Of a DNA stretch of 42,921 nt, positions 1-42,921 are shown piece by piece; positions within the stretch are counted from its first letter, which is position 1, and each line of letters starts with the position of its first letter. The DNA is from a virus, in the IMG/VR virus record IMGVR_UViG_3300007734_000691, positions 1 through 42,921 of that record. One strand, written 5' to 3'. A program made the translations under genes and the position numbers. Under the pieces are notes generated by a model, which had not been told where the DNA came from, searched no databases, and worked only from the letters and a program-made list of their open reading frames with translations.

Positions 1-9
1 CCACACACG

Positions 10-204
10 ATGGATGGCAAGGCAATGAATATTGCTGCAAGCCCCGGCAAAGAGCCCAACCGCAGCAAGCGCGACACTGCCGATATCAGTGTTGGTCAGT
101 ACAGCAAGTCCGCTGGCAATGAGCCTGCCAAGACCAGCGGTATCAAAGTCCGTGGTACAGGCGCAGCCACTAAAGGCTTGATGGCACGAGGCCCGATGGC
201 ATGA
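10..204 (+). CDS. Small basic phage protein, possibly 5' truncated by window edge
   Basis: This frame is open back to base 1, so the ATG at 10 may not be the true start. The product has 64 residues and is rich in Lys, Ser, Gly and Ala. It ends in a 'GTGAATKGLMARGPMA' tail, a Gly/Arg-rich ending I associate with small proteins next to structural genes of marine and freshwater phages. Its stop overlaps the start of the adaptor gene (ATGA at 201), which indicates translational coupling inside the virion operon. No catalytic motif or membrane segment is visible. The function is unknown. Confidence 0.6.
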   Translation: MDGKAMNIAASPGKEPNRSKRDTADISVGQYSKSAGNEPAKTSGIKVRGTGAATKGLMARGPMA

Positions 205-896
205 ACTATTCTGAGCTTTCGGCGGCGATACAGACTTACACGGAAAACAATTTTCCGACGATTACCCTTGCGGATTCGTCTACGGTCTCGTCTACGACTC
301 AGATTAATCGCATCATCCAGCAAGCGGAGCAGCGCATCTACAACTCGGTGCAGTTCCCCTCGTTGCGCAAGAACGTGACGGGGACTATCACGTCAGGCAA
401 TAAATACCTGTCCTGTCCCAATGACTTCTTGTCGTCGTACTCCTTGGCTATCTTTTCTGGTTCCGGCCCATACACATTCCTGCTCAACAAGGATGTGAAC
501 TTCATGCGTGAGGCATACCCTACGCCAACTGACACAGGAACGCCCAAGTACTACGCTTTGTTTGGCCCGACAGTTTCCGGTTCAACCATCAGCAACGAAC
601 TGTCGTTCATCCTTGGCCCCACGCCTGATGCGACATACTCCGCTGAACTGCACTACTACTATTACCCTGAGTCCATCGTGACTGCCTCCACCACTTGGTT
701 GGGCGATAACTTTGATACGGTCTTGCTTTATGGTTCGCTGGTTGAGGCGTATACATTCATGAAAGGTGAAGCCGACTTGGTTGCGTTGTATGACGGCAAG
801 TACAAGGAAGCCCTTGCATTGGCTAAACGTCTGGGTGACGGTCTGGAGCGTCAGGACGCTTACCGCAGTGGTCAGTATAGACAGGCGGTTACATGA
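201..896 (+). CDS. Head-tail adaptor protein (SU10-type phage adaptor)
   Basis: The 231-residue product resembles the phage adaptor family typified by Escherichia phage SU10, whose members dock below the portal and connect the head to the short tail. Visible family-like features are the N-terminal helix 'MNYSELSAAIQTYTENN', the 'QAEQRIYNSVQFPSLRKN' segment, the 'YLSCPNDFLSSYSLAI' segment, and the C-terminal helices around 'LLYGSLVEAYTFMKGEADL'. It overlaps both neighbours by ATGA. The assignment rests on remembered family sequence patterns. Placement at the start of the tail genes fits an adaptor that follows the portal and capsid genes outside the window. Confidence 0.75.
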   Translation: MNYSELSAAIQTYTENNFPTITLADSSTVSSTTQINRIIQQAEQRIYNSVQFPSLRKNVTGTITSGNKYLSCPNDFLSSYSLAIFSGSGPYTFLLNKDVNFMREAYPTPTDTGTPKYYALFGPTVSGSTISNELSFILGPTPDATYSAELHYYYYPESIVTASTTWLGDNFDTVLLYGSLVEAYTFMKGEADLVALYDGKYKEALALAKRLGDGLERQDAYRSGQYRQAVT

Positions 897-1312
897 GCAG
901 TATTGTCCAGACACAGACCACCAGCTTCAAGACGGAGTTGTATCAGGGTATCCACGACCTGTCTACGGACACTATCAAGATTGCTTTGTACACTGCCAAC
1001 GCTAACTTGAACGCGGACACCACGGTCTATTCAACTTCCAATGAAGTAGTGGCCTCTGGCTACACGGCAGGTGGCAACACGTTGACTGGGGGGTCTATCA
1101 ACTCTTCAGGCTACACGGCCTATGTGAACTGGGCAAACACGTCTTGGACGGCTGCGGTTACGGCCCGATGCGCTTTGATTTACAACGCCTCGCAGGGCAA
1201 CAAATCCATTGCAGTGATTGACTTCGGGGCAGACAAAACCTCGACTACGACCTTTACAATCACTATGCCCTCCAACACTTCCACCACTGCACTTATCAGG
1301 AGTTCAAATTGA
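893..1312 (+). CDS. Small virion-associated protein, paralogue of 1514-1990
   Basis: The 139-residue protein is rich in Thr, Ser, Ala and Asn, which suggests a beta-rich structural protein. It shares ordered blocks with the protein at 1514-1990: 'TTVYS', '(S/T)GY(T/S)AGG', 'LIYNASQ(G/S)NK' and a C-terminal 'TFT(I/L)TMP...TTAL(I/L)R'. The two therefore derive from a duplication. It overlaps the adaptor by ATGA at 893 and sits between the adaptor and the fibre genes, so a tail or capsid decoration role is plausible. No named family is recognised with certainty. Confidence 0.7.
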   Translation: MSSIVQTQTTSFKTELYQGIHDLSTDTIKIALYTANANLNADTTVYSTSNEVVASGYTAGGNTLTGGSINSSGYTAYVNWANTSWTAAVTARCALIYNASQGNKSIAVIDFGADKTSTTTFTITMPSNTSTTALIRSSN

Positions 1313-1503
1313 TTGTCACTACGACCAAAGGCGAGATGGATGATTCCTTGCTAGAGCATCGTTCTGGCGAGGTGGACAATGACAATGAGTTCACTACGTG
1401 GACGGAATACTGGCTGGATGGTGAGTTGGTGCACCGGTCTGTACATGTGACCTTAAAAAAACCAGCCGTCTTTGGTGGCGGCGAAACAGCTTCTTTTGCT
1501 TAA
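1309..1503 (+). CDS. Small hypothetical protein between two paralogues
   Basis: The 64-residue product starts with TTG at 1309, overlapping the TGA of the upstream gene (TTGA). It is acidic in its N-terminal half and contains an aromatic 'FTTWTEYWLDGELVHRSVHV' segment. That looks like a small beta-sheet fold. No signal peptide, membrane span or catalytic motif is visible. It is inserted between two paralogous virion proteins and is probably co-translated with them. The function is unknown. Confidence 0.55.
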   Translation: MIVTTTKGEMDDSLLEHRSGEVDNDNEFTTWTEYWLDGELVHRSVHVTLKKPAVFGGGETASFA

Positions 1504-1513
1504 AGGATAAATC

Positions 1514-1990
1514 ATGGCAAATTCTCAATCGATGTGTACCTCGTTCATGGGCGAGTTGATGACAGCAACGCACAACTTTGGCACTGCGCCTATTCGTGCG
1601 GCTTCTACTGCGGATACCTTCAGGGGTGCTTTGTACTTGGCTTCCGCCACTGTCAACGCCTCAACCACTGTGTATTCAGCAACAGGTGAGGTGTCAGGCT
1701 CAGGATATTCTGCTGGGGGTGTAGTCGTAACAAACGCAACAGCCCCAATTGCCACCAATTCATCAGCAACTGCTGGTGTAGCCTACTGGACACCCTCCGC
1801 CAGTTTGACATACACCTCAGTGACTTTGACCACAGCGTTTGATGCCGTTTTGATTTACAACGCATCGCAAAGCAACAAAGCGGTGAGCGTTCACACGTTT
1901 GGTTCGCAGACCATTACGGCTGGCACTTTCACCCTGACAATGCCTGTGAACAATACCACCACAGCACTGTTGCGTTTGGCTACAACCTAA
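1514..1990 (+). CDS. Small virion-associated protein, paralogue of 893-1312
   Basis: This is a 158-residue beta-rich protein. An AAGGAT ribosome-binding site ends a few bases before the ATG at 1514. It shares the 'LYxAxAxxNAxTTVYS', 'GYSAGG', 'LIYNASQSNK' and 'TFTLTMP...TTALLR' blocks with the upstream paralogue. It carries an extra N-terminal segment ('MANSQSMCTSFMGELM') and an extra central loop. It is probably a structural protein associated with the tail or head surface. The molecular role is unknown. Confidence 0.7.
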   Translation: MANSQSMCTSFMGELMTATHNFGTAPIRAASTADTFRGALYLASATVNASTTVYSATGEVSGSGYSAGGVVVTNATAPIATNSSATAGVAYWTPSASLTYTSVTLTTAFDAVLIYNASQSNKAVSVHTFGSQTITAGTFTLTMPVNNTTTALLRLATT

Positions 1991-2015
1991 GCGGAGGCGG
2001 CGTAGGCCGTAAGCC

Positions 2016-2861
2016 ATGTTTGGTATATCCGCATACGCGCAGTCACCATATGCCGCTCTTGGCGAGAATGTAGTCGTTGTCGCCCTGACGGGCGCGGCTG
2101 CGTCTGGAAGTGTTGGGTCTGTAACAGAGGCAAGCACGGTCGCCCTAACAGGTGTTTTAGCCGCTGGCAATGTAGGTACGGTTGTTGCCACAGGTTCACA
2201 GGCGATAACAGGAAACGAGGCGGCAGGAAGCGTTGGAACGGTTGTACAAAGTATTTCCGTTGCTCTGACTGGGGTTCTCTGTTCGCCGGATGTTGGCGGG
2301 GTAGATGAAACCAATCTGCCTGAGATACAAGAAGTCCACGCCAACGGTGAAGTTGGTACGCCTGTAGCGGAGCTGACGCTTGCTTTATCTGGGGTTGCAG
2401 CTTCGGGGGCGGTTGGTACAGTAACCAACGGTGGTGTAGAGGTTGCTCTGGCAGGCGTAGAGGCTTCCGGCTTTGCTGGAACGATGCTCTACAACGAGTC
2501 GGATGTAACAACCGGCGATATGGCGGTAGGCGAAGTTGGCGCAGTAGGGCCTGTAATTTCGGTTGCTTTGACGAGTGTCACAGCTTCCGGCGCGGTTGGT
2601 GCGGTAGAGTTTGCGCAGGTTGCGTTCTTAACTGGGGACGAGGCGGCGGGTCTTGTTGGTACGGTTGGCCCTGTAGTAACTGTGGCGTTGTCTGGGGTTC
2701 GAGCTACAGGCTCGGTTGGAAGTGTAATTGCCGTGTATTGGAAGTTGATAGATGACAGCCAAGACGCAAACTGGCAAAATATAGATGATTCCGAGACCGC
2801 AGGTTGGGCACTGATAGATAACACAGAGACATCCAACTGGTCTTTGGTTGAAACGGCTTAA
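2016..2861 (+). CDS. Repeat-rich tail fibre-like protein
   Basis: The 281-residue protein is built from about eleven copies of a roughly 20-residue unit with consensus (V)AL(T/S)GV-x-A-(S/A)-G-x-VG-(T/S)-V, running from about residue 18 to 240. Three or four copies of a short W-x-L-I-D-(D/N)-(S/T) unit follow to the C-terminus. The regular hydrophobic/Gly alternation suggests a repetitive beta structure, as in phage fibres or shafts. It lies at the start of the fibre gene run. Several units are degenerate, for example around residues 88-110. No enzymatic motif is seen. Confidence 0.65.
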   Translation: MFGISAYAQSPYAALGENVVVVALTGAAASGSVGSVTEASTVALTGVLAAGNVGTVVATGSQAITGNEAAGSVGTVVQSISVALTGVLCSPDVGGVDETNLPEIQEVHANGEVGTPVAELTLALSGVAASGAVGTVTNGGVEVALAGVEASGFAGTMLYNESDVTTGDMAVGEVGAVGPVISVALTSVTASGAVGAVEFAQVAFLTGDEAAGLVGTVGPVVTVALSGVRATGSVGSVIAVYWKLIDDSQDANWQNIDDSETAGWALIDNTETSNWSLVETA

Positions 2862-2869
2862 GGATACAC

Positions 2870-3373
2870 ATGGCTTTTGTACTTGCAGACCGGGTAAAAG
2901 AAACTACCACCACGACGGGTACGGGGACAGTCACGCTTGCTGGAGCATCGGCTGGGTATCAGTCCTTTTCAGCCATTGGCAACGGTAATACAACGTATTA
3001 CACAATTGCAGCCCAAACTGGCACAGAGTGGGAAGTTGGCATTGGAACCTACACCTCATCAGGAACCACGCTCTCTCGCACCACGGTGCTGTCCTCCAGC
3101 AACTCGGGCTCCTTGGTCAACTTCTCTGCCGGTACAAAGGATGTATTCGTCACTCAGCCATCCAGCCGCACGGTGTATGTAGGCGCAAGCGACCAGACCA
3201 TCTATGGCGCGAACAACGCCCAAGGTAACGGCGGTGTAGTGGTGAACGCTACATCCATCAACAACAACTACACCATCCAGACCGGCTACAACGCTATGAG
3301 TGTGGGCCCTGTCACGGTAGCGTCTGGCGTTGCGGTTACAGTTTCCAGCGGTCAACGCTGGTTGGTCTTCTAA
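2870..3373 (+). CDS. Phage tail-associated protein of unknown function
   Basis: This 167-residue protein opens with 'MAFVLADRVKETTTTTGTGTVTL'-type sequence (quoted in part: MAFVLADRVKETTTT, GTGTVTLAG). I recognise this as a common small protein placed just before fibre genes in many phages. Blocks such as 'TYYTIAAQTGTEWEVGIGTY' and 'LSRTTVLSSSNSGS' are typical of it. The composition (Thr, Ser, Gly, Val) fits a beta-rich virion protein. The gene follows the repeat protein by 8 bases and begins the fibre/chaperone alternation. Its role may be as a fibre-connector or baseplate part. Confidence 0.65.
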   Translation: MAFVLADRVKETTTTTGTGTVTLAGASAGYQSFSAIGNGNTTYYTIAAQTGTEWEVGIGTYTSSGTTLSRTTVLSSSNSGSLVNFSAGTKDVFVTQPSSRTVYVGASDQTIYGANNAQGNGGVVVNATSINNNYTIQTGYNAMSVGPVTVASGVAVTVSSGQRWLVF

Positions 3374-3382
3374 GGACAGAAC

Positions 3383-4048
3383 ATGGCATCAAGCATTTCC
3401 GCAGGAACCACATCTAGCACCGCGCTGGTTGCTACAGCCGACACCACTGGCGCGTTGGTATTACAGACCAACAACGGCACGACTGCGGTCACACTGGATA
3501 CCTCGCAGAACGCCACCTTTGCGGGAACGCTTACAACCGCAGCCAAGGGTATTGCCAAAGCGTCTTTACCTACTGGGGCAATACTGCAAGTTATAAGCAC
3601 AACTGTGACTGCTGTTGTGACAACGACAGTAAGCAACAATTCAACTTTTTATGCTATTTCTGGACTATCTGCGACTATAACCCCAACAAGCGCTAGCAGT
3701 AAAATTTTTGCGTTAGTTCAATTAGTCGGTTCTGGGACTGATTCATATAGCACTGTTTGTGCTTTTCAATTATGGAGAGCAGGAAGTCCCGTTGGTCAGG
3801 GAAATTCTGCATCTGGGTTTCGTCAGGCATCGGTTGGTAATACGAGGGCATCACTTGATGGCAATTCTGCTTTTGCTATTGGGTGGAATTACCTTGATAG
3901 TCCAGCAACCACTTCTGCTACAACATATCAAGTTGCTTGTACGGCTGAAGGTGGCAATGTAATTCTTAACACGACTGCCAATAATTCATCTGGTATTTAT
4001 GCTTCTCGTAGTGCTAGCAGTATTACACTTTTTGAGGTGGCGGCATGA
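3383..4048 (+). CDS. Putative tail fibre protein
   Basis: The 221-residue protein has a modular N-terminus of short beta repeats ('TDTTGALVLQTNNGTTAVTLD'-like, residues about 20-40) shared in style with the genes at 4345 and 5465. A distinct C-terminal domain (about 80-221) may be the receptor-facing tip or a trimer head. A purine-rich stretch (AAGGACAG) precedes the ATG. The next gene is a small chaperone-like protein overlapping by ATGA, a common fibre plus assembly-factor arrangement. The C-terminal half has lower GC and different codon choice from the N-terminal half, suggesting tip exchange. Confidence 0.65.
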   Translation: MASSISAGTTSSTALVATADTTGALVLQTNNGTTAVTLDTSQNATFAGTLTTAAKGIAKASLPTGAILQVISTTVTAVVTTTVSNNSTFYAISGLSATITPTSASSKIFALVQLVGSGTDSYSTVCAFQLWRAGSPVGQGNSASGFRQASVGNTRASLDGNSAFAIGWNYLDSPATTSATTYQVACTAEGGNVILNTTANNSSGIYASRSASSITLFEVAA

Positions 4049-4341
4049 TTAGCTTTGCAACTGCACTTATATCTTTAACCAAAGGCTCCGCTTGGAGTAT
4101 GGTTGAAGACGATTACGACAATATTGATTGGTATTCCAAAGAAATAGAAAAGCCAACACGGGAAGCTGTTTTGGCAGAACAAGAAAGACTTCAAAAAATT
4201 GAAGATTCCAATGCATACAAAAGCAAACGTGCTGCTGAATACCCATCCATTGTTGACCAGCTTGACTTGATGTACCACGGCGGTATGGATGCATGGAAGA
4301 CCGCCATCCAAGTTGTAAAAGACAAGTACCCAAAGGGCTAA
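4045..4341 (+). CDS. Tail-fibre assembly chaperone-like small protein (XkdW-like)
   Basis: The 98-residue helical, charged protein has a central 'YKSKRAAEYPSIVDQLDLMYHGG' region (residues about 58-80). The same block occurs as 'YAQKRAAEYPLITDYLDGL' in the protein at 8489-8782. This 'RAAEYP' helix pair is common in small proteins encoded directly after phage fibres. The N-terminus contains a 'DYDNIDWY' segment. It overlaps the fibre gene at 4045 by ATGA. A chaperone role is inferred from position and family resemblance. The AT-rich start matches the end of the upstream fibre, as if the two had moved together. Confidence 0.6.
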   Translation: MISFATALISLTKGSAWSMVEDDYDNIDWYSKEIEKPTREAVLAEQERLQKIEDSNAYKSKRAAEYPSIVDQLDLMYHGGMDAWKTAIQVVKDKYPKG

Positions 4342-4344
4342 CCC

Positions 4345-5052
4345 ATGACCACAACAATCAACGCCAGCAATTCGGGGTCAGGCGGCTTAGTCCAAACCGC
4401 AGATGCCTCGGGAGTCCTTGCCCTGCAAACGGCAGGAACCACAGCGGTCACCATCAGCGCGGCGCAAGTTGTTACGTTTGCTAATGCTCTTGCTGTTGCT
4501 TCTGGGGGTACAGGAGTCACCTCAAGCACTGGCACAGGTAGTGTTGTTTTATCTACAAGCCCAACACTTATAACTCCCCTTTTAGGGACTCCTACTAGTG
4601 GTACGTTGACTAACTGCACTTTTCCTACATTGAATCAAAACACAACAGGTTCAGCCGCTACTGTTACTGGAAATGCAACTGGAAGCACATTTGGTTTTAA
4701 CTCAGGCTATGGCTCAGTAGCCACTGCATATGGTTGCCGCGCTTGGGTTTCTTTCACTGGGTCAACCGCCGCTATTCGCGGTTCAGCCAACGTGTCTTCC
4801 ATTACAAGAAACGGAACAGGCAACTATGTTGTTAATTATTCCACCGCTATGCCTGATACAAATTATTCAGCAGTAGCGTCTTGCTCTGGGCAAGGTTCTA
4901 CTAATGGAAGCACAAACTGTATATTGGTCAATGCTAGTGCGGGCGGTACGAACGTCGCACCAACTACCACAGCTACAACTTTGTTTTGCTACCATCCGGG
5001 CAATCAAGTATCTCAAGACACTGCCTACATCAACTTTGCTGTTTTCAGGTAA
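4345..5052 (+). CDS. Putative tail fibre protein
   Basis: The 235-residue protein has the typical repetitive fibre N-terminus: 'LVQTADASGVLALQTAGTTAVT', then 'GGTGVTSSTGTGSVVLSTSPT', 'TPLLGTPTSGTL' and 'NTTGSAATVTGNATG' blocks. These are widespread in phage fibres and form triple-stranded beta shafts. The C-terminal domain from about residue 115 to 235 is different and likely the tip. It follows a chaperone-like gene and is followed by another small helper-like gene. The repeated N-terminal style shared with 3383 and 5465 suggests a common attachment platform. Confidence 0.7.
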   Translation: MTTTINASNSGSGGLVQTADASGVLALQTAGTTAVTISAAQVVTFANALAVASGGTGVTSSTGTGSVVLSTSPTLITPLLGTPTSGTLTNCTFPTLNQNTTGSAATVTGNATGSTFGFNSGYGSVATAYGCRAWVSFTGSTAAIRGSANVSSITRNGTGNYVVNYSTAMPDTNYSAVASCSGQGSTNGSTNCILVNASAGGTNVAPTTTATTLFCYHPGNQVSQDTAYINFAVFR

Positions 5053-5066
5053 TCAAAGGATATCTT

Positions 5067-5468
5067 ATGCAAGTAATTGTTTTTACAAACTCTGATGGCG
5101 GAGTATCAGTGTGCTATCCAACCGGCGAGTTGACCATTGAGGAAGTTCAAGCTAAAGATACCCCGGAAGGTTCCGTAATTGTTGAAAATGACTCACTCCC
5201 CAACGAACACAGCGAGTTTTTCAATGCGTGGGAACTTAGCGGCTCTACCGTCTCCGTGAACATGGGCAAGGCTAAAGAACTGACTAAGGCGCGTCTCCGC
5301 ATAGAACGTGAACCTTTGCTGGCTGCGCAGGATGTGGCGTTTCAGCGGGCGCTAGAGGCCAACGCAGACACCTCCGCAATCGTTGCCGAGAAACAGCGCC
5401 TACGGGACATCACCAAGCTGGCTGATTCGGCTACAACCCTTGACGAACTGAAAGCCATTACCCCATGA
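5067..5468 (+). CDS. Fibre-associated small protein (probable assembly chaperone)
   Basis: The start at 5067 was chosen because AAAGGA at 5055-5060 lies just upstream; the frame is open further back but without a ribosome-binding site. The 133-residue product has an N-terminal half with 'MQVIVFTNSDGGVSVCYPTGE' character and 'HSEFFNAWELSG'. The C-terminal helical half contains 'ELTKARLRIEREPLLAAQDVAF' and ends 'LDELKAITP'. I recognise this pattern from small proteins next to tail fibres in many phages and prophages. It overlaps the following fibre by ATGA. The chaperone role is inferred. Confidence 0.65.
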   Translation: MQVIVFTNSDGGVSVCYPTGELTIEEVQAKDTPEGSVIVENDSLPNEHSEFFNAWELSGSTVSVNMGKAKELTKARLRIEREPLLAAQDVAFQRALEANADTSAIVAEKQRLRDITKLADSATTLDELKAITP

Positions 5469-6229
5469 CCCTCATCCTCAACGGCACAGACAACAGCGCC
5501 ACCACCCCAGCGGTGACCGGGGGCACTGCGGGCACATCTACAGGCCCGTACTACCCAACAACAAACCAATGGGCGGTATCCACCGCAGGTACACAAGCCT
5601 TGCTGATAAATGCAAGCCAGAACGTGGGGATTGGTACTGCTACACCCGGATACAAACTTGTAACTGCACAAGCCTCTGGTGATTTGATTACCTCCATGCA
5701 GGGCGCTGTCAAGACTTGGAACATTCGCAATCAAGCCGATGGTACTTTTGGGTATTTTGACAATTCAGTTTCTGCTTGGCGTTATTACTACGATACAAGC
5801 AATAACCACATCTGGTTTACCGGTGCAAGTGTAGAAAGAGCACGCATTTCTTCCGCTGGCGGTTTCTCAGTAGGGACAACATCCGACCCCGGCGCTGGTG
5901 CGATATACGCAACAGGCAACATCACTGCGTACTTCTCTGATGACCGCTTGAAGACCAAGCTGGGCAACATCCAAGACGCGCTGAGCAAGGTCAAAGCACT
6001 GAGCGGTTTCTACTACGAGGCCAATCAAACGGCGCAAGACTTGGGCTACAAGCCTGTCCGAGAGGCTGGTGTATCTGCCCAGCAAGTGCAAACGGTGATG
6101 CCTGAAGTGGTCAAGCCAGCCCCAATCGACGCGCAATACCTGACCGTTGACTACGAGCGCCTAGTCCCTCTGCTGATTGAAGCAATCAAGGAATTAGATG
6201 CCAAAGTAGAAGGCTTGATGAAAGCATGA
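5465..6229 (+). CDS. Tail fibre/spike with C-terminal S74 intramolecular chaperone
   Basis: The 254-residue protein has an N-terminal beta-repeat stalk ('QNVGIGTATPGYKLVT') and a C-terminal domain of the peptidase S74 / endosialidase intramolecular chaperone type. 'YFSDDRLKTKLGNIQDALSKV' begins at about residue 156, and the Ser-Asp pair is S158-D159. The rest of the domain, 'AGVSAQQVQTVMPEVV' and 'DYERLVPLLIEAIKELDAKV', ends in the usual coiled coil. In this family the chaperone trimerises the fibre and then cuts itself off before the Ser. It needs no separate helper, consistent with the next gene being another fibre overlapping by ATGA. Confidence 0.85.
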   Translation: MTLILNGTDNSATTPAVTGGTAGTSTGPYYPTTNQWAVSTAGTQALLINASQNVGIGTATPGYKLVTAQASGDLITSMQGAVKTWNIRNQADGTFGYFDNSVSAWRYYYDTSNNHIWFTGASVERARISSAGGFSVGTTSDPGAGAIYATGNITAYFSDDRLKTKLGNIQDALSKVKALSGFYYEANQTAQDLGYKPVREAGVSAQQVQTVMPEVVKPAPIDAQYLTVDYERLVPLLIEAIKELDAKVEGLMKA

Positions 6230-7215
6230 CGCTTAACGCTTCTGGCCCAATTAGTCTTGGCGGCGCTACCGCCGGACAGTCCGTCAACTTGGAGTTGGGC
6301 TTATCCGCGACTGCACAAATATCGTTCAATGATGCCGCTGTTCGCACGCTGACTGGAACCACGGCTGGAACTGCGCTGGTCATGCCAACCAACTTTTACG
6401 GCAAATCCAATACAACTCCAACGGTAGAGTATTTGGTAGTTGCGGGAGGGGCTGGTGGGGGCAGTAGTAATAACGACTGCCGTGGCGGCGGTGGTGGCGC
6501 AGGGGGAATGCTTACAGCATCAGGTTTCAGCGTAGCTTCGGGAGTGGCATTGACCGTCACAGTGGGTAGCGGTGGAGCCGTTGGTAGCGCTGGCTCGAAT
6601 TCTGTCTTCTCTTCCATAACATCCACAGGCGGCGGGGCTGGCGGCGGCCCTATTGGGCAGAATGGATTTTCTGGTGGCTCAGGTGGTGGCGGCGGACAAA
6701 ACGGCTCCACTTCGGGCGGAGCGGGTACTGCTGGGCAAGGAAATAACGGCGGCAACGGCGGCTACGATGCAAACGGCGGGCAATGCGGCGGTGGCGGTGG
6801 CGGCGCAGGTGCTGTTGGCGGCACTGGCAATGGAAGCGTTCAAGGCGTTCCCGGTGGCAATGGTTTGCAGTCTTCAATTACGACTACATCAACTTATTAC
6901 GCGGGCGGCGGCGGAGCAGGCGGTCAAGTTGATGGCGGTATTGGTGGGCTTGGCGGAGGCGGAAATGGTGGAGATGGACGTGGTGATGGAGCCAGACCTG
7001 CCGGTCCTGCAACGCCCGGAGTTACAAATTCTGGTGGTGGTGGAGGTGGAGGTGGCCCCGCAGGAGCTGCCGCCGCTGGTGGCTCTGGAATTGTCATTAT
7101 TCGCTACTCCAACACATACCCAAACGCAGCCTCTACAACTGGTTCACCAACATTCACCAATGCTGGCGGCTATAAAATTTACAAATTCACTGGCTCAGGG
7201 AGCATCACGTTCTAA
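6226..7215 (+). CDS. Glycine-rich tail fibre/adhesin
   Basis: The 329-residue protein has an N-terminal module of about 60 residues ('LNASGPISLGGATAGQSVNLEL', then 'MPTNFYGKS'), common in phage fibre genes. A long Gly-rich region (about 70-290) follows, with many GGGG/GGAGG runs. It ends with 'GIVIIRYSNTYP' and 'YKIYKFTGSGSITF', typical closing strands of glycine-rich phage domains. Such regions can pack as polyglycine-II helices, as in the gp38-type adhesin of phage S16, and bind host receptors. It overlaps both neighbours. Low sequence complexity makes the exact family uncertain. Confidence 0.75.
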   Translation: MTLNASGPISLGGATAGQSVNLELGLSATAQISFNDAAVRTLTGTTAGTALVMPTNFYGKSNTTPTVEYLVVAGGAGGGSSNNDCRGGGGGAGGMLTASGFSVASGVALTVTVGSGGAVGSAGSNSVFSSITSTGGGAGGGPIGQNGFSGGSGGGGGQNGSTSGGAGTAGQGNNGGNGGYDANGGQCGGGGGGAGAVGGTGNGSVQGVPGGNGLQSSITTTSTYYAGGGGAGGQVDGGIGGLGGGGNGGDGRGDGARPAGPATPGVTNSGGGGGGGGPAGAAAAGGSGIVIIRYSNTYPNAASTTGSPTFTNAGGYKIYKFTGSGSITF

Positions 7216-7562
7216 TGGCACACTTTGCACAAATTGAAAACGGCATCGTTACGCAAGTCATTTCCGTAGCAAATGAAGAACTGCTCGATAATGGTGTTGA
7301 GAGCGAAGCCAAGGGCGTGGCTTTCTGTGTAAATTTGCTTGGGGGTGATTGGAAGCAAACCAGCTACAACAACCGCATTCGCAAGAACTATGCTGGTGTT
7401 GGATACACGTATGATGAGGGCCGCGATGCTTTTATCCCACCTCAACCATACCCATCGTGGGGGCTAAACGCGGATACTTGCTTATGGGATGCACCGACCC
7501 CAATGCCGACCGATGCCATTTATTTCTGGGATGAACCTACTACTTCTTGGGTACAAACATGA
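7215..7562 (+). CDS. Small phage protein following the glycine-rich fibre
   Basis: The ATG shares a base with the upstream TAA (TAATG). The 115-residue product begins 'MAHFAQIENGIVTQVISVANE', followed by 'LLGGDWKQTSYNNRIRKNYAGVGYTYD' and 'FIPPQPYPSWGL'. I recognise this layout from many T4-like cyanophages and other aquatic phages, where the protein is encoded in the tail/fibre region. Its role is unknown. A fibre cap, neck or assembly part is plausible from the context. It overlaps the next fibre at 7559 by ATGA. Confidence 0.7.
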   Translation: MAHFAQIENGIVTQVISVANEELLDNGVESEAKGVAFCVNLLGGDWKQTSYNNRIRKNYAGVGYTYDEGRDAFIPPQPYPSWGLNADTCLWDAPTPMPTDAIYFWDEPTTSWVQT

Positions 7563-8476
7563 CCACTGCATATACCTCACTCTTGGGCCTTGCCCTTCCT
7601 GTCACGGGCGAACTGTCCGGCACATGGGGCGATACGGTCAACAACTACATCACCCAGTACCTTGATGCTTCCGTTGCAGGTACAAACACACTCAGCAGTG
7701 ACTCGGATGTAACGCTGGTCAAAACCACCAATGCGGCACTGAGCGGCACGTCTTCCCAATATGCGGTCATCCTTTGGACGGCTGGGGGCACGGCAACCCG
7801 CACCATCATTGCGCCGTCTGGCTCGTCAGGTAGCCGTCAGTTTTATCTCGTCATCAACAAGACCTCCAGCACACAATCCATCAAGCTGTGCGGCACAGGG
7901 CCAACCACTGGGGTGACAATCCCAGCAGGTTATGCGGCTATCTGTGCTTGGAATGGCTCCGACTTTATTCAGGTAGCAGGAAATACCCTTGTAAACCTAA
8001 CTTCAGGTGTGACTGGAACTCTGCCTGTTGCCAATGGCGGAACAGGCTCCACCACACTGACAGCCAATTACGTCTTGCTTGGTAATGGTACATCTGCCCC
8101 GCAAGCAGTGGCTCCTAGTACTTCTGGTAATGTGCTTACAAGCAATGGGACAACATGGGTAAGCTCCGCCCCCGGCGGTATTGGTACTGGACAGACTTGG
8201 ACAGATGTATCAGGGTCTCGTGCCGCAAATACAACATACACTAATAGCACAGGTAAGCCAATTTATGTGCTTGCTGGGGGGCATTGCCAGCCAAATGAAC
8301 AATACAAGCTCACGCTAAATGGAACGGCAACAAATATCGGAAATAGCATGGGCGCGGGAATGTCTGGCGATGGGTATATAGGTTTTATTGTTCCTGCTAG
8401 TAATACGTATTTAATATCCCCAAATGGCTCTGGCGGACTTGTTGGCGGTAGTTATGGCTGGTGGGAACTTCGTTAA
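7559..8476 (+). CDS. Putative tail fibre protein
   Basis: The start is placed at ATG 7559, which overlaps the upstream stop as ATGA; an in-frame TTG four codons earlier has no better signal. The 305-residue product starts with 'MTTAYTSLLGLALPVTGELSGTWGDTVN'-type sequence (in part: YTSLLGLALPVTGELSG). This is a very common phage fibre N-terminus with the 'LPxxGExxGTWGxxVN' motif. A central shaft has 'GTLPVANGGTGSTTL' and 'SGNVLTSNGTTWVSS'. A C-terminal domain from about residue 220 ends 'YGWWELR'. An XkdW-like chaperone gene follows. Confidence 0.75.
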   Translation: MTTAYTSLLGLALPVTGELSGTWGDTVNNYITQYLDASVAGTNTLSSDSDVTLVKTTNAALSGTSSQYAVILWTAGGTATRTIIAPSGSSGSRQFYLVINKTSSTQSIKLCGTGPTTGVTIPAGYAAICAWNGSDFIQVAGNTLVNLTSGVTGTLPVANGGTGSTTLTANYVLLGNGTSAPQAVAPSTSGNVLTSNGTTWVSSAPGGIGTGQTWTDVSGSRAANTTYTNSTGKPIYVLAGGHCQPNEQYKLTLNGTATNIGNSMGAGMSGDGYIGFIVPASNTYLISPNGSGGLVGGSYGWWELR

Positions 8477-8488
8477 AAAGGATTAGAT

Positions 8489-8782
8489 ATGCCACATTAC
8501 ACAAATACTGCGCGTGATGAAGTTCGTTGGCTGGATTCAGTTGACGAAGAAGCCCAGTACTTGCCGCAAGGTTTTACGCAGATAACTGACGCTGAGGCAA
8601 ACGCTATCCGCGCAGCGGTACAAATCGCGCAGTTCAATGCCCAAACCTATGCGCAAAAACGTGCAGCAGAGTACCCGCTTATTACGGACTACCTTGATGG
8701 TTTAGTGAAGGGTGACCAAGCGCAGATTGACAAGTACATTGCCGACTGTCTAGCGGTCAAGGCTAAATACCCCAAGGTTTGA
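8489..8782 (+). CDS. Tail-fibre assembly chaperone-like small protein (XkdW-like)
   Basis: The 97-residue helical protein contains 'AQKRAAEYPLITDYLDGLVKGD' in the middle (residues about 51-72) and a C-terminal 'YIADCLAVKAKYPKV'. The matching parts of the protein at 4045 are 'KSKRAAEYPSIVDQLDLM' and 'IQVVKDKYPKG'. The N-terminus 'MPHYTNTARDEVRWLD' resembles small phage proteins that begin with a short beta strand. It directly follows the fibre at 7559 with an AAAAGGAT ribosome-binding site. The chaperone role is inferred from position and the shared helix motif. Confidence 0.6.
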   Translation: MPHYTNTARDEVRWLDSVDEEAQYLPQGFTQITDAEANAIRAAVQIAQFNAQTYAQKRAAEYPLITDYLDGLVKGDQAQIDKYIADCLAVKAKYPKV

Positions 8783-8784
8783 AT

Positions 8785-8946
8785 GTGATTGACCAGCTTG
8801 TCTCTGCTGACAGCCCTTGGCCCAATACCGAGACCAAGACGGTGTTGGTCTGCCGCATCCCTAAAAAGGATGACAAGCCGGGGGCAAATGAGTTTGTAGA
8901 CAAAGACGGACGTATCTGCCGCTGGGCGGTAGTGAACAGAAAATGA
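8785..8946 (+). CDS. Short hypothetical protein (53 aa), GTG start
   Basis: This short frame fills an otherwise empty gap. It begins with GTG at 8785, two bases after the upstream stop, and overlaps the next ATG as ATGA at 8943, so the spacing on both sides supports it. The product is hydrophilic, has two cysteines (C25 and C46) and ends 'CRWAVVNRK'. The pattern 'TVLVCRIPKKDDKPG' suggests a beta strand followed by a basic loop. No family is recognised. It may be a lysis or tail accessory protein. Confidence 0.55.
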   Translation: MIDQLVSADSPWPNTETKTVLVCRIPKKDDKPGANEFVDKDGRICRWAVVNRK

Positions 8947-9413
8947 TAGACCCCTTTACCGCTTTTGCAGCCGCTCAGGCAGCGGTAAAAGGAATCCAAG
9001 CCGCCATTAAGTTGGGCAAGGATGTGCAGGGTATTGCAGCAGACCTGAGTAAGTTTTTTGAAGCCAAGGACATTGTTCAGCAGGCGGCGAACAACCCTAA
9101 GAAGTTCAAGTCGGACACGGCACAGGCGCTAGAAACAGTGATGCAAGCCAAACAGCTTGCGGAGGCCGAGACCGAACTGAAGAACACGTTGATTTGGTCA
9201 GGCAATGCGGATGTATGGGAAGGCGTGCTGCTGGAGCGGAACAACATCATCCAGCGGCGCAAGAAGGTTGAGATGGAAGAGGCACTTGCCAAGGCCAAGA
9301 AGCGGCAGCAGATAATGGAAACCCTGAGTATGCTCTTCTGGATTTGTGTGTTCTTGGCTGCAATCGGTTTGAGTTATTTTTTCACAACGCTATTTTTGGA
9401 GAGACGCGCATGA
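8943..9413 (+). CDS. Coiled-coil membrane-anchored phage protein upstream of holin
   Basis: The 156-residue protein starts 'MIDPFTAFAAAQAAVKGIQAAIKLGKDV', of a type I recall in marine and cyanophage genomes. It continues with long charged helices (about 60-120, coiled-coil-like). A single hydrophobic segment near residues 127-147 ('LFWICVFLAAIGLSYFF') is followed by 'ERRA'. The topology suggests a cytoplasmic or periplasmic coiled coil with a C-terminal membrane anchor. Lying directly before the holin (ATGA overlap), it may be a lysis regulator or a spanin-like part, but no lipobox or signal peptide is visible. The function is unproven. Confidence 0.65.
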   Translation: MIDPFTAFAAAQAAVKGIQAAIKLGKDVQGIAADLSKFFEAKDIVQQAANNPKKFKSDTAQALETVMQAKQLAEAETELKNTLIWSGNADVWEGVLLERNNIIQRRKKVEMEEALAKAKKRQQIMETLSMLFWICVFLAAIGLSYFFTTLFLERRA

Positions 9414-9922
9414 TTCCAATCCTCGGTGCATTGCTGGGCACGCTGGCTGAAAACGGTTTGGGGCTGCTGTCCAGTGCTATCCAAGCCAAAGGCAAGGAAG
9501 TGGTCGAAAACACGTTGGGCGTGAAGATTCCTGACAGCCCTACCCCCGCCGACGTTGAGAAACTGCGCGAGTTGCAGTTCCAGCATGAAGAGCGCCTGAT
9601 TGAGTTGGGTATCGAGAAAGCCAAGCTAGAGTTGGCTGAGATGGAGATGCTTGCCAAGGCTGCACAAGCCGATGCTGACAACATCACAGACCGCTGGGAG
9701 GCAGACATGTCTTCCGACTCTTGGCTGTCCAAGAACATCCGGCCCATGTCGCTAATTGCCATCTTCTTGGGCTACTTCCTGTTTGCCATGATGTCGGCCT
9801 TTGGCTACAACGCCAACGAGTCCTACGTGACCCTGCTGGGGAATTGGGGCATGCTCATCATGGGTGCTTACTTTGGTGGGCGTACTGTGGAGAAGCTGGC
9901 AGAGATGCGGAGCAGTAAGTGA
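9410..9922 (+). CDS. Holin, 3TM (GTA_holin_3TM-like)
   Basis: The start at ATG 9410 overlaps the upstream stop (ATGA); an earlier in-frame start would run deep into the upstream gene. The 170-residue product has an N-terminal hydrophobic helix (2-20) and a charged helical middle (50-100). Next comes the 'SWLSKNIRPMSLIAIF' block (104-119), with W105 and R111-P112, typical of 3TM holins of the gene-transfer-agent type. Two more membrane spans lie at about 113-133 and 140-157. It would form inner-membrane lesions that let the endolysin at 10106 reach the wall. Confidence 0.75.
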   Translation: MIPILGALLGTLAENGLGLLSSAIQAKGKEVVENTLGVKIPDSPTPADVEKLRELQFQHEERLIELGIEKAKLELAEMEMLAKAAQADADNITDRWEADMSSDSWLSKNIRPMSLIAIFLGYFLFAMMSAFGYNANESYVTLLGNWGMLIMGAYFGGRTVEKLAEMRSSK

Positions 9923-10116
9923 TATCCATTCCCGTCCTCTACATTTGCGTAGCGGCACACTGTGAGTTCATGCAGCAACGTACCCACTACACCAACAGGC
10001 AGGAATGCATGGAGGTAGCGGAGAAAAAGCGGCAGGAGTATGTCAAGCTGGGCGCAAAGGTAGAAGCAACGTGTATTGACGTAGTTGTTCAAAAAAGGGG
10101 TAGTTATGAGTCTTAG
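9919..10116 (+). CDS. Small cysteine-containing protein between holin and endolysin
   Basis: The GTG at 9919 overlaps the holin stop (GTGA). The 65-residue product has a short hydrophobic N-terminus ('MISIPVLYICVAAHCEFM') and three cysteines at about residues 10, 15 and 30, plus one near the C-terminus (C52). It is followed by a charged helix. It resembles small secreted or membrane-associated proteins found in aquatic phages, but no named family is certain. The location inside the lysis block suggests an envelope role, for example an exported disulphide-bonded peptide. The hydrophobic part is short for a full membrane span. Confidence 0.55.
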   Translation: MISIPVLYICVAAHCEFMQQRTHYTNRQECMEVAEKKRQEYVKLGAKVEATCIDVVVQKRGSYES

Positions 10117-10444
10117 TCAAGAGCAAGCAGCGTTTCTGCTGGATTTCTGTAAGCTGGTGCAGTACGCCACCGACCAAGGTTTTATGGTTACCGGCGGGGA
10201 ACTTGCCCGTACCCCGGAGCAGCAGGCCATCTACTTCAAGACAGGCCGGTCTAAGACCATGAACAGCATTCACCTGAAGCGTTGCGCCATCGACCTTAAT
10301 TTCTTCAAGGACGGGAAAATCATCTGGGACAAGGGTATTTTGGCTCCGCTCGGCGCGTATTGGGAGAGCTTGCACCCTAAAAATCGTTGGGGCGGGAACT
10401 TTAAATCATTGGTAGACTGCCCACACTTTGAACGCAACGTGTAA
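10106..10444 (+). CDS. Endolysin, M15-family peptidase (D-Ala-D-Ala/L-Ala-D-Glu type)
   Basis: The start at ATG 10106 has an AAGGGG ribosome-binding site just upstream; the in-frame TTG at 10085 lacks one. The 112-residue product shows zinc-peptidase M15 features. H56 and D63 occur in 'HLKRCAIDLNFF', and H107 in 'DCPHFE', as the three expected zinc ligands. The 'RWGGNFK' block before the last His is also typical, and 'RTPEQQAIYFKTGRS' precedes the first His. It would cut peptidoglycan stem peptides. No signal peptide is present, so export would depend on the holin at 9410. Confidence 0.85.
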   Translation: MSLSQEQAAFLLDFCKLVQYATDQGFMVTGGELARTPEQQAIYFKTGRSKTMNSIHLKRCAIDLNFFKDGKIIWDKGILAPLGAYWESLHPKNRWGGNFKSLVDCPHFERNV

Positions 10445-10452
10445 CCGCTGCC

Positions 10453-12573
10453 ATGCCACTACAAAAAGTCATCCTCAAACCCGGTGTAAACAGGGAGAAC
10501 ACCCGCTACACCAACGAGGGCGGTTGGTACGAGTCTGAGAAGATTCGCTTCCGCCAAGGTACGCCTGAGAAACTAGGTGGGTGGCAACGCATTTCATCAA
10601 ACACATTTCTAGGCCTGTGCCGTTCGCTTTGGAATTGGGTAACTCTGACGGGCGCTAATTTGCTGGGTGTTGGTACAAGCATCAAGTTCTATCTTGAAGC
10701 CACAGGTGTCTATTACGACATTACGCCAATTTCTACGACTAGTTCGCTTGCTGGAAATCCCTTTGCTACGGTAAACACCACTACCGCTGTAACCGTAACT
10801 GACCTTGGATTTAACCCCCAAGTTGGCGATTTTGTTATCTTTAACGGGGCGACTACGTTCAATGGCGTGACCATAAGCGGCGAGTACGAAGTTATAACTG
10901 TGGTGGACAGCACTCACTACACAATTACATCAGCTACAACGGCTACAGGTACAGGTTCAGGTGGGGGCGCGGCGGTCTACGCGTCTTATATTCTTCACAT
11001 CGGTTCTGCTACAAACGTGACTTTTGGTGGATGGGGTTCTAACGTCTGGAGTTCCAGCAACTGGGGCGGCATCGGCTACGCCAGCACAGCTACCTTGGCA
11101 ATTTGGTCGCAGTGGAACTTTGGCGAGAACTTGGTGTTTGGGCCCAAGCAAGGCAAGCTGTACTACTGGAATGCCACTACAGCAGTGTCACTAGCAACCC
11201 CAACAACGGTCACCATCTCTAACGCCACTCCAGCGGTGATGACGCTGACTACTAATACGACTACTCCGCTAATTGGTGGCACGGCAATCATGTTCCAGAC
11301 AACTGGGGCGCTACCTTCCCCACTTGTGCCCTACACGGTGTACTACGTCACCTACGTCACCGACACCACATACAAACTGTCTACTACCTACGCTAACTAC
11401 TTAGCGGGCACGTTCATCAACACGAGCACCGCAGGCTCTGGTACGCAAAGTCTTTCCCCTCGTGGAATTGCTGTCGCAGATTTGCCCGGTGCTTCTAGTG
11501 TGCCGCTTCAACAGAACGTAATTTTGGTATCTGACTCCAGCCGGTTCACTATGTGCTTTGGCGCTAACCCGTACGGAAGCACAACCTACGACCCCATGAC
11601 GGTGCGCTGGTCAGACCAAGAGAGCGTGGTTGAGTGGGCCCCAGCAATCACCAACCAAGCGGGTGAAATTCGTCTATCCCACGGCTCTTCTATTGTGTCG
11701 GTGTTGCAAAGCCGCCAAGAGATTTTGATTTGGACTGATGCTGCAATTTATTCAATGCAGTACCTTGGGCCTCCGTACGTGTGGGGCAACCAACTTCTGT
11801 CGGATAACATTTCAATTGCCAGTATCAATGCAGCCGCCTATGCCAGCGGTGTGGCGTATTGGATGGGTCAAGACAAGTTCTATAAATACGACGGACGGGT
11901 TCAAACCCTGCGTTGCGACCTGCGGCAGTACATCTATAGCGACATCAACCGTTCCCAATTCGGGCAAATATTTTCTGGGACAAACGAAGGCTTTAACGAG
12001 GTCTGGTGGTTCTACTGCTCCCAAGATAGCACGACTGTTGACAAGTACGTCATCTACAACTACGCAGAAGACCTGTGGTACTACGGCTCTATGGCCCGCA
12101 CTGCATGGCTGGATACTGCGCTTCGGAACTACCCCGTAGCGGCAACCTACGCAAACAACCTTGTCTATCACGAGTACGGGGTGGATGACAACGTCACTGG
12201 AACCCCTGCGGCTATTGAGGCATCCATTACTTCTGCCCAATACGACATTGGGGACGGGCACAACTTCGCGTTTGTATACCGGATGCTGCCCGACTTAACA
12301 TTCCGGGGGTCTACGGCTGGCACTACGCCGCAAGTGACCATGTATCTACAGGGTTTAAACAATTCTGGCTCAGGCATTACGCAGTCTGGGGACGCTGGGG
12401 TGGCATACACCGGCCCTGCCCCGTCCGTCATCAACGTAGACCAGTACACCGGGCAGATTTACATCCGTATCCGTGGTCGCCAGATGCAGATGAAGCTCAC
12501 CTCCAACACGCTCGGTACGCAGTGGCAGCTTGGCGCGCCCCGTATTGACATTCGTCCTGACGGCAGAAGGTAG
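10453..12573 (+). CDS. Large tail structural protein (possible nozzle/tubular protein)
   Basis: This 706-residue protein begins 'MPLQKVILKPGVNRENTRYTNEGGWYESE'-type sequence (in part: LKPGVNRENTRYTNEGGW), followed by 'KIRFRQGTPEKLGGW' and 'CRSLWNWVTL'. I recognise this conserved start from many uncultured aquatic phages. Two Ig-like beta inserts appear around residues 95-165 and 250-330. The C-terminal part, with 'GQIYIRIRGRQMQMKL' and 'GAPRIDIRPDGRR', is also conserved. Its size and place after the adaptor and fibre genes suggest a beta-propeller-like tail tube/nozzle protein comparable to T7 gp12, but this is inference. Confidence 0.7.
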   Translation: MPLQKVILKPGVNRENTRYTNEGGWYESEKIRFRQGTPEKLGGWQRISSNTFLGLCRSLWNWVTLTGANLLGVGTSIKFYLEATGVYYDITPISTTSSLAGNPFATVNTTTAVTVTDLGFNPQVGDFVIFNGATTFNGVTISGEYEVITVVDSTHYTITSATTATGTGSGGGAAVYASYILHIGSATNVTFGGWGSNVWSSSNWGGIGYASTATLAIWSQWNFGENLVFGPKQGKLYYWNATTAVSLATPTTVTISNATPAVMTLTTNTTTPLIGGTAIMFQTTGALPSPLVPYTVYYVTYVTDTTYKLSTTYANYLAGTFINTSTAGSGTQSLSPRGIAVADLPGASSVPLQQNVILVSDSSRFTMCFGANPYGSTTYDPMTVRWSDQESVVEWAPAITNQAGEIRLSHGSSIVSVLQSRQEILIWTDAAIYSMQYLGPPYVWGNQLLSDNISIASINAAAYASGVAYWMGQDKFYKYDGRVQTLRCDLRQYIYSDINRSQFGQIFSGTNEGFNEVWWFYCSQDSTTVDKYVIYNYAEDLWYYGSMARTAWLDTALRNYPVAATYANNLVYHEYGVDDNVTGTPAAIEASITSAQYDIGDGHNFAFVYRMLPDLTFRGSTAGTTPQVTMYLQGLNNSGSGITQSGDAGVAYTGPAPSVINVDQYTGQIYIRIRGRQMQMKLTSNTLGTQWQLGAPRIDIRPDGRR

Positions 12574-12575
12574 AC

Positions 12576-12875
12576 ATGGGACAAAAGAACGTAGTTGCCC
12601 CCCGTATTCCCGGCGCGCCGGTGGAGTACGACCACCTTGCTATGAATGAGATTTTTCGGGTTCTTTCGATATACTTCAGGCAATTGGACAACAACGGCCC
12701 TATAGCTATCAGTACCCAGCGAAACGGCACGGATGTTGTTGCGGCGTTAAGCGCCCCGCCTTCAGGCAATACAACGGTTCCCAGCTTGCCGACACAAGCG
12801 GATTTGGCCAGTTTGCGGGTTGGAGACATCTACTACGACACAAGCGCAAGCAATGTACTAAAGGTAAAAACATGA
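12576..12875 (+). CDS. Small conserved tail-region protein
   Basis: The 99-residue product starts 2 bases after the large tail protein and overlaps the next gene by ATGA. It contains 'YDHLAMNEIFRVLSIYFRQLDN' as a helix, then a Pro/Ser-rich linker. A C-terminal 'LPTQADLASLRVGDIYYDTSASNVLKVKT' beta segment follows (in part: RVGDIYYDTSASNVLKVK), of the kind that closes phage structural proteins. I recall similar small proteins in the same position in aquatic phages. It is likely a virion component or a connector for the large tail protein. The function is unknown. Confidence 0.65.
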   Translation: MGQKNVVAPRIPGAPVEYDHLAMNEIFRVLSIYFRQLDNNGPIAISTQRNGTDVVAALSAPPSGNTTVPSLPTQADLASLRVGDIYYDTSASNVLKVKT

Positions 12876-15766
12876 GCATACAACTCGCTGCCAAACACCT
12901 AGCCGCTCATGGGCGTGGGCCGGACACTACGCTCGTCCATATGACTCCCGGAGAAGTGGCGAGCCTCCAATCTTTGGCTCAGCAGCACGGTGGCTCTCTA
13001 AGTATTAACCCTCAGACCGGACTCCCCGAAGCCGGATTTCTGTCTGCCCTGCTGCCTATGGCTGCTGGTGCTGGGTTGGCGGCTATGGGTATGCCACAGG
13101 GATATGCTGCACTTGCGGTTGGGGCTACGTCTGCGCTTACCAACGGTGGGAACATGCGCAAAAGCTTGATGGATGGTATCAGTGCCTACGGTGGCGCGGG
13201 TATGACCGAGTCGTTCATGGGTGCTGGGCTTGAAAGCATGGGCACTTCTGCTGCGGCTCCTACGACGGTGCTTGAGACTCCTTCGGTTATTTCGGCGGCT
13301 CCTGCTGTGGCTCCTTCGGCGGGCAGTATTGTGGGTTCTTCAATGCAAGAAGCAGTTAACCAATCAGGTATGTATGCCCCCGCTCTTACTAGCGCAGCAC
13401 CAGCCGAAGCAGCCCAAGCAGCGGCGGCGGCAACCCCTGCGGCCCAACAAGCAGCGGCGCTAAAGAATATGGATATAGGACAACGGTTCGATGCGCTCAA
13501 AGCCGGTGCTACTGGCACCAATGCGATGAACTACATCAAGGCCAATCCGTTTACGTCTCTCGGCGTAGCTACAGCCGCAATGACTCCAGACGAGCCCAAC
13601 GCGCCTCAAAAGGCTGCGGATACCGACCGTGGAGCTAGGGCTGGTATGCGGTACTATCCCGGCTGGAGCACTCCCCTGCCTAAGCCAAACATGCAGGGTA
13701 TCGAGCAGACCTACAACCGCCCCTACTACGCTGCCGAGGGTGGCGTTACACGCATGGCTACCGGTGGTATTGCCTCCGCACCACGGAACCAGCAACAGCT
13801 TTTCGCCGACTACCTCCAGCGAGTGTCTAGCTCAGGCGTTGCGGCAACCCCACCCACCGATAAATACGACTGGTGGAAAAACCCGAACGACCCCGTAGCC
13901 TCTGCTCCCGCTGCCGCACCCGTAGAAACTGCTGAAGAATACGCAGCACGGATGCGCGTCAACGCCCGTGGCGGCGGTGGTGGGAGAGGAGAGAAACCTG
14001 AACCCAGTGCTTGGGACTCCATGACCGATACGGAGAAAACCGAGTACTACGCCCAGCATCCGTTTGAAAGCAAAATGGCTGACATGGCGGGGACGTATCT
14101 AACCAAAGGGCTTGGGTTTGGCGTATTAGGCATGGGTATGGATGCAGCTAATGGCCCCGGTTACGTCGATAAAAAACTCAACATTCTTCGAGGCATTCAC
14201 CCCCCGGCTAACAGCCCGCTGGCTGGCGGGCCTTTGGTGTACTCAACAGAAACTGAACCCGCCGGTGGACCAATAGCCTACGGTTCTGAATCGGGTTACA
14301 TGGCTAATACTGACCCGTACTTTAGTACTCAGCTTGGCCCCGGTGTTGGGACTCCTGCGTATACAGCACCTGAAACAGATGACATGAGTTCTGTATGGGC
14401 GCAAATGGATGCGAATACAACGGCGGAAAAAGAACAGCAAGCGCAACAACTTGCCGCTGAACAAAAACAGTTTGAAAGAGATGCATTACGGCGGGAATTT
14501 AGGACTATGGTGGGGCTAGTTAACGCTGACCCCAGTCTTATGGAAGGCGAAGGGGAGGAGAAACAAGCTTTTAAAGATAGATTTGAATCACTGTATTCTC
14601 AATTGGGTCCTGACCCAATGGCGGATTCAAAAATAGCAGCACAAACAGAAGCAGACAGAGCCAACGCAGTAGTAACCCCTGCGGCAGAAGGCACTCCTTA
14701 CAGTCTAGACTATCAAAAACCAGAGACAGCAACTAACCCATTTAGTTACACGGTTTCACCAGATGGGCTTACTACCACGGGCCTTTCTTACACCATGCCC
14801 GTTAATGTCCGGGAGAGGGCTGAGGATTTAAAGGATTACGGGGCGATTACAAACAAATTTAATCTAGGCACTTTAGCTCCTGATGCGTTGCGGTATTCTG
14901 ATACCGGAGTTCCTGACGCGTTAAAAACTCCCGATATTGTGGGGGTTAACGAAATTTCTGCCGACCCTAATGCAGATACAGACAAAACAGCAGAATCGTT
15001 AGGAATACCCAGCGCCGAAACTTTTGCAGCCATGATTGGGGCTCCAATTGGTACTTACGCATCTGCTGCTGATGGTTCTACGGTTTCCGATGCTGGCGTC
15101 CTTGGTGGAGTTCCCGCGCCTAATATGGGCTACGGTCAGGGTCGGGGGGCTTTTGGTATTGGTGGTGTATGGACTAATAGGGAAGGTGTACCTATTACGA
15201 CTCGGGATGGCTCTCCTGTGATGACTGGCGCAGGTGCAGAAGCAATACAAAGAGCGGTGGCGGAATCAAATGCTGCGGCAAATAGAACGTACGGCAATAG
15301 CATCAACAGTGGCCCCGCTAACGATGGACGTGCAGACCCCGGTGGGGAAGGTGGAACTAGCTATGGTCGTGTAGCCCCCGGATATACAGGCGGTAGCGAA
15401 GCGGCTACTGGTGGTCTTTCCACCCCGTACGGTTTCCAACACATGGCCAACGGCGGGCTCTCCGCTATGGCTACTCCTTACGACCTAGGCTCGTACTCGG
15501 ACGGTGGTCGGCTGCTCAAGGGCCCCGGTGACGGTGTGTCCGATTCCATCCCTGCCACTATTGGTAAGGGACGCCCGGCTCGGTTAGCCGACGGTGAATT
15601 TGTGATTCCGGCCCGTATCGTGTCTGAGATTGGTAACGGCTCCACGGAAGCTGGTGCGCGTAAACTGTACGCCATGATGGACCGAGTTCAAGCTGGGCGC
15701 AAGAAGTCTGTGGGTAAAGGCAAAGTCGCGGTGAATAGCCGTGCCGACAAGTACCTGCCCGCATGA
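12872..15766 (+). CDS. Large probable internal virion protein with conserved C-terminal domain
   Basis: The 964-residue protein starts 'MSIQLAAKHLAAHGRGPDT' and 'LVHMTPGEVASLQ', seen in many aquatic phages. A Gly/Ala-rich hydrophobic stretch (about 50-90) and long Ala-rich repeats (about 115-200) follow. Two 'M-A-(E/N)-GG'-like motifs occur near residues 287 and 858. The last ~80 residues contain 'GPGDGVSDSIPATIGKGRPA', 'RLADGEFVIPARIVSEIGNG' and 'LYAMMDRVQ', a module I have seen at the end of many phage internal proteins. It is probably packaged in the capsid and ejected with DNA. No enzyme motif is clear. Confidence 0.65.
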   Translation: MSIQLAAKHLAAHGRGPDTTLVHMTPGEVASLQSLAQQHGGSLSINPQTGLPEAGFLSALLPMAAGAGLAAMGMPQGYAALAVGATSALTNGGNMRKSLMDGISAYGGAGMTESFMGAGLESMGTSAAAPTTVLETPSVISAAPAVAPSAGSIVGSSMQEAVNQSGMYAPALTSAAPAEAAQAAAAATPAAQQAAALKNMDIGQRFDALKAGATGTNAMNYIKANPFTSLGVATAAMTPDEPNAPQKAADTDRGARAGMRYYPGWSTPLPKPNMQGIEQTYNRPYYAAEGGVTRMATGGIASAPRNQQQLFADYLQRVSSSGVAATPPTDKYDWWKNPNDPVASAPAAAPVETAEEYAARMRVNARGGGGGRGEKPEPSAWDSMTDTEKTEYYAQHPFESKMADMAGTYLTKGLGFGVLGMGMDAANGPGYVDKKLNILRGIHPPANSPLAGGPLVYSTETEPAGGPIAYGSESGYMANTDPYFSTQLGPGVGTPAYTAPETDDMSSVWAQMDANTTAEKEQQAQQLAAEQKQFERDALRREFRTMVGLVNADPSLMEGEGEEKQAFKDRFESLYSQLGPDPMADSKIAAQTEADRANAVVTPAAEGTPYSLDYQKPETATNPFSYTVSPDGLTTTGLSYTMPVNVRERAEDLKDYGAITNKFNLGTLAPDALRYSDTGVPDALKTPDIVGVNEISADPNADTDKTAESLGIPSAETFAAMIGAPIGTYASAADGSTVSDAGVLGGVPAPNMGYGQGRGAFGIGGVWTNREGVPITTRDGSPVMTGAGAEAIQRAVAESNAAANRTYGNSINSGPANDGRADPGGEGGTSYGRVAPGYTGGSEAATGGLSTPYGFQHMANGGLSAMATPYDLGSYSDGGRLLKGPGDGVSDSIPATIGKGRPARLADGEFVIPARIVSEIGNGSTEAGARKLYAMMDRVQAGRKKSVGKGKVAVNSRADKYLPA

Positions 15767-16191
15767 AGGCGTCTTTAGTCCCTCCGGGCATGGTGTCTAG
15801 TGTGATACCGGCGCTGCTTCCTTACTTACGGGAATCGGAAAAATGGTCGCGGGGCAGGGCTACAGTCGATGATATTCTGCGCTTTGTGCTGACTGGCCAA
15901 ATGCAGTTGTGGATGGTCCATAAAGAAAATACAATCTACGGGCATGTGGTTACGGAAATAAAGGAATACCCCCAGTGCAAGATGCTGACTGTTCAGTACT
16001 GTGCTGCGGAACCAAGCCACATGCAGTATGTGGAGGACGAAATTTTCGACCTGCTTGACAGGTTTGCTAAGGACGCCGGGTGTGCCGGTGTTGAGTTCGT
16101 TGGCCGTCCGGGCTGGCGCAAACAAGCTGATAAGTATGGGTTTGAGGTACGCAGTGTGATGTACCAAAAATTCTTTAAGGAAGAAACATGA
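15763..16191 (+). CDS. GNAT-fold-like phage protein (T7 gp13-like position)
   Basis: The 142-residue product overlaps both neighbours by ATGA. It has a GNAT-like order. An N-terminal helix ('IPALLPYLRESEKWS') comes first, then a beta strand pair with 'QLWMVHKENTIYGHVVTEIKEYP'. Next are a strand ('KMLTVQYCAAE'), a helix ('VEDEIFDLLDRFAKDAGC') and a final strand with 'VEFVGRPGWRKQADKYGF'. The usual acetyl-CoA loop is not clear, so catalysis is doubtful. T7-like phages carry a distantly acetyltransferase-like internal core protein among their ejection genes; the location between two internal-protein candidates fits that picture. Confidence 0.65.
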   Translation: MKASLVPPGMVSSVIPALLPYLRESEKWSRGRATVDDILRFVLTGQMQLWMVHKENTIYGHVVTEIKEYPQCKMLTVQYCAAEPSHMQYVEDEIFDLLDRFAKDAGCAGVEFVGRPGWRKQADKYGFEVRSVMYQKFFKEET

Positions 16192-18305
16192 GCTACTCTC
16201 GCCGTCAACTCTATGCAATGGGTGAGCCCCTTGGTGATTCTGCAACCCGCCGTAAAGCAGGTGGTGGTTTAGTTCTTGGCGACGGCGGGGGTAGTAGTTC
16301 TTCCCCACAAAGCACCACCGTAAGCTCTACTGAACTTCCAGCTTGGGCACAGGGCTACGCCAAGGACACGTTGGCCAATGCAGCCAACCTGACGGACATC
16401 AATAAGAATCCGTACAAGACTTACGACCAGCCTCGTATTGCTGGGTTCTCCCCCATGCAGGAGCAGGCTCAAACAGCGGCATCAAACATGTCGGCTGGGC
16501 CAGATGCGTTCCAGCAAAACATGAGTTCGTACATGTCTCCCTACATGCAGAATGTGGTGGACGTACAGAAGCAAGAGGCTGCTCGGCAATCGGGAATCAT
16601 GGGTACACAGCAGCAAGCGCAAGCTGCTCAGTCCGGTGCTTTTGGCGGTAGCCGCGATGCCATCATGCGTGCGGAGCGTGAGCGCAACCTTGGCCAGCAA
16701 ATGAACCAAATTCAAGCGCAGGGTTCCCAAGCTGCGTACGACCAAGCTGCAAACCAGTTCCGTCAAGGCATCACCCAAGATGTAGCCATCAATCAGTTGC
16801 AGAACCAATACGGCGGTCAGCAACAACAGCTAGCACAGCAGGGGTTGAGCACTAACTACCAAGACTTCCTGAACCAACAGAACTACCCGTACAAGCAGAT
16901 TGGCTTCATGTCCGACTTGGTTCGTGGCTTGCCTCTGGGGCAACAGTCTACTCAGGCTATGTATCAGGCTCCCCCATCGACATTGCAGACCGTTGGTGCT
17001 TTGGGTATGGGTGCGTATGGTGCAAAGCAGATGGGCATGTTTGCTGATGGTGGGCAGGTAGATAGCTACGCTGGTGGTGGCGAAATCAACGCGATGAACG
17101 ACATGGACGAGATGACTGCGGCGGTAGACAAGCTCAGCGATGAGCAACTGAAGCAAATCATTCAACGCCCCACCAGCGCAGCCGAACTCCAAGCGGCGCA
17201 ACTCGAACTCGCTACCCGTGCCTCTGAGCGAAGCGGACTTGCCGGGGCCTACAACATGGCCCAAGGCGGCGTCGTTGCTTTTGGTAGAGGTGGTGATACT
17301 GAGGATGGTGGTACTACAAACAGCGGGTCATACGCTCCGGGGAATCCTGCACTATATAGCCAAGCACTTCAAAATGCACTGGCGTATAACGCCGCGCTAG
17401 GCACGTTCCAACCCTCAAAGGGGCGTACTCGTGAAGAGCAAGAGGCGGATGCCAAAGCCTACTTCAAACAAGCCCAAGAATTGGGTGGTCCTGACCCTTA
17501 TGCCGACTATGAAAAGACGTTGAAGGGGTTTGATACCGAAGATGCAAACATGCTGTCCGAGGGTAAAGGACTAGCTGCGTTACAAGGCATGAGCGCAATC
17601 CTTGAAGGCAATGACCCCATAAGGGGTATTGGTAGAGGGATTTCTACGGCTGGTGCGTCTTACGGCCAGACTCTCAAAGAATCCAGAGCACGCAAACGCG
17701 CTTCTGCTGAAGGTCAGTTCCAGCTTGCTAGCGAACGCCGCAAAGAACGCATGGGTCTCGGCAAAGAGGCTCTTGCCCGCGAAGCTGAATTGGCCAAAGC
17801 TATCCGTGAAGGTGACAAAGAGAAGGTTGACTTGTTGGTGAAGCAAGCTCAAGCTGCTGCTGCCCTTGCTGCTGCTGCGAAACCATACCGACCCACAGGT
17901 GGCGGCGGTGGCGGTGGAACGCCTAAAGGAGTTGACGCAGCGGCACAAGCAATATATGCCGAGCTAAGAGCCAAAGGTGTACCAGAAGTACAAGCCCGAG
18001 CCCAAGCGTACAGAGAGGCTATAGCCATATCGAAGACTAGCGACGTTGGCCCAACCAAAGCAGGTTTGACGGAAACCGGGCTAGAAAATGCAGCAACTAA
18101 AGACTTCGCCACTGCATGGGCTACACGGGAATCTAAGCTTAAATATGACCCTAAGTACCTTAGCTTAGCGAAAGACCCTGAAGCCCAAGCCCGCATGATG
18201 AAAGAAGCCAAAGATTCCCTAGCCAAAGATTTCCGTAGAATGCAACGTACTGGAGCGGCTGGTGCGGCTCCTGCCGCAGGTGGGCCATCGGTAAGTAATT
18301 GGTAA
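16188..18305 (+). CDS. Large probable internal virion/ejection protein
   Basis: The 705-residue protein has a Ser/Gly-rich start and then a Gln/Ala-rich helical region (about 85-220) with 'SGAFGGSRDAIMRAERERNLGQQM' (in part: GAFGGSRDAIMRAERERN). This block is common in phage internal proteins. 'MFADGGQVDSYAGGGE' is near residue 284 and 'NMAQGGVVAFGRGGD' near 355, the same short motif type as in the upstream 964-aa protein. The C-terminal half is charged and helical, with an Ala/Gly-rich linker near 565-580. It is expected to be ejected into the host along with its neighbours. No catalytic site is recognised. Confidence 0.65.
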   Translation: MSYSRRQLYAMGEPLGDSATRRKAGGGLVLGDGGGSSSSPQSTTVSSTELPAWAQGYAKDTLANAANLTDINKNPYKTYDQPRIAGFSPMQEQAQTAASNMSAGPDAFQQNMSSYMSPYMQNVVDVQKQEAARQSGIMGTQQQAQAAQSGAFGGSRDAIMRAERERNLGQQMNQIQAQGSQAAYDQAANQFRQGITQDVAINQLQNQYGGQQQQLAQQGLSTNYQDFLNQQNYPYKQIGFMSDLVRGLPLGQQSTQAMYQAPPSTLQTVGALGMGAYGAKQMGMFADGGQVDSYAGGGEINAMNDMDEMTAAVDKLSDEQLKQIIQRPTSAAELQAAQLELATRASERSGLAGAYNMAQGGVVAFGRGGDTEDGGTTNSGSYAPGNPALYSQALQNALAYNAALGTFQPSKGRTREEQEADAKAYFKQAQELGGPDPYADYEKTLKGFDTEDANMLSEGKGLAALQGMSAILEGNDPIRGIGRGISTAGASYGQTLKESRARKRASAEGQFQLASERRKERMGLGKEALAREAELAKAIREGDKEKVDLLVKQAQAAAALAAAAKPYRPTGGGGGGGTPKGVDAAAQAIYAELRAKGVPEVQARAQAYREAIAISKTSDVGPTKAGLTETGLENAATKDFATAWATRESKLKYDPKYLSLAKDPEAQARMMKEAKDSLAKDFRRMQRTGAAGAAPAAGGPSVSNW

Positions 18306-18317
18306 TAAGGAGCCGTA

Positions 18318-21300
18318 ATGGCACGAGACATCACCGTTACGTTTGATGACGGTTCGTCCCACGTCTATAAGGGCGCACCGGATGACATCACTCCTACCGC
18401 AGTACAAGCCCGCGCTGAACAGGACTTTGGTAAGGCTGTAACTGCGCTTGATGGGGGGAAAAAACCCGTTGCCACTGCTGCCGCGCCTGCCCCTGCCGTT
18501 GCAAAAAAGGGTGAACGCACTTGGGGTGAAGCCCTTACTGATTTAGGGGCCGGTGCTGTATCTGGGGCTGGGCAGCTTTTCCAATTTCCCGGTCAGTTGT
18601 ACGGGCTGACTACGGGTGCAATCAAGGACAAGGACTTTGCTACGACTGGACTGCAAGGCGTCGGCAAAGAGATGCAGGACTACGCTAAAACGCTGAAGTC
18701 TGCGGAGTTGAAACGCCGTGAAGCCGAGACTGAGAAAAAAGTTCGGGAAGCAGAAAAGACCGGTGGGCAGTGGGCGGCGTTCAAAACTCAGCTTTACGAG
18801 TCCGCTACCGACCCTATGCAGCTAGGCGCGTTTCTAGCTGAGACTGCCCCTGCTTCTATCCCATCCATCATTGCGGCGTTGATACCCGGAGCAGGGCCGG
18901 GCTTGGCTGCGGAAGTTAGGGCTTTGCAGCTTGCTGCACGTACGGCAACTACAGAAGTAGCAAAACAAGCCGCTGAACAGGCGCTTGGGGTGGCAATGAA
19001 GGAAGCGGCCAAGTCGGCGGTCAAACGTGGCACAGCAGCTTCAGTAGCTACCGGTGCGGTGCAACAGGGTACAGACGTAGGTGCTGGCACGTACAAAAAG
19101 GTGTACGACACACTGATAGCCCAAGGTATGCCACCGGAACAGGCCGCAGCAGAAACCATCAACAAAGCCCGAACCGCTGGTGCTACAGGGGCGGTTATTT
19201 CCTTACTTGCCCAACGCTTGCCCGGTGCACAGGCTATGGAGCGTGCACTTGCCGGAGAAAAAGGCAAGATGGGTCGTGTTGTTGGAGCCGTTGTAGGTGG
19301 AGTGAAAGAATCCCCCGGCGAGATAGTTGAAGAGGTCGGTGGTAAAGGCGTGCAAAACATAGCCGCCAGAATGGTGAACCCTGAGCAGAGTTTGACTGAA
19401 GGCTTAGGGCAAACTGCTGCACAAGCTGGCCTTGGTGGTTTTGGTATGGGTAGTACTGTTGGCCTGCTACAAGGACGCCAAGCCCCTGAAGCCGCCACTG
19501 TTCCCCCACCTCCTCCCGGTGGGACACAAACACCTCCACCTCCTCCCGGTGGAACACCCCCACCCCCCGCAGCACAACAGGCTCGGCAAGAACGGGTTGC
19601 TCAGCGCACGCAAGAGCTGGCGCAAATCATTGGGAACGAGGAAGATGCTGCACGCCTTGCTGAAGACGAAATAGTTGCGGAAGAAGAGCGCAACCGTAAG
19701 ATGGCAGCGGGAGCAACAGATACCCCCGTCAAAACCCGTGCCCAAGAACTCATTGCCGCTGGTATGGAGCCCAATCAAGCGTATGCTACGGCTACCCAAC
19801 AGATTGCAGATGAACTAGAAAATGACGCTCTTGCAAAAGAGCAAGGAGCACTAGATGTTACAGGAACTAAGCCCAAGCCAAGTCGAAAGCGCACTAGCGT
19901 GGTTAGCCAGCCCGGAGTTGGAGCCGCCGCAGGACCTGAAGCACCTGCACGAGATGGAGTGGTTTCTGCTGCAACGGATGCTGGACTCCCTGCTGATGGA
20001 AAAGGACCTGAGTCCGGTGCATTAACTGAACCCCCCGTAGCCGAAGGAACCCCAAGTGGCATTGAAACCGTTGAAACCCAGCAAGCAAAAGCGCAAGAAC
20101 AAGAAGCACCCGCAGCCCCAGTAGCCCAAGGCGTCAAAGTCGATGTAGCCGCCGCTGCCGCTGCAACTGACCCGGCTGAGGTTCAAAAGCACCTTGCCGA
20201 TATCGAAGCAGAAGGGGCTACGCTGCTCAGCAAAGACGGACGTTTCCCTAAGAAGGGTACGACTAAACGCACGCGCCTAGAAGAGCTTGGCCAACTGAAG
20301 CGCCAGCTCACTGAGAAGCTTGCCCCTGCTCCGGTAGTGGAAGAACCCGTGGTTGAAGAGCCTGTAGCGGAAACCCCTGCGGTTGAAGAGCCCATTGTGG
20401 AAGCGCCTGCTCCGGTAGTGGAAGCGCCTGCTCCGGTAGCGGAAACCCCTGCTCCGGTAGCGGAAAAGCCCAAGCGTCAGCGCAAGCCTAAAGCTGTGGA
20501 AGAGCCCAAGGCCGACATTGCTATTGAGCCGGAAGAACCAGAAAAACCGGGGTATGCGGGCTACATTGGGTTTGAAAAACCTGCCTTTCCTACAAAGGCT
20601 ACTGGCCCATCCATAGGCGAACAGATTGCTGAGGAAGAAGCCAAAGAAAAGGCTAGCCGTAAAAAGGTTGCAGATTTTGAAGCAGAAGAGAAGAAGCGCA
20701 AGGCTGAAGAAGACCGCATTGCCAAAGAAGAAAAAGCTACGGCGGAAGAGATAGCCGCAGCCGAAGCTGCCGAGCGGGATGCCGCAGCCAAAACTCGTGC
20801 AGGCGATATAGATACTGCACCCATTGAAAAGCAGATTGCTGGCGCACTTCAAGAAATCATCGACTCACCCCGGTTCCCTTTGGGCATCCGCAAAGACGCA
20901 AAGCGCCACTTGGACACCATTACCGAGTCGGCCAAAGACCCTGAGTCAGATGCCCACGAAGCTGGGCTGGAAATGGCCTACAACTTCGTCGTTGCACAGG
21001 CTAGCAAACCCCGGTTCATGCGGCAGGGTAAAAAGCCACGGCCTTCTATTGGTCGGGCTAAAGTTGTTGCAATCATTGAGGCTATCAAAGCGCGTTGGAA
21101 GAACGCACCCGAAGTGGTGGTCGCAGACAGCATCAATGACCCGGCTGTGCCGACTGAGTTGCAAGAAGCTGACCGCGAAGCTGTAGCGCGTGGGGCTACA
21201 GGCATACCAAACGGTGTGTTCTACAAAGGCAAGGTGTACATCTTCGCCGACCAGATGACCAGCACAAAGGACGTTGTAGAGACATTGCTACATGAAGCCC

Positions 21301-24300
21301 TTGGGCACTACGGCCTGCGCGGAGTCTTTGGTAAGGGACTGAAACCCATATTGGAGCAAGTTGCACGGGACTTCCCAAATGAAATGCAAGCGTTGGCTGA
21401 GAAATATGGCCTTGACTTTAGCAACCCCAAGCATGTAGTTGAGGCGGCTGAAGAAATACTGGCTAACTTAGCTGCAACCAAACCCACTATGGGTATCGTG
21501 CAACGGGCTATTGCGGCTGTGCGTCGGGGGCTGCGGCGTATCGGCCTTGACCTGAAGCTAAGTAACAACGACCTGATTGCCAACTACATCCTCCCCGCCC
21601 GCAACTTTGTAGAAGGTGAGCGCGTTAATCGTGCGGTAGGTGGCGATACGAGCTTTAGCCGTACTGAAGAAGAGGGTGACGAGGATTTTGATGTGCCCGA
21701 AGCGGAAGTTGCCGGTGCTGTGCGCAGCCAAAGGGAAGTTGACCTTGCGGTTAAAAAGGCCGAGTTCAAATTTGAGGAGTCGGCCAAAGCTCAAGAAGCT
21801 GCTAAGGGTGTGTCCGTAGCGCAGATGGCGCAAGACCCCCGCAAAGTGGTCCCTGTCTTGAAGCAAGTGTGGAACCGGGCTACGGCTGCGCAACGCAGGC
21901 TGATGGTGAAGTTGCCTCCTACATCGTTCTTGGTTGACTGGGTTCAGAAAGAAGTCCCACAACTCCAAGCTACGTACAAGCTAATGCAAAAGATGGCAGG
22001 CATGACCAACGGCCTGCTTAAGACCGCCGGTGAATTGACCAACGAAGTCGAGCGAGCTTTCCGCGACGACCCAACACTGCGGGCCAAGCTGGACAAAATC
22101 ACCTCTGTGGCTACTCTTGCTGAAGTAGACCCCGGCACTATCGATACCGCTGAGCGTAGCGAAAAACTAGACACGTTGTGGAGAGACCTTGGCCCTGAAG
22201 GGCAACGCATATACAAGCGCATCCGTAACCATTTTGATGGGCTGTCCAAGTACCTGTCTAAGCTGCTAGACGACCAAGTAGCTAGTTCTACATCAAACCT
22301 TATTGACCAAGCCAACTTGATGAAGAAAATCAGAGCGGTTTTTGAGCAGGGCGGCAAAATCAATCCGTACTTCCCACTTGTACGTGAAGGCAATTTTTGG
22401 TTGGCTATGAACCCCAACGGGTCTAAAAAGGCTGCGGATTACGTGTTCTTCATGGCTGAGACCGCAGCAGAACGAGACAATGTTGCGCGGGAATATGCCG
22501 CTGACCTTTTGCGGCGCGGGCCAAATGAAACCGAGGCTCAGTGGAACAAGCGTATAGATGACAAACTGAAAGAACTTGAATCCGAATATACTTTTGAAAT
22601 GGGCGACAACATCCAGTCGTTGCGCGATAAGCCCTATTCCCAAGGTGAAAACAAAATGCTCACCGAGGTGTTCAATGCCATCGACAACACGGACTTGGGC
22701 AGTGCCGAGGCGAATAGCGCGTTGAAGGATGCCATCTACCAAGCGTTCTTGGAGACCATGCCGGACCAAGCGTTCCGTAAGCAGTTCATCCATCGTAAGG
22801 GTGTGGCTGGTTTTCGTGTGGATGTGCTGCGTAACGTAGCACACACATCGGCCAAAATGGCAACCCAGTTGGCACGCATCAAGTATTCCCCCATGTTGCG
22901 CAACGCATTGTCGGCGGCAGAGGACTCAATCAAGGGGCGGCTGGAGTTTGAGCCTTTTGTGAACGAGATGAAAGAACGTGTAGATGCCGCAATAGCACCT
23001 AAGCAGCAATCCACAGCCTCCAATATTGTCAGCGGGCTGAACAAAGCTTCGTTCATCTACTACCTTAGCGGAGCGTCATCCGCACTGTTGCAACCACTGA
23101 GCATTTTCCAAACTGGCCTCCCCGTGCTGGCCCGTTACGGTGCGTTTAATGCGTCCAAAGAACTTGCGGGCATGATGAAAGTGTGGAGCCAAGTTGGTTT
23201 CCACAAGACTAACGCCGACGGAACCAAGTCTTGGGTTATGCCTTCTATGGAGCACGCAAAAGGGCTGACTCCCCAGCAACGTCGAGCGTACAAAGCTGCT
23301 GAGGGTATGGACTTGTTCACTTCTACGCAAGCTGGCGCGGTGTTCAACTACAAAGCTACCCCCACCGACAAGCTTCGTTCTCCGGGTATGAAAGTAGCCA
23401 AGGGCACTGTGGATGCGCTTGTGTTTGGTGGTTTGATGAACACATCAGAACGTCTATCCCGTGAGGCTATGTTCATGGCTTCCTTTAACCTCAACATGAA
23501 GGAGCATGGGGATTTCAACCGTGCGGTGGACCAAGCGGTTATGGACACCAACGCAGCCCTAGGTAACTACGGGGAGTACGCTCGCCCTGCGTTTATGAAC
23601 GGGCTCGGCGGCAAGGTGCTGACTCAATTCATGATGTACCCGCTGCACACTGCATCGTTCTTGATAACCAACTTCAAGACTATGGTAGCCCCGATGGATG
23701 GCAAAGACCGGGCAGAGGCCGCGCAAAGGTTTTTCGGTTCTCTTGGCACTACGTTCATCCTCGCAGGTGCTGCGGGGCTCCCAATGTTTGGCACTGTTAT
23801 GGGTATGCTGGGTGCTGCATGGGGGCAGATGAAAGACGACGATTGGCCCGAAGAAGTGCGGGACATGGACTTCGGGTTTTGGTTCCGTACCAAGTGCTTA
23901 GATGACCTGCTCGGCGAAATTGAAATCGGTGGGGTCAAACTGTCTGACTTTGTAGACCGGGGGCTTTTCAACGCTGTGACTGGCCTAGACATCGCAGGTC
24001 GTACTGGTTGGGGCAATCTGTTTTCTCGTGATACCAAGGAAACAGCCACCCTGCGGGAAAGCGCAACTGCCATAGCCTTGGAAAAAGCTGGCCCTGCGGC
24101 AAACATGATTCTGTCTATGGCCGACGGAGTTGACGCTGCTATGCAGGGGGACTACGCTAAAGCCGTGAAGAAGTGGTCCCCTGCTGGGTTCCGCAATTTT
24201 GTCACCGCCCATGAACTAGCCACCCAAGGGGCCAAGGACAACAAGGGCGCAGAACTCTTGTCCAAAGACTCCTTCAATACCGGACTGTTGATTGGGCAGT

Positions 24301-24668
24301 CTATTGGCTTCCGGTCAGACTTACTGGCTAACACACAGTACGTGAACTTCAAAGTGATTGGCTTGGAGAAGCGCATCCTTAACGAGCGTAACCAGCTTCT
24401 GAACAACCTAGACCGTGAGTACAGGAAAGAAAACTTTGATGCCTACCAAAAGTACTGGAACCAAATAGCAACTTTCAACTCACGCTACCCCACATACGCA
24501 ATCACAGAGGACAACGTAGTTGACTCGTTAGAGTCCCGCGCAGAACAACGAGGCGCATCTTGGCGGGGGGTTGTGCCTACTGAGAAAAACGTAGGGTTGT
24601 TCTCTGAAGTAGTGCTGCCCTCTAGGCTAGCTGTTGAAAAGGCTGAAAAGAAGGCTAACTCCAAATAA
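18318..24668 (+). CDS. Giant polyvalent/internal virion protein, PLxRFG-type
   Basis: This 2116-residue protein carries an N-terminal module 'ITVTFDDGSSHVYKGAPDDI' (1-50). Amphipathic Ala/Gly helices (about 150-380) and Pro-rich runs near 394-418 follow. Next come Pro/Glu/Val/Ala repeats (about 668-725) and a long charged coiled coil (about 770-830). A zincin-like 'LLHEALGHYGLR' segment has H992-E993 and H997. Further on, 'YFPLVREGNFWL' (from about 1351) matches the PLxRFG-type motif of large phage polyvalent proteins with F replaced by E. The hydrophobic C-terminal third may insert in membranes. It is probably ejected with DNA. The His spacing is one residue longer than canonical HExxH. Confidence 0.7.
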   Translation: MARDITVTFDDGSSHVYKGAPDDITPTAVQARAEQDFGKAVTALDGGKKPVATAAAPAPAVAKKGERTWGEALTDLGAGAVSGAGQLFQFPGQLYGLTTGAIKDKDFATTGLQGVGKEMQDYAKTLKSAELKRREAETEKKVREAEKTGGQWAAFKTQLYESATDPMQLGAFLAETAPASIPSIIAALIPGAGPGLAAEVRALQLAARTATTEVAKQAAEQALGVAMKEAAKSAVKRGTAASVATGAVQQGTDVGAGTYKKVYDTLIAQGMPPEQAAAETINKARTAGATGAVISLLAQRLPGAQAMERALAGEKGKMGRVVGAVVGGVKESPGEIVEEVGGKGVQNIAARMVNPEQSLTEGLGQTAAQAGLGGFGMGSTVGLLQGRQAPEAATVPPPPPGGTQTPPPPPGGTPPPPAAQQARQERVAQRTQELAQIIGNEEDAARLAEDEIVAEEERNRKMAAGATDTPVKTRAQELIAAGMEPNQAYATATQQIADELENDALAKEQGALDVTGTKPKPSRKRTSVVSQPGVGAAAGPEAPARDGVVSAATDAGLPADGKGPESGALTEPPVAEGTPSGIETVETQQAKAQEQEAPAAPVAQGVKVDVAAAAAATDPAEVQKHLADIEAEGATLLSKDGRFPKKGTTKRTRLEELGQLKRQLTEKLAPAPVVEEPVVEEPVAETPAVEEPIVEAPAPVVEAPAPVAETPAPVAEKPKRQRKPKAVEEPKADIAIEPEEPEKPGYAGYIGFEKPAFPTKATGPSIGEQIAEEEAKEKASRKKVADFEAEEKKRKAEEDRIAKEEKATAEEIAAAEAAERDAAAKTRAGDIDTAPIEKQIAGALQEIIDSPRFPLGIRKDAKRHLDTITESAKDPESDAHEAGLEMAYNFVVAQASKPRFMRQGKKPRPSIGRAKVVAIIEAIKARWKNAPEVVVADSINDPAVPTELQEADREAVARGATGIPNGVFYKGKVYIFADQMTSTKDVVETLLHEALGHYGLRGVFGKGLKPILEQVARDFPNEMQALAEKYGLDFSNPKHVVEAAEEILANLAATKPTMGIVQRAIAAVRRGLRRIGLDLKLSNNDLIANYILPARNFVEGERVNRAVGGDTSFSRTEEEGDEDFDVPEAEVAGAVRSQREVDLAVKKAEFKFEESAKAQEAAKGVSVAQMAQDPRKVVPVLKQVWNRATAAQRRLMVKLPPTSFLVDWVQKEVPQLQATYKLMQKMAGMTNGLLKTAGELTNEVERAFRDDPTLRAKLDKITSVATLAEVDPGTIDTAERSEKLDTLWRDLGPEGQRIYKRIRNHFDGLSKYLSKLLDDQVASSTSNLIDQANLMKKIRAVFEQGGKINPYFPLVREGNFWLAMNPNGSKKAADYVFFMAETAAERDNVAREYAADLLRRGPNETEAQWNKRIDDKLKELESEYTFEMGDNIQSLRDKPYSQGENKMLTEVFNAIDNTDLGSAEANSALKDAIYQAFLETMPDQAFRKQFIHRKGVAGFRVDVLRNVAHTSAKMATQLARIKYSPMLRNALSAAEDSIKGRLEFEPFVNEMKERVDAAIAPKQQSTASNIVSGLNKASFIYYLSGASSALLQPLSIFQTGLPVLARYGAFNASKELAGMMKVWSQVGFHKTNADGTKSWVMPSMEHAKGLTPQQRRAYKAAEGMDLFTSTQAGAVFNYKATPTDKLRSPGMKVAKGTVDALVFGGLMNTSERLSREAMFMASFNLNMKEHGDFNRAVDQAVMDTNAALGNYGEYARPAFMNGLGGKVLTQFMMYPLHTASFLITNFKTMVAPMDGKDRAEAAQRFFGSLGTTFILAGAAGLPMFGTVMGMLGAAWGQMKDDDWPEEVRDMDFGFWFRTKCLDDLLGEIEIGGVKLSDFVDRGLFNAVTGLDIAGRTGWGNLFSRDTKETATLRESATAIALEKAGPAANMILSMADGVDAAMQGDYAKAVKKWSPAGFRNFVTAHELATQGAKDNKGAELLSKDSFNTGLLIGQSIGFRSDLLANTQYVNFKVIGLEKRILNERNQLLNNLDREYRKENFDAYQKYWNQIATFNSRYPTYAITEDNVVDSLESRAEQRGASWRGVVPTEKNVGLFSEVVLPSRLAVEKAEKKANSK

Positions 24669-24694
24669 AAAACCCCCGGTTTTTGGCCGGGGGT
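24667..24694 (-). terminator. Intrinsic terminator of the leftward (right-arm) operon
   Basis: A perfect 8-bp stem, ACCCCCGG (24672-24679) with CCGGGGGT (24687-24694), encloses a 7-nt loop. On the minus strand the hairpin is followed by TTTTTTATTT, a good U-tract. On the plus strand it is followed by TAAGGGAAG, so it should act mainly on transcripts from the right arm. It sits directly after the stop of the giant protein gene, at the convergent boundary. Confidence 0.85.
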
Positions 24695-24740
24695 AAGGGA
24701 AGTACCACTTCCAAGGAGGAGCAAACGCTGCCAGTGTAGC
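24695..24740. other. Convergent intergenic region with a second small hairpin
   Basis: This 46-base gap is non-coding. It holds a perfect inverted repeat GGAAGT-ACC-ACTTCC (24698-24712), whose 3-nt loop makes it a tight hairpin. An AAGGAGGA run follows at 24713-24720 on the plus strand but precedes no open frame. No U-tract follows on either strand, so I do not call it a terminator. Confidence 0.5.
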
Positions 24741-24935
24741 TCAAGTCCTCCAGACCCGCAAGCCCTTCACTCCATCCATGATGACCACCTTGGTAACGGT
24801 GGTTATCTTCAGCCGTTTTGTAACTACAGCCAACGTAGCCCGCGCCGACTTGTGGTCGATGCAGGGGATGAAAAATGAATAGCCCTTGCGGAACTTGGAC
24901 CAGTCAATCCTGTACGCTACTGTCTCGATTTTCAT
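24741..24935 (-). CDS. Small basic hypothetical protein at the end of the leftward operon
   Basis: The 64-residue product starts at ATG 24935 inside the end of the primase-helicase gene (32-base overlap). It contains 'YRIDWSKFRKGYSFFIPCID' and 'TKVVIMDGVKGLRVWRT', a pattern I recall in short proteins of other phages ('IDW.KF..G.SFF.P' and 'GLRVWR'). It is strongly basic (predicted by Lys/Arg count), so nucleic-acid contact is possible. It is last before the intrinsic terminator. The function is unknown. Confidence 0.65.
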   Translation of the reverse strand: MKIETVAYRIDWSKFRKGYSFFIPCIDHKSARATLAVVTKRLKITTVTKVVIMDGVKGLRVWRT

Positions 24936-27756
24936 CTGTGCCCAGTATGGCTTCTACCCGTAGGGTCTCGTCGGCAGAAGTGTCGAACTTCAAGACGCGC
25001 ACAGCAGGGGACACAATCTTCATGCCCTTGGACATGCGCTTGTTGGTGGCCTCTAGGAAAATCCCTAGGTCGGTCAGCTTCTTCAGCAGCTCCTTGTAGC
25101 CGGTCTGCTGCTTGACGCAGAAAACCTTGAACTGCTTGGCCGAGATGTAGAGGTGCTTGGTATCCGGCTCGTAGCGTATGAGCAACTCCCCTCGTGGCTC
25201 CAGCGTCGGCAGTGCCGACAGATTGCTGCGAGAATCGACCTCCCCGTTGACCACCAGCGTGTTGTAGATATGCGCATTGATGAACTCGCCCAGTGTGGAG
25301 ATGGGGGACAAACTTGGGGGCTTCACATCGACGCGCATCTCACCCAGCATGCCTTTCAACCAAGCGTACACGTTGCCCATGTGGTAGTCGTGCAATCCAA
25401 GCTCCTTGGCAATCAAGCCACCGGCAATGTTGCATGCCGACTGCGCAGACCAAAAGCGTTCCCGTGAAGTGAACTGGACTTCCTTGTCGATGCGGGCCTG
25501 TACTTTACGCACAAGGTCTTGGCAGTACTCAAGGTTGTTGACCAAGAAGCTGATGTAGATTTCCCCAGCGTGGCCGTAGTTCTCGTTCAGTTGGTGGTCA
25601 AACATCTGCTTGCCGAGGGCCACGCCGATTACGTCATTCGGCTCAATCTTGTACTCCAGCAAACGCACCGACTCACCGTCCGGGGTGTTCTTCAACTCAC
25701 CCAGCTTTTCGTAGAAGCTGCAATTAGCCGAGGCCAAGGTCATGTTCTTCCATGAGGTGTTGTTGATGCGCAATGCGTTGGTCTGAGACTTCGCGCGGTT
25801 CTTGCCCCGCCCGTGGCTGATGCCGTAAGACAAGTCAGAAAAGTCTGCGCTCGTCATATTGGTAATCTCGTCGCAGGTGAAGGGTAGGCTGTTCATGACC
25901 CCTAGCTGCATCATCTTGGCGTTGAGCGTGTCTTTCTCGATGGCCATCAGTTCCTTGGGCTGACCATACACGCTGTTGCACATACGCAAGATGGTGGACT
26001 TCCCCGACCCTGCCATCTCATAGATGACGTTGATGATTGCCCCATCCAAACCCGTGAACTTCATCAGCGGTGAACCGAAGGCAGTCAGGGCAGCAAACGC
26101 ATGGGGCTCCATCCCCGGCAGGGCGTACAGGTTGAACACTTCCTTCCACTTCTCAATAGTGCCCTTGGGGTGAATCTTGTCGGCGAAGAACTCTGTCGCT
26201 GCTGATGGCGGGCTGTAGAACGTACCGTCCTTGGTAATCTCTTTGTCCCCCATGATGAACTTGCTGTCGTTGTCTACCCATCCAAATTGTGTTCTCATAA
26301 TGTCTGCTTTCTTTGCGTATTGCATATTTTTAACGAACGTCACCACATAGACAGCTAGGTTCTCGTACTGCTTGTGGTGGGCCATGACTCCTTGCTGGGC
26401 CAATGCTTTGCGCAGTTCGTCCTTGGACGATATAGCTGCGGTGGATATGGAAAATTCTCTGATGCCATCGTGCGGCAAATGCAGCCTAAACAGTATGACT
26501 TCACCCGCTTCAGGGTCGCGCATACGTTTAACCACGTAGAAATCATGCTCATAGACCAGCGTAGGGTCTGCTTCCTCATCGTCGGCGCGTCGATAGACAC
26601 CACCGTTTTTCCCACGGAAGAATGGGAACGGATACTCAGGTATGTTTACGGTTACCTGCTTACCCTCTTTAGCTTCAACAACCACTTCATTGTCTTCATC
26701 GTCGGCTTCCTCTATCTCTAGCCCCAGCACAATCGGGGATTTAATCTTGCCCTTGTGCACACAGCCATCGCACCCGCCGGGGTTTTGCTTCTCGAACGTC
26801 GTGCAGTGGTGTGGCCCGCCCTTGGTCAGCAAGTGATACACCTTAGCTTCAACCTCGCTAGGGTCGTAGTCAGGGTATTGGTCTGACATCTTCTTGGTCG
26901 CACTGTCTTTGTCTACGCAGAACGCAGCAATCGACAGGGCTGAGCGCCACAAAGGTTCCTCAAGGGTTGCTTGGTTCTCAAAACAATAAATCAGTTGGTT
27001 GCAGCCTTCGCCTTTGGCCGACTTCATCATGATGGTTTTGAACCGCTTGACCTTGTTTGCCATCAACGCTTCCATCATCGGGCTCATAGAGCTTGGGACG
27101 AAGGCAGGCTTCTCAGGCTTGGGGTCAGGTGCGCCCAGCAACTCTTTCATCTGCGCATACGGAATGCGCACGGTATCGGGGCTCAACACCTCTACAGGCA
27201 TTGGCTCTTCGTTTTTGAAGTTGAATGTGCCGGGTATGCGTAGAACTCGTGATGCTTCAAACACCGACGAATCAACGATGAGACCCTGCTCTACACACAA
27301 CTCCCGTAGCCGACCTGACAATGGTTCCCACTCTGCGCGGGACACCGTTTCTTCAAGCAGCCAGTAGGCATGAATCCCGTAACCGGAACTCACTAGGATT
27401 GGCCTTGGTAGGCCGACAGCCTTGCAGAACTTCTGAAACTCAACAAGCCCAGTTTGCTGGTCGATGTAACCCTTAACCTTGCCCCGCTCGTCGGGTGCAG
27501 CCTTCGTGGGGCCGCAGTCAATGTCCATCCACAGTGCGCGGAAATAGGTGGCGTTCTCGTGTGTGCGGTTGTTCAGGGGGCCGTACTTGGCGCACCCAAA
27601 ATACACATCAGCGTTACGCGCTACAAACTCCGCAACTAGCTCATCAACCTCTTCTCGTGTATCCGCAAATTGCTGGTCAACGTACTTACCAATCCCCAAC
27701 ACGCAGTACCTTCCCCCTACGGGAAGAACCGCATCCAGCAAGTCAAAGTTGGACAT
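24904..27756 (-). CDS. Primase-helicase: AEP primase domain fused to DUF927-type ATPase
   Basis: The 950-residue protein has an N-terminal archaeo-eukaryotic primase-like domain (1-200). 'LWMDIDCG' gives the D78-x-D80 metal pair, 'SSGYGIHAYWLL' the His motif (H129), and D162 in 'IVDSSVF' the third acidic position. A Cys/His cluster (H316, H317, C318, C329, C332) follows and may bind zinc. The C-terminal DUF927-like helicase contains Walker A 'MAGSGKST' (581-588) and Walker B D629-E630. It would prime and unwind DNA at the fork. It lies downstream of the ssDNA-binding candidate in one operon, with only 3 bases after the HTH gene. Confidence 0.85.
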   Translation of the reverse strand: MSNFDLLDAVLPVGGRYCVLGIGKYVDQQFADTREEVDELVAEFVARNADVYFGCAKYGPLNNRTHENATYFRALWMDIDCGPTKAAPDERGKVKGYIDQQTGLVEFQKFCKAVGLPRPILVSSGYGIHAYWLLEETVSRAEWEPLSGRLRELCVEQGLIVDSSVFEASRVLRIPGTFNFKNEEPMPVEVLSPDTVRIPYAQMKELLGAPDPKPEKPAFVPSSMSPMMEALMANKVKRFKTIMMKSAKGEGCNQLIYCFENQATLEEPLWRSALSIAAFCVDKDSATKKMSDQYPDYDPSEVEAKVYHLLTKGGPHHCTTFEKQNPGGCDGCVHKGKIKSPIVLGLEIEEADDEDNEVVVEAKEGKQVTVNIPEYPFPFFRGKNGGVYRRADDEEADPTLVYEHDFYVVKRMRDPEAGEVILFRLHLPHDGIREFSISTAAISSKDELRKALAQQGVMAHHKQYENLAVYVVTFVKNMQYAKKADIMRTQFGWVDNDSKFIMGDKEITKDGTFYSPPSAATEFFADKIHPKGTIEKWKEVFNLYALPGMEPHAFAALTAFGSPLMKFTGLDGAIINVIYEMAGSGKSTILRMCNSVYGQPKELMAIEKDTLNAKMMQLGVMNSLPFTCDEITNMTSADFSDLSYGISHGRGKNRAKSQTNALRINNTSWKNMTLASANCSFYEKLGELKNTPDGESVRLLEYKIEPNDVIGVALGKQMFDHQLNENYGHAGEIYISFLVNNLEYCQDLVRKVQARIDKEVQFTSRERFWSAQSACNIAGGLIAKELGLHDYHMGNVYAWLKGMLGEMRVDVKPPSLSPISTLGEFINAHIYNTLVVNGEVDSRSNLSALPTLEPRGELLIRYEPDTKHLYISAKQFKVFCVKQQTGYKELLKKLTDLGIFLEATNKRMSKGMKIVSPAVRVLKFDTSADETLRVEAILGTDENRDSSVQD

Positions 27757-27759
27757 GTT

Positions 27760-27999
27760 TTATTTGCGCTTCTTGAGGTACTCTATGTACTGAATCACAC
27801 GGGGCTGTAGGTGAATGGTGGGGGTTCTTATCCCCCAAAACCAGTTGTAAATCGTCATCCGACTTACGCTTAGTTCTTTTGCCAATTCACTTACAGACAC
27901 CTCGTGCTTGATACACAGGCGACCCAAGGCTACGCCCAAAGACTTGATGCTGGCCTTTTTATTGGCTTCCACCAAGCTCCGGCTGTAACCATAGCTCAT
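27760..27999 (-). CDS. Small HTH DNA-binding protein
   Basis: The 79-residue basic protein has a clear helix-turn-helix of Cro/C1 type at residues about 33-58: 'EVSVSELAKELSVSRMTIYNWFWG'-like (in part: VSELAKELSVSRMTIYNW). The ATG at 27999 has GAGGAG upstream. It lies between the ssDNA-binding and primase genes, an unusual place for a lysogeny repressor. A regulator of the early operon, or an origin-binding accessory protein, is more likely. No dimerisation or cleavage domain is present. It is a candidate reader of the palindromes described in the findings, without direct proof. Confidence 0.8.
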   Translation of the reverse strand: MSYGYSRSLVEANKKASIKSLGVALGRLCIKHEVSVSELAKELSVSRMTIYNWFWGIRTPTIHLQPRVIQYIEYLKKRK

Positions 28000-28001
28000 G
28001 C

Positions 28002-28916
28002 TTACTCCTCGTCAGACCAAGCTGCAACCACCGAGTCCAAGTTTTTCTTGGCAGTGACAGCGGGCTCAGGTTGCTTCTTGGACTCGCGCTTCTTAGGCTC
28101 CTCAAAGGCGGGCTCATCCTCAGCCGCAGCTTTGGCTTTAGGGGGCTCGGCTACACGCACTGGCGCTTCCAGTTTGGGCGCACGGGCTGATGCGTCGGCT
28201 TGGTACGGGGTCATGGTGACCATCTTCTGCACCGCAGGGTCTGCTGCCACTTTACTCGTGACACCATGCTCATGCTTGTTGATGAACCGCACAGGAGTGA
28301 ACAGCACCGACTGGTTGTCGTTGTCTTCGTTGAAGCTCATCTGAGTAACCACGTAGTCCAAGCTCTTGCCGTTGTTGGCGAGGTACTTGGTGTAGCTCTC
28401 AAAGGGGTGGGTGTTGTCGCCCACGCTATCACCGAACAGCGACTTGGAAGCCAAGTTCATCTGATAGACCTCACCCTCAAGCGAAGTACCAAAGTCCTCT
28501 TCCAGCGTCACAGCAATACGGCGCGAGTAACGGCATGCCTTGGAGTTGCCCATACCGGAGCCCTTGATGTTCTGCTGGCATCCATCGCAGCGGTCAGCTT
28601 GGGGGTTTGCCGAACCAGCATCGGGCGCAGTGCCATCGTTGGAGAAACAATCCGGCGCAGTCGGCTCGGCATCAGGACTCCATTGCTTGACGTAGAAGAT
28701 ACGCCCGACTTTGGGGGATGCGTTGACCACTATGACGTTAAGGTTGCCCTTAACCTTGCCCATCTCTTCACCGCCGACTACCTTGCGGAAGATGCCGTTC
28801 TTCGGCACGATGCGCTTAACGCCGGTACGACCAGCAAGTTGCTTTGTAAGCTCACTGACCCCAGCGGTTTGCAGGAAGTCGGGGAGGTCTTGGTTTAACA
28901 AGGCGAGATTACTCAT
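28002..28916 (-). CDS. Probable single-stranded DNA-binding protein
   Basis: The 304-residue protein has a beta-rich core (about 35-230) and a Cys pattern 'CDGCQQN...ACRYSRR' that may bind zinc. A low-complexity Ala/Glu/Lys/Pro tail (about 235-290) follows. It ends in acidic 'SDEE' after a Trp (...AAWSDEE), as in phage SSBs whose acidic tails recruit partners. Genomic context fits, between the primase-helicase and a small coiled-coil protein in the replication operon. I infer an SSB function from the architecture and tail. The core sequence is not one I can name with certainty. Confidence 0.6.
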   Translation of the reverse strand: MSNLALLNQDLPDFLQTAGVSELTKQLAGRTGVKRIVPKNGIFRKVVGGEEMGKVKGNLNVIVVNASPKVGRIFYVKQWSPDAEPTAPDCFSNDGTAPDAGSANPQADRCDGCQQNIKGSGMGNSKACRYSRRIAVTLEEDFGTSLEGEVYQMNLASKSLFGDSVGDNTHPFESYTKYLANNGKSLDYVVTQMSFNEDNDNQSVLFTPVRFINKHEHGVTSKVAADPAVQKMVTMTPYQADASARAPKLEAPVRVAEPPKAKAAAEDEPAFEEPKKRESKKQPEPAVTAKKNLDSVVAAWSDEE

Positions 28917-28917
28917 T

Positions 28918-29343
28918 TCAATTTTCCTTTGAACGTCTAACTACCACGGTGTAAGAATTCTCCACGTTGAGACCAACGGGATACAAGTTGGGATTCTCTG
29001 CAAGAAAGTCCTTCATGTTTGTCTGATGAAGTCGTTTCTCCAGTAGGCCAAATGCACCCTGTTCTTCGATGAACGTGTACATAGAATCCCAATCGTTCGT
29101 CCAGTACCGTGACTTAACCGAGCGAATGATTGTGCCGTGTGGGGTTTTGATGCTGTCGGCCCCGATGCGCTTGCATGCTTCAAGCATTTCATCTGCGACT
29201 AGTTGCATCTGCTCTTCGAGACCCTTGTCTCTTTCCTCGAACTCTTTCTTAGCTACCGCCCGCTTGTCGCGTATCTTGATGTACACGGCGGCTAGCTTGT
29301 CCATATCAACAGAGGATGTTTCCTCTTGAACTGCTTCGTCCAT
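28918..29343 (-). CDS. Conserved phage replication-operon protein (Gp157/Gam-like architecture)
   Basis: The 141-residue protein begins the operon driven from 29450-29477, with AGGAG before ATG 29343. It has an N-terminal coiled coil ('DKLAAVYIKIRDKRAVAKKEFEERDKGLEEQ', about 13-43; quoted in part: LAAVYIKIRDKRAVAK). A C-terminal conserved part follows: 'SIKTPHGTIIRSVKSRYW', then 'LLEKRLHQTNMKDFLAENP' and 'YTVVVRRS'. The layout resembles Gp157 or Gam-type proteins that associate with phage recombination, but the sequence motifs differ. The stop is one base from the ssDNA-binding gene start. Confidence 0.65.
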   Translation of the reverse strand: MDEAVQEETSSVDMDKLAAVYIKIRDKRAVAKKEFEERDKGLEEQMQLVADEMLEACKRIGADSIKTPHGTIIRSVKSRYWTNDWDSMYTFIEEQGAFGLLEKRLHQTNMKDFLAENPNLYPVGLNVENSYTVVVRRSKEN

Positions 29344-29411
29344 TGTTTGCTCCTGTAGTTAGTAAGGTGTGGCGGTAATGGATTGCACCATCTTCAGAAC
29401 TGTTCCTTGGG

Positions 29412-29423
29412 CCCCTTGAGGGG
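29412..29423 (-). other. Hairpin in the 5' leader of the replication operon
   Basis: CCCC-TTGA-GGGG forms a short GC-rich hairpin between the promoter (29450-29477) and the first start codon (29343). Neither strand has a U-tract beside it. It may stabilise the leader or regulate translation, but I see only the potential fold. Confidence 0.35.
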
Positions 29424-29449
29424 GTATTTACAGACTCACCACGAAAAGA

Positions 29450-29477
29450 ACTATACCATAACTTTTGACATTGTCAA
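29450..29477 (-). promoter_or_regulatory. Sigma70-like promoter with palindromic -35 region
   Basis: On the minus strand, TTGACA (29477-29472) is a perfect -35 box and TATAGT (29455-29450) a good -10 box, with a 16-base spacer. Transcription would start near 29443 and read into the genes from 29343 to 24741. The -35 lies within a perfect 13-bp palindrome TTGACATTGTCAA (29465-29477), which could be an operator. The rest of the 139-base gap between the SNF2 gene stop (29483) and 29343 has no gene. Confidence 0.7.
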
Positions 29478-29482
29478 CGTGT

Positions 29483-30862
29483 TTACGAAGAAATTTCTTG
29501 TCGGTATAAGTCTATGATTTTGCTGTGGTTTCGTATGTTGCCCTGCAACATAGAGTACATCTTCGCTTCAACCGGACTGCCCGTGATGTGCACGATGGTC
29601 ATGTTGTTGACCTGACCGGGGCGGTCGATTCGTGCGTTAGCTTGGAGGTAGGTTTCCACGCTAGTACAAGGAGCGTACCAGATGATTGTGTTCGCCGCAG
29701 TCAGGGTTAACCCGTGTGATGCAGCTTGAGGTTGGATGAGCAGCACCTTGGTCGTGTCTTGCTCTTGGAACCGCTTAACGATGTCGGAGCGGTTGTTAAC
29801 ACTGACGCTTCCGTTGATGACTTCACACGTTATGCCGTTCTTGGTCAGGTGCTTCTCCAGCAGTTCTATGGTGTGCGTGAACGGGATAAACACCAGCACC
29901 TTGTGGCTCGACTCCTCAATTACTTCCTGTACCACGTTTAACCGATTGCTCACATCGAACTCGATGACTTCACCCTTGTCGGTGTACACCGCACCGCCCG
30001 CTATTTGCAGCAGCTTGTTAATTTGTACCGCAGCATTGACCGCGCTCACTTCTTCCCCGTCGGCTTCAATCAGCATCTGCTTGCGTAATACGTTGTAGTA
30101 CTTGTTCTGCTGGGGGGACATGATGGCTTCACGTTCAACGAACGTCACCGGAGGTAGGTCAAGGCACTGCTTCTTCTCGAACCGGATAGCGGGCTGGAGG
30201 ATGTTGGCTACAAGCTGGCTGGAGTTGGGCTTGGGAACCCAACGGTACATGCTCACCTTGGTCATCACCGTATCCTTGAACTGCCCGAAGAACGGCGACA
30301 CAGCCTTGGGGTTGACTAGCTTAGCCAATCCGTAAGCATCCACAGGTGACTGCGCAGCGGGTGTGCCCGTCAGCATCCACAGGCCCTTGATGGACTTGTT
30401 CAGGTCACGCATAACCTTCCACCGAACTGTCTGCGCGTTCTTGTAGGCCGACGCCTCGTCCACCACAATCAAGTCGAACCCCCCGGCAAGGATTTCCTTC
30501 TTGACAATGCCGACCCCATCGAAGTTGATGATGACGAACTCGGCCATGCCGTTGATGATTTCCTTGCGCTTCTCTGCGCTGCCGTAGGCTATCGACACCG
30601 TGCGATGGAGAGCAAACTTGAATAGGTCACCCTGCCACGCCGACTTCATGATGGACAGGGGGCACACCACTAACACTCGTTTCACTAGACCAACCTGCAT
30701 GAGGTAGTCCACGGCCCAAATCACTGATGCTGTCTTACCTGTACCCTGCTCGTTGAAGCAGAATGCTTTGGGGTTTGCTAATAGGAACTCTGCTGTTAAC
30801 TTCTGATGCGCGAACGGGGTGAACCCGTGTGGACGGGGCCACTCATACTCTGATAGGTTCAT
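29483..30862 (-). CDS. SNF2/SF2-family DNA helicase
   Basis: The 459-residue protein shows the SF2 helicase set. These are Gln motif-like 'FAHQKLTAEFLL' (17-28), Walker A 'EQGTGKT' (38-44), Walker B-type 'VVDEASAYKN' (D135-E136) and motif III 'LTGTPAAQSP' (164-173). C-terminal 'HGLTLTAANTIIWY' and 'QANARIDRPGQ' (407-417) carry the arginine pair R411 and R414. The compact length, the NEQGTGKT motif and the RPGQ signature fit phage SNF2-like translocases rather than DEAD-box proteins. It overlaps the HNH-like gene by ATGA. Likely roles are fork remodelling, recombination or displacement of DNA-bound host proteins. Confidence 0.85.
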   Translation of the reverse strand: MNLSEYEWPRPHGFTPFAHQKLTAEFLLANPKAFCFNEQGTGKTASVIWAVDYLMQVGLVKRVLVVCPLSIMKSAWQGDLFKFALHRTVSIAYGSAEKRKEIINGMAEFVIINFDGVGIVKKEILAGGFDLIVVDEASAYKNAQTVRWKVMRDLNKSIKGLWMLTGTPAAQSPVDAYGLAKLVNPKAVSPFFGQFKDTVMTKVSMYRWVPKPNSSQLVANILQPAIRFEKKQCLDLPPVTFVEREAIMSPQQNKYYNVLRKQMLIEADGEEVSAVNAAVQINKLLQIAGGAVYTDKGEVIEFDVSNRLNVVQEVIEESSHKVLVFIPFTHTIELLEKHLTKNGITCEVINGSVSVNNRSDIVKRFQEQDTTKVLLIQPQAASHGLTLTAANTIIWYAPCTSVETYLQANARIDRPGQVNNMTIVHITGSPVEAKMYSMLQGNIRNHSKIIDLYRQEISS

Positions 30863-31134
30863 TTTTTAGGTTTGTTGACTTTGACCGTGTGGTCTGAGTT
30901 GCGGGAGAAAGAACGGTTGGCACTTGGACTTTTCAGCTTCAGGTTACCCGCAGCGTTTGTGCCCCCTTTGGACAGGGGAATTGCATGGTCGATGTCCTTA
31001 CCGGCTCGGTCAACCCCCTTCTTGTCCATCTCGGTGCGGGCACGTTGACGTTCAAGGCGGGGCTTCTCTTCGCCTCGGTCTAGCTGCTGCTGGTATTCCT
31101 TTTTGTAAGGTCTAGGCTTGTTTACGTATGGCAT
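30859..31134 (-). CDS. Small HNH-like endonuclease protein
   Basis: The 91-residue, very basic protein contains 'DIDHAIPLSKGGTNAAGNL' (about 47-65) and 'LKSPSANRSF' (about 67-76). This is the IDHxxPLSxGGTN...NL...N core of an HNH/beta-beta-alpha-metal nuclease. It lacks the two CxxC pairs that often stabilise HNH folds, so the structure may be minimal. It is too short for a homing endonuclease with a DNA-binding arm. Coupled to the SNF2 helicase by ATGA, it may act in DNA packaging, recombination or nicking. Activity is inferred from the motif. Confidence 0.65.
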   Translation of the reverse strand: MPYVNKPRPYKKEYQQQLDRGEEKPRLERQRARTEMDKKGVDRAGKDIDHAIPLSKGGTNAAGNLKLKSPSANRSFSRNSDHTVKVNKPKK

Positions 31135-31402
31135 GGTTTTGGTCTTTCTTTAAGTGAGCAAATTCCTCGGGGGTTGATTCCCAAAGGGGCTTACGGCCCT
31201 CCTGTTCAATCACCTTAAACATCTTACCAACTGACAAGGCAATCTCCATCACCGTTTCATTTTTGTACTTGTTCAGTTCCTCGTGGATGATTTTGCCCAC
31301 CATGTTTACTACTACCCGCTCGACTATTTCTTTCGTTCGGCGTTGCAGTTCGTTCTCAAGGATGAGGGCGGTATCGGTTTCTTGATTGGTCATTGCGTTC
31401 AT
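31112..31402 (-). CDS. Hypothetical helical protein
   Basis: The ATG at 31402 has AGGAG six bases upstream, supporting this start. The 96-residue product is largely helical and charged, with 'LILENELQRRTKEIVERVVVNMVGKIIHEELN' forming an amphipathic helix (in part: ELQRRTKEIVERVV). It ends in a basic Lys/His/Arg stretch. No catalytic motif or membrane span is clear. It lies between the Cas4-like nuclease and the HNH-like gene, overlapping the latter by 23 bases, so it may be an accessory to recombination. The function is unknown. Confidence 0.6.
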   Translation of the reverse strand: MNAMTNQETDTALILENELQRRTKEIVERVVVNMVGKIIHEELNKYKNETVMEIALSVGKMFKVIEQEGRKPLWESTPEEFAHLKKDQNHAIRKQA

Positions 31403-31404
31403 GT

Positions 31405-32070
31405 TTAGCTCCTGTTGTACTCACATTGCTTCACCGCACAGAACTTGCACAGTGGGCCGCTTATGGGGTTCCACACCCCGTTCTTTACCGCTGCCTCGAT
31501 ACGGGCAACATCTTGTGATGGCTTCTCTAGGTACTTGACCATCATCTCCTTGTGGTGCTCAGCCCGCACGAACTCCTTGCTCACCACAAAGATAAGGCCG
31601 GACTTCACCCTCTGTATCTCCGGGAACTTGGCAAACAGGCCACAGGCGACGATGTCCAGTTGCTTCACATCCGCATATCTCGCACTCTTGCTTGTCTTGT
31701 AATCCACCGAGTGGGCTACCCCCGTCTTCCGATTGATGATGACCAAATCGGCTATCCCATGCCACCATACATTCGGCGCACTGAAATCGCATGCCTCTAG
31801 GTCTTTGGTCAACCCCAGCTTCACCTCGCATAGCTTTTCCCCTTCGATGTTCTTGAGCGCGTCCAGCGTGGGTTTCATGTAGTCAAACGCAGGGGGAACT
31901 GGCACATCATCGCGGATGTATTCCTCGGCCACCGTGTGGGCAGTCTTGCCATACAGCGTAGCTTGCGTGTCGGGCTCAACTACGTCCTTGGCTATCTTGG
32001 TGTGGTAGTACTTCTTCGGACATTGTTGGAACGTCTTTAAGCTGCTGAATGACCAGACTATGGGTTTCAT
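31405..32070 (-). CDS. Cas4/RecB-like PD-(D/E)XK nuclease
   Basis: The start at ATG 32070 overlaps the upstream stop (ATGA); a longer frame to 32145 would overlap that gene without a signal. The 221-residue product begins 'WSFSSLKTFQQCPKKYYHTKIA' (Cys17). It has the GxxxH motif (H45) and then the nuclease core: E82, D108 in 'GIADLVI' and D123-x-K125 in 'VDYKTSKS'. The C-terminal 'PLCKFCAVKQCEYN' gives C208, C211 and C216. With Cys17 these could hold a 4Fe-4S cluster as in Cas4. It likely trims DNA ends during recombination. Confidence 0.85.
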   Translation of the reverse strand: MKPIVWSFSSLKTFQQCPKKYYHTKIAKDVVEPDTQATLYGKTAHTVAEEYIRDDVPVPPAFDYMKPTLDALKNIEGEKLCEVKLGLTKDLEACDFSAPNVWWHGIADLVIINRKTGVAHSVDYKTSKSARYADVKQLDIVACGLFAKFPEIQRVKSGLIFVVSKEFVRAEHHKEMMVKYLEKPSQDVARIEAAVKNGVWNPISGPLCKFCAVKQCEYNRS

Positions 32071-32333
32071 TTTGCTCGTACTCGCTTTGTTTTGTCTTTC
32101 TTTAGTGGGGACGGGCAGTGGGGAGGGACATACGCTACACGCCACTTCGCAGTCACGTACCTACCCTCAGTCCAACCCGCAATGTATGCGTCAGGCATTT
32201 TGCTCAGCACTCTATAGATGTGACGCTCGTCCGTGTCCAGCCGAGTGCTTATGTCTTGTGCTGTCAAGCCCTCTATGCTTGCTCGTAGTAATTTGCGAAC
32301 AAGCGGGGCTTTGTGTTCATACGGTTTTCTCAT
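32067..32333 (-). CDS. Small HTH/winged-helix-like protein
   Basis: The 88-residue basic protein has an HTH-like segment, 'LTAQDISTRLDTDERHIYRVLSKMPDAYI'-type, at about residues 23-51 (in part: LTAQDISTRLDTDERHIYRV). A beta hairpin 'GRYVTAKWRVAYVP' follows, fitting a winged helix. The Lys/Arg-rich tail may add DNA contacts. It overlaps the Cas4-like gene by ATGA. It could be a regulator of the operon or a nuclease cofactor. No specific family is recognised. Confidence 0.6.
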   Translation of the reverse strand: MRKPYEHKAPLVRKLLRASIEGLTAQDISTRLDTDERHIYRVLSKMPDAYIAGWTEGRYVTAKWRVAYVPPHCPSPLKKDKTKRVRAK

Positions 32334-32523
32334 TCTGTTCCTTCATGTGGCGCAGTGCCCCGTGCATCAGCCGCACATTTACCAGCGCATCCATAGTCTT
32401 GGTCATGGCTAGTTCCATCTTGCCCTCAAGCACAGCGTTGTGTGCGTCCTTCAATGCTCGCTCTGCATCCATGCAGGGTTTCGCGTAGTCAATAATCTCA
32501 GCAATCTCCATAGCTTGTTCCAT
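32317..32523 (-). CDS. Small helical hypothetical protein
   Basis: I prefer ATG 32523 because GAGG lies upstream; a GTG at 32535 is also in frame. The 68-residue product is almost wholly helical ('MEQAMEIAEIIDYAKPCMDAE', 'ALVNVRLMHGALRHMKEQ') and has no transmembrane span. It overlaps the DNA polymerase gene end by about 26 bases and the next gene by 17. This small helical bundle may bind a replication protein. The function is unknown. Confidence 0.5.
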   Translation of the reverse strand: MEQAMEIAEIIDYAKPCMDAERALKDAHNAVLEGKMELAMTKTMDALVNVRLMHGALRHMKEQNEKTV

Positions 32524-34315
32524 ATCCAGCCTCACAGTTCAAAGGTAATTCAAGCGCCCACTGGGGACGTAGGCGCATACATAGTTCAACGTACTCTTTC
32601 GCAACTTCAGCCTCGGCTGCGGGCACGATGATGGCAATGGCGTCATGGACGGTCATCACCACACGGTACTTCTTGGCAATCATCAGCATCTGCTCTCCGA
32701 TGATAATTCGGGCTAGAGCTTGGCACACGTTCTCAATGACCTTGCCGCCGTAGATTCGGTTGGGGATAGTGGCCTTACCCTTCTTGGTGTCGTAGACGAT
32801 TTCGGCCTTGCCTTCCTCGTTCTCGTACAAGCGCAAGTTGGGGTACTTCAAGCGCAAGCCATTCGGCAGGATGATGCCATCCTCGCCCTGCACGGATAGA
32901 AGACCCCCGCGCCCAAGGGATGTCTGCTGCTTCTGTAGTATGGCCTTGAGTGCAGTCCCCGCGTGTTTCCATAGCTCCACAATTTGCGGGTATGTCAGGC
33001 GGTACGTGTCAATGATGCGTTTGGCTTCATCTAAGGAAATTTCAACGCCAAAATTCTTGAGTTGGGCTTGGAACTTAGCTGCGCCCATGCCGTACCCTGC
33101 ACCAAGGATGGTCGTCTTACCTACGAACCGCTGGTCTTTGCTGATTTTGCTCTCAGGCTTTTCGTAGATAGCCGCTGCCATCATTTTGTACACATCGTCA
33201 CCGTTCTCAAACGCGTGCACTAGGTCGTTCTGCCCAGCCAGCCATGCCAACGTCCGCGCCTCAATCTGTGAAGAGTCTGAGTCCAGTATCACGTAACCCG
33301 CAGGGGGGATGATGGCGTACTTCAGTGTTGAACTGCGCGGTAGGTTCTGTAGGTTCACCTTGTCATCGCCACCCCAACGCCCCGTGTGTGCTGCGTAGTA
33401 ACGTAAGGGTACAGGCAATGTGCCCCGATTGGCAATCCCAATGAACCGCTCGGTGCGGGTCTCTTCGATGGTGGACTTTGTCCCTAGCCGCGCAGCTACA
33501 AGTGTTTGTACGTAGTTATTTGGGTGCTCAAGCAACGCCTTGAACTCCTCGTCGGTCTTTGAGAACGCGTAGGTCTGCTTGCCCGTGGTAGGGCTCTTCT
33601 TCATCGGTGGTACTACACCATACCCCCGCAACAACTCGGCAAACTTCGGGTTGCTCATTAGGTCGTCTTTGTTGTACGTGCCCAGCAGATGGGTTTTAGT
33701 GGCTTTAACCCTACCCAAGTGCTCTTCCAATATCACCGTATCCAACCGCAACACCGGCTCGGTGAACATCTTGATGGTCAGGTCAATGAGTCGCAACTCA
33801 GTCGGCGGGAACTCCTTGCTCATCGCATTGAACAACGCCCATGTCAGGGTCACATCGTTCTTGCAATATTCACCGTACCGTGCAAGCTGGTCGGCGGGGA
33901 ACGCTTCACGGCGCAGCCCCAAGGCATTGACTACCTCCGTACCCTTAACGCCGAGGCCATAGTGGGCTGACAGCACAGCCAAGCTGCCGCCTACCTCCGT
34001 TCCATGCAACGCACGGCCCATGCTCAGCGTGTCCAGCCACCCCTTAGGCTTGATGCCGAACTGCTCGGACAAAATGAACCCATCGAACACAGCGTTATGA
34101 GCTAGTGCAAGGGAGTTCTCCCAATCGTAACCACGCAAAAACTCATGTGTATCCCGCATGCTTCCGGTGAACCACTCGGGCTCACCATCGTCTACCTGTA
34201 CTGCAACACCGATAACCTCGAACTGCGTGCTGCGTATGTACTCCTCAGTGGTGTACTTCTTCAACCCATAGTCCGCAGAGTAGTAGGTCTCGAAGTCAAT
34301 CGTGATGATGTTCAT
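32498..34315 (-). CDS. polA-like: Family A DNA polymerase
   Basis: The 605-residue protein combines a 3'-5' proofreading domain with a family A polymerase domain and lacks a 5'-3' nuclease, as in T7-type enzymes. Exonuclease residues are D7 and E9 (DFETYY), D78 in 'NAVFDGF', and Y150/D154 in 'YCKND'. Polymerase motif A is 'DSSQIEARTL' (D347), and motif B has R396, K400 and Y408 in 'RFVGKTTILGAGYG'. Motif C is H557-D558 in 'VHDAI'. Position 404, aligned with E. coli Pol I F762, is Leu. Replication fidelity and dideoxy sensitivity depend on this site. It is coupled to 34312 by ATGA. Confidence 0.9.
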   Translation of the reverse strand: MNIITIDFETYYSADYGLKKYTTEEYIRSTQFEVIGVAVQVDDGEPEWFTGSMRDTHEFLRGYDWENSLALAHNAVFDGFILSEQFGIKPKGWLDTLSMGRALHGTEVGGSLAVLSAHYGLGVKGTEVVNALGLRREAFPADQLARYGEYCKNDVTLTWALFNAMSKEFPPTELRLIDLTIKMFTEPVLRLDTVILEEHLGRVKATKTHLLGTYNKDDLMSNPKFAELLRGYGVVPPMKKSPTTGKQTYAFSKTDEEFKALLEHPNNYVQTLVAARLGTKSTIEETRTERFIGIANRGTLPVPLRYYAAHTGRWGGDDKVNLQNLPRSSTLKYAIIPPAGYVILDSDSSQIEARTLAWLAGQNDLVHAFENGDDVYKMMAAAIYEKPESKISKDQRFVGKTTILGAGYGMGAAKFQAQLKNFGVEISLDEAKRIIDTYRLTYPQIVELWKHAGTALKAILQKQQTSLGRGGLLSVQGEDGIILPNGLRLKYPNLRLYENEEGKAEIVYDTKKGKATIPNRIYGGKVIENVCQALARIIIGEQMLMIAKKYRVVMTVHDAIAIIVPAAEAEVAKEYVELCMRLRPQWALELPLNCEAGYGTSYGDC

Positions 34316-34725
34316 TTGAAGGAACCAAGCAAGCCTTGCCCAGCGGCATGGGATAAGGCGTTGTATGCTGTGTTGTTCTGCTGTTGCTGGCTATTCCCTA
34401 AGTACGCTTGACCAAACGCCTCGTTGAGGCTGTTGCCTATTGCCGTGGTCACCTGCCCCCTACTCATAATCCCGCTAGACCGTGCCTGTTTCACCGTCTC
34501 TTCTTCACTGTCCCGCAACATCCTGCGCATGACAAGCTCGTCAAACTCCTTACGCCGCACATCTTTCAATGCCTCGTGCAACGCGCCCTTCTCCGGCTCG
34601 GTCATTACATCGCGGAAGTTGGGTTCGAACATGAAAGACCATTTACTGGCGTTGCCGTAAAACTCTTCGGGGTTGGATTCCATACGGCCTAGTAGTGCGC
34701 GTACACCTGCTGATAGTTCGCTCAT
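34312..34725 (-). CDS. Hypothetical protein coupled to DNA polymerase
   Basis: The 137-residue protein starts 'MSELSAGVRALLGRMESNPEEF', of a kind I recall next to polymerase genes in aquatic phages. The central part 'FEPNFRDVMTEPEKGALHEALKDVRRKEFDELV' is helical (in part: RDVMTEPEKGALHEALKD). The C-terminus is rich in Gln/Asn/Gly and probably disordered, with 'GNSQQQQNNT' near residue 109. It overlaps both its neighbours by ATGA, tying it to the polymerase and the VRR-NUC nuclease. The role is unknown; an accessory or processivity role is only a guess. Confidence 0.65.
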   Translation of the reverse strand: MSELSAGVRALLGRMESNPEEFYGNASKWSFMFEPNFRDVMTEPEKGALHEALKDVRRKEFDELVMRRMLRDSEEETVKQARSSGIMSRGQVTTAIGNSLNEAFGQAYLGNSQQQQNNTAYNALSHAAGQGLLGSFK

Positions 34726-35024
34726 TTTTTCTCCTTCATAAGGTTAAGATAGCCCCCAAGGGCAGATACGTTGTCTTCGTTGAGGACGCAAGTTATGCCC
34801 CCAGCGTTTTCAATGTCGCGTAGATTTTTGTCTTGTAGTGCGGTGGTCTTGCCACCATTGGCCTTGGCTTCGATAGCTAAGAACCTGCCGTTGAAACAGC
34901 ATAGGAAGTCAGGTACTCCTGCATTGCCGTACCCCGTGCCAATCGGCATCGCGTAGTAGACCCCATTCGCTTTGAGGATGGCCTTGATTTTGGCCTTGAC
35001 CTTGGATTCAGGCGTTGATGCCAT
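34722..35024 (-). CDS. VRR-NUC domain nuclease (Holliday junction resolvase-like)
   Basis: The 100-residue protein matches a minimal VRR-NUC nuclease: E6, 'AGVPDFLCCF' (D39), 'RFLAIEAKANGGKTT' (E52-x-K54) and 'LQDKNLRDIENAGG' (Q64). These form the PD-(D/E)xK active site. The family includes structure-specific nucleases and FAN1; stand-alone phage versions are thought to resolve junctions. The gene is the first of a transcription unit, with a sigma70-type promoter at 35053-35080 about 22 bases from the start codon. It overlaps the next gene by ATGA. Substrate preference is inferred. Confidence 0.85.
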   Translation of the reverse strand: MASTPESKVKAKIKAILKANGVYYAMPIGTGYGNAGVPDFLCCFNGRFLAIEAKANGGKTTALQDKNLRDIENAGGITCVLNEDNVSALGGYLNLMKEKK

Positions 35025-35052
35025 CTAACACTCCAGTAGTTTTCAGGCCCCC

Positions 35053-35080
35053 AATGTAGCACAGTATTGGACTTTGTCAA
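35053..35080 (-). promoter_or_regulatory. Sigma70-like promoter for the VRR-NUC/polymerase operon
   Basis: On the minus strand, TTGACA (35080-35075) lies 16 bases from TACATT (35058-35053). The spacer ends in TGC, giving an extended -10 (TGnTACATT). It would start near 35046 and drive 35024 to about 29483. It sits directly downstream of the terminator at 35091-35113, so the two units are punctuated. Confidence 0.65.
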
Positions 35081-35090
35081 CAGTAGACGC

Positions 35091-35113
35091 AAAAAAACCG
35101 CCCGAAGGCGGTT
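35091..35113 (-). terminator. Intrinsic terminator with UUCG tetraloop
   Basis: On the minus strand, the 7-bp stem AACCGCC/GGCGGTT (35113-35107 with 35102-35096) encloses a UUCG tetraloop closed by C-G, an especially stable fold. It is followed by a run of seven T. It ends the operon of small genes that begins beyond 35133 and is positioned just before a new promoter. Confidence 0.9.
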
Positions 35114-35122
35114 GGGGTTTTC

Positions 35123-35137
35123 CCTAACAATGTTAGG
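35123..35137. repeat. Palindrome CCTAACAATGTTAGG, site 1
   Basis: This perfect 15-bp inverted repeat with a central A overlaps the last codons and the stop of the DUF3310-type gene. It lies about 10 bases upstream of the terminator hairpin on the minus strand. An identical 15-mer occurs at 39504-39518, and the 13-bp core recurs twice more. Confidence 0.8.
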
Positions 35138-35633
35138 TCGTGTGGGTCTCCTGTAGCTTGTTGGCGTACCACACCAGCTTGCCAATGTCTTGCGTCACAT
35201 CGTCCTTGTGACCCGCTCGGCTTGTGTACTTCAGCACGTTGCCCTTCAGATAGCCACGGAACTCCTCGGGCGTTAGCTTAGCCTTGATGAAGTCGATGAC
35301 CTCGATACCGCCGACCTTGTAGTGCGGTGGGTGGTTGACCACATCTACCTTGGGTGCTTCTACTTCGGGCTCCTCCATCGTGATGGGCAGGGGGATAGAG
35401 GCTGAGTCAAACGGGGTGTTGCTTGAAACCACAGCTACCGTATCCCACTTCCACGTATCTCGTGTTTTGTACTTGCGCTTGGGCGCACCTAGTTTCTTGT
35501 CCCTCCACATCGTGCTGTGCACCACACTGGCGGGTATACCCAAGTCTTTAGCTACTGTTGCCGCTTTTGCTTTTGGGTGGGCTTTCAAAAAGGTGCGAAC
35601 CTTGTGCGCCATGCTGTTCTTAAATATTGCCAT
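35133..35633 (-). CDS. HTH plus DUF3310-type protein
   Basis: The 166-residue protein has two parts. The first ~45 residues form an HTH-like region with 'AATVAKDLGIPASVVHSTMW'. The C-terminal ~65 residues, from 'VNHPPHYKVGGIEVIDFIKA' to 'GNVLKYTSRAGHKD' and 'DIGKLVWYANKL', match the DUF3310 phage family, often near nucleotide-metabolism genes. The linker is acidic/Pro-rich. It ends at the palindrome 35123-35137 and the following terminator. A DNA-binding DUF3310 fusion suggests regulation or a targeting role, but the biochemical activity of DUF3310 is not established here. Confidence 0.75.
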   Translation of the reverse strand: MAIFKNSMAHKVRTFLKAHPKAKAATVAKDLGIPASVVHSTMWRDKKLGAPKRKYKTRDTWKWDTVAVVSSNTPFDSASIPLPITMEEPEVEAPKVDVVNHPPHYKVGGIEVIDFIKAKLTPEEFRGYLKGNVLKYTSRAGHKDDVTQDIGKLVWYANKLQETHTT

Positions 35634-35835
35634 TACTAGCTCCTTGTTGGTTGGTTACGTACTCGGTAAGAATTTCTCGGATTTTGGCTTGCTTTGTGTA
35701 CGGGTGGTGTGTGCTGAAGTAATCCAACACGTACCTTGGTAAACGCAAGCTCGTAGCAAACAACGCAGGCTTCTTACTAGGGCCTCGTCCTTTGCGCTTT
35801 GGTATGGGTTTCAAGTTTTCAATTCCAGTAGTCAT
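35620..35835 (-). CDS. Small ribbon-helix-helix-like protein
   Basis: The 71-residue protein has a basic N-terminal tail ('LKPIPKRKGRGPSKK') and a strand-helix-helix core with 'LFATSLRLPRYVLDYFS' and 'KQAKIREILTEYVTN'. This arrangement resembles RHH DNA-binding proteins such as Arc. It overlaps the DUF3310 gene end by 14 bases and its upstream neighbour by ATGA. It may regulate early transcription, but the assignment is based on secondary-structure pattern only. Confidence 0.6.
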   Translation of the reverse strand: MTTGIENLKPIPKRKGRGPSKKPALFATSLRLPRYVLDYFSTHHPYTKQAKIREILTEYVTNQQGASNGNI

Positions 35836-35984
35836 GTTCGTTCCTTAATCCTTTCAAATACTGCATCCAATGTGGGGTACACGGCAACCCAAGTGTCTCG
35901 ATAGACATGCCACCATGCGCCCTCTGCTCCTTCAAATAGCCACCAACCCTCTGTGTACTTGGCGGGCTCAATCTTCCATGCCAT
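35832..35984 (-). CDS. Tiny Trp-rich protein (50 aa)
   Basis: This gene is below common size cut-offs but fits the operon. An AGGAGG lies upstream, with two adjacent ATGs at 35987 and 35984; I chose 35984 for better spacing. The stop overlaps the next gene by ATGA. The product contains 'MAWKIEPAKYTEGWWLFEGA' and 'WWHVYRDTWVAVYPTLD', with six Trp. The aromatic beta-strand-like pattern suggests a small folded domain. No family is recognised. Confidence 0.65.
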   Translation of the reverse strand: MAWKIEPAKYTEGWWLFEGAEGAWWHVYRDTWVAVYPTLDAVFERIKERT

Positions 35985-35992
35985 CATGCCTC

Positions 35993-36229
35993 CTAATACG
36001 TGCTTGAGTTACGTGAACGCACGTAGCCGCTATGGGGGGTTGGTACGCTAGACCTTGGTTCGTCATAGAACTTTCGTGCCCCTATCGTGTCCGGCCTAAC
36101 AAACTTCTCCGGTACTGTTTTACGGATAGCCTCAATGACTTCGTTCAGTTCCGTGTTGTCCACATTCATATCTTCTCGCTTGGGCCGTGCTGCCCACACT
36201 AGCATCTGCTGATGCTCAATACTTAACAT
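35993..36229 (-). CDS. Small hypothetical protein
   Basis: ATG 36229 is preferred because AAGGAG lies 5 bases upstream; a GTG at 36235 overlapping the prior stop is an alternative. The 78-residue product has an N-terminal helix with 'SIEHQQMLVWAARPKRED' and then 'NTELNEVIEAIRKTVPEKFV'. A basic, Ser-rich, probably flexible C-terminus follows ('VRSRNSSTY'). No domain is recognised. It belongs to the block of short coupled genes. Confidence 0.55.
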   Translation of the reverse strand: MLSIEHQQMLVWAARPKREDMNVDNTELNEVIEAIRKTVPEKFVRPDTIGARKFYDEPRSSVPTPHSGYVRSRNSSTY

Positions 36230-36231
36230 GC

Positions 36232-36432
36232 TCACTCCTTCTTCAGGGACTTTATGTATACGGCAAAACTGTCCTGTGTTGCCTGCCCAAAACCCTTGAT
36301 TTCACCAATGCGTGCAGCGGCTTCGTCCAGTGCATCGTTCCAACCCGCTTCGTAATGTTGCATTGCGGTTGTGTAGCTATGGGGAAAGGCATCACGGTAC
36401 TTGATGCGCTCCTCGTTGTCTTCTTCAATCAT
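36232..36432 (-). CDS. Small helical hypothetical protein
   Basis: The 66-residue acidic protein begins 'MIEEDNEERIKYRDAFPHSY' and contains 'MQHYEAGWNDALDEAAARIGEI'. The latter is a helical 'GWNDALDEAAA' motif seen in many small phage-encoded proteins. It ends 'SLKKE', where the AAGGAG also serves as the next gene's ribosome-binding site. It overlaps its upstream neighbour by ATGA. No enzymatic role is evident. Confidence 0.6.
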   Translation of the reverse strand: MIEEDNEERIKYRDAFPHSYTTAMQHYEAGWNDALDEAAARIGEIKGFGQATQDSFAVYIKSLKKE

Positions 36433-36695
36433 GTGTTCTTGCTCCTTAACTTAGCTTCCACCTCAACCATCAGTTGATGCGCCTCGGGGTCAGCAAGACA
36501 TTCACACGGGTCTGCCTGCACCAAGCAGTCATTGCGTTCCTGAACTGTCAGCCCTGCCCACGGCTTCTTGTAGTCCTGTATGTCATCGTCTTCGTCATCC
36601 ATACTGTTTCTCCATTTCTCACAGTTGTTTACGCTTTTAAGCCCTAGTGCATTTGCCACGGCGCGGTCAAGTGCGGCTCCTGTTAGCTTGCTCAT
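36429..36695 (-). CDS. Hypothetical acidic protein with 'DPCECLADPEA' segment
   Basis: The 88-residue product has 'LTGAALDRAVANALGLK' at its start, a short N-terminal helix common in small phage proteins ('L.G.ALD.AVA.A.G'). An acidic stretch 'MDDEDDDIQDYK' and a Cys-containing segment 'CLVQADPCECLADPEA' follow. Two close cysteines might form a metal site but are not a known motif. It is coupled to both neighbours by ATGA. The function is unknown. Confidence 0.6.
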   Translation of the reverse strand: MSKLTGAALDRAVANALGLKSVNNCEKWRNSMDDEDDDIQDYKKPWAGLTVQERNDCLVQADPCECLADPEAHQLMVEVEAKLRSKNT

Positions 36696-36850
36696 CCGTT
36701 CTGCTCCTTTGCGTCATCAATAAGTTGTTGCTTAACAAACTCCAAGCAGCCAATCACGGTTGCCATGTACAGGCTGTCATCGTATTTGTGAATTGTGTCG
36801 AGCAGGTCTTCTACTAGGCCTTCAACAAGCCCCCCTTGGTTTAGGTTCAT
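36692..36850 (-). CDS. Small acidic helical protein (52 aa)
   Basis: The start at ATG 36850 overlaps the upstream stop (ATGA) and follows AAGGAGAAG, better than an earlier in-frame ATG. The product 'MNLNQGGLVEGLVEDLLDTI' continues with helical, acidic residues and ends 'DDAKEQNG', whose codons contain the next gene's ribosome-binding site. No family is recognised. Confidence 0.6.
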   Translation of the reverse strand: MNLNQGGLVEGLVEDLLDTIHKYDDSLYMATVIGCLEFVKQQLIDDAKEQNG

Positions 36851-37113
36851 CCGTTCTTCTCCTTGATGAGAGCCTGTAGTGCCCTGCCGAATTGCACCTG
36901 ACCCCAAGGCATCGCCGCACCACGGTGTAGCTTTGCAACGTCATAGTAGACCTGCTCAATCTGCGAGTCGCTCAGGTCTACCCACTCGCGCTGTGGAACA
37001 AGGCGTACCAAGTTACCTGTATCTATGTGCCACTGAGGGGGGTTTGGATACGCTCCATAAGTTTTAGTATCCATCCACCATTCAATTCCGTCCTTAAACC
37101 TGTCCGTGGTCAT
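36847..37113 (-). CDS. Small hypothetical protein with 'PQREWVDLSD' segment
   Basis: The 88-residue protein contains 'PQREWVDLSDSQIEQVYYDV', a segment of the type 'P.REWVDLT..D' also found in the protein at 37393 ('PPKREWVDLTYEDWKKI'). This shared segment suggests exchange of modules within the block. It ends 'ALIKEKNG', where the AAGGAGAAG sequence provides the next ribosome-binding site. A Trp/His-rich middle ('NPPQWHIDTG') precedes this segment. The function is unknown. Confidence 0.6.
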   Translation of the reverse strand: MTTDRFKDGIEWWMDTKTYGAYPNPPQWHIDTGNLVRLVPQREWVDLSDSQIEQVYYDVAKLHRGAAMPWGQVQFGRALQALIKEKNG

Positions 37114-37403
37114 CCGTTCTTCTCCTTCACCTTAGCTGTACCAAGTGCTAGGAACCAATCTTGGAACACATCAGCAGGGCGGCATCCTAGGTATATCCCT
37201 CTGCCATCACGCACTTTGGCTATCGCGGCAGCTACGTCTTTCCAATCGTCTTGGTTCATGCCGTAGAGTGCTTCCTGCTGCGCTGGCTGTGCCAAGGCTT
37301 CTTTGATGGCGGTAATAGCTTCGTCCGCTGCCCTTGTCTTTCCTTCGTGGTCTGCATACTCTTCCAGCGCCTCCAGCGCCAGCTTCAATGTTTCACGTTC
37401 CAT
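37110..37403 (-). CDS. Modular small phage protein with LALEALE/ALAQPAQ segments
   Basis: The start at ATG 37403 is chosen because the conserved 'LKLALEALEEYADHEGKTR' begins there, with AAGGAG upstream; the longer frame overlaps the neighbouring gene. The 97-residue product joins 'AITAIKEALAQPAQ' to a separate C-terminal unit with 'DDWKDVAAAIAKVRDGRGIY'. The same N-terminal unit is in 37393-37743. Such mosaics are common in small prophage-encoded proteins of proteobacterial phages. The function is unknown. Confidence 0.65.
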   Translation of the reverse strand: MERETLKLALEALEEYADHEGKTRAADEAITAIKEALAQPAQQEALYGMNQDDWKDVAAAIAKVRDGRGIYLGCRPADVFQDWFLALGTAKVKEKNG

Positions 37404-37743
37404 TGTTCTTCTCCTTGAGTTTGGCTTGCGCCCATGCAACACCTTGGTAAAAGGTGTCGGGCATATTTTCAATTTTTTTCCAATCCTCATACGTCAGGTC
37501 TACCCATTCACGCTTTGGTGGGGCGGTGTAGAGTGGTTGTCCCGCAGACCCATCAGTGACTTCACGCCAAATACCATCTGTAAATTTGGCAAACCTACCC
37601 ACAGGCTCCTGCGCTGGCTGTGCCAAGGCTTTTTCAATGGCGGTGATTGCTGGTGTTCTATAGGGTGATGCTGAAGACTTTGGGTACATCTGCTCCCATA
37701 TTTTTAGCGCCTCCAGCGCCAGCTTTAATGCTTCATCTTTCAT
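37393..37743 (-). CDS. Modular small phage protein, paralogous N-terminus to 37110-37403
   Basis: The 116-residue protein starts 'MKDEALKLALEALKIWEQM' and continues 'AITAIEKALAQPAQEPVG', matching the N-terminal unit of the downstream gene. A 'RFAKFTDGIWREV' segment and 'PPKREWVDLTYEDWKKIENM' follow. It ends 'AQAKLKEKNNGT'. The structure is a string of short units joined by Gln/Pro/Ala-rich linkers, as in Eaa-like proteins of lambdoid and related phages. It is coupled by ATGA at 37740 to its upstream neighbour. Confidence 0.65.
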   Translation of the reverse strand: MKDEALKLALEALKIWEQMYPKSSASPYRTPAITAIEKALAQPAQEPVGRFAKFTDGIWREVTDGSAGQPLYTAPPKREWVDLTYEDWKKIENMPDTFYQGVAWAQAKLKEKNNGT

Positions 37744-38249
37744 GTGTTCTCCTTAATGCCGTGGGCGGCTTCACCTAAACGCAAACCATGCAACCTTTCA
37801 GCCAACAATTCTTTTCGGTAACTCAATGGGTCGCGGGAAATCACCCCGTTTGGCGCGTGTACTGGGCCAATCCACAACAGTTTTTTCGCCTGCTCATCCG
37901 TCAGCGGCTTGCGCTGTGGTGGGGTGTGTTCAAGTGCCGCATCCCATGCTCTGTGGCATCCATCTTGAAAATCCTCATTTCCCCAAATTGCGTTTTCGTA
38001 CCAATCAAGAAACGCCACAGGCTCCTGCGCTGGCTGTTCCTTGTACACGCTCATGGGGTCAATGCGCTTGCCATCTTGTGACCACGATGTGCCGTACTTG
38101 ATGCGGTCTTCGTGCATCTTCTTGTACTCCTCATCAAAATCAGAATTGATTTTGTCCATAGCAGCTTGCCGCTTAGCTGGAAAACCACCGCCCCAATCAC
38201 CCTGCTTCTTCGCAAGGTCATCAAACGCTTCGTCTTCTTCAGTTTTCAT
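37740..38249 (-). CDS. Modular accessory phage protein (Eaa-like linker)
   Basis: ATG 38249 overlaps the upstream stop (ATGA) and has AAGGAG before it. The 169-residue product has an N-terminal helical unit with 'DEAFDDLAKKQGDWGGGFPA'. The linker 'KEQPAQEPVAF' and a middle unit 'WGNEDFQDGCHRAWDAALE' follow. The C-terminal 'PPQRKPLTDEQAKKLLWIG' is a helical module (RKPLTDEQ) very frequent in small phage proteins. It belongs with the two neighbours as a mosaic family. The role is unknown; none of these modules shows catalytic residues. Confidence 0.65.
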   Translation of the reverse strand: MKTEEDEAFDDLAKKQGDWGGGFPAKRQAAMDKINSDFDEEYKKMHEDRIKYGTSWSQDGKRIDPMSVYKEQPAQEPVAFLDWYENAIWGNEDFQDGCHRAWDAALEHTPPQRKPLTDEQAKKLLWIGPVHAPNGVISRDPLSYRKELLAERLHGLRLGEAAHGIKENT

Positions 38250-38515
38250 GCTTCTCTCCTTAGCTTGTCGTACAACGCCTGTATGTTTTGTTTCCACATA
38301 GGAACCACGTTAGTGTCATACGTCATGTACATGTCGTACATCTTTAGCAAGGTCTCGCGGTCAAGGTAGTTGTTGCGCGTACCAGTCAGTTCAAGAATGT
38401 CTTTTACAAATGCAGCCATTGCATCCTTGTGATGTTCGTCATCCTTGTCCCATTCTGACTTCGACTTATCCGCGCTCCATTTAAAGTCATTGCCTGTTCT
38501 GCGTAGTACTCTCAT
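38246..38515 (-). CDS. Small helical hypothetical protein
   Basis: ATG 38515 is chosen because it overlaps the stop of the tiny upstream gene (ATGA at 38512). The 89-residue product contains 'RTGNDFKWSADKSKSEWDKD' and 'FVKDILELTGTRNNYLDRET', ending 'KQNIQALYDKLRREA'. It is hydrophilic and helical with no membrane span. No family is recognised. Confidence 0.55.
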   Translation of the reverse strand: MRVLRRTGNDFKWSADKSKSEWDKDDEHHKDAMAAFVKDILELTGTRNNYLDRETLLKMYDMYMTYDTNVVPMWKQNIQALYDKLRREA

Positions 38516-38640
38516 GCTACGAACCCCCATACAACTGCGCCAATGGTGATAACAAACAGCACCAAGAAAAATAGCGCAATGGCGGTCTTCAGGAAGTCAA
38601 CAAAGAAGTCGCCGCCCGCATCGGTATCGTCGTCGTTCAT
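38512..38640 (-). CDS. Tiny single-span membrane protein (42 aa)
   Basis: This short gene overlaps both neighbours by ATGA. The acidic N-terminus ('MNDDDTDAGGDFFVDF') leads to a hydrophobic helix of about 21 residues ('AIALFFLVLFVITIGAVVW') with a short C-terminal end. The acidic N-end would be expected outside and the short C-end inside or vice versa; orientation is unclear. It could modulate the host membrane or superinfection. It is below usual annotation cut-offs. Confidence 0.6.
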   Translation of the reverse strand: MNDDDTDAGGDFFVDFLKTAIALFFLVLFVITIGAVVWGFVA

Positions 38641-38768
38641 ATCCACCCCAACCCTTCAAGAGAGGCAAAGATTAAAAGAGTAACCCCAATGACATTGCCA
38701 ACAATCGGATGAAAGTGAGGGGCCATATAAACCGTGCCGAGAATTGCTAAATATTGTGTGTCGGTCAT
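38637..38768 (-). CDS. Tiny membrane protein (43 aa)
   Basis: ATG 38768 overlaps the upstream stop and precedes the next gene by ATGA overlap at 38637. The product 'MTDTQYLAILGTVYMAPHFH' is followed by 'VIGVTLLIFASLEGLGWI', with one clear hydrophobic span and a possible shorter one in the N-terminal half. A longer frame upstream has no start signal and overlaps the neighbour. Together with the 42-aa gene it forms a pair of membrane peptides. Confidence 0.55.
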   Translation of the reverse strand: MTDTQYLAILGTVYMAPHFHPIVGNVIGVTLLIFASLEGLGWI

Positions 38769-39013
38769 TTTCCCTCCCTCGCTTTCAGCATTGCGTCTGC
38801 CATCATGTAGGATGTAACAGCAACTTCTTGTTTGACATCCTTTCCCAAATGGCAATACATGTCAATTAACTCTTTATCTGCCATGTAATTTTGCATTGCC
38901 AGCCCAGCGTAATGGTCACGCAAGGTCATGTCCTTGGCATAGCCGCCGTTCTTTACCAGCCATGTGTCGCGCATTTCCCGCGCTTCCATTAAAAGGTCGA
39001 TGTGGTCTTTCAT
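38765..39013 (-). CDS. Conserved small phage protein
   Basis: The 82-residue product contains 'MEAREMRDTWLVKNGGYAKD' and 'MTLRDHYAGLAMQNYMADKE', then 'EVAVTSYMMADAMLKAREGK'. The 'MTLRD.(Y/F)A..AM' block followed by a 'A..(S/A)Y..ADAML.AR' block is a pattern I have seen in many small phage and prophage proteins. It is helical and soluble. It is coupled by ATGA at both ends. The function is unknown. Confidence 0.7.
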   Translation of the reverse strand: MKDHIDLLMEAREMRDTWLVKNGGYAKDMTLRDHYAGLAMQNYMADKELIDMYCHLGKDVKQEVAVTSYMMADAMLKAREGK

Positions 39014-39207
39014 GCTTGCTCTCCTTGTAGTTCAGTTAGTCGGCGGGTCAGCCGTTTGATGCGGGCATCGTTGTAGTCCACCATGCTAAGGGCGTATTCC
39101 ATTGCACTCTCAGCTTCCAGTTTTGCCCGCTGGGACTGCACCAGTTCTCGCGCAACCATCTCTAGCGGGGATGGTGTAGCCAGTAGGCGTTTCATCATTG
39201 CAATCAT
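39010..39207 (-). CDS. Small coiled-coil-like protein
   Basis: The 65-residue basic, helical product includes 'LVQSQRAKLEAESAMEYALS' and 'NDARIKRLTRRLTELQGEQA', a coiled-coil pattern. The C-terminal 'GEQA' codons contain GAGCAAGCATGA, which is both stop and next start. It is coupled to both neighbours. No domain is recognised. Confidence 0.6.
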   Translation of the reverse strand: MIAMMKRLLATPSPLEMVARELVQSQRAKLEAESAMEYALSMVDYNDARIKRLTRRLTELQGEQA

Positions 39208-39404
39208 GCTTGTTCCCCCTCAAGTGGTACATCACGCCATTCACCGCTAGGGTCTCCGGCAATTGCTGCGGTGTATCGGCTTGCAATGTCTTTCTCCCAC
39301 CACTGCTGGAGGATGCGGACTGTTTTATATGTCACAGCAAAATCGCCTTGAACCGGCACTTGTATTTCGCGCTCAACAAATCGCAGCTTGGATGTCGGGG
39401 TCAT
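39204..39404 (-). CDS. Small hypothetical protein with 'W.DVPLE' ending
   Basis: ATG 39404 is chosen as the start since it overlaps the stop of the tiny membrane gene (ATGA). The 66-residue product contains 'LRFVEREIQVPVQGDFAVTY' and 'KTVRILQQWWEKDIASRY'. It ends 'GEWRDVPLEGEQA', the 'GEWRDVP' type seen in phage proteins. The beginning looks beta-rich and the middle helical. The function is unknown. Confidence 0.6.
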   Translation of the reverse strand: MTPTSKLRFVEREIQVPVQGDFAVTYKTVRILQQWWEKDIASRYTAAIAGDPSGEWRDVPLEGEQA

Positions 39405-39538
39405 TTGCACTCCTTGGTGAACACCGACACGACTGTGCCGCACTTGGGTTGGTAAGTGGCGTAGCCCATGTAGAACCCCACTACGATGACTGTGCAGACC
39501 AAACCTAACAATGTTAGGAAGTCAATGACGTATTTCAT
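39401..39538 (-). CDS. Tiny membrane protein (45 aa) carrying palindrome site 2
   Basis: This short gene overlaps its neighbours by ATGA at both ends and fills a gap of no other coding use. The product starts 'MKYVIDFLTLLGLVCTVIVV' and continues with a Gly/Tyr-containing second part and two Cys. One hydrophobic span (about 7-24) is clear. The palindrome at 39504-39518 codes for 'LTLLG' here. It could be a small inner-membrane peptide. Confidence 0.6.
   Translation of the reverse strand: MKYVIDFLTLLGLVCTVIVVGFYMGYATYQPKCGTVVSVFTKECK
39504..39518. repeat. Palindrome CCTAACAATGTTAGG, site 2
   Basis: Identical 15-mer to site 1 (35123-35137), here inside the coding region of the 45-aa membrane gene, near its start codon. 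Confidence 0.8.
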
Positions 39539-39789
39539 ACTTGCTCCTTCTTAGGTAGGATGTACTTGGCGTACCGCTTCTTTGTGCGTGTGTCTTTGTT
39601 CCACACATTAACGATGGGCCACCCTTCCTCCTTACGCAGTATGTGGATAACCGCAGCCAACCGGAAACAGCCACAGCCATGGAGCGCGTCCAACGGCGTT
39701 ATCTCTTTGCCTTGCAGCAACTCACTCAATACCCAATTGATTTGCGAGGACTTTTCTGCTTTGAAGTCCTCATTGTTTAACGTGCTCAT
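39535..39789 (-). CDS. HTH protein (HTH_39-like)
   Basis: The 84-residue protein contains 'ITPLDALHGCGCFRLAAVIHILRKEEGWPI'-type sequence (in part: ITPLDALHGCGCFRLAAVIH, RKEEGWPI). It is a helix-turn-helix of the small phage family in which 'I(T/S).(L/I)(D/E)A...G..RL.A.I..LR...GW.I' recurs. Basic Lys/Arg segments flank it ('TRTKKRYAKYILPKKEQV'). It is coupled to the flanking genes by overlapping ATGA with the AAGGAGCAAG sequence. It may regulate the surrounding block and is another candidate for binding the palindromes. Confidence 0.75.
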   Translation of the reverse strand: MSTLNNEDFKAEKSSQINWVLSELLQGKEITPLDALHGCGCFRLAAVIHILRKEEGWPIVNVWNKDTRTKKRYAKYILPKKEQV

Positions 39790-40640
39790 GCTTGCTCCTT
39801 CTCTTCATCTGCTGACACAACAAACACCTCGTCATTCACTCGGCAACCTACGCCGCTGAGGAAGAATCCAGCGTCCACTAACTTGAGCATTCCTAGATTT
39901 CTCTTCATGCTCTCAGGCAATGTATTGTCATCGTAAATTTGTACATTGTCATCTATTCTAACTAGGTACTTACCCGAATCTCGCACAACTAAGGCTGCGG
40001 TTTGATTCTCAAATTGGTGGCGAATAGTCTCGATGGACTTCACCTCCATGCGTAGTTCCTTCTCGCCTTCTATGTCGTTTAGTACCCTGTCTCTAACGCG
40101 CGGCTCCAACGTCTGCACATTGGCTAAGAACCCCTCATACCCCGCGCCTAGCACATAAGAAAGCATTGCCTCTCTGAGGTTGTACTTGTGTTTATCAAGG
40201 GCTCGGTCTTTGCCGTTCTCCTGTTGGTTTAGGAACCTACCGGCTTCGGTGTAAGCCTCGGCTAGACGCTCCTTCGGGTTGCGCGGGGAGAACATCTTCT
40301 TGACCTTGAGCACGGCCTTGTCCACATCCTTAGTCTTGTACTCACTACCCCGTACCCTGCCCCCGCTTATGCGGTGATTGCTAACTGCAATAACCCAGTC
40401 CCTCCCGTGGTACATGCGTTTTATAGTCCCAAGCTCTTCCCCATTCGCTACTACCTTGAACGTGCTCACCTCATCGTGCATGTACACAGATGGCACTACG
40501 AACTGCCACAGCGGATATAGCGGGGCCAGCTTCACAATCGTGCTGGCTAGCAGGTGATGGGCTTTCAGACTGCCCTTGGCATAGCCGCCCTTGACTACAT
40601 CGGGGCTCAGCACCACGTTGTTGAATTCAAATATGTTCAT
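39786..40640 (-). CDS. Hypothetical protein of the DUF3150/VWA-like neighbourhood
   Basis: ATG 40640 has AGGAGT upstream and begins the conserved-looking 'MNIFEFNNVVLSPDVVKGGY'; a longer frame would overlap the DUF3150 gene. The 284-residue product includes 'GYAKGSLKAHHLLASTIVKL', a Lys/Arg-rich middle ('RISGGRVRGSEYKTKDVDKA') and 'SIETIRHQFENQTAALVVRD'. It shows mixed alpha/beta character and no enzymatic motif I can name. It lies after the DUF3150-like gene by 29 bases and may work with the DUF3150/VWA-like module, which is inference. Confidence 0.6.
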   Translation of the reverse strand: MNIFEFNNVVLSPDVVKGGYAKGSLKAHHLLASTIVKLAPLYPLWQFVVPSVYMHDEVSTFKVVANGEELGTIKRMYHGRDWVIAVSNHRISGGRVRGSEYKTKDVDKAVLKVKKMFSPRNPKERLAEAYTEAGRFLNQQENGKDRALDKHKYNLREAMLSYVLGAGYEGFLANVQTLEPRVRDRVLNDIEGEKELRMEVKSIETIRHQFENQTAALVVRDSGKYLVRIDDNVQIYDDNTLPESMKRNLGMLKLVDAGFFLSGVGCRVNDEVFVVSADEEKEQA

Positions 40641-40669
40641 GTCTACTCCTATGTTGATACTCTTAACTC

Positions 40670-41524
40670 TTACCACTCGAACTTCTTCAGGATGTCGTCC
40701 ACCTTGGACTTCAACGCACTGCGCGAGTCGGCATCCTCTTTGATGCTCTCGATGTCCGCACCTAACATTGTTAGTTCTACCTGCCTACGTGCTTCCTCCA
40801 ACGCAGGGTCGTTCGTCACGTTCAGCTTGGTCAGCAGGGCACACAACTCGATGGGGTTGGTAATCAGCGTGTCGTGATACCGCTTCTTCGCATCCTCACC
40901 CTCAAGGTCGGTCAGCTTCTCAGACATGCCGACAAGCATCTTGTGCAGTCTGTCCCACGGCTCACGCATCGCCTCGGCTAGCTTGTTCTGTTGCTGCGTG
41001 ATGAACTCGGCCTTCATCTCCTCTAGGTCATACGCAGGTATGTCCAGTCGGAAGTCACCAGCCTCGGGCACAGGCTTGACTGTGCGCCGGAACCCGAACT
41101 TCAGCTTCACATCCTCAAGCTCAGGATAGTCCTCGGCCTTGTACAGCCCTTGCAACGCAGTCGGCGCTTCGGCAACCAACCTCGGGTACTCGACGTAGAA
41201 GTTGTTGCACATCATGTCGAACGTCTGCTCGAACCCATTCATGGTCTGCTTGTACTCCATGAACAACGCAGTCGGCAGCATGCGCTCGCCCTTGTCAGCC
41301 CACGGCAGTGTGTGCTTGTTGTGATACAGCCGAACCCGTGCAGCAAAGTCCGAGATGTCTTTGCGTAGGCTAGTACCTGCAAACAGATTCTTCTTCGTCT
41401 GTGACGCACCACGTACCGCCCCCGCATCGCTGTTCACCTTGTCGGTAATCTCGCGGTCAATCTTCGACGCAGGCCACACGCTGATGTTCAGCTCCACTAA
41501 CAATGCGCTACTACTAATACTCAT
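40670..41524 (-). CDS. DUF3150-like protein
   Basis: The 284-residue protein contains 'KKNLFAGTSLRKDISDFAARVRLYHNKHTLPW'-type sequence (in part: AGTSLRKDISDFAARVRLYH). It also has 'LPTALFMEYKQTMNGFEQTF' and 'FGFRRTVKPVPEAGDFRLDI'. These recall DUF3150 phage and bacterial proteins that accompany MoxR-type ATPases and VWA proteins. A basic/acidic helical C-terminal part ends 'SKVDDILKKFEW'. The palindrome at 40762-40774 codes for 'LTMLG' near residues 252-256. Its partner ATPase could be just beyond the right edge. The family call is from memory. Confidence 0.6.
   Translation of the reverse strand: MSISSSALLVELNISVWPASKIDREITDKVNSDAGAVRGASQTKKNLFAGTSLRKDISDFAARVRLYHNKHTLPWADKGERMLPTALFMEYKQTMNGFEQTFDMMCNNFYVEYPRLVAEAPTALQGLYKAEDYPELEDVKLKFGFRRTVKPVPEAGDFRLDIPAYDLEEMKAEFITQQQNKLAEAMREPWDRLHKMLVGMSEKLTDLEGEDAKKRYHDTLITNPIELCALLTKLNVTNDPALEEARRQVELTMLGADIESIKEDADSRSALKSKVDDILKKFEW
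40762..40774. repeat. Palindrome CTAACATTGTTAG, site 3
   Basis: The same 13-bp core as sites 1, 2 and 4 with T at the centre on the plus strand (A on the minus strand). It is inside the DUF3150-like coding sequence. Confidence 0.75.
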
Positions 41525-41742
41525 TTCATTCTCCTTGACTTTGGTTCACCTAATAACTTAAAAATTCCAACCACTCCATCTTTGGTTAGGTCAGATGCAA
41601 TAAGGGTATACGTGTCTGTCCTACCCCACTCAATAGCTTGCACTTTGTACCTCCACGGTTTCGTCCACATTCGCCGTGGAATCAACCCCATGTACTCCCC
41701 TGCTAGTGGTAGCATGTAAACGCTACCCAGTTGAAGTTTCAT
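41521..41742 (-). CDS. Small hypothetical protein, FKLL-ending paralogue
   Basis: The 73-residue product has 'YMGLIPRRMWTKPWRYKVQA' and a later 'LIASDLTKDGVVGIFKLLGE'. The C-terminal 'VVGIFKLLGE' resembles the endings of the proteins at 41919 ('AAVGFIKLLKEN') and 42134 ('VAEGYIKLLKEE'). These three therefore form a small tandem family. It is coupled to the DUF3150-like gene by ATGA at 41521. The function is unknown. Confidence 0.55.
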   Translation of the reverse strand: MKLQLGSVYMLPLAGEYMGLIPRRMWTKPWRYKVQAIEWGRTDTYTLIASDLTKDGVVGIFKLLGEPKSRRMK

Positions 41743-41917
41743 TCATCATTCCTCCTTCGGGTTTAACTTCCACTACGTCTAACACATTGCTTTCACTGTC
41801 GGCGTTATGCAACTGGAAAGCATCGAACATCTTCACCTCTGCCTCGTCTTGTGTCTCGGCTTCAACTTCAACTTCTTGGTAGTAACTAAGTACCACCACT
41901 CCACTCCATAGTTTCAT
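41723..41917 (-). CDS. Small acidic hypothetical protein
   Basis: The 64-residue product begins 'MKLWSGVVVLSYYQEVEVEAE' and continues acidic, with 'KMFDAFQLHNADSESNVLDV'. It overlaps the next gene by 20 bases. A short N-terminal beta-strand is followed by charged residues. No family is recognised. Confidence 0.5.
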   Translation of the reverse strand: MKLWSGVVVLSYYQEVEVEAETQDEAEVKMFDAFQLHNADSESNVLDVVEVKPEGGMMNETSTG

Positions 41918-41918
41918 T

Positions 41919-42137
41919 TCAGTTCTCCTTCAAAAGTTTGATAAATCCAACTGCCGCATCGCGGCTATCTACTGTCGCTACTACCTCACACTCGTTCGTG
42001 TTCCACCACGGCACGCCGTACACCACCAGCCATTTAGAGCTAGAACCCCGCGTTACTACGCCGTAGTTCCGGGTGTACCCTTTGTGCGGGTCAATGACTT
42101 CGGCAAGCCACTCTATTTTTCCTATTTGAACCATCAT
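41919..42137 (-). CDS. Small hypothetical protein, FIKLLKE-ending paralogue
   Basis: The 72-residue product contains 'GKIEWLAEVIDPHKGYTRNY' and 'SKWLVVYGVPWWNTNECEVV', and ends 'VDSRDAAVGFIKLLKEN'. The last part matches the 42134 protein ending. It overlaps that gene by ATGA (42134-42137). The second ATG in 'MMVQIGK' is an alternative start. It appears to be a beta-rich small domain. The function is unknown. Confidence 0.6.
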   Translation of the reverse strand: MMVQIGKIEWLAEVIDPHKGYTRNYGVVTRGSSSKWLVVYGVPWWNTNECEVVATVDSRDAAVGFIKLLKEN

Positions 42138-42361
42138 TCCTCCTTCAAAAGTTTGATGTATCCCTCAGCCACTTCTCGCGTCAGGCCACTCGCTAACACC
42201 TCAACAACACCTTGGTGAACAACGCTTCGCTTCACCACCTGATGCCTATGGGGGCTAGCTGAATACCTAACCTCGTACCAATAGCCATCAAGCCTTGGCA
42301 TCCTCATTAGCGTCTTCGGGTCAGTCCACCCAAACGTATAGCTAGCTTTGGGCTTCGACAT
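42134..42361 (-). CDS. Small hypothetical protein, YIKLLKE-ending paralogue
   Basis: ATG 42361 is chosen as the natural start since the longer frame overlaps the VWA-like gene more extensively; even so, it overlaps that gene's end by 20 bases. The 75-residue product has 'TFGWTDPKTLMRMPRLDGYW' and 'VVHQGVVEVLASGLTREVAE', ending 'GYIKLLKEE'. It shares its ending with 41919 and, more weakly, 41521. These small proteins sit between the VWA-like and DUF3150 genes. Confidence 0.6.
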   Translation of the reverse strand: MSKPKASYTFGWTDPKTLMRMPRLDGYWYEVRYSASPHRHQVVKRSVVHQGVVEVLASGLTREVAEGYIKLLKEE

Positions 42362-42921
42362 GGACGGTCTTCCCGTTCGGTGCAACCTCATCGTTACCCC
42401 CAACGATGCACCACAGTACCTCGGATGTCCACTCGCTGCCCCAATCACCACCTACATACCCGTCGGTCAACACGATGGTGCACTCGGGCTTGATGGCCTT
42501 CTCTTTCAGGTACGCAGATACACAGCTTGGGCTCGTGCCGCCACCGCCTCGGGGCTTGGTAGCTAACAATGTTAGATACCTCGCTACCTTCGTACACCTC
42601 ATGCCTAGCCACCTCGCAGTCCCAGTACAGCAAGTCCACCACCTCGGGGTTGACATCCTCGGCGATAGCTTTGACCTCGGATAAGAACTCGGCTTGCTCT
42701 TGCGCGCCAATCGAACCCGACATGTCAACACCTACTACAAGATGACCAACCTTCTCGCCGATCATGCTAGGCATGTACGTACCCGTGGACAGGAACCGAC
42801 GATTGACTCTGCGCCAGCTACTTGCATCCTTGGCATTGCATGTGGCTTTCACAAACTCACGTAGCACCTCGCGCCAATCCACCTTGGGCTCCAACAACCC
42901 TTCGAGTTCGCGGTCGAGACC
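42342..42921 (-). pseudogene. VWA-like (DUF2201-type) protein, frameshifted and truncated at window edge
   Basis: The gene enters from beyond 42921, and the frame is open to the edge with 'LDRELEGLLEPKVDWREVLR'. Then comes the VWA-like core 'VGHLVVGVDMSGSIGAQEQA' with the MIDAS-type DxSGS. The conserved 'ELLYWDCEVARHEVYEG' type region follows (here 'VDLLYWDCEVARHEVYEG'). After about 42580 the expected 'KPRGGGGTSPSCVSAYLKEK' and 'CTIVLTDGYVGGDWG' are read only in the frame shifted by +1, ending at 42342. So either the gene is broken, or one extra base is present, or there is a programmed shift. It probably pairs with the DUF3150-like gene. Confidence 0.7.
42563..42575. repeat. Palindrome CTAACAATGTTAG, site 4
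   Basis: The 13-bp core, here inside the VWA-like gene and within the short stretch where the reading frame changes. The flanks differ from sites 1 and 2 (G and A on the plus strand). Confidence 0.8.

Follow-up and report, generated by a model that had tools for sequence, protein, structure and literature searches.

The right arm of an IMG/VR virus record of 42,921 bp, which was analysed over its whole length and is called here the window, carries a short palindrome in several exact copies, and this raises the question of what these sites are and which protein reads them. An earlier note on the same DNA had listed four copies, all of them in the right arm, had judged them too many for chance, and had suggested a shared operator among several possible functions, with two helix-turn-helix (HTH) proteins as candidate readers.

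The palindrome in the window

Exact matching recovered CTAACAWTGTTAG four times, every copy exact and at the position listed before (Table 1), and a search for near copies with one or two mismatches found none in the window. The confinement to the right (early/replication) arm was borne out, since the left arm carries no copy, and so was the rarity of the motif: dinucleotide shuffles of the window gave a mean of 0.01 copies and in none of them four, and synonymous-codon shuffles of the early arm (n = 500) gave a mean of 0.32 and a maximum of 2. No other 13-bp odd palindrome is repeated in the window.

Table 1. Palindromic sites of the window and the features next to them
Feature	Position	Strand	Remarks
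Intrinsic terminator AACCGCC-TTCG-GGCGGTT-T7	35091..35113	-	about 10 bp after site 1; read from sequence; layout shared by relatives
Sigma70-like promoter TTGACA-16-TACATT	35053..35080	-	after the terminator, ahead of the replication genes
Site 1, CTAACAATGTTAG	35124..35136	.	holds the TAA stop codon of the DUF3310 gene; pre-terminator position conserved in relatives
DUF3310 gene	35133..35633	-	3' end falls in site 1
Site 2, CTAACAATGTTAG	39505..39517	.	codons 7-11 of a 45-aa membrane-like ORF, 39401-39538 (minus)
Site 3, CTAACAATGTTAG on the coding strand	40762..40774	.	inside ORF 40670-41524
Site 4	42563..42575	.	inside the truncated DUF2201/VWA gene
DUF2201/VWA gene	42445..42921	-	cut by the contig end

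The window ends inside the DUF2201/VWA gene and therefore, judging by the gene order of its relatives, lacks the AAA gene and the beginning of the early arm. Other repeated or palindromic elements were also observed. The non-palindromic 13-mer CCTGCTCCGGTAG likewise has four copies in the window. The sequence TTGACAAAGTC, at about 35070-35083, is related to TTGACAnTGTCAA, a palindrome present in 22 of the 80 polA loci described below, where it seems to fall on the -35 region of the promoter that follows the terminator. An AT-rich palindrome, AAATTTTTGCAAAAATTT, is conserved near the divergent late genes in the control region of L124-L132 and L136-L150 (A3, A4), and is possibly a late promoter element.

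Number, placement and spacing of the sites in related phages

Relatives in IMG/VR were sampled through the polA gene of the window, which yielded 80 loci. The commonest 13-bp odd palindrome in them is CTAACAnTGTTAG, with 123 copies in 31 loci; exact copies reach 16 in a single record, and the reversed pattern, used as control, gave none in 33 records. The highest density, 24 core sites in 12.3 kb or about one per early gene, was found in one locus fetched by motif. The palindrome belongs to a widespread group of aquatic phages; KPP25 and Rollin are without it. A polA search for prophage copies among 84,980 species genomes recovered no more than three contigs, all from MAGs, with 42-71% polA identity. 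The polA match of one genome (G059, C1:39925-41746) is interrupted by 7 TGA, 3 TAG and 1 TAA codons over overlapping frames, and appears to be a decayed, frameshifted or interrupted gene. The cultivated Rhizobium phage RHph_TM3_14A (positions 10001-60000; L224), a distant relative, has a dispersed palindrome of its own, gTTACC-n6-GGTAAc; TTACCn6GGTAA occurs 23 times in 50 kb, in both arms, with 14 of the 23 at gene edges, which offers an entry point for bench work.

In the relatives the sites occupy the early/replication arm and the control region, and the late arms of the six genomes checked hold none. Depending on the genome, 0-53% of the sites are internal to genes, in early arms where genes take up about 72-83% of the positions; the sites are strongly enriched at gene junctions, and many of those at junctions share bases with a start or stop codon. 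Relatives that do not carry the 13-mer have the same half-sites separated by two or three base pairs instead of one: TAACA-2-TGTTA was found in four genomes (G001, G004, G008 and G013) and TAACA-3-TGTTA in G014. The spacer is nearly uniform inside each genome, and close polA relatives can differ in it. Genomes of all three spacers have in common the order DUF3310 stop codon, palindrome, terminator and TTGAC promoter. Site 3, which encodes LTML within VELTMLGADIES, is at a position also used by other spacer-1 relatives, and that of site 4 (SNIVS) is used in most of them.

The earlier note had considered that the sites might be lost from close relatives at synonymous positions while the genes were conserved. 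The AAA gene of the spacer-1 genomes behaves in the opposite way: the peptide LETASNIVRTRK is nearly invariant, the codons that form the palindrome are kept in 10 of 10 distinct spacer-1 sequences, and other synonymous codons are used in 19 of 24 spacer-2/3 sequences, which argues that the palindrome is kept for its own sake. Erosion was seen at one site, in the two closest relatives that cover site 1 (L005 and L006), where 3 and 2 mismatches are present (CTAGCATTACTAG and CTAACATCATTAG; L005 3062, L006 1638) and the terminator and promoter are retained; single sites therefore turn over.

An orphan early protein whose type goes with the spacer

The two HTH proteins proposed before found no support as readers, given that the one encoded at 39535-39789 is present in no other unit searched, and the 79-aa protein (27760-27999) in 15 of the 15 genomes first compared, those with other spacers included. 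On 12 rows the tree of the latter implies 4 spacer changes, as against 2 for the protein considered next.

The candidate that we propose is the product of the first early-arm gene of the relatives, an orphan of 160-195 aa whose gene would lie beyond the truncated end of the window. In 50 of 61 loci its gene is preceded by a site no more than 220 nt away, mostly at about 150 nt, and in 47 of 54 another site follows within 150 nt of its stop codon. The protein forms two main subfamilies that are mutually homologous (hhalign probability 97, E 4e-11), here types 1 and 2, and a third, divergent version in G014. Neither a family nor an HTH match was obtained in Pfam, NCBIfam and PHROG, the sequence search of the PDB gave no match, and GapR gave one weak, single-member match (2e-4); no copy was found in isolated phages or plasmids. 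The AF2 models (pLDDT 78.5 and 80.6) consist entirely or mainly of alpha-helices, and their fold search against the PDB and BFVD returned nothing with E below 0.001. In the model, two helices are arranged much like a helix-turn-helix; the second of them carries a stretch conserved across types, W-x-R-V-(R/K), and we infer that it may be the recognition helix.

The type of this protein is associated with the spacer. When loci were collected by the protein, type-1 loci held 101 spacer-1 and no spacer-2 sites, and type-2 loci 49 spacer-1 and 426 spacer-2 sites. Among genomes with at least five sites, type 1 goes with spacer 1 in 16 of 16 and type 2 with spacer 2 in 34 of 35, and the divergent version in G014 goes with spacer 3; the exceptions are L180, the odd one of the 35, and the mixed genomes G046 and G042. 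A search in the other direction, using 16-mers of each spacer picked without reference to the protein, brought up 43 type-1 against 2 type-2 proteins with the spacer-1 set, and 21 type-2 against 1 type-1 protein with the spacer-2 set (Fisher p 2e-15, uncorrected for relatedness). On shared tree rows the orphan protein requires 2-3 spacer changes and twelve of thirteen other proteins 3-8; a 950-aa primase-like protein ties with it at 2, on 12 rows only.

The association also predicted the outcome in a recombinant genome: L038-L040 form a spacer-1 clade within a polA clade of spacer 2, and when their control region (G011) was retrieved later, it proved to encode type 1. The polA of G046 is nearly identical to that of two spacer-1 loci (L028/L030), yet this genome has a type-2 protein and spacer-2 junction sites, and its spacer-1 sites are mostly inside genes. 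More generally, 22 of the 49 spacer-1 sites left over in type-2 loci are inside genes, as against 30 of the 426 spacer-2 sites (Fisher 5e-11; the loci are related). A change of spacer is a 1-bp indel, which is tolerated at junctions and causes a frameshift inside genes; junction sites would accordingly be retunable by single-base indels, and gene-internal sites may be frame-locked relics of a former specificity.

Proposed function and comparison with known systems

Among the functions suggested before, the shared operator is the best reading, given that these are dimer-type sites of 13-15 bp in double-stranded DNA, and that sites of this kind persist along the early arms of many relatives. From the sequence comparisons we propose, with moderate confidence, that the palindromes are the sites of a phage-encoded, probably dimeric regulator, the orphan first early protein, which most likely silences or road-blocks early transcription. 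We also think it probable that this protein represents an undescribed family of phage DNA-binding regulators, with an early-arm-wide regulon and with types that would differ in a 1-, 2- or 3-bp spacing of unchanged half-sites. The protein would bind close to the promoter of its own gene and at numerous places in the early operon, between genes as well as within them, and the two main subfamilies would read one half-site with different spacers; once bound, it might block early transcription in the manner of a stoperator. This could take place once the early phase is over, or be directed at a superinfecting phage of matching type. The sites number about one per gene and are found between genes, within them and ahead of the terminator, a distribution that a dispersed roadblock or silencer would explain better than a set of local operators would. 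Integrase, resolvase and ParB (PF00589, PF00239, PF02195) were found in 0 of 23 records, many of which are fragments, so that shut-off of early genes or exclusion of like phages seems likelier than prophage silencing.

The same protein could read the sites for genome organisation, that is, for partition, compaction, or the control of replication or packaging. Such a role is compatible with the gene-internal sites, with those at the convergent arm junction of G017, and with the placement of the site at the promoter of the candidate reader: its centre is not over the promoter but, as estimated by eye, some 73-78 bp upstream of where transcription is expected to start, which also counts against the main proposal. 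However, a parABS centromere goes with an encoded ParB and no ParB_N match was found in the 23 records, and the confinement to early arms together with the strong enrichment at gene junctions makes this role rather unlikely.

A somewhat smaller chance is given to a host protein as the reader, with phages adapting to host-specific spacing and the orphan type merely tracking the host or the control-region haplotype. Host regulators with TAACA-n-TGTTA cores do exist, MtvA (PMC11826091) and PrfA (PMC7221254). Moreover, an unrelated phage group (L429, L435, L478-L488), with a T7-like primase-type protein, has 3-6 spacer-2 sites of the CTAACAAATGTTAG type per locus; they surround the gene of its first early protein, which is conserved, 164 aa long and not detectably homologous to the candidate reader family (hhalign probability 2); these sites may reflect convergence or a host reader. 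Against a host protein, the spacer tracks the phage gene and not the polA backbone, close polA relatives differ in spacer, and the orphan gene is present in 60 of the 61 motif-fetched loci that hold the neighbouring late gene.

Action in RNA, as a hairpin or a translational operator, is very improbable, even though many sites supply a stop codon, an AUG start or both. Ten spacer-1 genomes contain 111 exact sites together with 50 that differ in one base; the changes fall on the outer and inner bases only (positions 1, 6, 8 and 13) and are mirrored in their counts (C1>A 15 and G13>T 14; C1>G 5 and G13>C 6; A6>T 5 and T8>A 3), which indicates that double-stranded DNA is read. These symmetric changes break pairs, and C1>T, which would be compatible with a G-U pair, was seen 0 times; the central base outside start codons is A in 86 sites, T in 80, C in 6 and G in 3, and the length of the would-be loop is fixed per genome. 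Chance or a compositional artefact can practically be dismissed in view of the shuffles, the reversed-pattern control and the hundreds of copies in relatives.

In the literature searched, no paper describes this site in phages. Half-sites that are practically the same are present in the MtvA operator TAACATTGTTA, with spacer 1 (PMC11826091), and in the PrfA hly box TTAACATTTGTTAA, with spacer 2 (PMC7221254); these are cellular or plasmid regulators acting at few promoters, unlike the phage orphan, for which no known fold came out as significantly similar. T1-like phages (TLS, Stevie) have intergenic repeats, and the Nostoc phages A-1 and N-1 have motifs, that their authors have likened to stoperators; like the sites studied here they lie between genes, but they are asymmetric and appear to have been given no reader. 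The closest parallel to the proposed orphan regulator would be the stoperators of Cluster A mycobacteriophages such as L5 and Bxb1, asymmetric sites read by a monomeric HTH repressor (PMC9283540, PMC6550527). In both cases sites of about 13 bp for one regulator are present many times per genome, mostly at early-arm junctions and near the early promoter, and the site sequence covaries with the regulator. In contrast, stoperators are oriented with transcription, whereas the sites described here are palindromic, have a central A:T ratio of about 1:1, and also occur inside genes; the reader in L5 and Bxb1 is the HTH repressor of temperate phages, whereas the candidate here is an orphan not annotated as HTH, in phages where the 23 records yielded neither integrase nor ParB; and specificity here differs by spacer length. 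The pairing gives an orphan family of many aquatic phage contigs a likely target and a testable code, and it captures natural swaps of regulator specificity by spacing and not by sequence, with hybrid genomes caught carrying two site types. If the proposal is true, transcription control by dispersed sites would extend past the temperate mycobacteriophages, where it is established.

Follow-up and report, generated by a model that had tools for sequence, protein, structure and literature searches.

NorQ/NorD, RavA/ViaA and CbbQ/CbbO each have two subunits and act on host enzymes that are known; in these systems a MoxR ATPase is paired with a VWA partner carrying a MIDAS, as in the module described here. 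To our knowledge these systems have neither a DUF3150 subunit nor a DUF2201_N domain. Among viruses, Bacillus phage 0305phi8-36 has been described with a MoxR pair, and cobS/cobT pairs were reported in cyanophages and archaeal viruses (PMC8651126, PMC9503304). In group 2.2 jumbo phages a MoxR AAA+ gene is likewise found next to the gene of a vWA protein with an N-terminal metallopeptidase, and the accessible text of that study mentions no DUF3150 subunit (PMC7824862); the relatives of the present locus differ from the jumbo phages described there in being contigs of about 45-67 kb with the module in the replication arm. In plasmid pCAR1, ORF100-103 include a MoxR-like ATPase and a VWA protein within a mobile-element cluster that is conserved among the plasmids and ICEs pCAR1, R478, Rts1, SXT and R391 (PMC2642839); the likeness to the present module is one of description, DUF3150 not being named in that paper. 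VMAP ternary conflict systems are also three-component assemblies built on MoxR and vWA, with VMAP as the third component whereas it is DUF3150 in the phage module (PMC7159879). No VMAP-like Pfam match was found in the module genes, the flanks past P306 being only partly annotated.

The window is the entire IMG/VR contig of 42,921 bp, with the module at its far right end. We propose that the genes found there are the downstream ones of a remodelling machine made of three subunits, one of them an AAA+ motor, whose target, met early, would be a host or replication complex, a reading that we hold to be evenly poised. The left part of the window codes on the plus strand for tail fibre, virion structural and DNA ejection proteins. 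The right part codes on the minus strand for a primase-helicase, a helicase and a family A DNA polymerase, the latter named from a relative and from the gene map of the relatives. Note that the nearest named relatives of the primase-helicase (24904-27756) are found in Pseudomonas phage Rollin, at 29%, and in Rhizobium phages, at 24%, the Rhizobium phage proteins being annotated as ‘putative integrase’. A search of bacterial genomes for a close relative, aimed at naming the host, found none. The features of the module are as follows.

42342-42921, minus strand: VWA protein gene, C-terminal part of the DUF2201_N putative metallopeptidase domain and DUF2201 VWA-like domain, cut by the contig end
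42712-42726, minus strand: MIDAS motif 1 (DMSGS) of the VWA gene
42525-42548, minus strand: MIDAS element GGGGTSPS, in the shifted frame of the VWA gene
42456-42470, minus strand: MIDAS element LTDGY, in the shifted frame of the VWA gene
42134-42361, minus strand: small protein of 75 aa, variable accessory gene
41919-42137, minus strand: small protein of 72 aa, whose C-terminal half resembles its 75-aa and 73-aa neighbours
41723-41917, minus strand: small protein of 64 aa, variable accessory gene
41521-41742, minus strand: small protein of 73 aa, variable accessory gene
40670-41524, minus strand: DUF3150-related protein of 284 aa, belonging to the core of the module
39786-40640, minus strand: P296, fast-evolving companion of 284 aa from ATG 40640, whose place after DUF3150 is conserved in the phage group only

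An earlier note, made from the sequence alone, had read the end of the contig as a DUF3150 plus VWA module, and this is borne out by Pfam and PHROG for the VWA protein and by hhalign for DUF3150. The 158-aa frame at 42445-42921 matches DUF2201_N (1.2e-7, 32.1 bits; Pfam cut-off 23.2) and the start of DUF2201 (3.4e-6, 27.6 bits; cut-off 26.4), the remainder of the DUF2201 domain lying in the frame 42342-42731 of the minus strand; the gene also matches phrog_1314 (7.9e-29). The intact protein of relatives is encoded by a single ORF of ~400 aa; that of one intact relative scores 106.5 and 47.4 bits for DUF2201_N and DUF2201, respectively. In a DNA alignment all seven relatives have 2 bp that the window lacks between 42562 and 42563, a deletion that breaks the frame. 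The deleted form was found in no other IMG/VR contig and the matching intact stretch is present in two; the deletion may be real or an assembly error near the contig end. A programmed frameshift was dismissed because the relatives carry one open VWA frame. The MIDAS is divided by the frameshift in the window, and the HExxH motif would fall past 42921. Among 44 VWA relatives the MIDAS residues D284, S286, S288, T348 and D372 and the zincin residues H69, E70 and H73 of HExxH are invariant. A second disrupted copy is found at the Dechloromonas SSD3 locus (5756-7110), whose VWA gene is likewise split over two frames. The phrog_1314 label, HNH endonuclease, recurs in many Vibrio phage annotations; it is ruled out for the VWA protein by Pfam DUF2201, and the proteins matched here are DUF2201 VWA/metallopeptidases.

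These assignments bear on the possibility that the module supplies CobS/CobT-like subunits for the host cobaltochelatase and so boosts cobalamin synthesis. The names cobS/cobT are often given to MoxR-VWA pairs of phages, and such a role was proposed in an archaeal tailed virus study, according to which cobT is often annotated as a peptidase (PMC8651126, PMC9503304). The VWA protein, however, has an invariant HExxH and matches DUF2201 and DUF2201_N, none of its Pfam matches being to a CobT family, while DUF3150 has no known place in the cobalamin pathway, and we regard a cobaltochelatase function as very improbable.

The ATPase gene is missing from the window because the contig stops at 42921. 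Its predicted presence just past this position was confirmed in relatives that reach further, where a MoxR-type gene coding for a 354-aa AAA+ protein is found upstream of the VWA gene. The protein matches Pfam AAA and AAA_5, both above cut-off, and phrog_1297 (1e-49); its nearest solved relative is midasin, in keeping with the MoxR/midasin class. Walker A (GEPGIGKS), Walker B (DE), N138, R155 and R221 are invariant in 30 ATPase sequences, and by analogy the last three are candidates for sensor 1, the arginine finger and sensor 2, respectively.

The third subunit was less readily assigned. Taken alone, the window protein encoded at 40670-41524 has no Pfam match to PF11348 (gathering cut-off 24.9 bits); 3/44 aligned orthologues match this family (best E 4.8e-4), and a plasmid relative scores 22.1 bits against the same cut-off. 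Alignment of the window family by hhalign to an alignment of DUF3150 members scoring above the Pfam cut-off gives full-length homology over 247 columns (98.5%, E 3e-15). A bridge is provided by plasmid proteins (profile-profile E 7e-40 and 3e-25), which align over the full length at 25-30% identity and link onward to further proteins, among them deltaproteobacterial ones, the majority of which pass the DUF3150 cut-off. On the strength of the direct and the bridged profile comparisons the protein is, at the level of sequence, a remote DUF3150 homolog that is not filed as a Pfam member. The AF2 model is mostly helical with low confidence (pLDDT 66.6) and finds no convincing match among solved folds of the PDB, so that an adaptor fold is not established. 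Homology to P296 or to the VWA protein was tested and none was found. Relatives of the window protein are encoded in 212 of 229 candidate stretches of viral contigs, and a wider scan gave 509. A literature search for the term DUF3150 found no mention, though a description elsewhere is possible; phage MoxR-VWA pairs are already known, and it is their DUF3150 subunit that appears undescribed.

The gene order P306-AAA-VWA-DUF3150-P296 is found in 84 IMG/VR loci, the remaining loci being mostly subsets cut by contig ends; the 84 loci come from separate scans that partly overlap and are therefore not a count of independent phages. The AAA, VWA and DUF3150 proteins keep ~66-97% identity to the same references throughout, and together they very probably form one functional unit. 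The small proteins, which the earlier note had placed between the parts of the module, do not belong to its core: among sampled relatives the gap between the VWA and DUF3150 genes ranges from 4 to 1379 bp, with a varying number of small genes that are not conserved, and they are variable inserts. Nor are they clear paralogs, their resemblance being weak and their common end IKLLKEE being encoded by DNA that doubles as the next ribosome site. Both the 75-aa gene (42134-42160) and the 72-aa gene (41919-41945) carry at their ends the DNA ATCAAACTTTTGAAGGAG, which also supplies the ribosome site of the gene that follows.

The companion P296, in contrast to the small proteins, proved to be real, with an alignment of 46 sequences and a confident AF2 model (pLDDT 90), and it still belongs to no known family. 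A GGAG ribosome site precedes its ATG at 40640 and none is found before the GTG at 40676. Its model has no convincing match in the PDB and matches only uncharacterized Caudovirales proteins in BFVD; no relatives were found among named phages. Against the same references as the trio, P296 and P306 drop to about 30-40% identity outside the nearest relatives; diverging far faster than the trio, they are candidates for phage-specific target adaptors.

The earlier note had placed the module in the replication arm, and this holds in two further contigs, where the module heads that arm on the same strand as polA, helicase and primase and opposite to the virion genes. Gene position therefore favours an early role over virion assembly, although it proves nothing. 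A function in virion assembly or maturation, with the MoxR-VWA chaperone pair and the metallopeptidase domain folding or processing structural proteins, has precedents: it was proposed for group 2.2 jumbo phages, which have a MoxR protein and a vWA protein whose N-terminal domain is a metallopeptidase (Iyer et al. 2021, PMC7824862), and in Acidianus two-tailed virus (ATV) p618 and p892 interact, p618 is found in virions and a tail role is supported (PMC4124505). The module, however, heads the replication arm and is not encoded on the strand of the recognized virion genes but on the other one, and the same trio is carried by conjugative-type plasmids, which have no virions; a purely virion role is disfavoured on these grounds and is judged unlikely. 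The co-orientation with polA, helicase and primase might instead reflect a direct role in DNA replication or recombination, the machine remodelling the phage or plasmid replisome. Variants with a CDC48-like motor, described below, adjoin PDDEXK nuclease and UvrD helicase genes, which would fit such a role, but some plasmid copies adjoin type IV secretion and PRTRC genes instead and no DNA-binding domain was recognized; we rate this role as improbable.

The module is not confined to phages, for plasmids carry the trio too. Uncultured phages in their hundreds and numerous plasmids of conjugative type have it in common, and for this reason it is probably of general use to DNA that invades a host and not peculiar to a single phage. 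Genomes were scanned with plasmid DUF3150 proteins as seeds, and the resulting loci plus those of retrieved plasmids and phages make up a set of 85 plasmid, genome and phage loci. AAA, DUF3150 and VWA genes are all present in 64 of them, usually in the order AAA-DUF3150-VWA and mostly in Burkholderia, Paraburkholderia, Caballeronia and Cupriavidus; several of these trio loci adjoin type IV secretion genes or sit on plasmids typed as conjugative or mobilizable. The plasmid trio of Burkholderiales and Rhodospirillales (for example NZ_CP062805.1, NZ_CP139167.1) comprises the same three families, with a DUF3150 protein 25-30% identical to that of the window, but differs in its AAA-DUF3150-VWA order; P296 and P306 were not seen there, and some copies adjoin T4SS or PRTRC genes. 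Planktothrix phage Pag-Yong1 and Synechococcus phage MinM2 (OL906435.1, OQ594354.1) likewise code for MoxR, DUF3150 and VWA in one cluster, also in the order AAA-DUF3150-VWA, with DUF3150 27.7% identical; neither of the two genes that follow VWA is a homolog of P296, which has none among the flanking genes of Pag-Yong1. Named phages include 368 records with this VWA class and four with detectable DUF3150. Since most named phages with the VWA class have no detectable DUF3150, the MoxR-VWA pair of phages does not require this protein. Vibrio virus SBP1 (Schitoviridae), with MoxR and DUF2201 VWA and no detectable DUF3150, represents a two-component version.

DUF3150 is also found apart from the MoxR-VWA pair. 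In 16 loci it occurs without MoxR or VWA. A CDC48-like AAA gene lies upstream of it in 14 of these, both genes being on one strand, and in the remaining two the locus edge is no more than 180 bp from DUF3150. No CDC48-like AAA protein was found in the 64 trio loci. These counts take in related loci and are not numbers of independent events. The loci with DUF3150 after a CDC48-like AAA gene are deltaproteobacterial and planctomycete, with one phage locus (Tunturiibacter phage Tunturi_3), and PDDEXK, UvrD or DUF6094 genes are found near those that were checked. That motors of two classes accompany the same conserved protein is the strongest evidence for DUF3150 as a motor partner, and on gene neighbourhood it is best interpreted as a subunit that can be exchanged between AAA+ motors.

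The shared occurrence in phages and conjugative-type plasmids, both of which face host defences at entry, could also point to a machine that dismantles or degrades a host defence complex soon after DNA entry. The fast divergence of P296 and P306 beside the slow trio fits an arms race, but it equally fits a simple loss of constraint, and no defence or known anti-defence gene was recognized in the module. PADLOC gave only marginal P-loop matches of the ATPase, so that no known anti-phage defence system was found in the module. An anti-defence function is accordingly a minority possibility, unlikely on present evidence.

The proposed early remodelling machine would comprise the MoxR-type ATPase encoded past 42921, the DUF2201 zincin-VWA protein and DUF3150. 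On the mechanistic model supplied by NorQ/NorD (PMC9976466), and by analogy with RavA/ViaA, the ATPase would form a hexamer, the VWA protein would dock on it and hold the target via the MIDAS metal, and ATP hydrolysis would pull on or open the target, which the HExxH domain may additionally cleave. DUF3150 would be the third subunit, probably linking motor to target as a fixed adaptor, given that it is also found after the CDC48-like motor of another class, with P296 and P306 as candidate target adaptors peculiar to the phages. Early timing, which we infer from strand and position only, would place expression together with the replication genes. As the module genes are co-oriented with these, the complex that is remodelled or cleaved may, with about equal chances for and against, be an early host or replication complex. 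A wider proposal is more tentative and rather doubtful: DUF3150 would be a general exchangeable coupling subunit of mobile-DNA AAA+ motors, either MoxR/zincin-VWA or CDC48-like, that disarm or convert a common host complex at entry, with specificity coming from the fast-evolving phage proteins.

MoxR-VWA pairs are widespread in phages, and in the literature searched no target was reported for those of bacterial phages. A third subunit that is common to plasmids and occurs with two motor classes would offer a handle for isolating the complex and its target, and DUF3150 gains a first testable role.
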